From Laspinema palackyanum D2a (lineage in GTDB: Bacteria > Cyanobacteriota > Cyanobacteriia > Cyanobacteriales > Laspinemataceae), in NCBI GenBank assembly GCA_025370845.1, contig JAMXFF010000051.1:1-52648 (forward strand): 52,648 nt of DNA, written 5' to 3'. The position numbers and the translations under genes are program-made. The notes under the pieces are model-generated. The model was given only the letters and a program-made list of their open reading frames with translations, searched no databases and had not been told where the DNA came from. Below are positions 1 through 52,648 of this stretch, one piece after another (the first letter of the stretch is position 1; every line of letters begins with the position of its first letter).

Positions 1-13
1 GCGTTCTCTTCCA

Positions 14-76
14 TTTTACATCAGAGAGAACGCCTTTCCTTTTCTCGATTGCCCTTTAGAATGAAACAGCCCTACC
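14..76 (+). repeat. Left copy of 63-bp terminal inverted repeat
   Basis: Bases 14-76 are the exact reverse complement of 52586-52648, the last 63 bases of the window. Bases 1-9 (GCGTTCTCT) also pair with 25-33 (AGAGAACGC), so the extreme left end can form a 9-bp hairpin. The pattern fits both window ends lying in copies of one dispersed repeat in opposite orientation. It contains no gene. Confidence 0.9.
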
Positions 77-239
77 TCAGCGGGATAGGGTGCAGGCAAA
101 AGTTCCCAACCTAGTAACAATCCCCTATAATCAACAGAGTTTTAAAGATTTGTTGCAAATCGCCCCTTACCCCCTTGTCTGGATCCGGTAATCGGGGATT
201 GAGGGAACTCTCAGCAATCCGGGAAATTCATAGATCTCT

Positions 240-2363
240 ATGAAAGTTGCTCTCAAATCCCACGGATCCCAGTCCAAGCATAACGAGCGTTATGGAATTT
301 ATACTGTTCCCATGACCCAAAACTGGCTGATAAACAACCTAGGGACTGCCTTTCAGTCCGTCGCTGCTTCTCTCTCAAGGCCCCAAAAACGTCTGATCCT
401 GTTGAGTCTGGATACGGCAGTCTTTCTGGTCGCCATTTATGGGGCGTTTGGACTCCGGTTCAGCGATCTATTGCCGATTCAACAAACCTGGCCCTATCTG
501 TGGCTGATTTTGCTTCTGATGGTGATCAAGCCCTTGGTCTTCCTGGTGACGGGAATGTACCGCCCGGTGCTGCGGTATGCAGGCTTGGAATTTTTATTAA
601 TCGCCACGAAAGCGGTCCTGTTCAGTTCCGGGGCCTTTGTCCTGCTCGCCTATTTATTTGAGTTCCTCCAACTCCCGCGATCAGTTCTCCTGAATGATGC
701 CCTACTCACCCTATTGTTGGTGGTGGGAGTGCGTCTGTCTCTGCGGTGGTTGGTGAATACCCTCATCGGTCTGCCTCGGCAAAATCAAACCCCGGAACGG
801 ATTGTGATTTATGGCGCTGGTTCAGCGGGCTCGCAACTGGCTCAATCCCTTGCCCATCACCCCAGTTACCAACCCGTTGCATTTGTCGATGATGACCCCT
901 CGTTAGCCAATCAAAATATTCAGGGACTCCCAGTTTACTCCCCCTCTACATTACCCCGACTGCAACTCCAAAAGCCTTTTGATACTATTTTATTAGCCAT
1001 GCCTTCGCTCGATCGCATCAGAAAGCGGCAAATTTTAGAAGGCTTACAGTTCCTGTCCTTGCCGGTCAAAACTGTTCCCTGTATTGGGGAAATTTTATCC
1101 GGTCAAGTCTCTATTAGTGAAATTAGAAATATTGATATCGCCGACCTCCTCGGGCGGGAAGAAGTCATCCCCGATCCAGAATTGCTGCGGATGAATATCA
1201 CCGGCAAAACCGTTCTGGTGACTGGGGCAGGGGGGTCAATTGGCTCGGAATTGTGCCGCCAAATTGCTCAACAACAGCCGAAATGTTTGGTGCTATATGA
1301 ATTAGGGGAATTTGCCCTCTATAGCATCGATATGGAATTAGCCGAAGCCTATCCCACCCTTAAGTGCGTCGCTTGTTTGGGTTCAGTGAATGATGAGCCG
1401 CGGCTGGCTGGAGTTCTGACCCAATATCAGGTGGATACCATTTATCATGCAGCAGCCTATAAGCACGTTCCCTTAGTAGAGGCCAATCCTGCTCCGGGAA
1501 TTATCAATAATGTGGTGGGAACCTGGACCACGGTGCGCTGTGCGATCGACTGTGGGGTGGCTAATTTTGTGTTGATTTCGACGGATAAAGCCGTTCGTCC
1601 CACCAATATCATGGGGGCCAGCAAACGGGTGGCGGAACTGATTGTCCAAGCTTTAGCGGAGCGATCGGGGATTTCCACCCGCTTTACCATAGTGAGGTTT
1701 GGCAACGTCCTCGATAGTAGTGGTTCAGTGGTTCCCCGATTCCGCAAGCAAATCGCTGAGGGTCAAACCATCACCGTCACTCATCCGGAGATGACTCGTT
1801 ATTTTATGTCGATCCCCGAAGCCGCCCGCTTGGTGATTCAGGCAGGAGCAATGGGAAAACGTGGGGAAATCTTCTTGTTAGATATGGGTGAACCTGTGCG
1901 GATTTATGATTTAGCCCTGCAGATGATTCAGCTAAGTGGGTTAGTACCCGGAAAGGATATTGATATTAAAATTACCGGCTTAAGACCGGGAGAAAAACTA
2001 CACGAAGAATTATTAGTCGATAGTGCCAAAGCCAGACCGACTCAACATCCTAAAATCTTTTGCGCCCAAGAAGCAAAAATTCACTGGGAATTTTTACAGC
2101 CCCTTTTAGAGGCCCTGGTCCAAAAAACTCGCACCGATGATTTGGTAGCCATTCGAGCCGAATTGCAGCGCTTAGTTCCCGAGTATCAGCCTTCCTCGGT
2201 AGGTTTTCGGTCTCCTCGGTTAACATCCCGCTCCCCTTTAGAAGAACCCAAGGGGATTGGCGCTGCCAAATTGAATGGCTCTGGCAAAAATGAAGCAACG
2301 GTGTTATCGAGTCTACCTGTAGAGGGAAGAGGGGCTGGCAATGATAGCGTTACCCTACCGTAA
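240..2363 (+). CDS. CapD/FlaA1-like membrane nucleoside-diphosphate-sugar epimerase/dehydratase
   Basis: Membrane-bound UDP-sugar 4,6-dehydratase/epimerase of the WbpM/FlaA1/CapD family, expected to make an activated deoxy-amino sugar for surface polysaccharide at the inner membrane. Residues ~45-165 hold four hydrophobic segments. A first Rossmann motif GAGSAGSQ starts near 192 (the CoA-binding-like domain), and a second, TGAGGSIGSE, starts near 328 and begins the extended SDR domain. The Tyr of the classical YxxxK site is Met here (IMGASKRVAE), as in the Ser-Met-Lys triad of this family. At 707 aa it is slightly long; the last ~60 residues are low-complexity. An in-frame ATG at 312 (MTQNWL) could be the true start. 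It is followed by Wza- and Wzc-like genes on the same strand, which supports an exopolysaccharide role. The sugar product cannot be told from sequence. Confidence 0.93.
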   Translation: MKVALKSHGSQSKHNERYGIYTVPMTQNWLINNLGTAFQSVAASLSRPQKRLILLSLDTAVFLVAIYGAFGLRFSDLLPIQQTWPYLWLILLLMVIKPLVFLVTGMYRPVLRYAGLEFLLIATKAVLFSSGAFVLLAYLFEFLQLPRSVLLNDALLTLLLVVGVRLSLRWLVNTLIGLPRQNQTPERIVIYGAGSAGSQLAQSLAHHPSYQPVAFVDDDPSLANQNIQGLPVYSPSTLPRLQLQKPFDTILLAMPSLDRIRKRQILEGLQFLSLPVKTVPCIGEILSGQVSISEIRNIDIADLLGREEVIPDPELLRMNITGKTVLVTGAGGSIGSELCRQIAQQQPKCLVLYELGEFALYSIDMELAEAYPTLKCVACLGSVNDEPRLAGVLTQYQVDTIYHAAAYKHVPLVEANPAPGIINNVVGTWTTVRCAIDCGVANFVLISTDKAVRPTNIMGASKRVAELIVQALAERSGISTRFTIVRFGNVLDSSGSVVPRFRKQIAEGQTITVTHPEMTRYFMSIPEAARLVIQAGAMGKRGEIFLLDMGEPVRIYDLALQMIQLSGLVPGKDIDIKITGLRPGEKLHEELLVDSAKARPTQHPKIFCAQEAKIHWEFLQPLLEALVQKTRTDDLVAIRAELQRLVPEYQPSSVGFRSPRLTSRSPLEEPKGIGAAKLNGSGKNEATVLSSLPVEGRGAGNDSVTLP

Positions 2364-2684
2364 CAGTCCTACAGGATTTACGCATCGTTTGAGAACCCAT
2401 CTTCAAGCCTAGGCTTCAGGAGGGAAAAATTTTTGACTGTAGAATGGGATGAAACCTTCGATCTGGGTCAACTTAAGGGTGTTCAAGTCTGTGGTGCCGA
2501 TCGCCCTGTTCTCCCAGGATTTGGCTATCCAACCTCCCCCGGGTTGAGGTGACCCCCTCGATTCCCCGAGTTGATTGCTCGGGTATGACCCCAAAAAACA
2601 GCAGGGGTTCTTCTATCCCCCATCCTTGCTCAATTCCAATTTACCTACATAAATTCTTAAGCGACAACTCCATCTTTTAACTAT
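2364..2684. other. Intergenic gap, no gene seen
   Basis: This is 321 bases between the epimerase and the Wza-like gene. It holds a 12-base palindrome AAGCCTAGGCTT at about 2405-2416 followed by GGAGGGAAAAATTTTT, which could weakly terminate the upstream transcript. The rest is C-rich non-coding sequence. No convincing small gene or clear promoter was seen. Confidence 0.5.
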
Positions 2685-5255
2685 ATGGTCAGTTCAGAGT
2701 CCTTTTCTACCCCATCTCATTCCCATAGACGGTCTAGCAGACAGGACCTCAGACAACCGATCGCCCAATCAGTCTCCGGGTTGACCTTCTCAATGTTGAT
2801 CGCTTTGAACACCGCACTCCCAGCGGTTGCCGAGTCCCCCTTAGCACCTGAACAAGAACCCCGACTCTTGGCCCAGGGAGCAGTCTTTCAAGAAGCTTAT
2901 ACCCTCGGTCCGGGCGATCGCATTCAAATCGATATTTTTAACGTTCCCGAATACAGTGGAGAAAATGGTCAACATCAAGTCTTAGTCGATGGCACCTTAA
3001 ATCTCCCCTTGGTCGGCAGAGTCTCCGTAGAAGGACTCACGTTAGAACAAGCCGCTGGCAGACTCAGAAACCTCTATGCCCCCTATCTGCAACGCCCGGA
3101 GTTCCTGACCATCTCCTTAATGGAGCGTCGGCCCGTTCAAGTGGGAATTTCCGGAGAAGTCAGAAGACCCGGTTCCTATATCATCGCTATGAATGAAGCC
3201 GGTAGCCCTAGGCCCACCATCACTACCGCCATTGAAAGGGCCGGAGGGATTACCTCCACTGCAAATATTCGGCAGGTGCAGTTGCTGCGCCGGACTAGAG
3301 GGGGGCCAAATCAACTGATTACCATCGACCTCACTACCCTAGTCCAGTTGGGGGATCTCAGCCAAGACATCACAATTCGTGATGGCGATACGATTTTTAT
3401 TCCCCCGGACCCCAACATTAATGCCAATGATGCCCGTCAGCTTGCTGAGGCCAGCATTTCCGGGGATTCTTCTCAACCCATCAATATCGCTGTGGTGGGA
3501 GAAATTAATAGACCGGGTTCCTACACCGTGGCAGGAGATGCTGAAGCCGGTGGACTCCTGACCCTTACTCGTGCTCTCCAAACTGCTGGTGGCGTCACTC
3601 AATCTGCCGAAGTCGGTCAGATTCAAGTGAGACGACAACCGAAATCTGGACCAGCCCAAATCCTCTCAGTCAACCTGTGGCAGCTTTTAAACGGGGATAT
3701 CAGCCAAGATATTATTCTCCAACAAGGGGATACGATTTTCGTCCCTACCGGCAGTGGATTTAGCCCTGTCGAATCCTCTCGATTAGCCCAGGCCAACTTT
3801 GCCGGAGACCCCACTCAACCTGTCAATATTGCCGTAGTCGGCGAAGTCACTCGACCCGGTTCCTACACCGTCACCCGCATGGATGAGGCCGGTGGACTGT
3901 TAACCGTCACCCGCGCTTTAGAAACTGCTGGTGGCGTTACACAGTCTGCACAGCTGGGCGAAATTCAAGTGTTGCGCCAACCCCAGGCGGGTCCAGCACG
4001 GCGGATCCGGGTCAACCTCTGGGCATTACTCCGGGAAGGAGATCTCAGCCAAGATATCATTCTCCAACAAGGGGATACCATTTTGGTCCCCACCGGCACA
4101 GGCTTTAATGCGGCAGAATCTACCTTACTCGCTCAATCTAGTTTTGCAGGCAGTCCCAATCAACCTGTCAATATTGCAGTGTCAGGGGAAGTTGCTCGTC
4201 CAGGCTCGTACACTGTCACCCGAGTGGATGAAGCCGGTGGACTCCTCACCGTCACCCGTGCCTTGCAAACTGCCGGGGGAGTTACCTTATCTGCAGATAT
4301 TCGCGAAATCCGGGTCAACCGCCGCCCGCAAGCCGGTTCTCCTCAAACGATTGTGGTGAATCTGTGGGAAATGCTTGATCGCGGGGATTTTAGTCAGGAT
4401 ATCATCCTCCAACAAGGAGATACGATTGAAGTGCCAACGGCGAGTAACCCCAATCAAATAGAAACTGCTCGCATCGCCACCACTAACTTTGCCGCGAATA
4501 CCGCTACCCCCCTAAATATTGCGATCGTCGGAGAGGTCAACCGTCCCGGAACCTATACTGTTTCCGGGGAGGATGTCACCGCCACCGGGAATCTGGAAAC
4601 TCTCACCGCGCCTAACACGGGTGGGGGAGTAGTGGGACTGCCCACCGTCACCCGTGCCATTAAAATTGCTGGAGGCATCACCCCAACTGCGGATATTCGG
4701 CGGATTCAAGTGCTGCGGCAACGCAACAATGGCACGCAACAAATTATTGATGTGAATCTTTGGGAACTCTTGGAAAATGGCAATCTCAACCAAGATGTTC
4801 TTCTGCAACAAGGGGATACAATTGTAGTACAAACGGCCACAAATATTGATTTAGCAGAAGCACCAAGACTGGCGACGGCCAGTTTCTCTCCCAACCGGAT
4901 TCAAGTCAATATTGTGGGTGAAATTCAGCAACCGGGAGTGGTGGAATTACCCCCGAATGCTTCGTTAAACCAAGCGATTTTGGTAGCGGGAGGATTTAAT
5001 AATACCCGGGCGGAAAAAGATGAGGTCGAACTCATTCGCTTGAACCCCAATGGCACCGTGTCTCGGCAAACCATTCCCATTGATTTTGCTCAGGGACTTG
5101 ATGAAGGGACTAACCCCATTCTGCGAAACAATGATGTGATTGTGGTCGGGCGTACCCGGTTAGCGACATTCGGAGATAGAATTAGCCCAGTCGGGCAGGT
5201 GACCAATTCTGTATTCTCTCTGTTTGGAATCTTACGATTTTTTAATCTGTTCTAA
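2685..5255 (+). CDS. Wza-like polysaccharide export protein with six SLBB repeats
   Basis: Periplasmic/outer-membrane polysaccharide export protein (OPX, Wza family) that carries polymer across the cell envelope. A long basic N-terminus and hydrophobic core end at a likely signal-peptidase site after ALPAVA (~residue 49). A Poly_export domain follows (YTLGPGDRIQIDIFNVPEY, ~71-150). The remaining 700 residues are six SLBB units, each opening with a VGE(I/V)xRPGxY motif and closing with a QGDTIxVPT-type strand. Units 2-4 are nearly identical. Most family members have one to three SLBB units, so 856 aa is an expanded form. There is no obvious Wza-type C-terminal barrel helix; the C-terminus is hydrophobic (FSLFGILRFFNLF). 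It sits between the epimerase and the autokinase, consistent with one assembly machine. Alternative: a SLBB adhesion or scaffold protein. Confidence 0.9.
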   Translation: MVSSESFSTPSHSHRRSSRQDLRQPIAQSVSGLTFSMLIALNTALPAVAESPLAPEQEPRLLAQGAVFQEAYTLGPGDRIQIDIFNVPEYSGENGQHQVLVDGTLNLPLVGRVSVEGLTLEQAAGRLRNLYAPYLQRPEFLTISLMERRPVQVGISGEVRRPGSYIIAMNEAGSPRPTITTAIERAGGITSTANIRQVQLLRRTRGGPNQLITIDLTTLVQLGDLSQDITIRDGDTIFIPPDPNINANDARQLAEASISGDSSQPINIAVVGEINRPGSYTVAGDAEAGGLLTLTRALQTAGGVTQSAEVGQIQVRRQPKSGPAQILSVNLWQLLNGDISQDIILQQGDTIFVPTGSGFSPVESSRLAQANFAGDPTQPVNIAVVGEVTRPGSYTVTRMDEAGGLLTVTRALETAGGVTQSAQLGEIQVLRQPQAGPARRIRVNLWALLREGDLSQDIILQQGDTILVPTGTGFNAAESTLLAQSSFAGSPNQPVNIAVSGEVARPGSYTVTRVDEAGGLLTVTRALQTAGGVTLSADIREIRVNRRPQAGSPQTIVVNLWEMLDRGDFSQDIILQQGDTIEVPTASNPNQIETARIATTNFAANTATPLNIAIVGEVNRPGTYTVSGEDVTATGNLETLTAPNTGGGVVGLPTVTRAIKIAGGITPTADIRRIQVLRQRNNGTQQIIDVNLWELLENGNLNQDVLLQQGDTIVVQTATNIDLAEAPRLATASFSPNRIQVNIVGEIQQPGVVELPPNASLNQAILVAGGFNNTRAEKDEVELIRLNPNGTVSRQTIPIDFAQGLDEGTNPILRNNDVIVVGRTRLATFGDRISPVGQVTNSVFSLFGILRFFNLF

Positions 5256-5505
5256 AGCGTCGGTACAGTCAAGGGCAGACCCACCGGGTTTCTTTACACA
5301 ATCTTTGCTAATCAGCAACAAATTGGGTCAAGAAACCCAGTTTTTGGTTACCTTGATCTCATCCGATACCCTGAGTTTAGGAACGTTCGAGTCAGGGTCG
5401 ATCGCTGGAGCCATCCAGTTCTCGAATAACCTATCCTGATTCATCGCACAATCCTCTAACGAGACTGCTACGATACGAAGGAATACACCATCACCAGAGA
5501 TTGAC
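5256..5505. repeat. Dispersed CGGTACAGT/CCGGGTTTCTT-type repeat in the Wza-Wzc gap
   Basis: Bases 5261-5269 read CGGTACAGT, the same end as the element at 31595-31704. Bases ~5287-5345 contain CCGGGTTTCTT, a middle CAATCTTTG block and AAGAAACCCAG, resembling the reverse complement of the hairpin at 16845-16912. No second perfect end is visible, so this looks like a decayed copy. The rest of the 250-base gap shows nothing else. Confidence 0.5.
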
Positions 5506-7827
5506 ATGGAGAGCGCACCCAATCCTCAGCCGTTAACTCTTCACCACCCAGGCCATCCGTCACAGCTCGTGCCGATGCCTTATATGGCTGAATACCAGGA
5601 TCCAGATGAGGAAGAATTGGATCTCGGTCAGCTATTTGCTGTGATTCGTCGTCGAGCCTTTGTGATTCTGGGCGTTGCGACTCTCGTCACGGGTGGTGTT
5701 GCGGTCTGGACTGCCAACCAAACCCCAGAGTATGAAGGCAATTTCCAAATTCTAGTCGAACCCGTCACCAGTGCGGATGATAATTTTTCTCGGATTTCAT
5801 CTATGGTCGGGGGTCTGGGTGGACAATTGCTGCAAGGACAAGGTTCGGGTTTGGATTATGATAGCCAACTTGCGGTTTTACAAAGTCCCAAACTAATGGA
5901 CCCGATCATTCAGCAGATCCAAGCTCGCTATCCCGAACTGGAGTATAACTCGATAATTGGTGGTAAAGGCTCGCCCCTCTCCCTTGATCGCTTCAATAAA
6001 AATACTAAAATTCTCGAAGTCCGGTATCGAGATGCTGAACCGGAGAAAATTCAGTTTGTCTTGGAAACCCTCCAAAATGCTTACCTGCGATACAGTTTAG
6101 AAGATCGCAAGAGCAATATTAGTCAGGGTATTCAATTTATTGAAGACCAACTCCCTCAACTGCGGCAACGGGTGGATACTCTGCAAGAACAACTCCAGAA
6201 ATTTCGGCAGCAGTACAACATTATTGAACCCGAGTCACAAGGTGAACAACTGGCGCAACAACTCACCAAACTAGACGACCAGCTTTTAGAGGCCCAAGCT
6301 CAACTGGTTCAGGAGCAACAACTCTATGAAACCTTGCGCCGACAAATCGGACTGGAACCAGGGATGGCGATCGCCGCTTCGGTTTTAAGTGAAGCTCCCA
6401 CCTATCAAGCTCGCCTCTCTCGACTCAAAGAACTCGAAAATGAAATTGCCGCTGAATCAACTCGGTTTACCCCAAACTCACCCCAAGTCCAAGTTCTCTT
6501 AGAAGAGCGACAAACCATCGAGTTGCTGTTAGGACAGGAAGCTTCAGAAGTGTTAGGGAGTCAGCTACCGGGGGGCGTCGTGGGTAACCCCCAAGCTCCC
6601 TTCCAAAACTCGGTTCGCACGGGCTTGATTCAGGAAATGGTCAGAGCAGCCAGCAAAATTCAAGTCCTGCAAGTGCGAAATCAAGTGCTTGGGGAAGCTG
6701 CAAAAATGTTAAGCGAATACCGGGAACAATTTCCAGTTATTCTACGCCAGTACACAGATTTGCAGCGAGAACTCCAAATTGCGAACACTACCCTCACCGA
6801 ATTGTTAGCCCGCAGGGAAGGGTTGCGGGTGGATGCAGCGGAACGAGAGGTGCCTTGGGAAGTGATTTCCCAACCGACGATTCCTCGGGATGGGAATGGA
6901 AATCCGGTTCCCGTTTCTCCGAGTCTGCCTCGGAACCTGATGTTAGGGGCGATGTTGGGGTTGATGTTGGGATTTGGGGCGGCATTATTAGCAGAACGCT
7001 TGGATAATGTCTTCCATTCTCCTGAAGACTTAAAAGATGCCACACGCTTGCCGATTTTAGGGCTGATTCCGGCGAGCGATCGCTCGGTTGTCCTACCCTC
7101 GGCAGATGCTCGCGGCAGCGCTGCCTTCCAAGATGTCCGCGATTTTGGCTTTTTAGAAGCATTCCGCGCACTCAATGCCAATATCCGCTTCCTGACACCG
7201 GGTAAACCCCTGCGCTCTATGGCGATCGCCTCCGCAATTCCCGCAGAAGGTAAATCCACTGTGGCGGTCAATCTCGCCGAAGCTGCCGCCTCAATGGGAC
7301 AGCGGGTATTACTGGTGGATGCTGACTTGCGCTGGCCCCAAGTCCATAAACGATTGGGATTACCCAACCGTCAAGGGTTAACCCATCTGATTGCGACGGA
7401 AATGGATATGAATGAAGCCATTCAGCGATCGCCTGTTGAACCCAATCTCTTTATCCTGACTGCCGGTGCAACACCCCCAGACCCCATCCGGTTGTTATCT
7501 TCTGAAAAAATGCACAACCTGATGCAGCAATGGCACGCTTTATTTGATCTGGTGATTTATGACACCCCACCTCTGCTGGGGGTCGTAGATGGTCGCGTTT
7601 TAGCCGCCTATACCGATGGAATTGCTCTAGTCGTCAGCATGGGTCAAACTGAAAAACCCGCCATCCAACAAGCGATCGCTGAACTGCAAACTGGCAATAC
7701 CAAAGTCCTGGGGATTATTGCCAACGGTGTACAAGGACAAAACAGCGCCTGGGACTATGGCAGGCACTACAACAATGGAGGCGATCGCGAACTAGAAGCG
7801 GAGGAAGAAGAGGCAATTTCTCTTTAA
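5506..7827 (+). CDS. Wzc-like polysaccharide co-polymerase / BY-type tyrosine autokinase
   Basis: Inner-membrane co-polymerase (PCP-2) fused to a bacterial tyrosine kinase, controlling chain length and export of surface polysaccharide. The N-terminal Wzz domain follows one membrane segment (~50-67). A long periplasmic coiled coil lies at ~200-460, with a second membrane segment at ~480-500 (GAMLGLMLGFGAALLAE). The cytoplasmic kinase has Walker A PAEGKST with Lys583, Walker A' VLLVDADLR (Asp605) and Walker B LVIYDTPP (Asp686). Family kinases usually end in a Tyr cluster; here the tail is acidic (ELEAEEEEAISL) with only two tyrosines just before it, so autophosphorylation capacity is uncertain. 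ATG at 5506 starts just after the dispersed repeat; a second ATG 69 bases on (MPYMAEYQ) is possible. At 773 aa, length is normal. Confidence 0.92.
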   Translation: MESAPNPQPLTLHHPGHPSQLVPMPYMAEYQDPDEEELDLGQLFAVIRRRAFVILGVATLVTGGVAVWTANQTPEYEGNFQILVEPVTSADDNFSRISSMVGGLGGQLLQGQGSGLDYDSQLAVLQSPKLMDPIIQQIQARYPELEYNSIIGGKGSPLSLDRFNKNTKILEVRYRDAEPEKIQFVLETLQNAYLRYSLEDRKSNISQGIQFIEDQLPQLRQRVDTLQEQLQKFRQQYNIIEPESQGEQLAQQLTKLDDQLLEAQAQLVQEQQLYETLRRQIGLEPGMAIAASVLSEAPTYQARLSRLKELENEIAAESTRFTPNSPQVQVLLEERQTIELLLGQEASEVLGSQLPGGVVGNPQAPFQNSVRTGLIQEMVRAASKIQVLQVRNQVLGEAAKMLSEYREQFPVILRQYTDLQRELQIANTTLTELLARREGLRVDAAEREVPWEVISQPTIPRDGNGNPVPVSPSLPRNLMLGAMLGLMLGFGAALLAERLDNVFHSPEDLKDATRLPILGLIPASDRSVVLPSADARGSAAFQDVRDFGFLEAFRALNANIRFLTPGKPLRSMAIASAIPAEGKSTVAVNLAEAAASMGQRVLLVDADLRWPQVHKRLGLPNRQGLTHLIATEMDMNEAIQRSPVEPNLFILTAGATPPDPIRLLSSEKMHNLMQQWHALFDLVIYDTPPLLGVVDGRVLAAYTDGIALVVSMGQTEKPAIQQAIAELQTGNTKVLGIIANGVQGQNSAWDYGRHYNNGGDRELEAEEEEAISL

Positions 7828-7852
7828 TCCACAGGATAGGGAGAGTAGGAAA

Positions 7853-8022
7853 GTTTGTAGTAACGACTTCAGTCCTTTCCGGGTGACGTAAGCGATCGCT
7901 TACGTCACCCCCCTTTTGATGCTCTGCCTCCAGTCCCCACGCAGGCACTTCAGCCGCCTATCGTGCGTGTCACGACTGAATCTGTGACTTGGGGGATAAC
8001 GACTGAAGTCGTTACTACAAAC
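7853..8022. mobile_element. 170-bp MITE-like element with 22-bp perfect inverted ends
   Basis: Bases 7853-7874 (GTTTGTAGTAACGACTTCAG plus TC) are the exact inverse of 8001-8022. Between them lies a 30-base perfect palindrome at 7881-7910 centred on GCGATCGC. A further copy of the end motif (AACGACTGAAGTCGTTACTA) occurs in direct orientation at 8029-8053. The same motif recurs at 19874-19898 and 44332-44606. There is no coding capacity. It is best read as a non-autonomous dispersed repeat; the transposase, if any, is not in this window. Confidence 0.7.
7881..7910. repeat. 30-bp perfect palindrome containing HIP1
   Basis: GGGTGACGTAAGCGA followed by its exact reverse complement. The centre is GCGATCGC. 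It can extrude as a cruciform or fold as a 13-bp hairpin with a 4-base loop. It lies 54 bases after the autokinase stop and is followed by CCCTTTTGA, so it may also help end that operon's transcript. Confidence 0.85.
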
Positions 8023-8080
8023 TAAGAGAACGACTGAAGTCGTTACTACGAAACTACCAACATCTTCCCTATCTCCCAAA

Positions 8081-8500
8081 CTACCCATTAAACAACTCAA
8101 AAGTCTGCTGGCAAAAGGTTTTTAACTTGTCCTGTACCTCAACAACTGGCTCAGTGGCTCCTACAAAGCGCCAGTTTTCCACTGTGGAAAATCGCCATTG
8201 TTGTCCTTGATGGTTGTAACCAGCTGATTCCACTCCGATCGCCCGGCGACTGCCATCCAAGGGGTCCTCATGAAACCGAATTTGGACTAAAATACTCCGA
8301 CTCTGCAATGAGCGACTCCATCCGGGAAAGTGAAATCCGATATCAATGGAATCCGGATCCACCAGTTCCTGGGTATTTGGGTCATTCACCCAGGGTTTCA
8401 AATCCGCCCGTGCGTCAGGAAACTGTAACTTAAAAAGATTAACGACTGCCGCAATCTTGCTGGCGAGTTCAAAATTTTTAACCTGTTCTGCTGCATTCAC
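8081..8500 (-). CDS. Conserved hypothetical protein, ~139 aa
   Basis: Soluble protein of unknown function. It has no signal peptide or membrane segment. The N-terminus is helical (VNAAEQVKNFELASKIAAVV) and the middle is strand-rich, with motifs FHFPGWSRSL and VQIRFHEDP, then an aromatic stretch (WRFSTVENWRFVG). A strong ribosome site GGAGG lies at 8511-8515 (minus strand). It is 10 bases before a GTG start (chosen, 8500) and 4 bases before an in-frame TTG (8506); no ATG is available. It is divergent from the next gene and shares a 188-base gap that should hold both promoters. The end motif of the 7853-8053 repeat region lies just past its stop. I do not recognise the family. Confidence 0.6.
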   Translation of the reverse strand: MNAAEQVKNFELASKIAAVVNLFKLQFPDARADLKPWVNDPNTQELVDPDSIDIGFHFPGWSRSLQSRSILVQIRFHEDPLDGSRRAIGVESAGYNHQGQQWRFSTVENWRFVGATEPVVEVQDKLKTFCQQTFELFNG

Positions 8501-8688
8501 GCCCAATTATCCTCCACTGACCAATAGATATTGATGTTAAAACGTTTAGATTGAGGGTCGTCTTTTACGACTCGGTAAAAATTTCATCCTGTAAATGAAC
8601 GGCACGGGGTGGCTTTAGGCCAAAATATTATGTTGATAACGGTACCCCAAGTATTGGCACCGTTTCCGAACGAGTAGGAATCACACCC

Positions 8689-9075
8689 ATGTCTATACCC
8701 TGTCAAATCGTTGTAGAAGGAAATCCGGCAATCATCTATGCCAGTAGAAATGGAGCGCCGGACAAGGTTCGCCGCATTCTCAAACCCTTTCTCGGTAAAT
8801 TTTGCCAAGAACGAGAGGCGGCTGGAGAATACCACGATACACCGGAGTGCTTAGTAGCCCAGATTGTAGTTCGTTTCGGCTTTGAAATCTGTGAGGATGA
8901 TTTCTCTAACCTCAAAGTCACGATGAACTATGACCCCACTGCCGAATACATCTACTCGGTAGGACCTGATTTAACCGTCCAGGTTTGGATTCCAGAAGAA
9001 GACTATCGTCAAAATCCCGCTTTGGGATTGCAAGGGTGTCGTCTGTTACCCGAGGAAGGTTGGAAAATCGAGTAA
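8689..9075 (+). CDS. Conserved hypothetical protein, 128 aa
   Basis: Small acidic soluble protein of unknown function that starts at ATG 8689 (MSIPCQIVVEGNPAIIYAS). It contains a basic helical stretch (DKVRRILKPFLGKFCQERE), four cysteines spread along the chain and a C-terminal strand-rich half with LTVQVWIPEEDYR. No zinc-knuckle spacing, signal or membrane segment is seen. Codon use and a clean open frame favour a real gene. It stands alone: divergent from the 139-aa gene upstream and convergent with the 800-aa gene downstream. I do not recognise a named domain. Confidence 0.6.
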   Translation: MSIPCQIVVEGNPAIIYASRNGAPDKVRRILKPFLGKFCQEREAAGEYHDTPECLVAQIVVRFGFEICEDDFSNLKVTMNYDPTAEYIYSVGPDLTVQVWIPEEDYRQNPALGLQGCRLLPEEGWKIE

Positions 9076-9295
9076 ATCTGTCAATCGGTCAGAATTGAGA
9101 GGGGCGTGAGGGTTTGCCCCCATCCGTCGTTAGGACTTATGCACTGAGACTGTGGAGAGGGGCAACCCTGTGGCTCTAAACCCTTGATGCCTAATCAATC
9201 ATCAATAACCCATAATCCACGATTGTGTGTGGTAAGTTCGCTCTGCCCTCTACTGTAGCCAGACCCTCGTCGGGGGAACGGCGATCGCCATCCCC

Positions 9296-11698
9296 TCACT
9301 CACCCGGAGGTTGCGCGCTATTGAGTGCCAGATCCGGTACTGAACTTGGTGCAGGAAGAACCCGAACCCGGGCGAATTTGAGGCCAGAGACTCCGGGTTG
9401 GGGTTCGACAGTGCCGAAGTCAATCCGCTCTGCCACCCAACCTTCCCGGGCTAAATAGCGCAAATACTGTTCATATTCTTCCCATTCTTTGTTAGTTGCA
9501 TAGACCACGGTTAACATCCCCGGGCGGGTAATCCGATCGCCGGTTTGTGCTTCTACTCCCTTATCAATGCGTTTTTTGACAATTTCATACCGGGTATCCC
9601 GGGTTCCCCGAACATCAAAAAGTCTCTCTGTCTTTTCATCATGAAAAATATCTACGGTACAATCTTGCACCAAAACCAGATGGGTCACTTCTAGGGTCGT
9701 TTGGTAATCCGCTTGAATTCTCAAAGCCACCCGCGCACAGTCACAAACGGCCCGCAGTTGTTCATAGCGTAAACTGTGCAAATGAAAGCGGGAAAAGGAT
9801 GGGTTAATCGCAGCCCCTGCATAAATCATGTGATCAATGCCATCACTACATTCCACATCACAGTAATGGGGAATGATTTTCTGCATTTTCTCCTGCCAAA
9901 TCTCCCAAGTGTCTCTTAAGCGCGCATTAATTTGATTTACAGTCTCGTCATAGCGCGATCGCGCCACATAAACGCACTCATGTTCATTATCACAAGCGGC
10001 TCGATAGGTTGCCACCGCCTCTGCTGCTAAGGGTGAAGAGTTGCAAAAATAGTCAAAATACCCTTCCAAATGCTCTTTCAAATACTCGATCGCCGTGACT
10101 TCTGCATCCACGGTGACCCCCCGTTGGAGCGACTCAATTCGTTCTAACAAATCCAGTCTCAGTTGTTCGACAAAACTCTGTTTCTCCTCCGCACAAACCG
10201 CCTCTACCACGGCTAACCCGAGGTGAAACTGCTCGATTAAATCGGCTTCAATGGCTCGGTTCCGCTCGTCTGAGGACCCGCGAATATCCGATATTCCATA
10301 TAGGGGATAAAGTTCGGCAAAGACGATCGCCTCCGGTGGCAATCCCCAACTACGCCGTTCTAACTCCTGAATAAACCGCCATTCTACAGAGGGATGAATG
10401 TTGGTAAATTGGGTCAACTGTTGTTGGACAATTTGGCGTAATGCCACTGTAAACGGCGCAATCAGTTCCTCTCCCCGGCGAATATCAATGGGATGGAAAT
10501 GATGGGGATTAGTCTTGGTTAACCCCACTAATCCAACCATTTGCTGGGATTGGGACGGCGATCGCTTTGCTAATCCTGTATTATTTCCGCTCACCTGGAC
10601 CACCAGGGGAATCAATAACAAGGAACGCACTCCTCCCTCGACCAGTTGCTTCTCGCATTCCCCGGTCCAATCTGCACTTAAATCCGTGACATTCCATATC
10701 CGATTGGCTTCAGCCGCTTGCAGGAAGTGGGACCCTTGGAGGGAGTCGAGAGCATAACTGGTGACGCTCAAGTTTCTCGATTTCGTTTCCACAAACAGGC
10801 GGACCGGATCTCGTTCGGTACTGAGGATAAAGCTGTTGTCACATCTAAACAGGGATTTCAGGTGCTGATTAATTTGCCGAAAGCGATCGGGACGTAAAAT
10901 CGAGTGGGTACTAATCAGTAACCGGGAAATCTGCCGAATGGTCTCCCGAATGGTCACATCTACCCCTTCTAGGAGGAGTAACCCTTCAACGCGATAATTC
11001 TCCCAACAGACTCGCTGTTCTAAGCTTTCTAAGGTAGAGAGGTCCGTAAGGCTTTGGGAATTTTCGGGTCCAGAGTGCTGTTCTAAACGTAAATCTGCAA
11101 ACTCATCTTGAGCTGGATCGAGGGGAATAATTTTAAGTCCGGCCACATTCACCCAAAACTCGATCATCCTCGGTTCTGAGTAGTGTGGGCTATGAAAGCT
11201 GACGATCGCCGGTTCATCCCATCCCAACTGACTCTTGAGGTCAATTCCATAGCGATCGCCGAGAATTCGCAACAGCACCTGACGGCGATATAACTGTTCC
11301 AGGCCCTGGCGATCGCCTTCACTCAGGTGTTCCTGTAGCAAGTGGTGCAACAACATTTGGCGATCGTCCTGGCTTTGTTGATCCAGACTCGGCTGAATTC
11401 CCGCCAGTTGACACAAGGCTGGGTTGCCATAACAAAGGGTAAAATTTTGGGGTTCAACGGCTGCGATTAAGAGTTTCGTCCCCCGTCCTAATCGACTCAG
11501 AGAGTCTAAATTGTTCTTCCAAATTCTAATTTTTTCCCCTTCCGACGATGCCGATAAATCCCCAGACAGGCTCTGCCACAGTGCATCCTCATCGGACAGT
11601 GATTCCTGATTAGCTGTCGGAGAAATTTCACCTGAAAGCGGGTCTATCTCCCCATAGGAGTCTATATCTCTATTGAAGATTGACGTAGAATCATTCAT
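9296..11698 (-). CDS. Large GAF-domain protein of unknown function
   Basis: Cytoplasmic 800-aa protein. Residues ~1-45 are acidic and disordered. Residues ~60-240 resemble a PAS-like sensor region (LIAAVEPQNFTLCYGNPALCQLAG). A GAF domain spans roughly 265-425 (FRCDNSFILSTERDPVRLFVE ending near LIAPFTVALRQIVQ). The long helical C-terminal half includes a His/Cys-bearing stretch (HYCDVECSDGIDHMIYAG, CDCARVALR). No histidine kinase, GGDEF, EAL or HTH motif is visible, so an output is not evident. It may be a sensor that acts through protein binding. It is a single gene: 489 bases of non-coding sequence upstream and a convergent neighbour downstream. The exact function is unknown. Confidence 0.75.
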   Translation of the reverse strand: MNDSTSIFNRDIDSYGEIDPLSGEISPTANQESLSDEDALWQSLSGDLSASSEGEKIRIWKNNLDSLSRLGRGTKLLIAAVEPQNFTLCYGNPALCQLAGIQPSLDQQSQDDRQMLLHHLLQEHLSEGDRQGLEQLYRRQVLLRILGDRYGIDLKSQLGWDEPAIVSFHSPHYSEPRMIEFWVNVAGLKIIPLDPAQDEFADLRLEQHSGPENSQSLTDLSTLESLEQRVCWENYRVEGLLLLEGVDVTIRETIRQISRLLISTHSILRPDRFRQINQHLKSLFRCDNSFILSTERDPVRLFVETKSRNLSVTSYALDSLQGSHFLQAAEANRIWNVTDLSADWTGECEKQLVEGGVRSLLLIPLVVQVSGNNTGLAKRSPSQSQQMVGLVGLTKTNPHHFHPIDIRRGEELIAPFTVALRQIVQQQLTQFTNIHPSVEWRFIQELERRSWGLPPEAIVFAELYPLYGISDIRGSSDERNRAIEADLIEQFHLGLAVVEAVCAEEKQSFVEQLRLDLLERIESLQRGVTVDAEVTAIEYLKEHLEGYFDYFCNSSPLAAEAVATYRAACDNEHECVYVARSRYDETVNQINARLRDTWEIWQEKMQKIIPHYCDVECSDGIDHMIYAGAAINPSFSRFHLHSLRYEQLRAVCDCARVALRIQADYQTTLEVTHLVLVQDCTVDIFHDEKTERLFDVRGTRDTRYEIVKKRIDKGVEAQTGDRITRPGMLTVVYATNKEWEEYEQYLRYLAREGWVAERIDFGTVEPQPGVSGLKFARVRVLPAPSSVPDLALNSAQPPGE

Positions 11699-12187
11699 GA
11701 TTTTGGGATAGATGCTGTTTGGGCCTGCTGGTCTTCACACTGATGCGGTTGCCTGGACTTTCGTTATTTTTGAACCCTGTATTCCCCGGCTTGTGGAGAG
11801 GCTCCCCTTGTGATTATTCGGTGACTCTGCTCCACTGAACCGGCGTAGAAATTAACCCTGACTTTAATGTATTATTCTTGACTCCAGGCCATTTTCTCAT
11901 TCAAGTGATATGACCAGCCCATTATATTTTCTTTCTTAGAATGATGATATCCGATTTCGAGGGAAGTGCCAAGCTAGAGTCTTCCCTCTATCGGTAGGGG
12001 TCCGCGAAAATTTTAGGCTATTTCTATTTGGTCAATATGAGAAAAACAGTTAATCGCCTTAATCCTAAATCTAGCTGTGAAATATTGATTTTAAATTAGC
12101 CCGCCTGGGCGGGCTTTGGGATTACCGATTCGACGGGACAAAGGTGAAGCAAGTTTTCATCCTACAATGGGGGCTAATTTAACCGGC
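11699..12187. other. 489-base gap; ubiD terminator at one end, otherwise nothing seen
   Basis: The only clear structure is the GC-rich hairpin at 12098-12115. The rest is moderately AT-rich and should contain the promoter of the minus-strand GAF protein gene, but I could not assign -35/-10 boxes with confidence. No open frame of note. Confidence 0.5.
12098..12115 (-). terminator. Probable ubiD terminator hairpin
   Basis: AGCCCGCC-TG-GGCGGGCT is an 8-bp perfect GC stem, located 73 bases after the ubiD stop on the minus strand and followed there by AATTTAAAAT. On the plus strand only TTT follows. It is a weak intrinsic terminator by U-tract but a strong stem. Confidence 0.55.
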
Positions 12188-13696
12188 TTAGTTAATGTCA
12201 TATCCAAATAAGTTGGGATTAACTTCGGCTAATTTTAAATCAGCTAAACCATAGTCGGACCAACGGCGATCGACCATTGCGGCTACCTCTGGATCTGACT
12301 CTAAAGGTTCTCCCCATTCATGTTCGGTTTCTGGTGGAATTTTGGTAGTGGCATCGATACCCATACGTCCGCCTAAGCCAATTTTTTCACTGGCAAAATC
12401 TAAACTATCAAAGGGAGTATTGGGTAAAATAAAGACATCGCGCACGGGGTCAACTTTAGAGGAAATGGCCCAAACCACTTGGCGGGGGTCACGAATATTA
12501 ATATCTTTATCTACCACAATTACAAATTTGGTGTAAGTAAACTGGGGTAAGGCACTCCAAAAAGCTAAGGCAGCCCGTCTCGCTTGGCCGGGATAGGCTT
12601 TATCAATGGAAATAATCGCCGCTTTGTAACTGAGGGCTTCCATTGGTAGGAAAAAGTCTACAATTTCTGAGACTTGTTGTCGCAAAATTGGGGTATAAAT
12701 GCGATTGAGGGCGATCGCCATCATCGCTTCTTCTTTGGGGGGACGTCCGCTAAAGGTGGTTAGATACACCGGATTTTGGCGATGGGTCATGCAGTGAAAG
12801 CGGACCAGAGGGGAATCTTCAACGCCGCCATAATAGCCCATGTGGTCACCAAAAGGTCCATCGGGGAGGACTTCTCCCGGGGTAATGGTTCCCTCTAGGA
12901 CAAATTCTGAGTCTGCTGGAACTTCTAAATCTACGGTTTTACATTTGGCGAGGGCGACTCCAGAACCGCCATAGAGTCCGGCAAATAGCCATTCGGATAG
13001 GTCTACGGGAATGGGGGTGGCAGCAGCCATAATGATTAAGGGATCGACACCGAGGGCGATCGCAATTTCCAGTTTTTTCCCCTGTTCTGCGGCTTTTCGC
13101 AAATGTCTGGCCCCACCGCGTACCGATAGCCAATGCACCGTCATGGTATTGTGAGATTGCAACTGCAAGCGATACACCCCAACATTAGGCGTTCCTGTCT
13201 CACAATCTTTGGTAATCACCAATCCCAAGGTGATGATTTTCCCTGCATCTTTGTAATAAGGACGAATTAAGGGTAACTGGTTTAAGTCTAGGTCATCCCC
13301 TTGAATCACCACTTGCTGACAGGCGGGAAAAAAGTCCCGTCCGGGTTTTGCTTTGAGGACATCAAACAGCACTTTGCCAAACTCAACCGCCTGGGCAATT
13401 TTTTTGGGGGGTTTCGGCTGTTGTAAGAGGGCCAGTTTCCTACCGAGTTCCTCTAATTCTAGGGGTTTTTCCATGTTCATCGCCCAACAAACCCGTTCCT
13501 CGGTCCCTAAGAGGTTGATTGCTACGGGATGGGCGGATCCTTTAACATTCTCGAACAGGAGTGCTGGTCCTCCGGCTTGTAGCATCCGGTTGGAAATCTC
13601 GGCTATCTCTAAATCCGGGTCAACGCAGGTGGTAATCCGCCGGAGTTGTCCCCTAGTTTCTAGGAGGTTCAGGAATTCCCGTAAATCTCGTGCCAT
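12188..13696 (-). CDS. ubiD: UbiD family prenylated-FMN decarboxylase (plastoquinone-type)
   Basis: Non-oxidative aromatic decarboxylase that removes the ring carboxylate of a prenylated 4-hydroxybenzoate. In cyanobacteria the UbiD homologue serves plastoquinone synthesis. The length (502 aa) and motifs match the family: NVGVYRLQ (Arg176), FVLEG (Glu268) and GPFGDHMGYYG (Asp284) supply the Arg-Glu-Glu/Asp set used with prenylated FMN, and SGRPPKEEAMM follows. The cofactor-making UbiX is not in the window. The gene starts at ATG 13696, 69 bases from the divergent NYN-LOTUS gene, so the two promoters overlap. hpd, for tocopherol, lies one gene away, which may be coincidence or loose prenylquinone clustering. 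Confidence in family is high; the substrate is inferred. Confidence 0.93.
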   Translation of the reverse strand: MARDLREFLNLLETRGQLRRITTCVDPDLEIAEISNRMLQAGGPALLFENVKGSAHPVAINLLGTEERVCWAMNMEKPLELEELGRKLALLQQPKPPKKIAQAVEFGKVLFDVLKAKPGRDFFPACQQVVIQGDDLDLNQLPLIRPYYKDAGKIITLGLVITKDCETGTPNVGVYRLQLQSHNTMTVHWLSVRGGARHLRKAAEQGKKLEIAIALGVDPLIIMAAATPIPVDLSEWLFAGLYGGSGVALAKCKTVDLEVPADSEFVLEGTITPGEVLPDGPFGDHMGYYGGVEDSPLVRFHCMTHRQNPVYLTTFSGRPPKEEAMMAIALNRIYTPILRQQVSEIVDFFLPMEALSYKAAIISIDKAYPGQARRAALAFWSALPQFTYTKFVIVVDKDINIRDPRQVVWAISSKVDPVRDVFILPNTPFDSLDFASEKIGLGGRMGIDATTKIPPETEHEWGEPLESDPEVAAMVDRRWSDYGLADLKLAEVNPNLFGYDIN

Positions 13697-13764
13697 GTTT
13701 ATCCATCAATCGAGCTATCGTCTTTTATTATGATGGAATACTGTCACTTTCTACGGGAATCGCT

Positions 13765-15603
13765 ATGCGAGACGATCCGAGTTTGACTACTCATCAGGGA
13801 TTAGAGGCGATCGCGCCTTTAAGTCGTTTAATTTCTCAAACCCTTTTAATCGCCTATCAGCGCCATCCCGAATGGCTGAATGAAAAATTTAGAAACTACT
13901 CCTGGCATCACCCCGAATTTTCAGAAAAATTATCAAAAAAAATTGCCACTGAACTGGGACAAAATAATCAGGATATAGACACCTTGGTTCGCAAATTCAT
14001 GAAGTTGTTAGAATCATTCATGAAGCCTCCGTTCTTTGTGTCTTATGAATTTTTAGAATTAATCCAAAACTTTCAAACCTTACTTAAATTTCCCGCTTCA
14101 ATAGTCCCGGGTGAATCACCCCTTTCCCCGGGCACTCTCACGGTTCAATCAGACCTAGAAACTCAAAGTTTAGAACAATTTGCCCTCCGCTTGGGCTTTA
14201 ATCTGCCCGAGGCCCTATCTTTGGGAATGGCAGCCCACTTTAATGCGTTCAAAAACTCCTCGGTAGGGGGGATTGCTATTTTACTTTTAGATGCTGAGAA
14301 TTTATCCTTAGATGAACAAGCAGAAAATTTTTTAAAACAAGTCTGTCAATATGATTTACAAATTAAAATTGCCTTTGCCAATTGGCAAAGAATGGGAAAA
14401 AAGGATGTTCAACTCCATAAGCGTCATTATGAACTGATTCATGTTCCCCCCGGGAAAGATAGTGCGGATGTGAAAATGGCAACGGTGGGTTCCTCCATTT
14501 TTGTTCACTATCCCAATGCAAAAGAGGTGTTGGTTTGTTCATCCGATGGAGTCATGACTCATTTATGTACGACACTTCAAACTCATGGTTTAACGGTCTA
14601 TTTAGTTCGCAAGCAGGGGAAGATTTTAACCGTTTTAAACACCCAAACTGGTAAAACCCAGACTTATGGGATGGAGGAAATTAGCCCGGTTCTTTCGGTG
14701 GAGGAATGCGTTAAAACCTTTAAAGGTATCCTCAATGCTGAACAGACAAGAAGCGGTAAACAGTGGATTAAATTTTCCCGAGTTTGTGCGCTATTTCAGG
14801 ACCGTTATCACATCCCCCTGAGTCAAGTGGCGATCGCCTCGGAACCCGGGAAAAAAGCCCGGGATATTTTTGGCGATCGCCCCGATGATTTTGTTGTCCA
14901 TCAAGTCCCAGGAGATCCAGAATTTTATATTGCTTTATTCGATGGCATGGCGTTAAAATCCAGCCCAGATTTTAACCCTCAACCCCTGTGTTTAAAACCC
15001 CCTACAATAGCACCGGATTCCCTCGCCGATGGGTTTGATGGGAGAGAAGAAGTCGAACTGGCATTAGAACGGGCGATCGCTTCCCTGCACAAGAAATATC
15101 CCGGGATGGCTATTTCCACCGGAATGCTAGGTTCAGAATTTAAAGAACTCTACGGTCAAAATCCGAATTGGATTATTAAAAAATTAGGACTCGGGGGAAA
15201 TTTTAGTAAATTTTTACAGTCCAGTTCGAGATTTTCCCTGACTCCATCCCCTCAGACGGGTGAAGTCATCATCCGGGAAAAACACAGCCCTACTCCTAAA
15301 GCTTCCACCCTGATACCGGGAATCACTTCTGCATCTTCTTTAGTCATCAATACCCCGGCAGACCTAGAAAAATGTTTAATAGACTTACTGGTAAAATTAA
15401 CCGAAAATTCTCCGGGGAATTCCCTTCCTCTCTCCGCCCTAGCGAGTGAATTTAACGCGGAATATGGAGTGCCAATTACCCAACTTATGAAACACTTGCA
15501 AATCAAGGGGAAATTAACGCGTTTTTTGGATTTATCGAAAGCGTTTAAATTAAAAAAAATCGGGCAAGTGTATCAAGTCGCCCTACTGTCCCGCACTCCT
15601 TAA
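13765..15603 (+). CDS. NYN (PIN-like nuclease) protein with three LOTUS/OST-HTH domains
   Basis: Probable RNA-binding or RNA-cleaving protein of 612 aa. An N-terminal helical region (1-165) precedes a NYN/LabA-like domain (~170-290) with the acidic sites LLLDAENL (Asp176), GKDSADVKMA (Asp232/Asp235) and VLVCSSDG (Asp261). Three winged-helix LOTUS modules follow at ~320-395, ~430-495 and ~530-605; the first matches WIKFSRVCALFQDRYHIPLS and the third LSALASEFNAEYGVPITQL. NYN-plus-LOTUS is a known pairing (LabA/MARF1-like) in RNA metabolism, and LOTUS modules can bind G-rich RNA or G4. The usual second Asp of SDxDF is not present (SDGVM), so activity is uncertain. An upstream start at 13690 would overlap ubiD's start codon, so ATG 13765 is preferred. 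It is transcribed toward hpd with a 72-base gap. Confidence 0.85.
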   Translation: MRDDPSLTTHQGLEAIAPLSRLISQTLLIAYQRHPEWLNEKFRNYSWHHPEFSEKLSKKIATELGQNNQDIDTLVRKFMKLLESFMKPPFFVSYEFLELIQNFQTLLKFPASIVPGESPLSPGTLTVQSDLETQSLEQFALRLGFNLPEALSLGMAAHFNAFKNSSVGGIAILLLDAENLSLDEQAENFLKQVCQYDLQIKIAFANWQRMGKKDVQLHKRHYELIHVPPGKDSADVKMATVGSSIFVHYPNAKEVLVCSSDGVMTHLCTTLQTHGLTVYLVRKQGKILTVLNTQTGKTQTYGMEEISPVLSVEECVKTFKGILNAEQTRSGKQWIKFSRVCALFQDRYHIPLSQVAIASEPGKKARDIFGDRPDDFVVHQVPGDPEFYIALFDGMALKSSPDFNPQPLCLKPPTIAPDSLADGFDGREEVELALERAIASLHKKYPGMAISTGMLGSEFKELYGQNPNWIIKKLGLGGNFSKFLQSSSRFSLTPSPQTGEVIIREKHSPTPKASTLIPGITSASSLVINTPADLEKCLIDLLVKLTENSPGNSLPLSALASEFNAEYGVPITQLMKHLQIKGKLTRFLDLSKAFKLKKIGQVYQVALLSRTP

Positions 15604-15675
15604 CCCCTCCGGTTTTTGAGGAAACGAGTAAAATTAAAGGGCATTAGAGTTATTGAGGGCAGTGATATCGGATTC

Positions 15676-16809
15676 ATGGAAATCGATCACATTCACTTTT
15701 ACGTTAAAGATGCTACGGCACAACGGGACTGGTTCGTAGATTACCTAGGATTTGAGGCAGTCGCCAGTTTCACCCACACCGACACTCACACGGAACTGAT
15801 TCAAAGTGGTTTAGTTCGGTTTGCACTCTCTTCCCCCTTGTCTGTTGCTTCTCCGATCGCGGAATATCTCGATCGCCATCCTCCGGGAGTCGCTGATATT
15901 GCCTTTGCGGTTCAGGATTTAGCATCCTGCTTGGATCAAGCAACTGCTGCCGGTGCAAAAGTCTTACAATCCATCCAGGAACAACCCTCCTCTTTTCCCC
16001 CCTTAAAATGGGCAAAAATTGCCGGATGGGGAGAATTGAGTCATACCTTAATTCAACGGGGTGCCCCCAAGGGGGCGATCGGGAATTTTACTAACGAGAT
16101 TTATCCGTTTTGGACCGAGGAAAACATTGAACAATCAATCTACTCGGACCCCCAAAATATCGCTAACCCTATCTCTATCCCTATCCCTAATAGTCTCTAT
16201 CTCAATATTGACCATTTTGTTTTAAATGTCGAAAAAGGAGACTTAAAAACTGCTTTATCCTGGTATGAAAAAGTTTTTGGTTTTCAAGGTCAACAAACCT
16301 TTGATATTCAAACCGAACGGTCGGGATTACACTCTCAGGTGATGATTTATCCAGACAGTCTAATCCAGTTTCCCATTAATGAACCCACCTCCCATACCTC
16401 TCAAGTTCAAGAATTTTTAGAACTCAATCGAGGTCCAGGAATTCAGCATATTGCCTTAAAAACCAATAATATTCTGGGAACCGTTGCTCAGTTACGGAAA
16501 AATGGAGTCTCATTTATTGATGTGCCACCCACCTATTATGCAACCCTGCGCCAACGTCTGGGATTTGATGAAGGGTCCGCAGAGTGGCAAGACATTCAAA
16601 GGAAAAAAATTTTAGTAGATTGGCTGGCTGAAACCCCCAATTCCCTGTTACTGCAAACCTTTACTCAACCCATTTTTGAACAACCGACTTTCTTTTTTGA
16701 AGTGATTGAGCGCCGAGAGGAGGCGGCAGGATTTGGCGAAGGAAATTTTCAAGCTTTATTTGAGGCGATCGAACGAGAACAATTGAAACGAGTGGAACAT
16801 TCGGCCTAA
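15676..16809 (+). CDS. hpd: 4-hydroxyphenylpyruvate dioxygenase
   Basis: Fe(II) dioxygenase converting 4-hydroxyphenylpyruvate to homogentisate, the head group of tocopherols in cyanobacteria. It has two vicinal-oxygen-chelate halves. The C-terminal half carries the His-His-Glu iron site: His180 in NIDHFVLNV, His258 in GPGIQHIALKT and Glu342 in TFFFEVIERR. The C-terminal family signature GFGEGNFQALFEAIE is present. Start: an in-frame TTG at 15616 would add 20 residues, but ATG 15676 gives MEIDHIHFYVKDA, the normal VOC opening; 377 aa matches the family. It lies just after the NYN-LOTUS gene and may share its transcript. A hairpin at 16845-16912 closes it, facing the convergent orthocaspase gene. 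Confidence 0.93.
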   Translation: MEIDHIHFYVKDATAQRDWFVDYLGFEAVASFTHTDTHTELIQSGLVRFALSSPLSVASPIAEYLDRHPPGVADIAFAVQDLASCLDQATAAGAKVLQSIQEQPSSFPPLKWAKIAGWGELSHTLIQRGAPKGAIGNFTNEIYPFWTEENIEQSIYSDPQNIANPISIPIPNSLYLNIDHFVLNVEKGDLKTALSWYEKVFGFQGQQTFDIQTERSGLHSQVMIYPDSLIQFPINEPTSHTSQVQEFLELNRGPGIQHIALKTNNILGTVAQLRKNGVSFIDVPPTYYATLRQRLGFDEGSAEWQDIQRKKILVDWLAETPNSLLLQTFTQPIFEQPTFFFEVIERREEAAGFGEGNFQALFEAIEREQLKRVEHSA

Positions 16810-16844
16810 TCTCCCTAATTGAAATAGGTTTAGGCCCTGAAGAC

Positions 16845-16912
16845 AAGAAACCGGGTTGTTTACCGAAATTGGTGACGAATTGCCAAAGATTGGGTAAAAA
16901 ACCCGGTTTCTT
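16845..16912. terminator. Bidirectional hairpin between convergent hpd and orthocaspase genes
   Basis: AAGAAACCGGGTT (16845-16857) pairs perfectly with AACCCGGTTTCTT (16900-16912) over 13 bp, enclosing a 42-base loop that holds a second imperfect pairing (TTTACC/GGGTAAA). It sits 35 bases after hpd and 8 bases before the end of the opposing gene. Similar CCGGG-bearing hairpins occur near 5300, 21248-21302 and 31617-31690, so it is also a dispersed repeat. Confidence 0.65.
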
Positions 16913-16920
16913 ACCTCCTG

Positions 16921-19188
16921 TTAAATCGCCCGGTAGATAAAGCTGAGAGTGGCCCAGTGATCCACATGAAGCGCCCAGCGATCGGGGGAACTGTTGGCAT
17001 TGGGGAGACTGGCAATGCTGGCAGTATGGAGGTCCTGTAAAATTGCTTGGACGATCGCCAGGGGATTGGTCACTGGCATCAGGGGTTGGGCATCTCCTTG
17101 GGGACGCATGAAACCGGATAACGCGGAAAAGGTTTTTGTAAAAGGACTGGATGAAAAAATCACTTGGGTTTCTGTTAATCCCGCTTGACCATGAACCACC
17201 CATGAACCCGTCCCCGAACCTGTCGGAATCGTCAGGGTTTCTCCGGGAAGCAGCATATTTTGTTCTAAGGTGGGCTGAGTTTGTCCAGTATTGGAATTGT
17301 TCGGGTCATCAGAGGGATACAGAACCACGGCATTACCACTGTTTTCTAAGGAAAACAACAGGCAGTACAGGGGGCGATCGCTATAATTAAAGGCCCGATA
17401 CCGAATCCGACTCCCCAAGGGAACCCCCAACGGACTATTCCCGTTCCGCGACAAGGGAACCGCAGATAACTCGGGAGCTTCCCAAGGGGCGCGACGGGTT
17501 TCGCTTTGGACGATCGCCTTCCCTTCGGGTCCCAAAGTTTCCAAGTTGACCCGCACTCCCAACCGAGAAGACCCTTCATTCGCAGTTAACCGCAATAATT
17601 TGGTTGCCAGCAAGGTTTGCAGTTGCGGAACTAACCGTTGAGCAGAGGATTTAATCGCTTCTCCCTGTTCTCCCATCGTGTTCAGCAGCAGGTTTTTCCC
17701 CAAGGAAAATAGCGCATAACTCCCGGGGGGAATCATCGGTAAGGCAGAACTCGGCAGTTGCGCTAACATCGCCTCTTGAGCTCGCCCAAATAAATAGTCG
17801 GCCGGTTGTTCTCCGGCAATCACAGTGGTCACTCGGGGAATTCCAGCAAAGGCACTGGTGGCATCCACCCGTTCGATGCGTTGCAATCCGGCATCTAAGG
17901 CAATGGTCAAGTTGATATTCCGGGGAATGGTCCGGACTGTTTCTTGGACGACTTGACCGACTTTCACGGGGTTGGGAGACTGAGGCGTTGATTTGTCTAA
18001 CCCTAAGACTTGCGCTTTAATGGTTAATCCCTCTCGCGATCGCACCTGGAAGCGGTAAGATGGCGCATCGGTTCCGGCTACAGGAACTGGGGTTAAAATC
18101 GAATTGACTTCTAAGGATTCGATCGCCTGGATCGGAAGTCCCCCCAACCACAAAACTGCCGTTTGACCGTTGTCTTCTAGGGCTGTAACGACACCCTCGG
18201 CACTGGGTTGATTGAAGACAAAACCCGGTAAGCTTTCATCGGGAAGATTGTTCCCTTCCCCGGACGGTGGCGCTTCTAAGGTTTTTAAAAGTTGGGGTTG
18301 TTGTAGGGGAAAACCCGCTATTTGCTGGACGGCACAAGAAGCTTTCTGGAGACTAGATTGCAGGGTATTCCCTGGAGTGGCTAACCACAGTTGCTGGGTG
18401 ATGGCATAAGTAAAGACTCCGGCGCTAAAGCCATTCCATCGCCCTTCCGTGGCTAACTGATTGGCACCGGAGGCCGCCAAAACCACCCCTTTAAAGGAGG
18501 AGGGCGATCGCGGAAACAATAAGGTGGGTTTTGGGCTAATGGTTTCCAGGAAGGCGAGTTCGGCATCACTGGGATTGCCGGTGGGAACCCCTTGTTGGGA
18601 GCGAATTCGGAGATTTCCTTGGAGGTTGGTCCCCGGATAGCTGTAGCTGGTATCCAAAACAGCGATCGCCCGGTCCGTTTTCAGCGATCGCAACAGTTCC
18701 CAGAGGGTCGCTTCTAAAATATCATTCGCGCTTCGTCCCCCACTGCCAGTTCCCCCATCCACCGGCATCAAACTCGTTTGCAATCCCGTGGTGGATTGGT
18801 CCCAATTAATCCGACGACCATATCCACTAAAGTGGAACACCACCAAATCCCCATTTGTGGCTTGCTGTCCCAAGTGATTGATAAAAGCATCTTCAATATT
18901 GGCACGAGTGGCTTGTTCATCGGTGAGGGTGACAATATCCCGGGGATTAAACCCAAACCGATAGATCAAAAGTTGTCGTTGCAGTTCCACATCGGTGACA
19001 CAACCGGAAAGGGGATTTAAGCCCGGATAGGCGTTGATCCCCACTAATAACGCCAACTTGCCAGAGGCGGGTGCTGCCAAAGCTTGGTAATAGCGCTGGC
19101 TAGATTTCCAGATGATGGACTCGCTAATTCCCAACCCGGCTAGGATGCCGCTTGCCCTGCGTAAAAATTCTCGTCGCTTCAGTCCCAT
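16921..19188 (-). CDS. Orthocaspase (C14 caspase-like) homologue with Tyr-Ser in place of His-Cys
   Basis: Exported or membrane-side caspase-fold protein, 755 aa. The N-terminus has a twin-arginine-like signal (LKRREFLRRASGILAGLGIS). The p20 caspase fold spans ~42-240 (KLALLVGINAYPGLNPL, then GDLVVFHFSGYGRR and AIAVLDTSYSYPG). In active members these last two motifs read FSGHG and DACHSG. Here the catalytic His is Tyr123 and the Cys is Ser181, so the classical dyad is lost. A C-terminal DUF4384-like beta domain lies at ~600-690 (RPLYCLLFSLENSGNAVVLYP, LLPGETLTIP). Such Tyr-Ser variants are known among cyanobacterial orthocaspases and are thought to lack protease activity, perhaps acting as partners or regulators. 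ATG 19188 gives the complete signal sequence. It is a single gene with a convergent neighbour. Confidence 0.9.
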   Translation of the reverse strand: MGLKRREFLRRASGILAGLGISESIIWKSSQRYYQALAAPASGKLALLVGINAYPGLNPLSGCVTDVELQRQLLIYRFGFNPRDIVTLTDEQATRANIEDAFINHLGQQATNGDLVVFHFSGYGRRINWDQSTTGLQTSLMPVDGGTGSGGRSANDILEATLWELLRSLKTDRAIAVLDTSYSYPGTNLQGNLRIRSQQGVPTGNPSDAELAFLETISPKPTLLFPRSPSSFKGVVLAASGANQLATEGRWNGFSAGVFTYAITQQLWLATPGNTLQSSLQKASCAVQQIAGFPLQQPQLLKTLEAPPSGEGNNLPDESLPGFVFNQPSAEGVVTALEDNGQTAVLWLGGLPIQAIESLEVNSILTPVPVAGTDAPSYRFQVRSREGLTIKAQVLGLDKSTPQSPNPVKVGQVVQETVRTIPRNINLTIALDAGLQRIERVDATSAFAGIPRVTTVIAGEQPADYLFGRAQEAMLAQLPSSALPMIPPGSYALFSLGKNLLLNTMGEQGEAIKSSAQRLVPQLQTLLATKLLRLTANEGSSRLGVRVNLETLGPEGKAIVQSETRRAPWEAPELSAVPLSRNGNSPLGVPLGSRIRYRAFNYSDRPLYCLLFSLENSGNAVVLYPSDDPNNSNTGQTQPTLEQNMLLPGETLTIPTGSGTGSWVVHGQAGLTETQVIFSSSPFTKTFSALSGFMRPQGDAQPLMPVTNPLAIVQAILQDLHTASIASLPNANSSPDRWALHVDHWATLSFIYRAI

Positions 19189-19789
19189 TCCCTAAATTGT
19201 CCTTCTTACCCTTATAACGCTTATTTTTAAACGGGAATGGACTCGTGGCAACCCGAGGGGCTGTTTCTTTCTTCGGTGACTCATCACGGGTTGATTCTGG
19301 TCTAATCCTGGGGAGTCCATTCCCTGAGTTCGGTCATGAGAACCACTTTATACCGGGATCCGTTGCGATCGCCCGTGGGGTCTTCCTTCCCCTAGTGTCT
19401 CTTCACCCCTCTTGGATTCAGTGAGGTTTATCCTCTCCTAGAACCCGCATCTTTAATATTCTTTTGTTAAGAGAGTCTGGCAAACAAAGCTAAACTTTGC
19501 ATTCAGTCTTTGGCAATTTTGCCCATATCTTCTCACCACTCGCCAGTTTTCTTCTACTATTTTCCTGGCGTTCTTTCTGTTGTATTTTCCCGCCGTTTCC
19601 GTCTCCCAATGGGGACAACCAGACCTAAATTTAGCGATTGTTTCGCAATGTAGAGGCCGGAAATTATTTCTTCTTTACTATATAGTACCCCTTCAATGGC
19701 GATCGGTCAAAACCACAAGGAAAAGTTTTGCTCTCCCTTGGTCTAACTGCGGTTTCATCGGGAGGCGATCGCCTCTTCAGGGGAGGGGA

Positions 19790-19810
19790 GGACAAGGCAG
19801 TGCCTTGTCC
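19790..19810. repeat. GGACAAGGCA inverted repeat
   Basis: Ten-base perfect inverted arms around a single G. It stands inside the long gap between the orthocaspase and sat genes, 140 bases past the sat stop in the direction of sat transcription, so it may also slow transcription from sat. Confidence 0.6.
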
Positions 19811-19873
19811 CGAGAGCGATCGGACCTTCTTTGGGAGTGCGTAAAGCCTGCGCCCGGGCTTCGCTCTTAAGAG

Positions 19874-19898
19874 AACGACTGAAGTCGTTACTACGAAC
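19874..19898. repeat. Solo copy of the AACGACTGAAGTCGTT repeat
   Basis: One half-unit of the dispersed inverted repeat, same sequence as the arms at 8029-8053 and 44531-44555. The core AACGACT-GA-AGTCGTT is itself a 7-bp hairpin. No opposite arm is visible nearby. Confidence 0.8.
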
Positions 19899-19950
19899 AA
19901 TTAAGACCTCATAAGTCCGGGAACCGCTATAACCCTCTATTCCCAGTCAG

Positions 19951-21132
19951 TTAGTAGGACTCCACTGCCACTCGCATCGCCCGGGCGAGTTCAGCCGCCA
20001 CTTCTGGACGAGAAAACTCCGGTGGAGGTAACTCCCCATTCCGCAGCATCTCCCGCACCTTAGTTCCTGACAGGTGAATCCGCTGATCCGGGTTACTTGG
20101 GCTCGTTTTGGTCGTTGCCATACTCTTGGTCAACTTACAGAAGAAAGCGTGCTCAAACTTCATTGGCACGATTCCTAATTCCCCGGGTTCAAACTCATCA
20201 AAAATATGTTGAGCGTCGTAGGTGCCGTAATAATCCCCCACGCCTGCATGATCCCGACCGACAATAAAATGGGTGCAGCCGTAATTTTTCCGCAGTAAGG
20301 CGTGGAAAATCGCTTCTCTAGGTCCGGCATAGCGCATCGCTGCTGGGTTAATGGCCAAAATCACCCGGTCTTTCGGGTAATATTTTTCCATGAGAATTTC
20401 ATAACAGCGCATCCGCACATCGGCGGGAATATCATCCCCTTTGGTGACGCCGACTAAGGGATGCAGGAATAAGGCATCCACACTTTCCAAGGCGCATTTT
20501 GTAATATATTCGTGAGCGCGGTGGATCGGGTTGCGGGTTTGGAAGGCAACGATGGATTTCCAGCCTTTTTCCCGAAAGAGTTCGCGAGATTGAGCGGGGT
20601 CGATTTGGTAATTGGGAAATTGGGGATGCGCTTCGCGATCGAGCAACCAAATCGGTCCCGCTAGATTGATGGGTCCTTGCTCATACAAGACTTTCACCCC
20701 GGGATGATTGTGGTCCTCGGTGCGATAGACGTTAACGGCTTCTAATGCCTTGTTGTAGCGATATTTTTGGGTGAGTTCTAGGACGCCGACAAATTTGCCT
20801 TCGGTGTCATCTAAGCGCACCCAACTTCCTTCTTTCAGGGGTTCAGCGATTTCTTCACTCACTGGCAGGGTGATGGGAACGGACCAAGGGAGACCATTCG
20901 CCAAGCGCATATCCGTGACAACGGGATCATAATCTTTTTGATCCATGAAGCCCGTCAGGGGGCTAAAACCACCAATAGCAATTAGGATAAGGTCACAGAG
21001 TGCGCGATCGCTCAGTTGCAGGCGAGGCATGGTCTCAGATTGGGCGAGAAATTCCTGCTTTTGAGCGGGGCTGACGATACGATTAATCAAGTGACCGCCG
21101 TGGGGGGCGATCGCATCTGGATGTTGAGTCAA
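19951..21132 (-). CDS. sat: Sulfate adenylyltransferase (ATP sulfurylase)
   Basis: Catalyses ATP + sulfate to APS + pyrophosphate, the first step of assimilatory sulfate reduction in the cytoplasm. At 393 aa it is the short bacterial/cyanobacterial monofunctional form with a PUA-like N-terminal domain (~1-165) and a nucleotidyl-transferase catalytic domain. Active-site motifs are QTRNP (198-202) with HRAH (204-207) and GRDHAG (292-297), plus [15 protein letters not shown] near the C-terminus. No APS kinase fusion is seen. The start ATG 21132 gives a normal N-terminus. It lies downstream of mnmA on the same strand, separated by 226 bases and a 21-bp hairpin. This suggests separate transcripts, although both enzymes deal with sulfur. 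Confidence 0.96.
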
Positions 21133-21247
21133 AACGATCCCTCTTTCAGATATAGTTCAATTCTTAAGCTTTGCTAATTTTTTATGATACTGGTATCTGG
21201 GACGTTTGACACGCCTCGATTCCGGCGATCGCATTCAGGGCAAGATT

Positions 21248-21302
21248 GCCCCAATATCAACAACCCGGCTTTGTTGAAAAACCGGGTTGTTGATATTGGG
21301 GC
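21248..21302. terminator. 21-bp perfect hairpin between mnmA and sat
   Basis: Bases 21248-21268 pair exactly with 21282-21302 around a 13-base A/T-rich loop. It is 57 bases past the mnmA stop on the minus strand, so it probably ends mnmA transcription, though no U-tract follows. The stem includes AACCCGG/CCGGGTT, as in the dispersed hairpins near 16845 and 31620. Confidence 0.6.
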
Positions 21303-21358
21303 CTTTAAATTTTTGATGGCATCGGTAGAGGATGAATGAGTGTCTGGTTTCGAGTTCT

Positions 21359-22417
21359 CTACGACAACTGTTCGATAATCCCGCCGCCGAGGACGCAATC
21401 GCCGTCGTACCAAACTGCTGCTTGTCCCGGGGTTACCCCAAACTGCGGTTCATCAAACACCAATTTGGCGCGATGTCCATGATCTTCAGGAATCACTGTC
21501 ACCGGAACTGGCGAGGTCCGATACCGAATCTGAACTTCTGCCCGAATTGGTGCAGTGGGAGGGGAGATCGACACCCAATTGACCCGATCCACGGTGAAAC
21601 TGGGTTCAGTCGCTGACTCGCGATCGCCGACAATCACCCGATTTTTCACCGCATCCAATGCCACCACATACAAGGGTTCCGCTGCCGCAACCCCAATCCC
21701 TTTGCGCTGTCCAATGGTATAGCGATGAATTCCATCATGCTGTCCGAGGACCTTCCCCTGGACATCGACAATATCCCCTTTTTGGGGCTGAATGTACTGT
21801 TCCAAAAAGGTCTGCATTGACCCGTGGGCTTCCACCAAGCATAAGTCTTGACTTTCTGGCTTTTCAGCCGTTTGCAGTCCATATTCCGTCGCAATCCGCC
21901 TGGTTTCCGGCTTGGTAATTTCACCCAAGGGAAACATACATCCTGCCAGCAATTTTTGGGTTAAGTCGTACAAAAAGTAAGATTGATCTTTATTGCGATC
22001 GACGGCCCGCAATAATTCATACCGTCCGGTCTCTTCGTTATAGTTGACTCGGGCATAGTGTCCCGTGGCAATTTTGTCAACCCCGAGTTCTTCTTTGGCA
22101 TAACTTAACATCGGGCCAAATTTCACCGCCCGATTGCACTGGGAACAGGGTAACGGGGTAAATCCGGCACTATATCCCGCCACTAAGTAATCGACAATTT
22201 TTTCTTGAAATAACTGGCGAGTATCGACGATGTGATGGGGAATGTCCAACTCTTCACAAAGCGAAGCAGCATCGACCATCCCCTCAGAGCAGCATTGGCC
22301 TTTCCCCTTCATTAACCATAGGGTAAGACCAATCACTTCATATCCTTGATGATGTAGGATGGCGGCTGCGGTAGAACTATCCACTCCGCCTGAGAGGCCA
22401 ACGACGACTTTGCTCAT
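21359..22417 (-). CDS. mnmA: tRNA-specific 2-thiouridylase MnmA
   Basis: Thiolates U34 of the Lys, Glu and Gln tRNAs using ATP and a persulfide relay. At 352 aa it is family length. The PP-loop GLSGGVDSS is at 7-15. The two catalytic cysteines are present: Cys94 ([11 protein letters not shown]) and Cys193 (ESQDLCLV). The C-terminal barrel ends [24 protein letters not shown] 22417 begins [11 protein letters not shown], the standard start. It is upstream of sat on the same strand but separated by a strong hairpin. A ~190-base gap separates it from the divergent SPOR-like gene. Confidence 0.96.
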
Positions 22418-22609
22418 AAATTCCCATAAAAGGCCGCTATCTACACAATTCGGCCAGACAATAACAATCTCTTTCTAGGCTAACAGATCGAGTTTGAATT
22501 AACGGTCCAATTTATTGAGATTTTTGGTTCTTTTGGAAAATCGCTTTAATTTCCTGTGCTAGAGTGGCTAAAAACCTCTTGATCCTGCTTGGTGAGTGGA
22601 TATCCCTGT

Positions 22610-23410
22610 ATGGAAAATCTACGATTCGGTTCGTTTAGTTCTAGGAATCGTGAATGGAGTTCGGCCCGATCGCCTGACGTCTGGGTAGGGGCGATTTTAG
22701 GGTTGGGTTTAACGGCGGGAGTCGCTGCGGAGTTGTTGCTACTCTCTCAACGGGCGATCGCTCAAACCCTCCCCCAACTTCCCTCGGTTCAACAATTTCC
22801 ACTACAACAGCCGCAACAATTCCTCCAACTTCCGGTTCCCTCACAGCAACCGCCTTTGTCCCCGGGACCGATTCCCCAGTTTGATCTCCCTCCGGCCCCA
22901 CCTCCGCTGCCTGCGCTACCGAGTTCTAAGCGTTATGTGGTCTACATCCCTACCAATAACCCAATTGTACTGGCCCAAGTCCAGTTAATTGAACCGGAGG
23001 CATTTATCCAGGATTTGGACGGAAAAACGGTGATTCAAGCGGGGATGTTTGTGAATAACTCCAATGCCTACCGACGGGCGCGAGAGTTAGAGTTATTAGT
23101 TGGAATTCGCTCAGCGATCGGCACCATTGAGCCAATCTCCCCGGCGATCGCCACTGCTGCTGCTCCAGGTGCCTCTGTGGGCATTTCTAATCCCTATTTT
23201 GTGGTAATTCCAGGTAACGCTAATGACTTTTCACGGATTACTACTCAATTAACCACTGCGGGAATTGCCTCCCAAGAAATCTCGGTTCGCACGGCTCCTT
23301 TTGGACCGCATCTGGCGATCGGACCTTACCCCAATCGCATCACGGCTCAACAAGAAAGCGGCTATATTCGTAATTTTGGCATTGATGCTCGGGTTCATCA
23401 ATATGAGTGA
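22610..23410 (+). CDS. Proline-rich exported protein with SPOR-like C-terminus
   Basis: Envelope protein of unknown function, 266 aa. A basic N-terminus and one hydrophobic segment (VGAILGLGLTAGVAAELLLL) act as signal or anchor. Residues ~50-105 are a Pro/Gln-rich linker. The C-terminal ~150 residues carry a SPOR-like pattern: VIQAGMFVNNSNAYRRARELE followed by a repeat of the fold ending GPHLAIGPYPNRITAQQES. SPOR modules bind denuded peptidoglycan, so a role at the wall or septum is plausible but inferred. ATG 22610 is preferred over an in-frame TTG 21 bases upstream. Its stop overlaps the GTG start of nnr by 4 bases, so the two are co-translated. Confidence 0.7.
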   Translation: MENLRFGSFSSRNREWSSARSPDVWVGAILGLGLTAGVAAELLLLSQRAIAQTLPQLPSVQQFPLQQPQQFLQLPVPSQQPPLSPGPIPQFDLPPAPPPLPALPSSKRYVVYIPTNNPIVLAQVQLIEPEAFIQDLDGKTVIQAGMFVNNSNAYRRARELELLVGIRSAIGTIEPISPAIATAAAPGASVGISNPYFVVIPGNANDFSRITTQLTTAGIASQEISVRTAPFGPHLAIGPYPNRITAQQESGYIRNFGIDARVHQYE

Positions 23411-25107
23411 GCAACCCAGAAGAAACGCTCCAGCTTAAAATCCAGCACCCGCCCGATCGGGAACAAGATGCTCCCACTCCTGGAAACCCAGGCTTCCAAC
23501 TGCCCTCTGAGTTGCCCATTCATTCAGAAAATAGGACCGTGACCCCACAACAAAACCGCCAAAACCAGATTCATCAATTCATCGTGACTTCATCGCAAAT
23601 GAGCGCCATTGAAGAGCGAATCTTTGCCGCAGGAATGCCGGTGGCTGCATTGATGGAAAAGGTTGCCCAAGCTATTTTTAAGCGCTTGTTTGCCCTCTAT
23701 CCTCGTCCCGGAGTCCAACGAGTTGGGGTTTTGGTAGGTCCGGGTCACAATGGCGGGGATGCTTTGGTGGTCGCCCGAGAGTTACATTTTGCCGGATATG
23801 AGGTGCTGATTTATCGACCCCTTTCTAAAAGTAAGGAGTTGACCCAGCAACATGGGGAATATGTGGCGAGTTTGGGAGTCAAGTTTTTTGACCAAATCGA
23901 ACCGCTTCTGGATTGCGATTTGATTGTGGATGGATTATTTGGATTCGGATTAGAACGGTCAATTTCTGGAGAGATTGCTCAGGGAATTGACCGATTAAAT
24001 GAACAGTCTCAATCCGTGATTAGTATTGATTTACCCTCGGGGTTGCATACGGATACGGGAGCAGTTTTAGGAACGGCTATTCAGGCGAATCATACCTTTT
24101 GCTTGGGTTTATGGAAGTTAGGGTTATTTCATGATCAAGCGTTGGCTTATGTGGGAAAGGCGGAATTAATTGATTTTGATATTCCTCTGGCCGATATTCA
24201 GGCGGTGTTAGGCGATCGCAATCCTATCCACCGGATTACCTCAACAGTGGCCCTCGCCCATCTCCCCCTTCCCCGTCCTCAATTGACCCATAAGTATAAG
24301 GAAGGACATCTCCTGGCAATCTGTGGTTCTCAACGGTATATGGGTGCGGCCCTATTATGTGGGTTGGGTGCGAAGGCATCGGGGGTGGGAATGTTAACGA
24401 TCGCCGTTCCCAAGTCGCTCAAACCCTACATGAGTCAGCAATTAGCCGATGCGCTGGTTCTTGGATGCCCAGAAACTGCTTCCGGTGCGATCGCCCAATT
24501 GCCTGATAGCATCGACTTGAGTTCGTTTGGGGCGATCGCCTGTGGTTGTGGTTTAACCCTAGATGCAATGGCGGTAGTCCAAGCGGTATTAGAAAGCGAT
24601 CGACCCTTGATTTTAGATGCCGATGGATTAAATGCTTTGGCGCAATTGGGGACCATTCCCACCCTCTGCCAACGACAAGCTTTTACCCTGTTGACCCCCC
24701 ATCCCGGAGAATTTAAGCGTTTGTTTCCCGAGGTTGAAGGGGAAGCGGAGGATGGAGTGCGGGCTGTGCGTCGGGCTTCTGAGCAAAGTGGGGCGGTGGT
24801 GATGCTCAAACAAGCCAGGACGGCGATCGGCTATCCCGATGGATCGGTTTGGATTAACCCCGAAAGCACCCCGGCATTAGCACGAGGTGGCAGTGGCGAT
24901 GTCTTAACCGGGTTATCCAGTGGTTTAATTGCTCAGGCGATCGCCCGGAAAATTCCCCTGGAACCCCTGGTGCAAACCGCAGTCTGGTGGCACGCTCAAT
25001 CTGCTATTTCTGCTGCAACAGTTCGCACCGAGTTAGGAGTGGATGCGGTGACGTTAAGCGAATATTTACTAACGGTTTTACCCCAGTTCCTGCGATCGGG
25101 CAATTAG
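23407..25107 (+). CDS. nnr: Bifunctional NAD(P)H-hydrate epimerase / ADP-dependent dehydratase
   Basis: Repairs NAD(P)HX hydrates. The N-terminal YjeF domain (~60-270) is the epimerase (GPGHNGGDALVVAREL near 111). The C-terminal carbohydrate-kinase-like domain (~290-560) is the dehydratase, with LTPHPGEFKRLFP and RGGSGDVLTG (Gly494-Asp498). It starts at GTG 23407, overlapping the SPOR-like stop as GTGA. The first ~55 residues are not conserved in appearance, and a GTG at 23539 (residue 45) preceded by AGGA would give a more usual length, so the start is uncertain. The last gene of a two-gene operon; it is followed by the tandem RNA-like region on the opposite strand. Confidence 0.94.
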   Translation: MSNPEETLQLKIQHPPDREQDAPTPGNPGFQLPSELPIHSENRTVTPQQNRQNQIHQFIVTSSQMSAIEERIFAAGMPVAALMEKVAQAIFKRLFALYPRPGVQRVGVLVGPGHNGGDALVVARELHFAGYEVLIYRPLSKSKELTQQHGEYVASLGVKFFDQIEPLLDCDLIVDGLFGFGLERSISGEIAQGIDRLNEQSQSVISIDLPSGLHTDTGAVLGTAIQANHTFCLGLWKLGLFHDQALAYVGKAELIDFDIPLADIQAVLGDRNPIHRITSTVALAHLPLPRPQLTHKYKEGHLLAICGSQRYMGAALLCGLGAKASGVGMLTIAVPKSLKPYMSQQLADALVLGCPETASGAIAQLPDSIDLSSFGAIACGCGLTLDAMAVVQAVLESDRPLILDADGLNALAQLGTIPTLCQRQAFTLLTPHPGEFKRLFPEVEGEAEDGVRAVRRASEQSGAVVMLKQARTAIGYPDGSVWINPESTPALARGGSGDVLTGLSSGLIAQAIARKIPLEPLVQTAVWWHAQSAISAATVRTELGVDAVTLSEYLLTVLPQFLRSGN

Positions 25108-25179
25108 AAATTTCGCTCCAGTCCCTGGAGAATAACCCTAAAGTTTCAGTTAAAAATCTGGTTTCCTGGCAACTAATAC

Positions 25180-25429
25180 CCAAACAAAACAACACCCAAG
25201 ACTTACTCGCTGAGTGATTTCCTCTTTTTTGCAATGTTCGCAGTTTCCCTAACTTAAACAGTTTAGGATTATTTCTGCCGAGTCCACTATTTGAGGAAAT
25301 ATCAGCCCTTAGTTTGGGTGTTGTTCGGGTTTTGGTACGAGACAGATGTTAGATTAAACAGCTTGAACCTCTTTAAGCTAATTTGAACTTGGCTGTTGTA
25401 ATCTGCCAAGGAAGCTCTTTCCGCTTCCA
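25180..25429 (-). ncRNA. Candidate structured RNA, copy A of a tandem pair
   Basis: Non-coding element nearly repeated at 25677-25928. On the minus strand a promoter (TTGCCA, 16 bases, TAAATT) ends 8 bases before the conserved block. The predicted RNA opens with a 6-bp hairpin (GGAAGC/GCUUCC, 25428-25410) and a second hairpin (CUUGGC/GCCAAG). After an AAAGAGG stretch comes a long rod closed by a 12-bp stem (25314-25325 with 25188-25199). The rod also has an 8-bp stem (293-300 with 217-224), GGCAG/CUGC-type pairing and an apical CCUAAACU/AGUUAGG hairpin. A GUUGUUUUGUUU tract follows the closing stem like a terminator. The rod with an open middle is reminiscent of 6S RNA, but identity is not shown. 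The plus strand could fold similarly; the promoters favour minus. Confidence 0.6.
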
Positions 25430-25436
25430 TATATTT

Positions 25437-25464
25437 AATTTAGCACGCTTTTGAGTAATGGCAA
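25437..25464 (-). promoter_or_regulatory. Promoter of RNA candidate A
   Basis: Minus-strand -35 TTGCCA (25464-25459), 16-base spacer and -10 TAAATT (25442-25437). Transcription would start at about 25429, exactly at the conserved 5' hairpin. Copy B has boxes at the same place although the surrounding sequence is unrelated. Confidence 0.55.
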
Positions 25465-25676
25465 GGGAATGATATAAAACTTTACTTAATTTACCCGAGG
25501 CTGGGTTACCTCGTAAATTTATCTGAATTTCGGGCAGAACATGGGATGAAGGCTTGTTTCCGGAGTAGATTCTGATTAGGGAGCAGCGCGATCGCCACTT
25601 CTCCTATTCTTCACGAGACTCCATGCGATCGCCCCCGGAGGGATTTTAAAAATTGAGACTGACGGGCACCTGCCCG

Positions 25677-25928
25677 CCAAACAAAACAACACCCAAGACC
25701 GACTTGCTGAGTGATTTCCTCTCAATTTCAATGTTCGCAGGCTGCCTAACTTAAAAAGTTTAGGAGTATTGCTGCCGATTCCACGATTTGAGGAAATATC
25801 AGACTTTGGTTTGGGTGTTGTTCGGGTTTTGATACGACGAGACAGATGTTAGATTAAACAGCTTGAACCTCTTTAAGCTAATTTGAACTTGTCTGCTGTT
25901 TTCTGCCAGGGAAGCTCTTTCGGCTTCA
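25677..25928 (-). ncRNA. Candidate structured RNA, copy B of a tandem pair
   Basis: Second direct copy of the 25180-25429 element, offset ~497 bases, with most positions identical by eye. The rod-closing stem (25811-25822 with 25685-25696) and the 8-bp stem (25790-25797 with 25714-25721) are fully kept. Changes fall mainly in loops and bulges: the apical loop, the loop of the 5' hairpin, and the linker between CUGC and the AUUUCCUC stem. The 5' hairpin is shortened to 5 bp (GAAGC/GCUUC). The minus-strand promoter (TTGCAT, 16 bases, TACATT) lies at the same distance as in copy A. No shared open frame exists in either strand. Retention of structure and promoter across divergence suggests two functional small RNAs rather than a decaying repeat. 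Confidence 0.6.
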
Positions 25929-25934
25929 TTTATT

Positions 25935-25962
25935 AATGTATCATCATTTTTCGGGAATGCAA
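25935..25962 (-). promoter_or_regulatory. Promoter of RNA candidate B
   Basis: Minus-strand -35 TTGCAT (25962-25957), 16-base spacer and -10 TACATT (25940-25935). It ends 7 bases before the conserved block begins at 25927. Box spacing equals that of copy A. Confidence 0.55.
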
Positions 25963-26444
25963 GCCTTAGAAATAAAGGTTTACATAAATCTGAGCAAAGT
26001 ATCTCCCAAGTATGAATTTAAGTAAACATTTCTTTCCCACCCGGGATCACTCCTGTGCAAAAGGGTTGCGGCTACCGAGTTGGAGACCTTTCTCTAAAGT
26101 ATTGGTGTATCAGATGCAAGGCACAGGAAATCGGGGTTCTGCCCTAAAATTTAGGAAGAATCAGCAGGGAGTTATCACCAACAAGGCTCCAGTGGGAGAA
26201 AACTGAGCACCCGGCCCCACTCCATTGCTCCAAACCACTCCAAACCGCAGAAATATCAAATATCAGGGGACCCACTCCAGCTATCTACTTCTAAAGAAAG
26301 ATGCGCTATCCCTGAATTTTTTCCTAGAGTAAGTCCACTTATTATCAATGATCGCGCGGGTTAACTTTGAGAATGGGGATACCCGTGGCAACTTTGTTTT
26401 CAGGGTCAGACCCATTCTGACCGCTTTTATTTGGAGGTTTCACA

Positions 26445-27056
26445 ATGTTAAATAGATTTAACAAGACATCCCTTAACAAAACCAGCCCTTTGGTTCGCGG
26501 ATCTTCCCTGTTTGGAAAGGTGAACGGGGCGATCGCCCTCGGACTGATGCTCCTGGTGCTGCCTGCTTGCGACGCGGCGGATCAAACCACGACTACGACG
26601 ACCACAGAAACCGGAACTGATACCACCATGACTCCGGAAACTGACACCACCATGACTCCAGGGCCTGGAGCTACAACCACTCCAGGGATGGAGACTACAG
26701 GCATGATCGCTGAGCTTGAGGAGGTTGCGGACAATCCTAACCAGTTTATGGGTCAAACCGTGACCCTCAATGGTGAAGTGGCAGAAGTGCTGGGACCTAA
26801 TGTTTTCCGGATCCAAGAAGATGAGGCCGTTGGTGGGAGCGATATCATTGTGATTACAACCGATTCCCAAACGCCGGTGATGGAAGATAGTCAAGTCCAG
26901 GTGACGGGAGAAGTTCGTCAATTGGTGATTACTGAAATTGAACGGGATTACGATCTCGGCTGGGATGATAGTTTACGCACGGAAATCGAACGGGAATACA
27001 CCGATCGCCCTGCGCTTGTGGCCCAGTCAATCCAGCCCATGATGACCAATCCTTAA
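26445..27056 (+). CDS. Lipoprotein with Thr-rich linker and OB-like C-terminal domain
   Basis: Membrane-anchored lipoprotein of 203 aa, function unknown. The start ATG 26445 has an excellent GGAGG site 8 bases upstream. A basic N-terminus and hydrophobic stretch end at a lipobox LPAC (Cys42). Residues ~45-85 are a Thr/Pro/Met linker with TTTTTTTETGTDTT and two copies of ETDTTMTP-like repeats. The C-terminal ~110 residues look like an OB-fold-type domain (MGQTVTLNGEVAEVLGPNVFRI, then SQVQVTGEVRQLVI), a pattern shared with stress-related lipoproteins of unknown role. It is a single gene ended by a 13-15-bp hairpin. Confidence 0.8.
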   Translation: MLNRFNKTSLNKTSPLVRGSSLFGKVNGAIALGLMLLVLPACDAADQTTTTTTTETGTDTTMTPETDTTMTPGPGATTTPGMETTGMIAELEEVADNPNQFMGQTVTLNGEVAEVLGPNVFRIQEDEAVGGSDIIVITTDSQTPVMEDSQVQVTGEVRQLVITEIERDYDLGWDDSLRTEIEREYTDRPALVAQSIQPMMTNP

Positions 27057-27063
27057 CTTAGGT

Positions 27064-27309
27064 TCAGGCGATCGCCTGCTGAGTCTCTAAATAAAAAGAG
27101 AAGAGAACCGGAGTTCTCTTCTCTTTTGTTTTGGTAGGGTTTTGGGATGGGATAGGGTTGCGATCTCCGCCTATGGATTGCCCTTTTAATTTCTTCCGCA
27201 ACATCTGTTGCTGCTTCTTGAGTTGTCGTTGCCTTGCGCTGCCACCTTTGCCCTTGGTATTTCTCCCCTGACTCCGAGGAGACTCCCAGCTTTTGAGCCG
27301 TTGAGCCAT
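27064..27309 (-). CDS. Small very basic protein, 81 aa
   Basis: Unknown small protein, rich in Lys, Arg and Gln (SARQRQLKKQQQMLRKKLKGQ), possibly nucleic-acid binding. The ATG at 27309 has an AAGGA site 9 bases upstream (AGAAGGATTAAGACAATG). The N-terminal 45 residues look like a real conserved helical protein. The C-terminal part (KEKRTPVLFSFYLETQQ) is encoded across the opposing terminator hairpin, so that tail is probably a by-product of the overlap. It could be a chance frame, but the start region argues for a gene. Confidence 0.45.
   Translation of the reverse strand: MAQRLKSWESPRSQGRNTKGKGGSARQRQLKKQQQMLRKKLKGQSIGGDRNPIPSQNPTKTKEKRTPVLFSFYLETQQAIA
27094..27127 (+). terminator. Strong intrinsic terminator of the lipoprotein gene
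   Basis: AAGAGAAGAGAAC-CGGA-GTTCTCTTCTCTT forms at least 13 bp (27096-27108 with 27113-27125), extendable by two A-T pairs, followed by TTGTTTT. It starts 38 bases after the stop. It lies inside the 3' end of the small minus-strand gene below and may also act on that transcript. Confidence 0.85.
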
Positions 27310-27458
27310 TGTCTTAATCCTTCTGTGTGTAATCTTGATTAATCAAACTATTTTACCATTTTAGCTTGGCTTTCCGGGGACTTGTCAAGTCCGCAGTAGA
27401 GAAATTGGAAAATCCCGGCTTCTGGAGTTCAGGTCCAGTCCCTCTGGCAGAAAACCAC

Positions 27459-27499
27459 AAAATAGGGGTTCTCAGCTTTTGACTGAGAACCCCTATTTT
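27459..27499 (-). terminator. 17-bp hairpin terminator downstream of tRNA-Leu(CAA)
   Basis: Bases 27459-27475 pair exactly with 27483-27499 around a 7-base loop, with AAAATAGGGG at one side and CCCCTATTTT at the other. It begins 20 bases after the tRNA 3' end on the minus strand, and the run of Ts closing the stem makes a good intrinsic terminator. Confidence 0.8.
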
Positions 27500-27519
27500 A
27501 TTCTTCCGATTTTAGAGAG

Positions 27520-27601
27520 TGGGCGAGGCGAGAGTCGAACTCGCACGACCGAAGCCGCCACATTTTGAGTGTGGTGCGTCTACCAATTTCGCCACTCGCC
27601 C
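27520..27601 (-). tRNA. tRNA-Leu (anticodon CAA)
   Basis: 82-nt class II tRNA on the minus strand. The 7-bp acceptor stem GGGCGAG/CTCGCCC is followed by discriminator A. The D arm has AATTGGTAGA and the anticodon stem CCACA/TGTGG holds loop CTCAAAA, giving CAA. A long variable arm (CGGCTTCGG) and T loop TTCGACT are present. CCA is not encoded. Its 5' 22 bases lie inside the 3' end of the upstream M48 protease gene on the same strand. Confidence 0.95.
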
Positions 27602-28455
27602 TTTTTCTCGGTTTCACTACTATAACACATTTTTCCCTTTTGCAACAAAGTTTCATAATCTTTGCTGCTGGCCCAGCGATCAATCTCTCTAGCCCTTAGT
27701 ACAGGCAGAGGATGGGTGAGTTGGCCGGTTTGGGCTTCCCTGAGCAGAAGGCCCAGTTCTGTACTGCTGCTCTCATCGTAAGCCCGGGCTTGGGCGAGAA
27801 AGGCATCCAAATTGAGTTGGGGAGCCAGAGTCGGGGAACCCCCAGCCAATTTCATCAGGACCGAACTCACAACTCGCGAGTCCTGAGTGGCTAATAAGGC
27901 AGCGCGATCGCAGCTAAACTCAGCGCATCGGACCCATTGCAAAATTTGACTTTGGAGGGTTTGGGCAATCAAAGCCCCCACCGTCGAAAGTTGCCCTGCC
28001 GCTAACATAATCAAATTCGCCAGGGTTAAATAAACCCCATGCTCGCATTTGAGATGCCCCAGCTCATGTCCGATCACCGCCTGGATTTCTGCCGGTGTCA
28101 GGAGTTCAATCAGCGAGGTGTGAATCACCACAAAGGGTTTTTTGCCCCGCATCGCGAAGGTATAAGCATTCGGCATCGGATGTTGACGAACATAGAGCTC
28201 CGGGGTCTCTAAATCCAAAACCTGGCAGGCTTCCTTGAGCAACTGATGCAACTCGGGCAACTGTTGCTCACTGACCAAAACACTAGAAGCAATATTATCC
28301 AGGTAAAAAAATTGTTCCCCAATCGAACCAAGCAACTGGCGGACGATCAGGTCCAGTCCAGGGAGTTGCTTGAGGGATTGGGTTGCTTCTAGATCCAGAG
28401 GATGACGAAAGCCATCTGCTTTGAGTCCGATCAGGGGTGTTTTTGGGAAAGCCAT
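27580..28455 (-). CDS. M48 family zinc metalloprotease
   Basis: Membrane-associated M48 peptidase, 291 aa. Zinc motif HELGH at 130-134 (VIGHELGHLKCEHG), with the third ligand Glu179 in AEFSCDRAAL. A hydrophobic region at ~145-170 follows the motif, but there is no N-terminal HtpX-type membrane pair, so it is the compact soluble-type cyanobacterial member. M48 enzymes degrade damaged membrane or stress proteins; substrates are unknown. The reading frame runs 22 bases into tRNA-Leu(CAA), taking its TAG stop from the tRNA's own D-loop region (ATTGGTAGA). The last ~20 residues (SSETEKKGEWRNW) are therefore encoded by the tRNA promoter and acceptor and look unconserved. ATG 28455 is a clean start. 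It is downstream of murA in the same direction. Confidence 0.9.
   Translation of the reverse strand: MAFPKTPLIGLKADGFRHPLDLEATQSLKQLPGLDLIVRQLLGSIGEQFFYLDNIASSVLVSEQQLPELHQLLKEACQVLDLETPELYVRQHPMPNAYTFAMRGKKPFVVIHTSLIELLTPAEIQAVIGHELGHLKCEHGVYLTLANLIMLAAGQLSTVGALIAQTLQSQILQWVRCAEFSCDRAALLATQDSRVVSSVLMKLAGGSPTLAPQLNLDAFLAQARAYDESSSTELGLLLREAQTGQLTHPLPVLRAREIDRWASSKDYETLLQKGKMCYSSETEKKGEWRNW
27619..27648 (-). promoter_or_regulatory. tRNA-Leu(CAA) promoter inside the protease gene
   Basis: Minus-strand -10 TATAGT (27624-27619), 17 bases before the tRNA 5' end. The -35 is TTGTTG with an 18-base spacer, or TGTTGC with 17. These boxes encode part of the last 25 codons of the M48 protease. Confidence 0.5.
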
Positions 28456-28537
28456 ACCAGTTTAGGGACTAAGGTCCGATGACAGAGAATCAAGAGGCTT
28501 TCTTCCCCGAAAAGAATTTCGGAAACCTCTTGCCCTT

Positions 28538-29914
28538 TTATTTTAGTGCGGATTGAGAAGATTGGATGGGGCTTGAGTTCCCTTCGCTCTCCGGAGGAGC
28601 CGGTTCGCGCTTGATCCGAACCCCGAGCTGTTGGAGTTTGAGGTCGAGGTTTTCGTAGCCGCGATCCAGGTGCTGCAACCCTTGAATGGTGGTTTTACCC
28701 TGAGCAGCTAAAGCTGCGATCGCTAAGGCTGCCGAGGCGCGCAGGTCTGTTGCCATCACCGGAGCTCCCGTCAGATGGGGTACACCCCGCACGATCGCCG
28801 TATGGCCTTTAACGCGAATATCGGCTCCCATGCGATTTAATTCAGCCACATGGCGCAGGCGATTTTCAAAGACAGTTTCGCTAATCAGGCTATCCCCATT
28901 ACTCACCGTCAGCAGGGCCATAAATTGCGCTTGCATATCTGTGGGAAATCCCGGATAGGGCAAGGTTTCGATATCCGTGGCCTGAATGATATCCGGTCCA
29001 ATCACCCGCAGGCGATCGGGGCCTTCGGCGATGATTTGCGCGCCAGTTTGCCGCAGCTTGGAAATCACCGGAGTCAGATGGTCACTGATGACGGGATACA
29101 GACTGATATCCGAGCGAGAAATTGCTCCAGCGACTAAGAAAGTCCCGGCTTCAATGCGATCGGGAATGATGGGATAGTCAGCCGTATGCAGCCGGGGAAC
29201 CCCTTCAATCACAATGGTTTTGGTCCCGGCACCGCGAATTTTTGCCCCCAGAGCGTTACAGAAGTTAGCCAAATCGATGACTTCTGGCTCTTGGGCGACA
29301 TTATCCAGGATGGTTTCTCCATCAGCGAGGGTGGCCGCCATCATCAGGGTTTCGGTGGCACCGACGCTGGGATAGTCGAGGTAAAATTTAGCGCCTTTTA
29401 AGCGGCGATCGCGTCCAGGAACGGACGCATGAACCATACCATGTTCGATATAAACATTGGCACCCAGGGCTTGCAGTCCGCGAACGTGGATATCCACAGG
29501 TCTAGCCCCGATCGCACAGCCGCCGGGAAGGGGCACATGGGCTTCTCCTAATCGGGCCAGGATCGGTCCAATGGCAAAGAAACTCGCCCGCAGTTGGCTG
29601 ACTAATTCATAAGGGGCTTCGGAAGTCGTGATATCTCGCGCATTGATATCCAGGACATCGCCGTTCCATTGGAGATCGACGCCGAGGGCCGAAAGCACTT
29701 GACCCATGCGAATCGCATCCACCAGGGATGGCACATTCCGTAACCGACAGGGTTCCGGACAGAGCAGGGACCCGGCCATAATGACTAAGGCAGCGTTTTT
29801 GGCCCCGCTAATTTTGACTTGTCCTTGCAGGGGATGGCCTCCCCAAATGTGCAGGACCGAGGGATCAGCTTCGTGAGAGTTGGTGATGTTGAGCGAACCG
29901 AGAGAGGCAGTAAT
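28538..29914 (-). CDS. murA: UDP-N-acetylglucosamine 1-carboxyvinyltransferase, apparent ATT start
   Basis: First committed step of peptidoglycan synthesis: transfers enolpyruvate from PEP to UDP-GlcNAc. Catalytic Cys133 ([11 protein letters not shown]) and the active-site pair Lys39-Asn40 (SGAKNAAL) are present. The first ATG in this frame is at 29779 and would remove the first 45 codons, including Lys39-Asn40. Going upstream to the stop codon at 29984-29986 there is no ATG, GTG or TTG in frame, only ATT or CTG. ATT at 29914 lies 8 bases after a perfect GGAGG and gives a 458-aa product beginning (M)TASLGSLN, the usual cyanobacterial layout. This is the preferred start. A CTG at 29929 is the alternative. 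Upstream is an inverted repeat (29971-30024). Confidence 0.93.
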
Positions 29915-29922
29915 AGGTCTAT

Positions 29923-29927
29923 CCTCC
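29923..29927 (-). promoter_or_regulatory. Ribosome binding site deciding the ATT start of murA
   Basis: GGAGG on the minus strand, 8 bases before ATT at 29914-29912. No other strong ribosome site with a usual start codon exists in the frame before the conserved GAKNAAL coding segment. Confidence 0.7.
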
Positions 29928-30225
29928 AGAATCAGTGGATGTGGTACACCTTTCGATTTGGTTTTGATTCTACCGGAAATATTTTAGATGTCCAGATTTA
30001 TACCTAAAAAAATCTATTCCGGTAACCCCTGATACCAATAGAATCTTACCGTTAGCTATGTTGTGTCCAGGGATGCGGATTTCACGGTGAGGACCTCCTC
30101 ATAGTCCGCATCATTAGGGACAACAATTCTAGCCGGTGTCTTCTGGTGTACCTTAACTGGACATTCCTCAAAAGTGTAGTAGGTAGATGACGTAATTGGG
30201 AAAAAAACTTTTTTAAATTGACCCC

Positions 30226-30254
30226 TTGACATCCATGAGGAATTGAGGCACTAT
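30226..30254 (+). promoter_or_regulatory. Promoter of tRNA-Leu(CAG)
   Basis: Consensus -35 TTGACA (30226-30231), 17-base spacer and -10 CACTAT (30249-30254); start would be ~22 bases before the tRNA. Confidence 0.6.
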
Positions 30255-30283
30255 GGTAAATCGCAGTGCAAAACTGCATTTTC

Positions 30284-30367
30284 GCGGAACTGGCGGAATT
30301 GGTAGACGCGCTAGATTCAGGTTCTAGTGTCCGCAAGGACTTCCGGGTTCAAGTCCCGGGTTCCGCA
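30284..30367 (+). tRNA. tRNA-Leu (anticodon CAG)
   Basis: 84-nt class II tRNA. Acceptor stem GCGGAAC/GTTCCGC with discriminator A; D arm with AATTGGTAGACGCG; anticodon stem CTAGA/TCTAG with loop TTCAGGT giving CAG; variable arm TGTCCGCAAGGACT; T loop TTCAAGT. CCA is not encoded. It ends 23 bases before the SpoU methyltransferase gene, so the two probably share one transcript. Confidence 0.97.
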
Positions 30368-30390
30368 TCTACACACGATGTAATACCCCA

Positions 30391-31188
30391 ATGTTGACGA
30401 GCCTTCAGAATCCTCTGGTCAAGCAGATGCGGAAGTTGCACGCTGCAAAGGAGCGCGATCGCCAGCAACTGTTTTTGTTGGAAGGGACGCACCTATTGGA
30501 GGAAGCCTGTGGGGTGGATTATCCCCTAGAGGTTGTTTGTTTTACCCCGGAGTGGCAAGGGCGGTATCCTGAATTATGGGAAACCGTGACCCAGCGATCG
30601 CCCCGGTGTGAACTCGTCAATGAAGCAGTCCTCAAAGCAATGGCGACTACAGTCCAACCGGATGGGGTCGTGGCAGTCGCCAAACGGCGCGAGTCGGCGG
30701 TCCCCTCGATTCCCCAATCCGGGTTGACCCTCGCCTTGGAAACCCTCCAAGACCCCGGCAATCTCGGCACCCTGATTAGAACCGCTGCTGCCACTGGAAC
30801 TCAAGGCATTTGGCTGAGTGCTGATAGTGTGGATGCAGCCTCTCCAAAAGTGTTACGCGCCTCTGCGGGACAGTGGTTTCGCTTACCGGTTTCCGTCAGT
30901 GCGGATTTGAAGAGTGATGTCATCCGCGCACAACAACAAGGGGTGCAGGTCATTTCTACCACCGCCGATGCACCCCTAACCTATTGGGAAATTGATTATC
31001 AGAAGCCCACTTTAGTCTTACTCGGCAATGAAGGCGCAGGATTATCCGCCGACTTACTCTCCACCGCTGATTATCAAGTTCGGATCCCCCTGCATTCTGG
31101 CGTGGAATCCTTAAATGTAGCGATCGCCGCCGCATTGATTTTATATGAAGCCCTCCGTCAAACCAGCCATTCGTCCCCGGTTTCTTAA
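30391..31188 (+). CDS. SpoU/TrmH family RNA 2'-O-methyltransferase
   Basis: SPOUT-fold methyltransferase that puts a methyl group on a ribose 2'-OH of rRNA or tRNA. The N-terminal substrate-binding domain (~1-105) precedes the catalytic knot: motif 1 LQDPGNLGTLIRTAAATG (Asn124, Arg130), motif 2 LLGNEGAGL (213-215 Asn-Glu-Gly), motif 3 ESLNVAIAAALILYE (240-243). 265 aa is typical of the RlmB/TsnR-like group, so 23S rRNA is the likely target; the base is not predictable. ATG 30391 starts 24 bases after tRNA-Leu and is probably transcribed from the tRNA promoter, linking a modification enzyme with a tRNA. Confidence 0.93.
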   Translation: MLTSLQNPLVKQMRKLHAAKERDRQQLFLLEGTHLLEEACGVDYPLEVVCFTPEWQGRYPELWETVTQRSPRCELVNEAVLKAMATTVQPDGVVAVAKRRESAVPSIPQSGLTLALETLQDPGNLGTLIRTAAATGTQGIWLSADSVDAASPKVLRASAGQWFRLPVSVSADLKSDVIRAQQQGVQVISTTADAPLTYWEIDYQKPTLVLLGNEGAGLSADLLSTADYQVRIPLHSGVESLNVAIAAALILYEALRQTSHSSPVS

Positions 31189-31212
31189 ACTGAGGCGATC
31201 GGACTCAACACC

Positions 31213-31470
31213 CTAAATGGATGAATCTTCCGTAGCGGGTTTGTGCAATTCCTTAAAAAATTCATCAATATCAGCCACTGCCTCTTCCAGATCATGGAGA
31301 GTAAAAGTTGCCTTCTCTTCTTCTGCCGTCTTAATCGCTTGCCGTTCAGCTTCCCGAGCAGATGCAGCCTTCTGGTCCTCAACCAATTGCAAACGCTCTT
31401 GCAATGCATTGAGAGAATCTAAGAATGCCTTCTCCGCTGCCTCCCGGTCTTCGTGCTGATGGTTACTCAT
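31213..31470 (-). CDS. Small acidic coiled-coil protein, 85 aa
   Basis: Hypothetical protein starting MSNHQHEDREAAEKAF with ATG at 31470 and a GGGAG site 10 bases upstream; a longer frame to 31575 begins without a ribosome site. Almost the whole chain is charged and helical (ALQERLQLVEDQKAASARE), a likely coiled coil ending in an acidic patch (VADIDEFFKEL). No catalytic motif. It lies convergent with the SpoU gene 25 bases away. Confidence 0.6.
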   Translation of the reverse strand: MSNHQHEDREAAEKAFLDSLNALQERLQLVEDQKAASAREAERQAIKTAEEEKATFTLHDLEEAVADIDEFFKELHKPATEDSSI

Positions 31471-31962
31471 AACAAATTGACTCCCAATTGAATATGCACC
31501 ACCCCGATTACCTCCGATTCCGGAGGCTGGGACGAGTACCAATACTATGCCCTCGGTCGTACAGTGTAGATGCATCCCTAAATTCCTAGGGCATCGGTAC
31601 AGTCGGAGAGAACAGAAGACAAGAAACCAGGGTTTTGGCCTCGATTTGTTGCTCTAATGTAGAGAGTTTGTAAAAAAACCCTTGTTTTAACCTCTACTGT
31701 ACCGGCGCTCTTTTAGAGTGGGGCGCAGGGTTTTACTCCACTGTGGCAATGTTGCCAAACCTGCGATCTCCCACCCAATCTAATGGTCTAATCTGGGTCC
31801 GATTCCGTTCCCGGAATAAAGCTGAGTTTATCCCCTTTGGAGAAAACTGGCTATTTTGCGATCGCCATCACGCTACAGCCAGCAGTTAGGCCGGATGGGG
31901 TGGGTAAGGCCAAACATTCCGGGGGTGAGAACCACCGCCTACCCTGGATGCAAGCCGTTTGT
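31471..31962. other. 492-base gap with a MITE-like repeat, no gene
   Basis: Contains the 110-base element with CGGTACAGT ends at 31595-31704. The rest (31705-31962) shows nothing I could assign beyond ordinary sequence upstream of the small coiled-coil gene and past the msrP stop. Confidence 0.55.
31595..31704. repeat. 110-bp MITE-like element with CGGTACAGT ends
   Basis: Perfect 9-bp inverted ends CGGTACAGT (31595-31603) and ACTGTACCG (31696-31704). Inside, AAACCAGGGTTTT and AAAAACCCTTGTTT form a second imperfect inverted pair, making a long hairpin. The same left end occurs at 5261. Confidence 0.6.
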
Positions 31963-32952
31963 TCAGGTGGAGTACAAGTTAGCAACCCATTCCCCATACC
32001 CGTTATAAGGAAGGGTCGGTTGACGTTTCCAAGATAAAGCGGGTCCAGTGCCAACAATCCGTTCCGTTGCCTGGGACCAGCGCGGATGAGGCTTAGTCGG
32101 GTTAACATTCGCCTCAAAATCGTACTCGCTCGGCACTAAAGTATTCCAATAAGTCGCCGGTTGTTCGGCTAGAAATTCGATTTTAACAATAGATTTTGCT
32201 CCCTTAAACCCGTATTTCCACGGGATTACCATCCGCAGGGGTGCTCCATGTTGTTTGGGAAGGGTCCGACCGTAAATTCCCGTAGCAAAAAAGGCCAGTT
32301 CGTTAGCCATTTCTTCAATGCGTAAACTTTCTGTGTAGGGCCAAGGTAAGTCTCCTAAATGAAACCTGGGTCCCGGTGTGATTTCTGGATCATAAAATGA
32401 GGTAAATCGCACAAATTTAGCGGCGCTGGTGGGTTCCACAGCTTCGATGAAGCGTTTCATCGGGAATCCAATCCAGGGAACAACCATTGCCCAAGCTTCT
32501 ACACATCGGAAGCGATAGATGCGTTCTTCTAGGGGAAATTGGGTTTGAATTTCGTCAATATCATAAATGCGGGGATTTTTAACCAGTCCCCCGACTTCAA
32601 TTTTCCAGTTTTCGGTGGGCAAACTTTGGGCGGATTTCCAAATTGATTTAGTCCCACCAAATTCATAAAAGTTATTGTAACGAGAGGCAAAGGATTGTTC
32701 CGTTATGGGCCGATCGCCTTCTATAAAGTTGGGGTTGCGCGGGATATTGGCTAAGGGAGTGGTATTTTGGATGAGTTCGCTCAGGGAATCGGAGTTCGTT
32801 TCACTTTTACAGCCAGCGATGGGTAGAACGGTCGCCCCGATACCAGCGGCGATGGCTGTCTTCAAAAAGCGCCGACGGGACAAAAAGGCTGTTTCTGGAG
32901 TGGTTTGGTGTTCGGAAATTTCCCAGGATTTGAGGATGCGGATGAGAACCAT
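31963..32952 (-). CDS. msrP: Protein-methionine-sulfoxide reductase catalytic subunit MsrP
   Basis: Periplasmic Mo-molybdopterin enzyme that repairs methionine sulfoxide in exported proteins. A twin-arginine signal SRRRFLKTAIAAGIGATVL is visible at ~25-43. The molybdenum ligand Cys150 is in RFRCVEAWAMVVPW. The family signatures FYDPEITPGPRFHLGDLPWPYTE (spread over 20+ residues, positions ~195-217) and GAPLRMVIPWKYGFKG are present, and the length of 329 aa is normal. The haem partner MsrQ (YedZ) is not adjacent or elsewhere in the window, so electron supply must come from another locus or partner. Starts at ATG 32952; single gene. Confidence 0.95.
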   Translation of the reverse strand: MVLIRILKSWEISEHQTTPETAFLSRRRFLKTAIAAGIGATVLPIAGCKSETNSDSLSELIQNTTPLANIPRNPNFIEGDRPITEQSFASRYNNFYEFGGTKSIWKSAQSLPTENWKIEVGGLVKNPRIYDIDEIQTQFPLEERIYRFRCVEAWAMVVPWIGFPMKRFIEAVEPTSAAKFVRFTSFYDPEITPGPRFHLGDLPWPYTESLRIEEMANELAFFATGIYGRTLPKQHGAPLRMVIPWKYGFKGAKSIVKIEFLAEQPATYWNTLVPSEYDFEANVNPTKPHPRWSQATERIVGTGPALSWKRQPTLPYNGYGEWVANLYST

Positions 32953-33036
32953 GATTGATAAAATTGGCAGTCGCCTTAAGTGTTTTTGAATTGAATCATC
33001 AAGAAAACATAGAAAAATTATAGAGTAAACTAATCA

Positions 33037-33076
33037 GCCACTGGAGGGGCAATTCATGAATTGTCCCTCCAGTGGC
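33037..33076 (-). terminator. 18-bp hairpin downstream of the RTX gene
   Basis: Bases 33037-33054 pair with 33059-33076 (one G-U type mismatch) around CATG. It lies 40 bases past the RTX stop on the minus strand and 84 bases before msrP. A long stable stem with no good U-tract; it probably ends the RTX transcript. Confidence 0.6.
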
Positions 33077-33116
33077 GAGCAAGGGTGAAAGTTTAGGGCG
33101 ATCGCAAGTCGGTGAG

Positions 33117-34247
33117 TTATCCGAGTAAATTAATCCCTAAATCTTCTGCACTGACTAATTGGACCGAATTTAGCAAGTTAAACTGAGAAATATCCACATT
33201 CATTACCACGCCCAAAACTCGATTATTAGAATCAATGATGGCTGTATCTCCCATACCATCGCCATTGACATCTAATGCACCGAGGGTAAGTTGAGTGATA
33301 TCGGTAACGTTGACTAATTTAATGAGATCACCCTGTGCGGCATTAAAATCTAAAATGCGATCGGCAGTGGCAGCATTTTGACCGGAAACATCCCCCCGCA
33401 GGATAAAATCATCAGCATCGGCACCGCCCGAGAGAAAATCGGAACCCATATCCCCAATTAGAACATCTCGGCCCGCATCTCCATATAACATATCATTCCC
33501 TTGACCACCTCGGAGCAAGTCATCTCCCGCGCCTCCTTGGACGGTATCATCTCCTAAATTGCCATTGAGGACATCATTTCCAATTCCTCCATCAATCACA
33601 TCATTTCCTCTGCCACCTCGGAAGTAATCATTGCCCTCTCCTCCCACTAGCGTGTCATTTCCTTGGTTTCCATTGGCGATATCCGAACCACTACTGCCCA
33701 GAATGCGATCGTCCCCCTCCAGGGCGCGCAATCCTCCCTGCCAATTAATATCTTCTAAAGCCATTTCGATTAAGTTACTGGCTGAATCAGCGTCAATAAA
33801 TCGCCCAAGTTGACTCCCCTGAGAGGCTAAATTAATTAATTGAGAAAATCCGTTTTGTAAGGCTCCATTTTGAATAAAGTTACTATTGACAAAACTGGCA
33901 ATTTGTGTGGGTGAAATTCGGGAGGTAATTTCTGTGCTATTGACAAAGTTTTGAATTTGTCCTACAGCCGAATTAATCAATTGAGTGGGATTGATGTCGG
34001 TCGGATTGGATTCAACTAACTGAGTAACTCGATTGAGGAGTTCAGAACCGACTTGATTGATGTCAATATTGTTCACTAGCCGAGAGAATACTGAGCTGAG
34101 AACAAAGCCAGTGGGTCCTAGAGTGATAAATTTAGCTGTTTGGATAGCAATATCTCGGGCCGCCTGATTTTCTTCTTCATTATCTTCTCCGACTCCCGGT
34201 AGAAAATCCAAAAATCCGCTAGGAATAACGTTGTTCAAGAAATCCAT
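33117..34247 (-). CDS. RTX-repeat calcium-binding protein, probably secreted
   Basis: Hemolysin-type protein of 376 aa. Residues 177-283 are about eleven GGxGxD-type nonapeptides ([20 protein letters not shown] and following) that bind calcium and fold as a beta roll. The C-terminal ~90 residues ([29 protein letters not shown]) are the standard post-RTX region recognised by type I secretion. The N-terminal 175 residues are a novel helical region rich in Asn/Ile/Ser with [15 protein letters not shown]-type repeats and no known enzyme. It has no Sec signal, as expected for type I export. AAGGAG lies 7 bases before ATG 34247. No secretion genes adjoin it. Role (surface, motility or adhesion) is unknown. 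Confidence 0.88.
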
Positions 34248-34550
34248 TGCTATTCTCCTTGAATGGGGTGATTAAATTTATAGTATAGAACATTTTTAAA
34301 AGCAGACATCGGGACGATTTTACCTCTGTCGTCAATTTTTTACTCGGAAGATTCAGTCATTCTAGGCGATCGCCTTCAATCAGTACCTCCCTTATTTTCC
34401 ATCCCCCTATTGAGCTAGATTAACAAAGCTAGAACTCAGACTGCATAACAAAGGGGGTGTTGCCCGTTGGTTTCCATCCCCCTTTTTTACTCTGGATAAA
34501 GACTACTTAAAGAATGGGACAACCTCCATCCCGGGGTTCGTTTTGGGGTT
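34248..34550. other. 303-base gap with terminator-like hairpin
   Basis: Holds the RTX gene leader at the left, two copies of TTTCCATCCCCC, and an 8-bp stem AAAGGGGG/CCCCCTTT (34450-34457, 34478-34485) followed on the plus strand by T6. Nothing else. Confidence 0.5.
34450..34485 (-). terminator. Probable terminator past the P450 gene
   Basis: Stem AAAGGGGG/CCCCCTTT (8 bp), 20-base loop. On the minus strand it begins 65 bases after the P450 stop, with A-rich sequence first and TTTGTTATG after; on the plus strand a T run follows. Weak to moderate. Confidence 0.45.
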
Positions 34551-35933
34551 TTAGCTGACTGAGTTGACCAAAAGTCTCTCAACCGGAGTGCGATCGCCAA
34601 CCTTCATCATTTTAATTCCTCCCGTCGGGGATAAAGTAACACCTCGGCGCTGGGGTTTGACTAAACCCCCTTCTCCCAATTTTAAATCATAGCCCGATAA
34701 GACTGTGGCTAACACTAACTTCATTTCATAAGCCGCTAATGCTGCTCCAATACAGCGACGTTTACCTCCACCAAAAGGCATAAATTCGTAGGGAGAAAAT
34801 TGCCGTTCTAAGAATCGTTCCGGCTTAAATTGATAGGAATCGGGATATAAATCTTCCCGATGATGGAGTAGATAAATACAACCGACTAAATCAGTTCCGG
34901 CTTTCAGGGAGTATCCTAATAAGTCCATCGGTTCTTCGACTCGCCGGGGAAATGTTAACATACCCACCGGATAAAGTCGAAGAACTTCATTACAGACTGC
35001 GGTCAAATAAGGTAGGCTAAAAATATCCATTGGTGCGGGATTATCTCCGAGAGTAGCAATCTCTTCACGGAGACGATTTCCTACCTCGGGAAGAGCATGA
35101 ACCCAATATAAAGCCCAGGACATGGCACTGGCAGTTGTTTCGTACCCAGCAAACAGTAAGGTCAGCAATTCATCCCGTAATTCTTTGTCGGTCATGGCTT
35201 CACCTTCGGCATCCCGCGCTGACATTAACAGGGAGAGGATATCGAGGCGATCGCTAAGGTCCTGTTGACGGCGATTAGAAATTTCTGCATAGAGTAATTT
35301 ATCAATTTTTTCTCTAATTCTGAGAAAATATCCCCAAGGACTCCACGGGCCTAAATCCACTTGCAACTGTTTAAAAAACAGAAGGGCCGAAGCAGCCGGA
35401 GTGTTAAAAACCTCTAGCATTAAAGTCATCAGATGTTTTAATTCCTGATAATTTTGTTTCGTTAAATCTAACCCAAAGACAGTTTTTAACATGACTTGGG
35501 ATGAAATTTGAGCCATCACCGCACGGGCGATAAAAGGCTGGGAGGTTGGCACTTGGCTCATGACTGTTGCAGTAATTTCGCCAATCATTTCGCCATAAGA
35601 CCTCATGCGATCGCCATGAAATGGAGGCATCAATAATTGTCGCTGACGACGGTGGCGATCGCCTTCTAACATCATAACCGAATACTCTCCCACCAAAGGC
35701 TCGACAATTTCATTCACCTTCCCGGGGACGCTCAATTGCTTGTTCTCATGGGTTAAAATGTATTGAATGGCTTGGGGATGAGAGACAAAAATAAGGGTAT
35801 CCCCAAACCCAACCACCTCCGCCTGAAATAGGTCGGGATAACGTCGAGCATTGGCTTCCATATAGCCAACGGGATTCATCACCCAGTGTAATTTTTGCAA
35901 CAAGCGGGGGGTCCCTGAACTAGGAATTTTCAT
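34551..35933 (-). CDS. Cytochrome P450, CYP110-like
   Basis: Haem monooxygenase of 460 aa. Haem loop FMPFGGGKRRCIGAALA places the thiolate Cys394. The I-helix reads LLFAGYETTASAMSW (262-267 AGYETT). ExxR is EVLR at 316-319. CYP110 is the common cyanobacterial fatty-acid/terpene hydroxylase family, but no terpene synthase or ferredoxin gene lies nearby. The frame is open to 36020, but ATG 35933 (MKIPSSGTPR) has AGGA 9 bases upstream and gives the usual length. It is likely transcribed alone; substrate unknown. Confidence 0.93.
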   Translation of the reverse strand: MKIPSSGTPRLLQKLHWVMNPVGYMEANARRYPDLFQAEVVGFGDTLIFVSHPQAIQYILTHENKQLSVPGKVNEIVEPLVGEYSVMMLEGDRHRRQRQLLMPPFHGDRMRSYGEMIGEITATVMSQVPTSQPFIARAVMAQISSQVMLKTVFGLDLTKQNYQELKHLMTLMLEVFNTPAASALLFFKQLQVDLGPWSPWGYFLRIREKIDKLLYAEISNRRQQDLSDRLDILSLLMSARDAEGEAMTDKELRDELLTLLFAGYETTASAMSWALYWVHALPEVGNRLREEIATLGDNPAPMDIFSLPYLTAVCNEVLRLYPVGMLTFPRRVEEPMDLLGYSLKAGTDLVGCIYLLHHREDLYPDSYQFKPERFLERQFSPYEFMPFGGGKRRCIGAALAAYEMKLVLATVLSGYDLKLGEGGLVKPQRRGVTLSPTGGIKMMKVGDRTPVERLLVNSVS

Positions 35934-35976
35934 GGATCGAGTTCCTGAACGAGTATTTCTATCAATTTTAAAGGAT

Positions 35977-36225
35977 TTACTGAAAATAACTCCAATATTT
36001 AAAAATAAATTGATAATCAAGCCTTAAATTATCCTTCTGTCTACAGACACAATCCAGCACCGTCCAATGAGCATCAGTTGCCCAATTAACCATAATATCA
36101 ATATCGTTGTACGGGCGAAAATCCTCCAGTAAAACTGAACCCCGTAAGCCAAATTCGGTAATTTTCCAGTGTGGACACAACGCCTCTATTCTCTCTTTCG
36201 GGAGTTCAATTTTAGTTTTGACCAT
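35977..36225 (-). pseudogene. MNT-type nucleotidyltransferase remnant
   Basis: An 82-codon frame beginning MVKTKIELPKERIEALCPHW, which matches the start of small MNT (MNTA-like) nucleotidyltransferases of HEPN-MNT antitoxin pairs. The catalytic region reads GLRGSVLLEDFRPYNDIDIM: GS and DxD are kept, but the usual FGS has become RGS. After residue ~63 the sequence no longer fits and ends about 20-30 residues early. No HEPN partner exists upstream or downstream. Either a decayed antitoxin or a shortened orphan; decay is favoured. Confidence 0.6.
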
Positions 36226-36407
36226 CTTTTAAGAGTGCTTTGTAGGGTGGCCAACGGATAGTGGGTAAAATCAGGGAGGGGATATCCTCCGCAGAGTCTA
36301 ATTCCAGGGTTATCGCCAGTGGTTATCCGGTCGAGTTTTGTGAAATTCTGACCATTCTTTTTCCTCCAGATATTCGGGTTGTACCTGAATCGACTATCCT
36401 AACTATT

Positions 36408-36965
36408 ATGAGCCTTAGAATTTATGGTAATCGGTTACTGAAAACTTTATCCGGTGAGCAAACTCGACCGACTGCGGCACGGGTGCGCGAAGCGGTGTTT
36501 AATGTTTGGCAAGGGAGTATTGCTGGATGTCGGTGGTTGGATTTATGTGCCGGTGCGGCTACGATGAGTGCAGAGGCGTTATGTCGAGGTGCTGTAGAAG
36601 TTGTGGCGATGGAACAGTCCCCTCGGGCACTGGCGATTATTCGGGAAAATTTGCAACGGGTGAAGCAGGCAGATCAAAGGGTGGATATTCTGCGCGGTGA
36701 TGTGATGGCGCGGTTGAAATCTTTGCAGGGTCGCCAATTTGACCGGATGTATTTCGATCCGCCTTATGCCAGCAGTCTTTATCAACCTGTGTTGGCAGCG
36801 ATCGCCCAATATGAACTCCTGGCACCCGATGGGGAAATTGCGGTGGAACATCGCAGCGATCGCCTCCCCATCGAACCCATTCCCACTCTGGAAATCCTTC
36901 GGGAACGCCGTTACAGCAATACCACGGTGACGTTCCTCGGGTTATCCGATGAGTCAGCAGATTAA
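36408..36965 (+). CDS. rsmD: 16S rRNA (guanine(966)-N2)-methyltransferase
   Basis: SAM-dependent methyltransferase that modifies G966 of 16S rRNA during 30S assembly. 185 aa. It has the SAM-binding motif LDLCAGAATM (45-50, where many members have DLFAGSG), the acidic motif ILRGDVM and the catalytic YFDPPYA (DPPY 117-120). The frame is open from 36261, but only ATG 36408 (MSLRIYGNRLLKTLSGEQTR) matches the family's N-terminus. A 13-bp hairpin at 36966-37016 ends the transcript against the convergent petG. Confidence 0.93.
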   Translation: MSLRIYGNRLLKTLSGEQTRPTAARVREAVFNVWQGSIAGCRWLDLCAGAATMSAEALCRGAVEVVAMEQSPRALAIIRENLQRVKQADQRVDILRGDVMARLKSLQGRQFDRMYFDPPYASSLYQPVLAAIAQYELLAPDGEIAVEHRSDRLPIEPIPTLEILRERRYSNTTVTFLGLSDESAD

Positions 36966-37016
36966 AACAGCGATCGCCTCTGGCGGGTTCAGGACCCGAA
37001 AGCGGCGATCGCTGTT
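36966..37016. terminator. Bidirectional terminator between rsmD and petG
   Basis: AACAGCGATCGCC (36966-36978) pairs with GGCGATCGCTGTT (37004-37016), 13 bp, enclosing a CGGGT/ACCCG inner stem, then GTTTT on the plus strand. Built on a HIP1 octamer in each arm. It starts right at the rsmD stop and ends 26 bases from the petG stop. Confidence 0.75.
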
Positions 37017-37042
37017 GTTTTAGTCAGGAATTCAAGATGGGT

Positions 37043-37156
37043 TTACAAACCCAAATCGTTCCCGCGCTTGTACTGCTGGTAAGCGGCGAAAAACAAACCA
37101 GCTAGAGTCACCACAATCAAACCCAACACGATGCCAGACAGTAACGGTTCAACCAC
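37043..37156 (-). CDS. petG: Cytochrome b6f complex subunit PetG
   Basis: 37-residue single-helix subunit of the cytochrome b6f complex in the thylakoid membrane, stabilising the dimer. The sequence [20 protein letters not shown] then [17 protein letters not shown] is the complete PetG. It starts with GTG at 37156 preceded by GGAG 10 bases upstream and ends TAA at 37043. The hydrophobic stretch covers residues 4-26. It is divergent from cytM with a 235-base gap, an electron-transport pairing. Very small, easily overlooked. Confidence 0.95.
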
Positions 37157-37391
37157 GTCTATAAATCTCCTTTGCAACTAGGGTTATATTTTAATATGTA
37201 AAGGTTTCTTGCAATTTTTTCATCTAAAGACAGTCGCCCACAATGGCAGCATTGGCATTTTCCGAGGCAGGGATCTATGGATGCGGGGATTTCCTCGTCT
37301 CCCGAGGGTTTCCCAGAAATTGCCGTAGAATGCCCATTCTGATCGCAAATGTTAAGCTATGTTATAAAATCATACAATATTTGTACATCCC

Positions 37392-37817
37392 TTGAAAACG
37401 ACCTTACCGTTGACTAACGATCTCGCCAAATCTGAAGCAGCAGAACCTTGTCCCGTCACAAGTGGGGCGATCGCCTTTGGTGCGCGTAGCACAGTCATTG
37501 TCTTTATTCTGGTGGGTATTGTCCTCGGGATTATTCTCGCCCTACAATTACAAGTCTCGGATCCTTATGTGAAAACGGTCCTAACCCTGGATGGAGACTC
37601 GGTTCGGGGTCATGCGATTTTCCAAATGAACTGTGCGGGTTGTCATGGCATCCAGAATGGACGGCAGGTAGGACCCAGTTTAACCGCTGTTTCTCAACGG
37701 AAATCCCCGGTTGGGATTATTAATCAGGTGACAGGGGGAAAAACGCCGCCAATGCCTCAATTTCAACCGAATCCTCAAGATATGGCAGATTTGTTGAAAT
37801 ATGTTCAAAGTCTTTGA
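37392..37817 (+). CDS. cytM: Membrane-anchored cytochrome c, CytM-type
   Basis: Low-abundance thylakoid or plasma-membrane c-type cytochrome of cyanobacteria, thought to affect electron flow between photosynthesis and respiration under stress. 141 aa. A hydrophobic anchor (34-54, VIVFILVGIVLGIILALQL) precedes SDPYVKTVLTLDGDSVRGHA, a CytM signature. The haem motif is CAGCH (Cys81, Cys84, His85) with Met121 (PPMPQF) as probable sixth ligand. The start is TTG 37392: in frame to the upstream TAA there is no ATG or GTG, and a TTG at 37410 is the alternative. No clear ribosome site. A 7-bp hairpin at 37826-37853 follows. Confidence 0.88.
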   Translation: MKTTLPLTNDLAKSEAAEPCPVTSGAIAFGARSTVIVFILVGIVLGIILALQLQVSDPYVKTVLTLDGDSVRGHAIFQMNCAGCHGIQNGRQVGPSLTAVSQRKSPVGIINQVTGGKTPPMPQFQPNPQDMADLLKYVQSL

Positions 37818-37825
37818 ACGGAACG

Positions 37826-37853
37826 ACCCCCGAAGGTTTAAATCTCCGGGGGT
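37826..37853 (+). terminator. Terminator of cytM
   Basis: ACCCCCG/CGGGGGT stem (37826-37832, 37847-37853) followed by TTTT, 9 bases past the cytM stop; convergent with the ABC transporter gene, so likely bidirectional. Confidence 0.75.
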
Positions 37854-37859
37854 TTTGAG

Positions 37860-39617
37860 TTATCCTCGCTCAAACTGTTGGGCGTAAAATTTGGCATATT
37901 GTCCCGCTCGTTCCAACAGTTCTTGATGAGTTCCGGATTCTACAATTTGTCCCTTTTCCATGACTAAAATGCGATCGGCGCGACGCACGGTGCCGAGACG
38001 GTGAGCGATAATAAACACGGTGCGGTTTTGCATTAACCGTTCTAATGCTTCTTGGACTAATGCTTCCGATTCTGAATCTAAGGCGGAGGTTGCTTCATCT
38101 AGTATCAGGATTCGGGGATTAAGAAGTACCGCGCGGGCGATCGCAATTCGTTGGCGCTGACCCCCGGATAAATTAACCCCTCTCTCTCCTACCCAACTGT
38201 GATATCCATCAGGCAGTTTTTGAATAAACTCATCCGCATTCGCAATTTTCGCCGCTGCTTCAATCTCATCTAGGCGATAGTCAAGTTGTCCAAAAGCAAT
38301 ATTTTGGGCAATACTTCCGGTAAATAGAATTGTTTCCTGGGGAACGATGCCAATTTGACGACGTAAACTGGGAATAGTCACCTCGCGAATGTCAATTCCA
38401 TCAATCAGAATTTGTCCCGATTTTACATCATAAAACCGAGGCAAAAGATTGACTAACGTGGTTTTACCAGCACCCGAAGCACCGACTAAAGCGATCGCCT
38501 CTCCCGGGGAAGCAACTAAACTTAACCCTTGCAATACCGGCACTTCTTCTTGGTTTTTGGGGTTGAGAAGCGGTTGAGTGGCGTAGGCAAAGGAAACATT
38601 GCGATATTCAACCTTTCCCGTTACCGCAGGTAAGGCGACTGCACTCGGTTTTTCTACCACCGTTGCTTTCACCGCAAACAACTCAAAAATTCGGTCTACT
38701 GATGCCTCTGCCTGTTTAAATTCATTATAATTACTCGTCGTCAAGGAAATGGGATTAATCACCAACGCTACTGCGGCTACATAACTAACAAATTCACTTC
38801 CGGTTAGATTTCCTTGGGAAATTTGCCATCCGCCCAAGAAAAATAGGGATAACACGCTTAAGGCTTCTAAAAATCCCACTACAGGAAATTGAATTGCTTT
38901 TAATTGTTCTGCCCGATATTTCATCCGGCGATTATGTTCGGCTTCTTTAGAAAATCGCTCAATTTCATAGTCTTCCGCAGCAAAGGCTTGAACTAAGCGA
39001 ATCCCACTAAACACTTCAGAGATTAAAGCCGATAAATTAGAAATTTGGGTCTGACTACGCCGGGAAACACTTAATAATTTATTGCCAAACCAACTGACAA
39101 TAATGGCCATAAAAGGGGCGATCAGCAGGGTGGCAAAGGTGAGTTGCCAGTTCAAATAAATCATATATCCCACAACTACCACCAGTTGCAAAACGCATGG
39201 CACGAATTGATGGAAAAATTTATTGACGACTTCCCCAATCCGGTCAATATCTTCGGTGAGGCGATAGGAAAGGTCGCCGGTTTTGGCGGTTTCAAAAAAT
39301 CCGAGATTGAGCTTGTGGAGGTGACTATAAATGGATTTGCGGAGGTCAAGGGCGATGGAAAGGGCAGCGGAAGCCATTAAGGAATCTTGACCATATTGGA
39401 CGATTCCTTGACCTAGGAAAATCAGCGCACCAATCCCCGCTAATTGCGCGATCGCCACCACATCCCCCGCCCCGATAAAATTAGCAATCCGACCGGCTAA
39501 CCAGGCTTGCAAAGGCCAAAAAACAGTAAAAATCAACGTACAAATCAGCGCCCGGATGATAGTGTTCCAGTGGGGACGCAGGTAAGGCAGCAGTAACCAA
39601 TAATGCGATCGAGACAA
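37860..39617 (-). CDS. ABC exporter (half-transporter, membrane plus ATPase domain)
   Basis: MsbA-like half-size exporter, 585 aa, working as a homodimer in the cytoplasmic membrane. Six membrane segments fill ~20-305. The ATPase domain has Walker A GASGAGKTT (379-387), signature LSGGQ (483-487), Walker B ILILDE (503-508) and the switch His in IIAHRLGTV. The substrate (lipid, peptide or drug) cannot be told. No partner gene is next to it; it is followed by convergent cytM and preceded by the DUF6816-like gene on the same strand with a 112-base gap holding a weak hairpin. Confidence 0.93.
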   Translation of the reverse strand: MSRSHYWLLLPYLRPHWNTIIRALICTLIFTVFWPLQAWLAGRIANFIGAGDVVAIAQLAGIGALIFLGQGIVQYGQDSLMASAALSIALDLRKSIYSHLHKLNLGFFETAKTGDLSYRLTEDIDRIGEVVNKFFHQFVPCVLQLVVVVGYMIYLNWQLTFATLLIAPFMAIIVSWFGNKLLSVSRRSQTQISNLSALISEVFSGIRLVQAFAAEDYEIERFSKEAEHNRRMKYRAEQLKAIQFPVVGFLEALSVLSLFFLGGWQISQGNLTGSEFVSYVAAVALVINPISLTTSNYNEFKQAEASVDRIFELFAVKATVVEKPSAVALPAVTGKVEYRNVSFAYATQPLLNPKNQEEVPVLQGLSLVASPGEAIALVGASGAGKTTLVNLLPRFYDVKSGQILIDGIDIREVTIPSLRRQIGIVPQETILFTGSIAQNIAFGQLDYRLDEIEAAAKIANADEFIQKLPDGYHSWVGERGVNLSGGQRQRIAIARAVLLNPRILILDEATSALDSESEALVQEALERLMQNRTVFIIAHRLGTVRRADRILVMEKGQIVESGTHQELLERAGQYAKFYAQQFERG

Positions 39618-39729
39618 TTTTAGGCGTTAATTTTGAGGGTTAATCAATCTTACTTTACTCGATCGCCGTCGCTAAAACCGATACCCTTACGGGGGTGCGG
39701 GTTTTTGCCAATGGTTCTCTGGGTATCCG

Positions 39730-40530
39730 CTATTGGTTGGGTGTGGCAACCGGGGATAATTCTAATTGATAGCGATAAAGCGCGATCGCCTTCCCTCCGG
39801 CTGCAAAGTAATCCGGGTCTTGGGGGGATAAATAAATCGCCGTGATTTGATTGGCAGTAATTTTCTCCGGCGCATCCTTCACCCGTTGATAGTGGGTGGT
39901 GGTTTCCACTTCATTGAGATAAATCTGCGGTTGGCGGCGAAAAATCTGCTGTGTAATTTCTGTGGCGATAAACTGATCCGGTGCAGGAATTTCGCTACCT
40001 CTACCCGTAACCACGGATACCAGTTGCCGATCGCCTTTCAAAACCGTAATCTGCCGGTTAGGATCGGCTGGATCAACCTTAACCGATTCCACCGCCTGAC
40101 TGCCTAAATAGGCTTGGGCAATTTTTAATCCATTAAAGGCGCGATCGGCAACAATTCCCGGATTTCTAGAAACCGGAATCGGGATTCCCCGCCATCCCCC
40201 CGGATTCAATCCCGACCCCTCCACAAATCGCACCTGAAATTGCACCGGCTGATTCAAATAGGCTTGATTCTTCTCAAATCCAGGCGTCACCAGATTCGGC
40301 GCGAGGGGGGCAATCTGTTCAATTAGGGTACTCGTGACATTCCAAGTCCCTTTAATCCAGTCGGGATAAATCAAATCTCCCTCTGCTACAGAGACAGCCG
40401 GTTTACTCTGCCAATTGGGAAAGGCTTGTAAACGGTCCGCCAGGGGTCCCGCTACCGCATTCCCAGAGGTAAACAGCAGAATTAACACCATCAAACCGAG
40501 GGAAATTCTCCTATTTATCATGACTTTCAT
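39730..40530 (-). CDS. DUF6816-like exported protein (thylakoid/periplasm)
   Basis: Conserved cyanobacterial protein with chloroplast-lineage relatives, function unknown. 266 aa from ATG 40530 (MKVMINRR), with a hydrophobic signal (ISLGLMVLILLFTSG) and Ala-x-Ala-type cleavage at NAVAG. The mature part is a beta-rich domain: LIYPDWIKGTWNVTSTL, then YLNEVETTTHYQRVKDAPEKI. The DNA of its first codons overlaps the last codons of phoH by about 20 bases, so translation is coupled. A second ATG at 40521 would also keep the signal. Assignment to the DUF rests on overall pattern, not a hallmark residue. Confidence 0.75.
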   Translation of the reverse strand: MKVMINRRISLGLMVLILLFTSGNAVAGPLADRLQAFPNWQSKPAVSVAEGDLIYPDWIKGTWNVTSTLIEQIAPLAPNLVTPGFEKNQAYLNQPVQFQVRFVEGSGLNPGGWRGIPIPVSRNPGIVADRAFNGLKIAQAYLGSQAVESVKVDPADPNRQITVLKGDRQLVSVVTGRGSEIPAPDQFIATEITQQIFRRQPQIYLNEVETTTHYQRVKDAPEKITANQITAIYLSPQDPDYFAAGGKAIALYRYQLELSPVATPNQ

Positions 40531-41464
40531 AGGCGGCAACGATACGCTGAACCAGAGGATTGCGGACCACATCTGCTTGAGAGAGGTTGCAAAAGGCAAT
40601 ACCTTCGACATTTTGCAGGATATTTTTGGCGACGTTTAAACCCGACTGCTGATGGAAGGGTAAATCGGTTTGGGTAATGTCTCCGGTGACTACCATGCGG
40701 GATTTAAACCCGAGGCGGGTTAAAACCATTTTCATTTGGGCGGGGGTGGTGTTTTGCGCTTCATCGAGGATGACGAAAGAGCGATTGAGGGTGCGTCCCC
40801 GCATATAGGCTAGAGGGGCAACTTCAATGATGCCGCGTTCCATGAGGTTGGCGATTTTTTCGGGTTCGATGACTTCATAGAGGGCATCGTAGAGGGGGCG
40901 CAAATAGGGATTAATTTTCTGTTGCAAGTCCCCGGGAAGGAAGCCGAGTTTTTCCCCCGCTTCTACGGCAGGGCGGGTTAAAATCAGGCGTTCGTAGTCA
41001 TTGGCGAGGAGAGATTGGGCGGCGAGGATGGTGGCGAGGAAGGTTTTGCCGGTGCCTGCTGGACCAATGCAAAAGGTGAGATCATGGCTGCGGATGGCTT
41101 TGATGTAGGAACGCTGGCGAAAGGTTTTGGCGCGAATTTCTTCCCCTCGGCGGTTTTTGGCGAGGATGTCTTGGCGCATTTCGCTAAGTTCGTCTTGGCG
41201 TTGGGTATCCAAGGCGTGACGGGCGGTGAGGATATCAACGCTGGTGATGGGTTTGCCGTGAATCCAGAGGTCCGAGAGCGATCGCACTAACCGGGTGCAG
41301 AGTTCGATTTGGTTGGGAGTACCTTGGATGAGTAAATCTTGTCCGCGTAGGACGACTCGGGCCCCGGTTTGTTTGGAGAGGAGTTTGAGGTTTTCCTCGC
41401 GATCGCCACTGAGGGCTAGGGCGCTTTCTTGAGAGGGGAGTTCAATCGTTGTGTTTTCTTCCAT
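40511..41464 (-). CDS. phoH: PhoH family ATPase
   Basis: Cytoplasmic RNA-helicase-like ATPase linked to RNA turnover and phosphate starvation; the cyanobacterial member is a stand-alone PhoH. 317 aa: Walker A GPAGTGKT (134-141), Walker B SFVILDEAQN (230-236), sensor LGFKSRMVVTGDITQTDLP, and an N-terminal KH-like piece (DLLIQGTPNQIELCTRLV). Its stop lies inside the start of the DUF6816-like gene. It is preceded by a strong intrinsic terminator (41503-41543) ending the khpA operon, so it has its own promoter in the ~40-base window before ATG 41464 or within the hairpin zone. Confidence 0.94.
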   Translation of the reverse strand: MEENTTIELPSQESALALSGDREENLKLLSKQTGARVVLRGQDLLIQGTPNQIELCTRLVRSLSDLWIHGKPITSVDILTARHALDTQRQDELSEMRQDILAKNRRGEEIRAKTFRQRSYIKAIRSHDLTFCIGPAGTGKTFLATILAAQSLLANDYERLILTRPAVEAGEKLGFLPGDLQQKINPYLRPLYDALYEVIEPEKIANLMERGIIEVAPLAYMRGRTLNRSFVILDEAQNTTPAQMKMVLTRLGFKSRMVVTGDITQTDLPFHQQSGLNVAKNILQNVEGIAFCNLSQADVVRNPLVQRIVAAYESHDK

Positions 41465-41502
41465 GCCATATCCATTACAAGTAAAGTTTTAAAAAATGCA
41501 AA

Positions 41503-41543
41503 AAGACGCCTTCTTTGCAAATTGGGCTGCAAACAGGCGTCTT
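41503..41543 (-). terminator. Strong terminator of the ffh-rpsP-khpA region
   Basis: Minus strand: AAGACGCCT/AGGCGTCTT outer stem (41535-41543 with 41503-41511) and TTTGCA/TGCAAA inner stem, followed by TTTGCATTTTTTAAAAC. 144 bases past khpA and 39 before phoH. Separates the two units. Confidence 0.85.
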
Positions 41544-41686
41544 GAGAGAGGACTCCAGCAATATCTTTGGTGGGAAAAGGGATGATTGTTGAGGAAGCGG
41601 GGCTGGAACAAGACTGCGATCGCCCCACTCCAGACTCCAGAAACTTGGGGCGATTTCTCCCCAAAGATGCTAGGCGATCGCATCTC

Positions 41687-42124
41687 CTAAGAGCGATCGG
41701 CAAGTTTTGGTCCAGGACGAACCGGACCATTTTTTACCGCAGGACTCGTCGTAGTTTTAGACCCAGGTCCATCGGAGGACGAAGCGCGATCGCTCGGCCA
41801 TCCCCCGTAGATATCTAAATAAATCGCTTCCCCCGCATCCTTCGCCGCTGCTTCTAATATTGTTCGCACCGCGTGCATATTGCGTCCACCACGGCCAAAC
41901 ACGCGCCCTTTTTCTGGATCCTCAAACGCCATGCGAATCCAGACTTTAGGTACGCCAGCCAATAACTCGCAATCCACTCGTAATGATTCCGGCGTTTCTA
42001 ACAACGGTTCCACCAGAAAACGTACCAACCCTCCATAATCCGGGCTAGGCGTTTTTTTCTCACCCTGAGATGGTTCTTGGGGAGTCAGTGGTTCGTTGAT
42101 GGAATTAGGAAGGGGTTGTGGCAT
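41687..42124 (-). CDS. khpA: KH-domain RNA-binding protein KhpA
   Basis: Small KH RNA-binding protein encoded next to rpsP, as in most bacteria; acts in RNA chaperoning and cell growth. 145 aa from ATG 42124 ([19 protein letters not shown]); longer than the usual ~80-100 because of a Pro/Ser/Gln-rich N-terminal extension and a basic-acidic C-terminal tail. The KH core is [20 protein letters not shown] with the GRGG-type turn [14 protein letters not shown] (expected GxxG). Its first codons overlap the rpsP stop by about 20 bases, so translation is coupled. Terminated by the hairpin at 41503-41543. Confidence 0.88.
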
Positions 42125-42365
42125 TGACCTGTTCAAAGACATTAGCTTTCTCAAGAATGTGACGCACCGTCTCGGTGGGTTGAGCGCCCTGTTGCAGTCG
42201 CTTCACGATCGCTGGGACATTCAGACGAGTTTCATCATTTCTCGGATTGTAGAATCCCAATTCTTCCAAAGGACGTCCATCCCGGCGAGTCGTGCTCTGC
42301 ATCGCCACAATCCGATAGCTGACTTCTTTTTTCTTGCCGAATCTCTTCAATCGAATTTTGATCAT
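42105..42365 (-). CDS. rpsP: 30S ribosomal protein S16
   Basis: Essential 30S subunit assembly protein, 86 aa, complete: [20 protein letters not shown] at the start and the [12 protein letters not shown] signature. Located between ffh and khpA as in most cyanobacteria. It ends inside the khpA start region. 346 bases separate it from ffh, so it may have its own promoter there. Confidence 0.98.
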
Positions 42366-42711
42366 CTTGCTCCTACTTCTTTTTCGTAACCATTCTAGGC
42401 CATCAAATTACAGCTTACCTGCTTCTGGGGGTAAGCATCTACAGCGTTCCATCTACAACTTTCCGCTGCAAAGTCATTCATTATAGCACCTTGCAGGGCA
42501 TCGATACAACAGCGGCAAGAGAACCGAATTTCTTAAAAAAATCTCGGTCAATGGCCCACAAATTAGGGCCAGAAACATTGCCAAAGCCTATTGGGATTGT
42601 TACGGAGAGTTAGAGGAATCTTCCAAAGCCCCCCTTCTTAAGGGGGGTTGGGGGGATCTCTTCTATCAAATTTAATGTTTTAGAGTCCCCGAGACCCCTA
42701 GAACAGGCCCC
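42366..42711. other. 346-base gap between ffh and rpsP with dispersed repeats
   Basis: Contains a C/G-rich hairpin CCCCCTTCTTAAGGGGGG at ~42629-42647 followed by TTGGGGGGATCTC, which recurs at the right end of the window. It also holds an ATTGCCAAAGCCTATTGGG stretch resembling the middle of the 16845-16912 repeat, and the leader of rpsP. No gene seen. Confidence 0.5.
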
Positions 42712-44142
42712 TTACAACTCCCCAAACCCCTTTTTCTTCTTGGCCTTCTTTTTCTTCTTACCCGGACCCCCAGGATAGCCGCCTCGTCCCGGTTGTCCCC
42801 CTCCGGGCCCGAACATTCCTCCCATTCCCGGCATCCCAGTCAAGTCCCCTTGACCCATGCGCTGCATCATCATTCGCATTCGGGAGAAATCCGTCACCAG
42901 CTTAGTCACTGCTGCATCATCATGACCCGAACCCCGGGCCACCCGTTTGCGCCGGGAAGGAGAACCCGCTAACAAATCAGGATTAACCCGTTCCTGGGCC
43001 GTCATGGAATTAATCATCGCCTCAGCACTTTTCAACTGAGACTCGCCCTTAGACAACTGGTCATCGGAAATTTTTCCAACGCCGGGAATCATTTTCAGCA
43101 ATCCACCCAACGACCCCATATTCTTCATCAAGCGCATCTGCTTGAGAAAGTCGTTAAAGTCAAATTGCGCCTGTAAGATTTTTTGCTGCATCTTCTCGGC
43201 ATCGGCAAGGTCCACTTGCTCTGCCGCCCGTTCGACTAGGGTGAGTACATCACCCATGCCAAGAATCCGAGATGCCATGCGATCGGGATAAAAAGGCTGT
43301 AGGGCCTCTACCTTTTCCCCGACCCCCACAAATTTAATCGGTTGTCCAGACAATTGCCGCACCGAGAGGGCCGCACCCCCGCGAGTATCCCCATCCAATT
43401 TGGTCAGAATCGCCCCAGTGATGCCAATTTCATCATTAAACGTCCGGGTCAGATTCGCCGCCTCTTGACCCGTCATGGCATCCACCACTAACAGGGTTTC
43501 ATGAGGTTGGATCGTCTCTTTAATTTGGGCCAACTCCGCCATCATATCTGCATCGATTTGCAGACGACCGGCAGTATCCACAATCACTGTATCCACCCCG
43601 ATCGCCACGGCGTGTTGAATCCCCTGCCGCGCAATTTCCACCGGGTCCGCATCCGTCCCGAGTTCAAACACCGGCACATCAATCTGTTTCCCCAGAGTCA
43701 GCAATTGGTCGATCGCCGCTGGTCGATAAATATCTGTTGCCACCAACAGGGTCGTGCGATTTTGCTTTCTCAGATGTAAAGCCAGTTTAGCCGTTGCCGT
43801 GGTTTTACCTGTCCCTTGCAATCCGGCCATCAACACAACCGTCGGGGCAGTCTCTGCTTGTGCGAGGGGAACGTTACTTTCCCCCATGACTTCCACCAGT
43901 TCATCGTAAACAATCTTGATGAACTGTTGATCCGGTCGCACCCCAGAAACCACTTCCGCACCCAGCGCTTTTTCTTCAACGTCGGCAATAAATGCTTTGA
44001 CGACCTGAAGGTTGACATCGGCTTCTAAAAGGGCGCGCCGAACGTCCCGCAGGGCTTCTTGAATGTTGGATTCGGAAATTTTGTCCTGCCCTCGAAGTTT
44101 CTTCCAGGCTCCTTCTAAGCGTTCAGCAAGCGCGTCAAACAT
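42712..44142 (-). CDS. ffh: Signal recognition particle protein Ffh
   Basis: GTPase that targets nascent membrane proteins to FtsY; in cyanobacteria it also serves thylakoid insertion. 476 aa: four-helix N domain (1-95), G domain with GLQGTGKTT (107-115), DTAGR (189-193) and TKLD (247-250), then the Met-rich M domain (~305-440) that binds 4.5S RNA and signal peptides. The C-terminal tail is unusually Gly-rich then Lys-rich (GGGQPGRGGYPGGPGKKKKK). The frame is open to 44370, but ATG 44142 (MFDALAERLEGAW) is the true family start; the upstream extension is not conserved. The hairpin-repeat array lies 160 bases upstream. Confidence 0.97.
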   Translation of the reverse strand: MFDALAERLEGAWKKLRGQDKISESNIQEALRDVRRALLEADVNLQVVKAFIADVEEKALGAEVVSGVRPDQQFIKIVYDELVEVMGESNVPLAQAETAPTVVLMAGLQGTGKTTATAKLALHLRKQNRTTLLVATDIYRPAAIDQLLTLGKQIDVPVFELGTDADPVEIARQGIQHAVAIGVDTVIVDTAGRLQIDADMMAELAQIKETIQPHETLLVVDAMTGQEAANLTRTFNDEIGITGAILTKLDGDTRGGAALSVRQLSGQPIKFVGVGEKVEALQPFYPDRMASRILGMGDVLTLVERAAEQVDLADAEKMQQKILQAQFDFNDFLKQMRLMKNMGSLGGLLKMIPGVGKISDDQLSKGESQLKSAEAMINSMTAQERVNPDLLAGSPSRRKRVARGSGHDDAAVTKLVTDFSRMRMMMQRMGQGDLTGMPGMGGMFGPGGGQPGRGGYPGGPGKKKKKAKKKKGFGEL

Positions 44143-44721
44143 GAATTTATGGTTACTCTCGAATATGACTAGGAAATCAGTTGTAGTTGTGTCCCTGCAA
44201 GGGATTGGTCCAGGTTCAGACCCGCTTAGTTTAACATATTGTGGTCTTCTTTCGAGCCTGAATTGACGGGGGGAAAACTCCGGATTGTCAAGGGCTAACC
44301 CATGCTTGGGTTTCTTATTGTTGGGAAAGAGACGACTGAAGTCGTTACTACGAACTAGGAAAATCACCAAAATTGTCCCGTTCGTAGTAACGATTTCAGT
44401 CGTTATCCCCCAGAATTGGGAAGAAAAGAAACGACTGAAGTCGTTACTACAAACTAAGAAAACCTGACTAAATTTTCCCCGTTCGTAGTAACGATTTCAG
44501 TCGTTATCCCCCAGAAATCTGAAGAAAAGAAACGACTGAAGTCGTTACTACGAACTAAGAAAACCTGACTAAATTTTCCCCGTTCGTAGTAACGACTTCA
44601 GTCGTTATCCCCCGCACTGAGGAAATTTGTTACAAAAAGTGAAACCCCCTGCTCATTTCCTCAAGTCTGTGCCATCCTAGAATCCATCGCATTTTTCACT
44701 TCTCCTCAAAATGAGGTTCGT
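44143..44721. other. 579-base gap holding a triple hairpin-repeat array
   Basis: Divergent promoter region of ffh (minus) and the VIT-VWA gene (plus). The centre, 44332-44606, is a tandem array of the dispersed inverted repeat. The parts next to each gene contain no identifiable extra gene. Confidence 0.65.
44332..44606. repeat. Three tandem 75-bp hairpin units of the AACGACTGAAGTCGTT family
   Basis: Each unit starts with (A)ACGACTGAAGTCGTTACTA then C(G/A)AAC and ends with its inverse. Unit 1: 44332-44355 and 44380-44404. Unit 2: 44430-44454 and 44481-44505. Unit 3: 44531-44555 and 44582-44606. Arms are ~25 bp with one T/C change in units 1 and 2 (CGATTTC for CGACTTC). The 26-base inner loops and 25-base spacers are nearly identical between units 2 and 3, showing recent tandem duplication with ~100-base period. 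Confidence 0.9.
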
Positions 44722-47154
44722 ATGAAATTACTCTATATTGTTCCAGCCTGTTTAGTCCTGGTTACAGCAGTGGGAACAGTCACCAATTTAACCTTAGCCC
44801 AACATTCGCGATCGCCCGTCCATCCCCTCCTCTCTCAAGGCAATAATACCCAGACTCCCTCAGACTCCCAAGATGTCGGGGGATTGTATGTTCTCTCCCC
44901 AGATGGAGAAAAACAAGCCTTTACCCTCACCCATACCGATGTCAAAGCCCGGATTGATGGCAATGTCTCCCAAGTTGCAGTAACTCAACGGTTTCAAAAC
45001 CCATTTAATGAACCGTTAGAAGCGATTTATGTCTTCCCACTTCCTGATGAAGCAGCGGTTTATGATATGGAAATCAAAATCGGCGATCGCATCATTAAAG
45101 GCGATATCAAACAACGGGAAGAAGCCCAACGCATTTATGAAGAAGCAAGAGAACAAGGACGCACCGCAGCATTATTAGAACAAGAACGTCCTAATATCTT
45201 CACTCAATCCCTGGCGAATATCAAACCCGGTGAACAAATTGAGGTCACCATTCGTTACAGTGATAGTCTCCCCTTTGAAGGGGGAAACTATGAATTTGTC
45301 TTTCCAATGGTAGTGGGTCCGCGCTATATTCCCGGAACGCCAACCACCCCGGAAACCCCGAATACCAACCAAGTTCCTGATGCTTCGCGGATTACCCCTC
45401 CGGTCCTTCGTCCTGGTACGCGGTCCGGTCATGATATTAGCGTAGCAGTAGAAATTAATGCCGGAGTTCCCATTTCTAATATCCAATCCCCATCTCATCA
45501 AATTGGCACGTCTCAAGCGGGAGAAATGGTTCGGATTGACTTAGCAAAGGCGGATTCTATCCCGAACAAAGATTTAATTCTGCGCTATCAGGTTTCTGGC
45601 GATCGCACCAAAGCAACGGTCCTCACCCAATCCGACGATCGCGGGGGACATTTTGCCATTTACCTGATTCCTGCTTTAGATTACAACCGCAATGAAATTG
45701 TCCCCAAAGATGTCATCTTTTTAATGGATACCAGCGGGTCTCAATCCGGTGACCCTCTATTTAAATCGCAAGAATTGATGCGCCGCTTTATCAATGGCCT
45801 CAATCCTAATGACACCTTTACCATTATTGACTTTGCCAATACCGCAACGGCACTCTCTCCTCGGCCCTTAGCCAATACGCCTGCTAATCGCAACATGGCG
45901 ATCGATTATATTAATCAATTGCAGGCCAACGGGGGAACTGAGTTATTAAATGGGATTCAAACTGTCTTAAATTATCCTCCAGCAGAAAATGGTCGGTTGC
46001 GGAGTATTGTCTTATTAACCGATGGCTATATTGGCAATGACATGGAAATCATTGCCGAGGTCCAACAAAAGTTACAAGCGGGCAACCGTTTATATAGTTT
46101 TGGAGTGGGGAGTTCGGTGAATCGGTTTATTCTCGATCGCCTTGCAGAAGTAGGACGAGGAACCGCCCAAGTAATTCGTCAAGATGAACCCACCGAAGAA
46201 GTGGCGGAACGATTTTTCCGACAGATTAATAATCCAGTTTTAACGAATATTGAGGTGAGTTGGGAAGGCGGAGGGGAACCGGCAGAAGTTTATCCCGCAT
46301 TACCGCCGGATTTGTTTGCGGAACAACCCTTAGTGTTGTTTGGACGAAAAGGCGATCGCGCCCGGGGACAATTACGAGTGAAGGGAATTACTGCCAATGG
46401 CGATCGTTATGAAGAACTCTTTCGCATGGCATTTGAAGAAGAAGGCAACCCAGCGATCGCGCAACTGTGGGGCCGACATCGGATTAAAGACTTAATGAGT
46501 CAAATGTATGGCGGAGAAACTACATCCGGGGTGACAGCAGTAACCAATACCGCGATCGCCTATCGATTACTGTCTGCCTACACTGCCTTTGTCGCCGTCA
46601 GCGAAGAAGTCCGAGTGGAGCCCGATGGCACCACACGCCGGGTGCAAGTTCCCGTGGAATTACCCCAGGGAGTCAGTTATGAAGGGATTTTTGGCACAGA
46701 AAACGAAGCAGATATGGCAACATTAACTCGGGGTCAGACCACTGGGGCCTATCCACCACCGCCACCCTCTGCTGCACCTGTTCGGGTGGGTGGGGGTGTT
46801 CGTCCCGGCGGAGTCCAACCGTTGAATGAATCTTCCAACCTGGAAGGAATCATGCCATTCCCCGAAGGTAGCGATCGCATTCAAGTGATAGGTGCGGATA
46901 AATTAGATATGGAGGCGATCGCGGATTTAGAAGAATTATTCCAATATGTGTCCCTCTCCCCAGAAGTGACAGGAGAAGTGGTTTGGGAAATTGTGGTTCG
47001 TCAGGGTCAAGTAGTGCGCGTGATGTTAGACGATCGCGCTTCGACGTTAACGGATCAACCCGCAATCAATCTGATTCGTCAAACCTTACAACGTTGGCAA
47101 CCCCCCCAATCTCTCTCCGGAACCCTCCGGATTAAATTGCAAGTTCAACCTTAA
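44722..47154 (+). CDS. VIT and VWA domain exported protein
   Basis: Exported inter-alpha-trypsin-inhibitor-like protein of 810 aa. Signal peptide at 1-26 (LLYIVPACLVLVTAVGTV). VIT domain at ~52-170 (LTHTDVKARIDGNVSQVAVT through NIFTQSLANIKPGEQIE). VWA domain at ~328-500 with the metal site DTSGS (336-340, intact MIDAS pattern with later Thr and Asp). A Pro-rich hinge (TTGAYPPPPPSAAP) leads to a TonB-C-like end (VVWEIVVRQGQVVRVMLDDR, then LQRWQPPQSLSGTLRIKLQV). Such proteins may bind metal-dependent partners at the envelope; the biological role is unknown. It lies alone after the repeat array; a 10-bp hairpin (47192-47246) separates it from the next gene. Confidence 0.88.
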   Translation: MKLLYIVPACLVLVTAVGTVTNLTLAQHSRSPVHPLLSQGNNTQTPSDSQDVGGLYVLSPDGEKQAFTLTHTDVKARIDGNVSQVAVTQRFQNPFNEPLEAIYVFPLPDEAAVYDMEIKIGDRIIKGDIKQREEAQRIYEEAREQGRTAALLEQERPNIFTQSLANIKPGEQIEVTIRYSDSLPFEGGNYEFVFPMVVGPRYIPGTPTTPETPNTNQVPDASRITPPVLRPGTRSGHDISVAVEINAGVPISNIQSPSHQIGTSQAGEMVRIDLAKADSIPNKDLILRYQVSGDRTKATVLTQSDDRGGHFAIYLIPALDYNRNEIVPKDVIFLMDTSGSQSGDPLFKSQELMRRFINGLNPNDTFTIIDFANTATALSPRPLANTPANRNMAIDYINQLQANGGTELLNGIQTVLNYPPAENGRLRSIVLLTDGYIGNDMEIIAEVQQKLQAGNRLYSFGVGSSVNRFILDRLAEVGRGTAQVIRQDEPTEEVAERFFRQINNPVLTNIEVSWEGGGEPAEVYPALPPDLFAEQPLVLFGRKGDRARGQLRVKGITANGDRYEELFRMAFEEEGNPAIAQLWGRHRIKDLMSQMYGGETTSGVTAVTNTAIAYRLLSAYTAFVAVSEEVRVEPDGTTRRVQVPVELPQGVSYEGIFGTENEADMATLTRGQTTGAYPPPPPSAAPVRVGGGVRPGGVQPLNESSNLEGIMPFPEGSDRIQVIGADKLDMEAIADLEELFQYVSLSPEVTGEVVWEIVVRQGQVVRVMLDDRASTLTDQPAINLIRQTLQRWQPPQSLSGTLRIKLQVQP

Positions 47155-47191
47155 TTCTGGCTGAGGATTGGTTATCGTGCAATGATGGAAG

Positions 47192-47246
47192 GTGCGTCAG
47201 AATGTTAAGTTGAGAGAGGTATCGTTCTCTTGAGTATCTGACGCAC
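47192..47246. promoter_or_regulatory. Hairpin between VIT-VWA and DUF262 genes
   Basis: GTGCGTCAGA (47192-47201) pairs with TCTGACGCAC (47237-47246), with an inner GAGAG/CTCTT pairing. It lies 38 bases past one stop and 40 before the next start, so it could end the first transcript or fold in the leader of the second. No U-tract follows. Confidence 0.5.
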
Positions 47247-47286
47247 TCGATAGAAACTAGACCCGTTTATAATTTCTCTGTATTTT

Positions 47287-48990
47287 ATGGCTCGAATTAA
47301 TTTGCTCGATACAAAAACCACCAATTTTCGCGATTTAATTGGCAATGGTAAAATTTATCGCGTCCCCCTTTTTCAACGCGATTATTCCTGGCGTGAGGAA
47401 AATTGGGAAGACCTCTGGCAGGATATTTTGATGCTTCACAAGGACCCGGAATCCAGCCATTACATGGGGGCCATTGTTTTGCAAAATTCGGCAAATTCTG
47501 ACAAAGAGTGGACGATTATTGATGGTCAACAGCGGTTTGCTACCCTCAGCATTTTGGCGATCGCACTCATTGATAAAATCTCTGCGCTAGTCACTTCGGG
47601 ACAAGAACCCGCACAAAATACGGAGCGACAAGACCTTTTAAAACGAACCTATTTAGCTGACAAGGACCCGCGCTCTCTCCGCTATTCTAGTAAGTTAATT
47701 TTAAATGAAAACAATAATGATTTTTATCAGAGTAATTTGATTAATTTAAGAAGACCTCGGAACATTCATTCTTTACCTCACTCAAATCAACTCTTATGGA
47801 AAGCATTCGATTATTTTTCTGGAAAAATTAGCGAAGATATCCCAGAAGTGGTGAGCAGTGGAGAAAGTTTAGCAACCTTTCTTGCGGATACGGTTGCACA
47901 GCGTTTACTATTTATTCAAATTAATGTAGAAGATGAGTTGAATGCTTACACGGTTTTTGAGACTTTGAATGCTCGGGGACTGGAACTGAGTGCCACAGAT
48001 TTATTGAAAAATTATCTATTTTCTATGTTTCAAGGACCAGATGATTTACGGGAAGCTCAACGGCAATGGAAAAAAATGATTACCACGGTTCAACTTGAAA
48101 AGTTCCCGGAATTTCTGCGTTATTATCTAAGTCTTACCTATACGCGAATCCGTCGTGATCGCCTTTTCAAACAAGTCAGAAATTCAGTCAAAACGGCTCA
48201 ACAAGCGTTTGATTTACTGGAGGAACTCGAAAATTATAGTAGTCTGTTTGTGGCGTTAGGGAATGCCAATGACGAGTTTTGGCGCGATATTCCCCAGAAT
48301 CAGGAGTATATTCGAGAATTGAGCTTATTTCGAGTCAAGCAAGTTTATCCGACTTTGTTTGCCGCTTACGAAAAGTTTTCTCCTGATGACTTTACCCGCT
48401 TGTTAAAGTTGATTGCGGTGGTCTCGTTTCGCTATACTATTGTTAGCTCTTTAAATCCTAATGACTTAGAGGCGATTTATAATAAACTAGCTATAGATAT
48501 CCAAAAAGAAACGATTAAAACTCCCCGGCAAGTATTTGAACAGTTAGGGGCTCTTTATGTATTGGACGAAAAATTTCGTCAAGACTTTTCTTTACTAGAA
48601 ATTTCAACTAAGGGACAGAAACGCAAGTTAGTTCGTTATATTCTTTGGAAGTTAGAAACTCAGCTATCGGGAGTAAAAATCATGGAAGATAGTTTTTCTA
48701 TAGAACATATTCTACCAGAAAATCCCGATAATTCATGGCAAGCTAATTTTACAGAAAAGCAGGCGGATGAGATGGTGTATCGCCTGGGAAATATGACGGT
48801 TATGGAACCAGCTTTGAATCGGGAAATTGGCAATCAATCTTATGTCAAAAAGCTAGAAAAATATCAGCAAAGTCAGTACAGTCTAACTCAGGGGATTCAA
48901 GCGGAAGACTGGACGCCGGATGCGATCGCCAATCGGCAGCAGTCTCTAGGGCGTCTGGCGGTTCAGGTGTGGCGTGCGGATTTTGCCTAA
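47287..48990 (+). CDS. DUF262/DUF1524 protein (GmrSD-like), possible phage defence
   Basis: 567-aa fused protein. The N-terminal DUF262 (~1-280) has the ParB-like motif VPLFQRDYSWREENW and DGQQR (79-83), used by GmrS-type proteins for nucleotide/DNA recognition. The C-terminal DUF1524 His-Me nuclease region has IEHILPENP (His474) and RLGNMTVME...LNREIGNQSY. GmrSD-family enzymes cleave modified phage DNA (type IV restriction); related DUF262 proteins also occur in other defence loci. Key residues look intact. The gene stands alone, with no neighbouring defence gene, and its codon pattern is slightly more AT-rich than neighbours, consistent with acquisition. Alternative: housekeeping DUF262 protein. 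The start ATG 47287 begins MARINLLDTKTTNFRDLI, a typical opening. Confidence 0.82.
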   Translation: MARINLLDTKTTNFRDLIGNGKIYRVPLFQRDYSWREENWEDLWQDILMLHKDPESSHYMGAIVLQNSANSDKEWTIIDGQQRFATLSILAIALIDKISALVTSGQEPAQNTERQDLLKRTYLADKDPRSLRYSSKLILNENNNDFYQSNLINLRRPRNIHSLPHSNQLLWKAFDYFSGKISEDIPEVVSSGESLATFLADTVAQRLLFIQINVEDELNAYTVFETLNARGLELSATDLLKNYLFSMFQGPDDLREAQRQWKKMITTVQLEKFPEFLRYYLSLTYTRIRRDRLFKQVRNSVKTAQQAFDLLEELENYSSLFVALGNANDEFWRDIPQNQEYIRELSLFRVKQVYPTLFAAYEKFSPDDFTRLLKLIAVVSFRYTIVSSLNPNDLEAIYNKLAIDIQKETIKTPRQVFEQLGALYVLDEKFRQDFSLLEISTKGQKRKLVRYILWKLETQLSGVKIMEDSFSIEHILPENPDNSWQANFTEKQADEMVYRLGNMTVMEPALNREIGNQSYVKKLEKYQQSQYSLTQGIQAEDWTPDAIANRQQSLGRLAVQVWRADFA

Positions 48991-49027
48991 TCTGAATCTA
49001 TCTTTTCCCCGCCTAACTTATCTCCCC

Positions 49028-49870
49028 CTAACTTAATCCACCTACTTTAAATAAGGGAAAAAAGTGACCGACGGGACCGGGACCTTGGCCAATCTCTAAG
49101 GCAAATTGTAGGGCTTCGGTGACATAGTTCTTGGCATTTTTGACCGATGTTAGAGCATCTTGACCTAATGCTAAATTGGCAGCGATCGCAGCCGACAATG
49201 TGCATCCAGTCCCATGAGTATTACGCGTTTCTACCGTTACCGTTCTCAAGGTTTCTAGGCAGTCCCCATCAAACCAAACATCTACCCCGCGCAATTCTCC
49301 TGCCATGCCGCCTCCTTTGACCAAGACGCCAGAAACTCCACATTTATGGATTCTCTGAGCAGCGGCGCGCATATCATCCAAGGTATTAATTTGTAACCCG
49401 CTCAGAATTTGGGCCTCATAGCGATTGGGGGTGACGATCGCCCCCAAAGGCACCAAAACATCCCGCAATAATGTCACCGCTTCATCATCAATCAGTTGCG
49501 CGCCAGTCCGAGACACCATCACCGGATCCACCACTAAATTCTTCAGATGTAGGGATTCAACCCGTTCCACTACTGCGGCAATAATCTCCCGATTCAGCAG
49601 CATCCCCGTTTTGACCGCTTGCACCCTCATATCCTCGATTACTGCATCAATCTGAGCAGCGATCGCCTCCACCGGCAACCCATCCACCCGAGTCACCCCC
49701 CGGGTACTTTGAGCCGTGACGCAGGTGAGGGCGCTCGTGCCATGCACCCCATGAAACGCAAACGTTTTCAAATCCGCTTGAATCCCGGCGCCCCCACCAC
49801 TATCGGAACCAGCGATCGTCAAGGCGACTGGGACTATCGGCGGCTGTGAAATTGCTTGTAGATCAGACAT
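49028..49870 (-). CDS. thiD: Hydroxymethylpyrimidine/phosphomethylpyrimidine kinase
   Basis: Phosphorylates HMP and HMP-P in thiamine pyrophosphate synthesis. 280 aa, ribokinase-like fold: GSDSGGGAGIQADLKTF (21-30), VDPVMVSRTGAQLI, and NTHGTGCTLSAA (218-226) with the catalytic Cys loop. Starts at ATG 49870 immediately after ftsZ on the same strand (98-base gap), so it may be co-transcribed. No thiC or thiE is in the window. It is convergent with the DUF262 gene 37 bases away. Confidence 0.95.
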   Translation of the reverse strand: MSDLQAISQPPIVPVALTIAGSDSGGGAGIQADLKTFAFHGVHGTSALTCVTAQSTRGVTRVDGLPVEAIAAQIDAVIEDMRVQAVKTGMLLNREIIAAVVERVESLHLKNLVVDPVMVSRTGAQLIDDEAVTLLRDVLVPLGAIVTPNRYEAQILSGLQINTLDDMRAAAQRIHKCGVSGVLVKGGGMAGELRGVDVWFDGDCLETLRTVTVETRNTHGTGCTLSAAIAANLALGQDALTSVKNAKNYVTEALQFALEIGQGPGPVGHFFPLFKVGGLS

Positions 49871-49968
49871 CGTTTAACCCTAGACCCTGAACATTGCTCA
49901 AAAAAATCAACTGCTCACCCAGTCGGAGGGTCAGCAGCGATTCATTCCAACTCATCATTCCTAAATCG

Positions 49969-51255
49969 TTAGCGCGGAGGGCGACGCTTTTGCAGGAAAT
50001 CAGGAATATCCAATCCCGGTGGCTTACCACCACGGGAAGGATCCGGAGTCGGAGGCGGGGGTGGAGACGCGGCGGGAGGCTTAGGAATGAACCGTTGGGG
50101 TTGCACTTGAGGAACCACCCGGGCAACCTGAGTTCCAGGTTGGGGGGGGTCTGAGGAAAAGCCTGTGGCAATCACGGTGATGCGAATTTCCCCTTGGAGG
50201 CGTTCGTCAATCACGGCACCAAAAATAATATTGGCATTGGGATCAACCACTTCGTACACCGTTTCCGCTGCTGCATTCACCTCATGCAAGGTCAAATCGG
50301 TGCCGCCGGTAATATTCAACACGACGCCCTTGGCCCCTTCAATCGAGGATTCGAGTAAAGGAGAAGAAATGGCACTCAAGGCCGCTTCTCGGGCCCGGGA
50401 TTTACCCGAACCCACACCAATTCCCATTAAGGCAGACCCAGCATCGGCCATCACCGCGCGCACGTCGGCAAAGTCCACATTCACCAGACCCGGAATCGTA
50501 ATAATATCTGAAATCCCCTGAACCCCTTGGCGCAGGATATCATCAGCCACTCGAAAGGCTTCCTGTACAGGAGTTTGTTCGGAAATGACCGAGAGCAATT
50601 TATCGTTCGGGATGACAATTAGAGTATCCACCCGACTTTGGAGGGCGGCGATCCCTTCTTCCGCTTGGTTCGTGCGCCGACGGCCCTCGAACATAAACGG
50701 ACGGGTGACGACCCCGACAGTCAGCGCCCCAACTTCCTTGGCGGCTTCAGCGACAATGGGGGCGGCTCCGGTGCCGGTTCCACCCCCCATGCCTGCGGTA
50801 ATGAAAACGAGGTCAGAATGTTCTAAGGCATGAGCAATCTCATCGCGAGACTCCTCTGCGGCTTTTTGACCGATGGCGGGATTGCCACCTGCGCCGAGAC
50901 CTCGGGTCAGTTTTTGTCCGACTTGTAGGCGTTTGGTTGCAGTGGATTGGACTAGAGCTTGGGCATCGGTATTCACCGCCCAAAATTCTACTCCCGACAC
51001 TTCACTTGCAATCATGCGGTTGACAGCATTGCATCCACCGCCGCCTACGCCAATGACTTTAATTTTGGCTATGCTACTCGGCACAATATCGTTACTCCTG
51101 GTTTCTTCCCCGGGGAGCCGGTTATCGCGATTTTGACCCAATATTAACCCTGTGTTGTTAAAAGGATTGGAGTTGTCCACTGCCACGGGAAAACCTGTCG
51201 GTTCTTCAGAATGAGGGCTTTCATTTCCAACCCCTAGTTTACTATTAAGTGTCAT
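49969..51255 (-). CDS. ftsZ: Cell division protein FtsZ
   Basis: Tubulin-like GTPase forming the Z-ring at mid-cell. 428 aa. The N-terminus has a 63-residue cyanobacterial extension before [21 protein letters not shown] motif GGGTGTG at 157-163 and T7 loop NVDFADV at 259-265 are intact. The C-terminal linker is Pro-rich ([19 protein letters not shown]) and ends with [12 protein letters not shown], the conserved tail that binds FtsA/SepF/ZipN-type partners. ATG 51255 opens [10 protein letters not shown]. ftsQ is upstream, the standard cyanobacterial order. Confidence 0.98.
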
Positions 51256-51397
51256 TGGTATTGGGAACGGTAGAGATACAACTTCTGAAATGAGGGCAGA
51301 TCAAAGTCAACTATAGGCTATGTTGCCCAAGATTACCAACTTTAGCACTGATTAGTTTTGCCAATCTGTCAAGGGTAATCATACTGACCCCCGAATG

Positions 51398-51440
51398 AAC
51401 CCCAACTTGAACCCAACTGGTCAGGGTTTTGAGTGGGGTT
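51398..51440. terminator. Nested hairpin between ftsQ and ftsZ
   Basis: AACCCC/GGGGTT (51398-51403, 51435-51440) enclosing AACCC/GGGTT; T7 follows on the plus strand only. It lies 4 bases past the ftsQ stop on the minus strand, so it may attenuate read-through into ftsZ rather than stop it. Confidence 0.45.
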
Positions 51441-51444
51441 TTTT

Positions 51445-52341
51445 TCAAGGACTTTCAGGGGTGGGGACGGTTTGAGGGGCAGTTACACCTATGCGGTGAA
51501 GGGAGGGGCGATCGGGATTGGTCAGGTCAATATAAGCAATTTGGGCTAAATCAATCTGGTTGGGTAAATCCCCCATCTGACCTAAGCGGGTCACCTGTTC
51601 GGCAAAGCGAGGGCTGTATGGGCCACAATGAACGAGTCCCAGTTCGGTTTTTAAAATCAAATTTGCCGGGTCCTGCCAATTGATTTCATGAATTTTGATG
51701 GGACTGCGACGAATGGATTGATAGACAGACTGCCACGAGGAACGGTATTGCTCCAGGGGGCCGATGACCCGGAGTTGGGGCAGTTGAGCGGTGGGGTCTA
51801 GGGCGGTGTAGCTTTCCAAGGGCATCCACGTTCCCCGTTCATCAAGCAAACCCACCGATCGCACCCCGGGGGACCCTGCTGCTGGATTGGGGCTGAGTCC
51901 GGGGGGAGTATCGGTGGGGGCCCCTGGGCCGATCGCACTGCCCTCATGGGCAATTGCTACGGGATAGCGTTCGTGGACCGTCACCTTGAGTCCTGGGGGA
52001 AACAACTGCCGGGAAACGGTTGCTTTGGAGATCGTCCCGGCGGATTCCAACTCGCGGGCTAGTTCTTGCGGTCGAACGTGCAGGATAGATCGGGGATACG
52101 ACAGCGGCAACAGGGAGCGAATCGCCCGGTCGGATAAAAATTCATTCCCCTCGATTTCGACTTGTTCTGGGGTCTCAATCACTAAAGCCGGTGAGGTGGT
52201 GGTCCACAATAAAAATCCGGCCAGGGAACTGACCGCTAACAGTTGCCAACCGGCTTGGAAAACTTTCTGACGCCGCGATCGCCTCAGCTGACGACGGCGA
52301 CGCGCTAACTCGGACTGAGAAACCGTTCCGATGGTATCCAT
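51445..52341 (-). CDS. ftsQ: Cell division protein FtsQ/DivIB
   Basis: Single-pass membrane protein of the divisome. 298 aa: basic cytoplasmic tail (ARRRRQLRRSRRQKVF), membrane segment (~30-48), then a POTRA domain (~55-125, VEIEGNEFLSDRAIRSLLPL) and the FtsQ beta domain (HERYPVAIAHEG). A Pro/Gly/Ser-rich insert (~140-165, APTDTPPGLSPNPAAGSPG) is a spacer. The ATG 52341 follows MDTIGTVSQSEL. ftsZ follows downstream. No murC or murB is in the window, though these usually precede ftsQ. Confidence 0.93.
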   Translation of the reverse strand: MDTIGTVSQSELARRRRQLRRSRRQKVFQAGWQLLAVSSLAGFLLWTTTSPALVIETPEQVEIEGNEFLSDRAIRSLLPLSYPRSILHVRPQELARELESAGTISKATVSRQLFPPGLKVTVHERYPVAIAHEGSAIGPGAPTDTPPGLSPNPAAGSPGVRSVGLLDERGTWMPLESYTALDPTAQLPQLRVIGPLEQYRSSWQSVYQSIRRSPIKIHEINWQDPANLILKTELGLVHCGPYSPRFAEQVTRLGQMGDLPNQIDLAQIAYIDLTNPDRPSLHRIGVTAPQTVPTPESP

Positions 52342-52648
52342 CCTAACCGTTTAAGCTAACTGGGACATAACTAAATACACCCAAACTTTACCTCTTGTCA
52401 AGAAATAACCTGGAGCCTTTTGCAGGGCAAACCCTCCTGATTCCCACGCCGTAAACCCACTGGAGAATCCTTTTGTGATGAAATCCAGACTTCGTATTCT
52501 CCTTAAGGGAACTCCAAAAAATAAAATCGTCTAGGAGAGATCCCCCCAACCCCCCTTGGATCCCCCCCCCGCCCCCCTTCTTAAGGGTAGGGCTGTTTCA
52601 TTCTAAAGGGCAATCGAGAAAAGGAAAGGCGTTCTCTCTGATGTAAAA
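52342..52648. other. Right-end gap ending in repeats, no gene
   Basis: The 307 bases after ftsQ contain its promoter region, then a C-rich repeat (~52537-52583, with CCCCCCAACCCCCCTTGG and CCCCCCTTCTTAAGGG) like that at 42629-42657. Next comes the 63-base right copy of the terminal repeat. Nothing coding was seen. Confidence 0.6.
52586..52648 (-). repeat. Right copy of 63-bp terminal inverted repeat
   Basis: Exact reverse complement of 14-76. It joins directly to the C-rich repeat ending TTAAGGG, so the two dispersed repeats are adjacent here. Confidence 0.9.

Follow-up and report, generated by a model that had tools for sequence, protein, structure and literature searches.

A tandem pair of predicted RNA genes in Laspinema palackyanum D2a represents a putative family of stand-alone structured RNAs in cyanobacteria

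The window analyzed here, a stretch of 52,648 nucleotides from Laspinema palackyanum D2a (contig JAMXFF010000051.1), contains two tandem copies of an RNA that is almost certainly conserved and structured. Sequence comparisons are best read as indicating a new family inside a known kind, the stand-alone structured RNAs of bacteria, with a putative regulatory role, and we place at roughly 0.6 the probability that both copies are genes of such a cyanobacterial family of non-coding RNAs of ~250-270 nt. An action in trans, rather than one purely in cis, is quite probable given the gene arrangements described below. Filamentous and many unicellular cyanobacteria carry this RNA in up to several copies, and it matches no Rfam 15 family. 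If this reading is true, the RNA would supply a so far missing component of gene control for a group that is central to photosynthesis and nitrogen fixation.

Both copies lie on the minus strand within a 1.3-kb gap that extends from the end of a plus-strand gene at 25107, which we take to be of the nnr type, to a plus-strand gene starting at 26445 that is presumably lipoprotein-like. Copy B occupies 25182-25428 and copy A 25679-25928, with scores of 232.8 and 225 bits, respectively, against our covariance model R1, the seed of which includes both copies. They are direct repeats of one element, 88-93% alike and 497-500 nt apart, with a repeat search aligning 25180-25340 with 25677-25837 (88% over 161 nt, spacing 497) and 25337-25427 with 25837-25927 (93% over 91 nt, spacing 500). 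This bears out a preliminary description of the region that reported two direct copies 497 bases apart, and the 12-bp closing stem, 8-bp internal stem and apical hairpin that it assigned to both copies were likewise recovered from sequence and folds. The closing stem (AACAACACCCAA/TTGGGTGTTGTT) pairs perfectly in each copy and has arms that are 114 nt apart. In copy B its 3' arm at 25188-25199 is 100% complementary to the 5' arm at 25314-25325 and is paired in the single-sequence fold; in copy A a 3' arm at 25685-25696 is 100% complementary to a 5' arm at 25811-25822, the 5' arms of both copies having been located by a repeat and complementarity search. Both sequences and both minimum-energy folds contain the internal stem (ATTTCCTC/GAGGAAAT) as well as the apical hairpin, with the 3' and 5' arms of the internal stem at 25217-25224 (GAGGAAAU) and 25293-25300 (AUUUCCUC) in copy B and at 25714-25721 and 25790-25797 in copy A. 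Both copies fold more stably than their dinucleotide shuffles, with z = -5.66 for copy B and z = -2.58 for copy A. A third, more divergent copy is present in the same genome (C63:171937-172195) near a gene that we assume to be lysC-like.

The RNA family has a common ancestry and is widely conserved in cyanobacteria, though it is not universal. A blastn search located the element in 58 of 99 genomes (the organism's own and those of relatives), and covariance model R1 detected it in 99 of 386 cyanobacterial genomes, its own included, which represent 57 of 140 genera. Ninety-two of these 99 positive genomes belong to the window's own order, among at least 105 genomes of that order; absences in the larger searches are not firm because all searches over 40 genomes were run with stricter filters. 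More than one R1 match occurs in 33 genomes, and in 12 there are non-overlapping matches within 1.5 kb of each other, which we count as tandem. Overlapping matches, found in six genomes, were excluded from the tandem count, and five of these six are among the 33 only by virtue of the overlap. One genome (G387) has a match on the opposite strand from another. An exact composite pattern of the 5' domain occurs in at least 115 stretches of the genome collection, and among the matches listed 114 of 115 fit the family profile. All of these 114 are cyanobacterial as judged by their titles, and the lone miss is a Granulosicoccaceae bin. Most of the pattern matches have the full model length and a few are shorter, some of them where the stretch itself ends (L097, L098). 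Carriers among the matches listed include Nostoc, Fischerella, Chlorogloeopsis, Crocosphaera, Acaryochloris, Leptolyngbya, Gloeocapsopsis, Spirulina, Synechocystis salina and a Pseudanabaenales bin, as well as others.

Conservation was also measured within the genus. In seven other genomes of the genus both RNAs are 90-100% identical to those of the window, with 65-97% identity in the spacer between them and 43-99% in the region above copy A. The nnr-type gene is absent beside the pair in three of these seven congeners as judged by tblastn, and both RNAs are retained there.

The RNA is predicted to fold into two domains, on the basis of an alignment of 97 non-redundant sequences; these were drawn from 144 distinct sequences retained after filtering by bit score and length. 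Its 3' rod is composed of a long closing stem, a UUUCCUC stem, a GGGAG stem and a variable apical hairpin, and this architecture is backed by covariation. An APC-corrected G-test was used to rank all 32,640 column pairs with a separation of 4 columns or more, the null being the inferred substitutions replayed on the tree. In this structure-blind ranking the top five covarying pairs all fall within predicted helices, six of the 12 best pairs are inside helices and six outside, and two pairs reach E<0.05 over all pairs. When the phylogeny-aware test was limited to the 60 base pairs that RNAalifold predicts for the consensus, five had E<0.05 and fifteen E<1; in six controls with one side of the helices slid by 1-3 columns, no pair fell below 0.05 and no more than one below 1. 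Of these two results we consider the structure-blind ranking cleaner, because the alignment that was tested had also yielded the RNAalifold consensus. Closing stem, GGGAG stem and apical hairpin between them contain the five supported pairs. Folding of 33 of the 97 sequences gave a mean z of -3.83, with 32 of the 33 below -2.

The second domain was missed by the preliminary description, as were the third copy and the breadth of the family. It is a conserved 5' domain comprised of a GAAGC hairpin (GAAGC/GCUUC) and of GGCAGAU/AUCUGUC and ACAGC/GCUGU stems that are predicted to enclose AAAGAGG, so that AGAGGU is borne by a loop of the consensus fold. These predicted stems are nearly invariant, and they are not provable by covariation because they hardly vary. 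A good part of the strongest conservation resides in this 5' domain and in the closing stem, and not in the middle of the rod.

Each copy is preceded by a predicted promoter on the minus strand. The promoters of the form TTGCNW-16-TANATT that were noted earlier before both copies are confirmed by reading the sequence, as TTGCCA-16-TAAATT for copy B (25464-25459 and 25442-25437) and TTGCAT-16-TACATT for copy A (25962-25957 and 25940-25935). Comparison of the region before GAAG in 99 non-redundant copies, selected from 141, indicates that what the family shares is an extended -10 promoter, TGnTAWWnT, with a conserved element just upstream replacing a conserved -35. This strong element, at -60 to -41, reads about AAARKTAAAKTTT--TTYCAA. 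The earlier description overlooked that the -35 box is not family-wide, whereas the element further upstream is. The window copies carry this upstream element plus a -35-like TTGC box. In copy B the extended -10 (TGCTAAATT) is at 25437-25445, the -35-like TTGCCA at 25459-25464 and the upstream element (GTAAAGTTTTATATCA) at 25470-25485, all on the minus strand; in copy A the corresponding minus-strand features are at 25935-25943 (TGATACATT), 25957-25962 (TTGCAT) and 25969-25983 (GTAAACCTTTATTTC).

We read the upstream element as having the character of a 10-bp repeat. The consensus of HLR1, the binding site of RpaB, is given as (G/T)TTACA(T/A)(T/A)NN(G/T)TTACA(T/A)(T/A), and RpaB is described as activating from sites ~50-100 nt upstream (main text of PMC11633204). 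Scoring for HLR1 in reverse orientation peaked at -59, with a mean of 10.08 of 16 versus a background of 6.74 (sd 0.67), although the fit is poor in the second half of the site and the sequences' best scores (12.5) exceed those of shuffles (11.8) only slightly. The partial resemblance to an RpaB-type HLR1 site is a lead and not an assignment, and control by a regulator of the RpaB/RpaA type can be put forward only tentatively, at odds clearly short of even. As a separate observation, an inverted repeat (25471-25492 / 26015-26036; 22 nt, 77%) has one arm in the promoter element upstream of copy B and the other in a GTAAAC stretch that lies above copy A, and a similar second stretch, as judged by eye, is present at the third copy (L003).

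The most conspicuous motif of the 5' domain is AAAGAGGU, located on the minus strand at 25367-25374 in copy B, where the consensus fold places it in a loop of the 5' domain, and at 25867-25874 in copy A. AGAGG is present in 95 of 97 homologues and AGAGGU in 91 of 97, counts that are biased upward because the fetch pattern for many of those sequences required AGAGG. Among the 33 sequences that were first found by blastn, and thus independently of the pattern, A57-G61 (AGAGG) is among the nearly invariant columns (at least 90%). AGAGG is unpaired in the consensus fold; in single-sequence folds a few letters in or beside AGAGGU are paired, and in that of copy B three letters of the AGAGG motif are engaged in a 3-bp helix.

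As AAAGAGGU looks like a Shine-Dalgarno sequence, the RNA could conceivably be the mRNA of a small protein with this motif as its ribosome site, a reading to which we give practically no credence. The RNA shows no sign of coding: all three forward frames contain stops in 97 of 97 sequences, and the longest forward open reading frame has a median of 24 and a maximum of 48 amino acids. In the 93 sequences that have both GAGG and AUCUGUC, the distance between the two motifs is spread over the three frames (27/34/32). A small open reading frame behind AAAGAGGU was rejected after a scan of these sequences for a start codon 4-13 nt after GAGG, which found no ATG, GTG or TTG in 75 of 93, TTG in 17, GTG in one and ATG in none. 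With respect to the earlier suggestion that AAAGAGG could mimic a ribosome site, the motif is nearly invariant and unpaired in the consensus, and the start-codon scan speaks against its being the ribosome site of a small open reading frame; it might act as a decoy.

There are other ways in which such a loop might act. The tail of 16S rRNA contains ACCUC, the complement of GAGGU, so the RNA might titrate 30S subunits; it might just as well pair with CCUC-bearing RNAs or be bound by a protein. That the RNA acts through the AGAGGU loop, however this may occur, is a possibility that we rate somewhat under even odds, the loop itself being a feature of the predicted fold. Somewhat less weight goes to a base-pairing sRNA with a seed outside of AGAGGU, for example the UUUAAU or UCUCGUC that ends the 5' domain. 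Such a seed would fit the observation that an exact AUCUGUCUC occurs in 93 of 97 sequences and an exact AUCUGUCUCGU in 88 of 97, letters beyond the stem included, with both counts biased upward because the fetch pattern for many sequences required AUCUGUCUCGU.

The preliminary description could not assign the RNA to a known family, and this assessment was upheld by a covariance-model search of Rfam 15 that gave no match to either copy. At gathering score the search returned only two tRNAs in the window, and nothing in the 20 homologue-bearing loci that were searched out of 148; at a permissive threshold there were three sub-threshold matches with E values of 6.8-8.1, which is chance level. Two tRNA-Leu genes lie near the RNA pair, at 27519-27601 and 30284-30367 (anticodons caa and cag). 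The earlier claim of two functional structured RNAs that form a paralogous pair is, for what are putative transcripts, well backed by covariation, by conservation in the genus above that of the spacer, by the breadth of the family and by the lack of an Rfam match.

A likeness to 6S RNA had also been proposed. The two RNAs are alike in being stand-alone structured RNAs with a long rod, while the conserved 5' domain and the tandem copies are features of the present RNA when compared with 6S RNA (RF00013; cyanobacterial ssaA/6Sa). As a statement of membership the proposal does not hold, as RF00013 has no match over gathering score at the copies and the canonical 6S RNA is a separate gene elsewhere in the same genome (one match, 84.7 bits); identity with 6S was consequently rejected. 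One could still envision that the RNA is a diverged additional member of the 6S type, with RNA polymerase bound at the open middle of the rod, since the rod is long and has internal loops and the size is not far above that of 6S. We regard this as very unlikely in view of the missing RF00013 match, the canonical gene elsewhere, the tandem multi-copy arrangement and the location of a good part of the strongest conservation in the 5' domain and closing stem rather than in the middle of the rod.

Several characterized cyanobacterial sRNAs also invite comparison. Yfr1 and Yfr2 are likewise wide in cyanobacteria (PMC4734099, PMC6778093), and Yfr2 is a family with members; in the marine lineage Yfr1 has a length of 54-57 nt (PMC4734099) versus ~250 nt here, and the present RNA has no Rfam match. 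NsiR1 of Nostoc PCC 7120 differs in being described as a HetR-dependent marker of differentiating heterocysts (PMC4734099). Similar in length is the unnamed sRNA 2462444f of Nostoc PCC 7120, a 258-nt, abundant and strongly transcribed RNA that was verified by Northern analysis and whose induction is independent of NtcA and HetR (Table 1 of PMC4734099). As listed in that paper it is restricted to heterocystous genomes, whereas the present RNA has a far broader distribution. R1 matches in 13 genomes of a single genus (g38), among which PCC 7120 was not recognized, are 266-277 nt in length and none is at the coordinate of 2462444f, so the two may or may not be the same RNA. Passages from PMC3610870, PMC6202907 and PMC6166021 name no matching RNA, and literature searches over the main text of open-licence papers turned up no such RNA family. 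Because its closing stem encloses more than 100 nt, this RNA may have escaped pipelines in which a local terminator hairpin is required.

Multiple and tandem copies with varied neighbors are also what one would expect of a mobile or phage-derived element such as a retron, an omega-RNA or an intron remnant, and at one Nostocales locus (L152:1944-3034) the RNA has just downstream two open reading frames that we take to be transposase-like. Against this stand the covariation and the conserved promoter, the absence of a match in 50,697 phage records and of an exact-pattern match in viral contigs, a single match in 72,556 plasmid records, and the 25 largest clusters of flanking genes, none of which resembles a reverse transcriptase or transposase when inspected by eye. 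A mobile origin accordingly receives hardly any weight. Phage, viral or plasmid origin was examined as a candidate in its own right and found little support (phage 0; viral contigs 0, by the exact pattern alone; plasmids one match).

Another alternative is that the RNA is a cis-acting leader, akin to a riboswitch or attenuator, of a gene for a ~256-aa protein, with the window copies being relics or displaced. Of the 115 loci listed, 64 encode this protein family on the strand of the RNA and downstream of it, 60 of them as the first gene; 60 of 115 is not an unbiased rate because the pattern-derived sample is rich in Nostoc. The distance from RNA end to gene is 13-127 nt in 51 of these 60 loci, most commonly 84 nt (15 times). 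The arrangement recurs in Nostoc, Leptolyngbya, Gloeocapsa, Chlorogloea and Pseudanabaenales records, among others, and the copies preceding the gene can be in tandem, as is the case with tandem riboswitches (L075, L134). As read from the sequence, RNA and gene are far enough apart in Nostoc-type loci to accommodate a separate promoter, and in Leptolyngbya-type loci they are often only ~30 nt apart.

Despite this association the RNA is not always inherited together with the gene. No match to the protein at E ≤ 0.001 was found in 31 of 99 RNA-bearing genomes, and the gene occurs without the RNA in 20 of 88 genomes, some of these gene matches being broken or partial. The window's own genome is among the 31: it has three copies of the RNA and lacks the gene for the neighbor protein, so the RNA is not merely a leader. 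The window pair is convergent with the nnr-type gene and has no same-strand gene directly downstream, yet it is 90-100% conserved in the genus; other copies are near genes of different kinds, which we presume to be lysC-, hisH- or hox-like; and the copies share a promoter pattern of their own. A leader of the neighbor protein is therefore insufficient as a full account and unlikely as the explanation of the family, while a cis role is conceivable where the RNA directly precedes the gene (60 of 115 loci listed).

The neighbor protein is itself a conserved cyanobacterial protein (MxIIALKAWYL...; e.g., L049:2754-3518) with a highly conserved N-terminal half. Family scans with a homologue from locus L043 gave only PF05014 from Pfam, at an E value of 0.19 that is below the cut-off, and no match in NCBIfam. 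PADLOC gave a poor match (E 0.0077 over 42 residues), and a sequence search of the PDB returned nothing useful. Its predicted fold (pLDDT 81, pTM 0.62) is weakly like flavodiiron, STING, DNPH1 and TIR chains, with two matches at E ≤ 0.001 and TM-scores by query of 0.33-0.36, and weakly suggests a domain like TIR/DNPH1 or nucleoside-2-deoxyribosyltransferase. Two further protein families are encoded nearby, one of ~83 aa in 27 and another, which we assume to be MltA-like, in 22 of the 115 loci listed. A representative 83-aa protein (MPRTPNEYVVHLL...) encoded ~1.0 kb downstream of the RNA at locus L039 belongs to no Pfam or NCBIfam family. In Synechocystis salina (L143:4730-5007) the RNA is divergent to genes that are presumably hoxE/hoxF-like, and a 91-aa open reading frame overlaps the RNA on the opposite strand.

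Returning to a stand-alone RNA that acts in trans, the features described above can be combined into a working model. An activator would drive transcription of each copy; the upstream site is a partial fit for OmpR-type regulators like RpaB and RpaA. The closing stem together with a U-rich tail would end and protect the transcript, serving as terminator and cap, and the rod would be a scaffold that is homogenized between copies. The 5' domain would act in trans, most simply by presenting AGAGGU to another RNA or to a motif-reading protein; candidate RNA partners are the anti-Shine-Dalgarno end of 16S rRNA and CCUC-bearing mRNAs or sRNAs. Tandem copies could provide raised dosage or separate control. 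In its most specific form, this would be an RNA regulator outside of Rfam that responds to photosynthetic state via an RpaB/RpaA-type activator and titrates ribosomes or a translation factor by means of AGAGGU, while tandem duplication, along with gene conversion in the scaffold half, would adjust how many copies there are; taken as a whole this version is a long shot. The model, together with the conserved motif and promoter, makes the RNA directly testable in laboratory strains.

Homogenization of the rod is suggested by comparison of the paralogues. The 5' halves of copies A and B are 11-15% different in each of eight genomes of the genus, and the 3' halves are 93-99% alike in five of the eight and 86-88% alike in the other three. 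Diverged 5' halves next to like 3' halves therefore suggest that the rod undergoes gene conversion and that the 5' halves, like the promoters, are maintained separately, a pattern for which branch supports vary. Elsewhere in the window, 16921-19188 encodes a 755-aa open reading frame with a start (LALLVGINAYPG) that, as far as we can judge, resembles a caspase-type peptidase.
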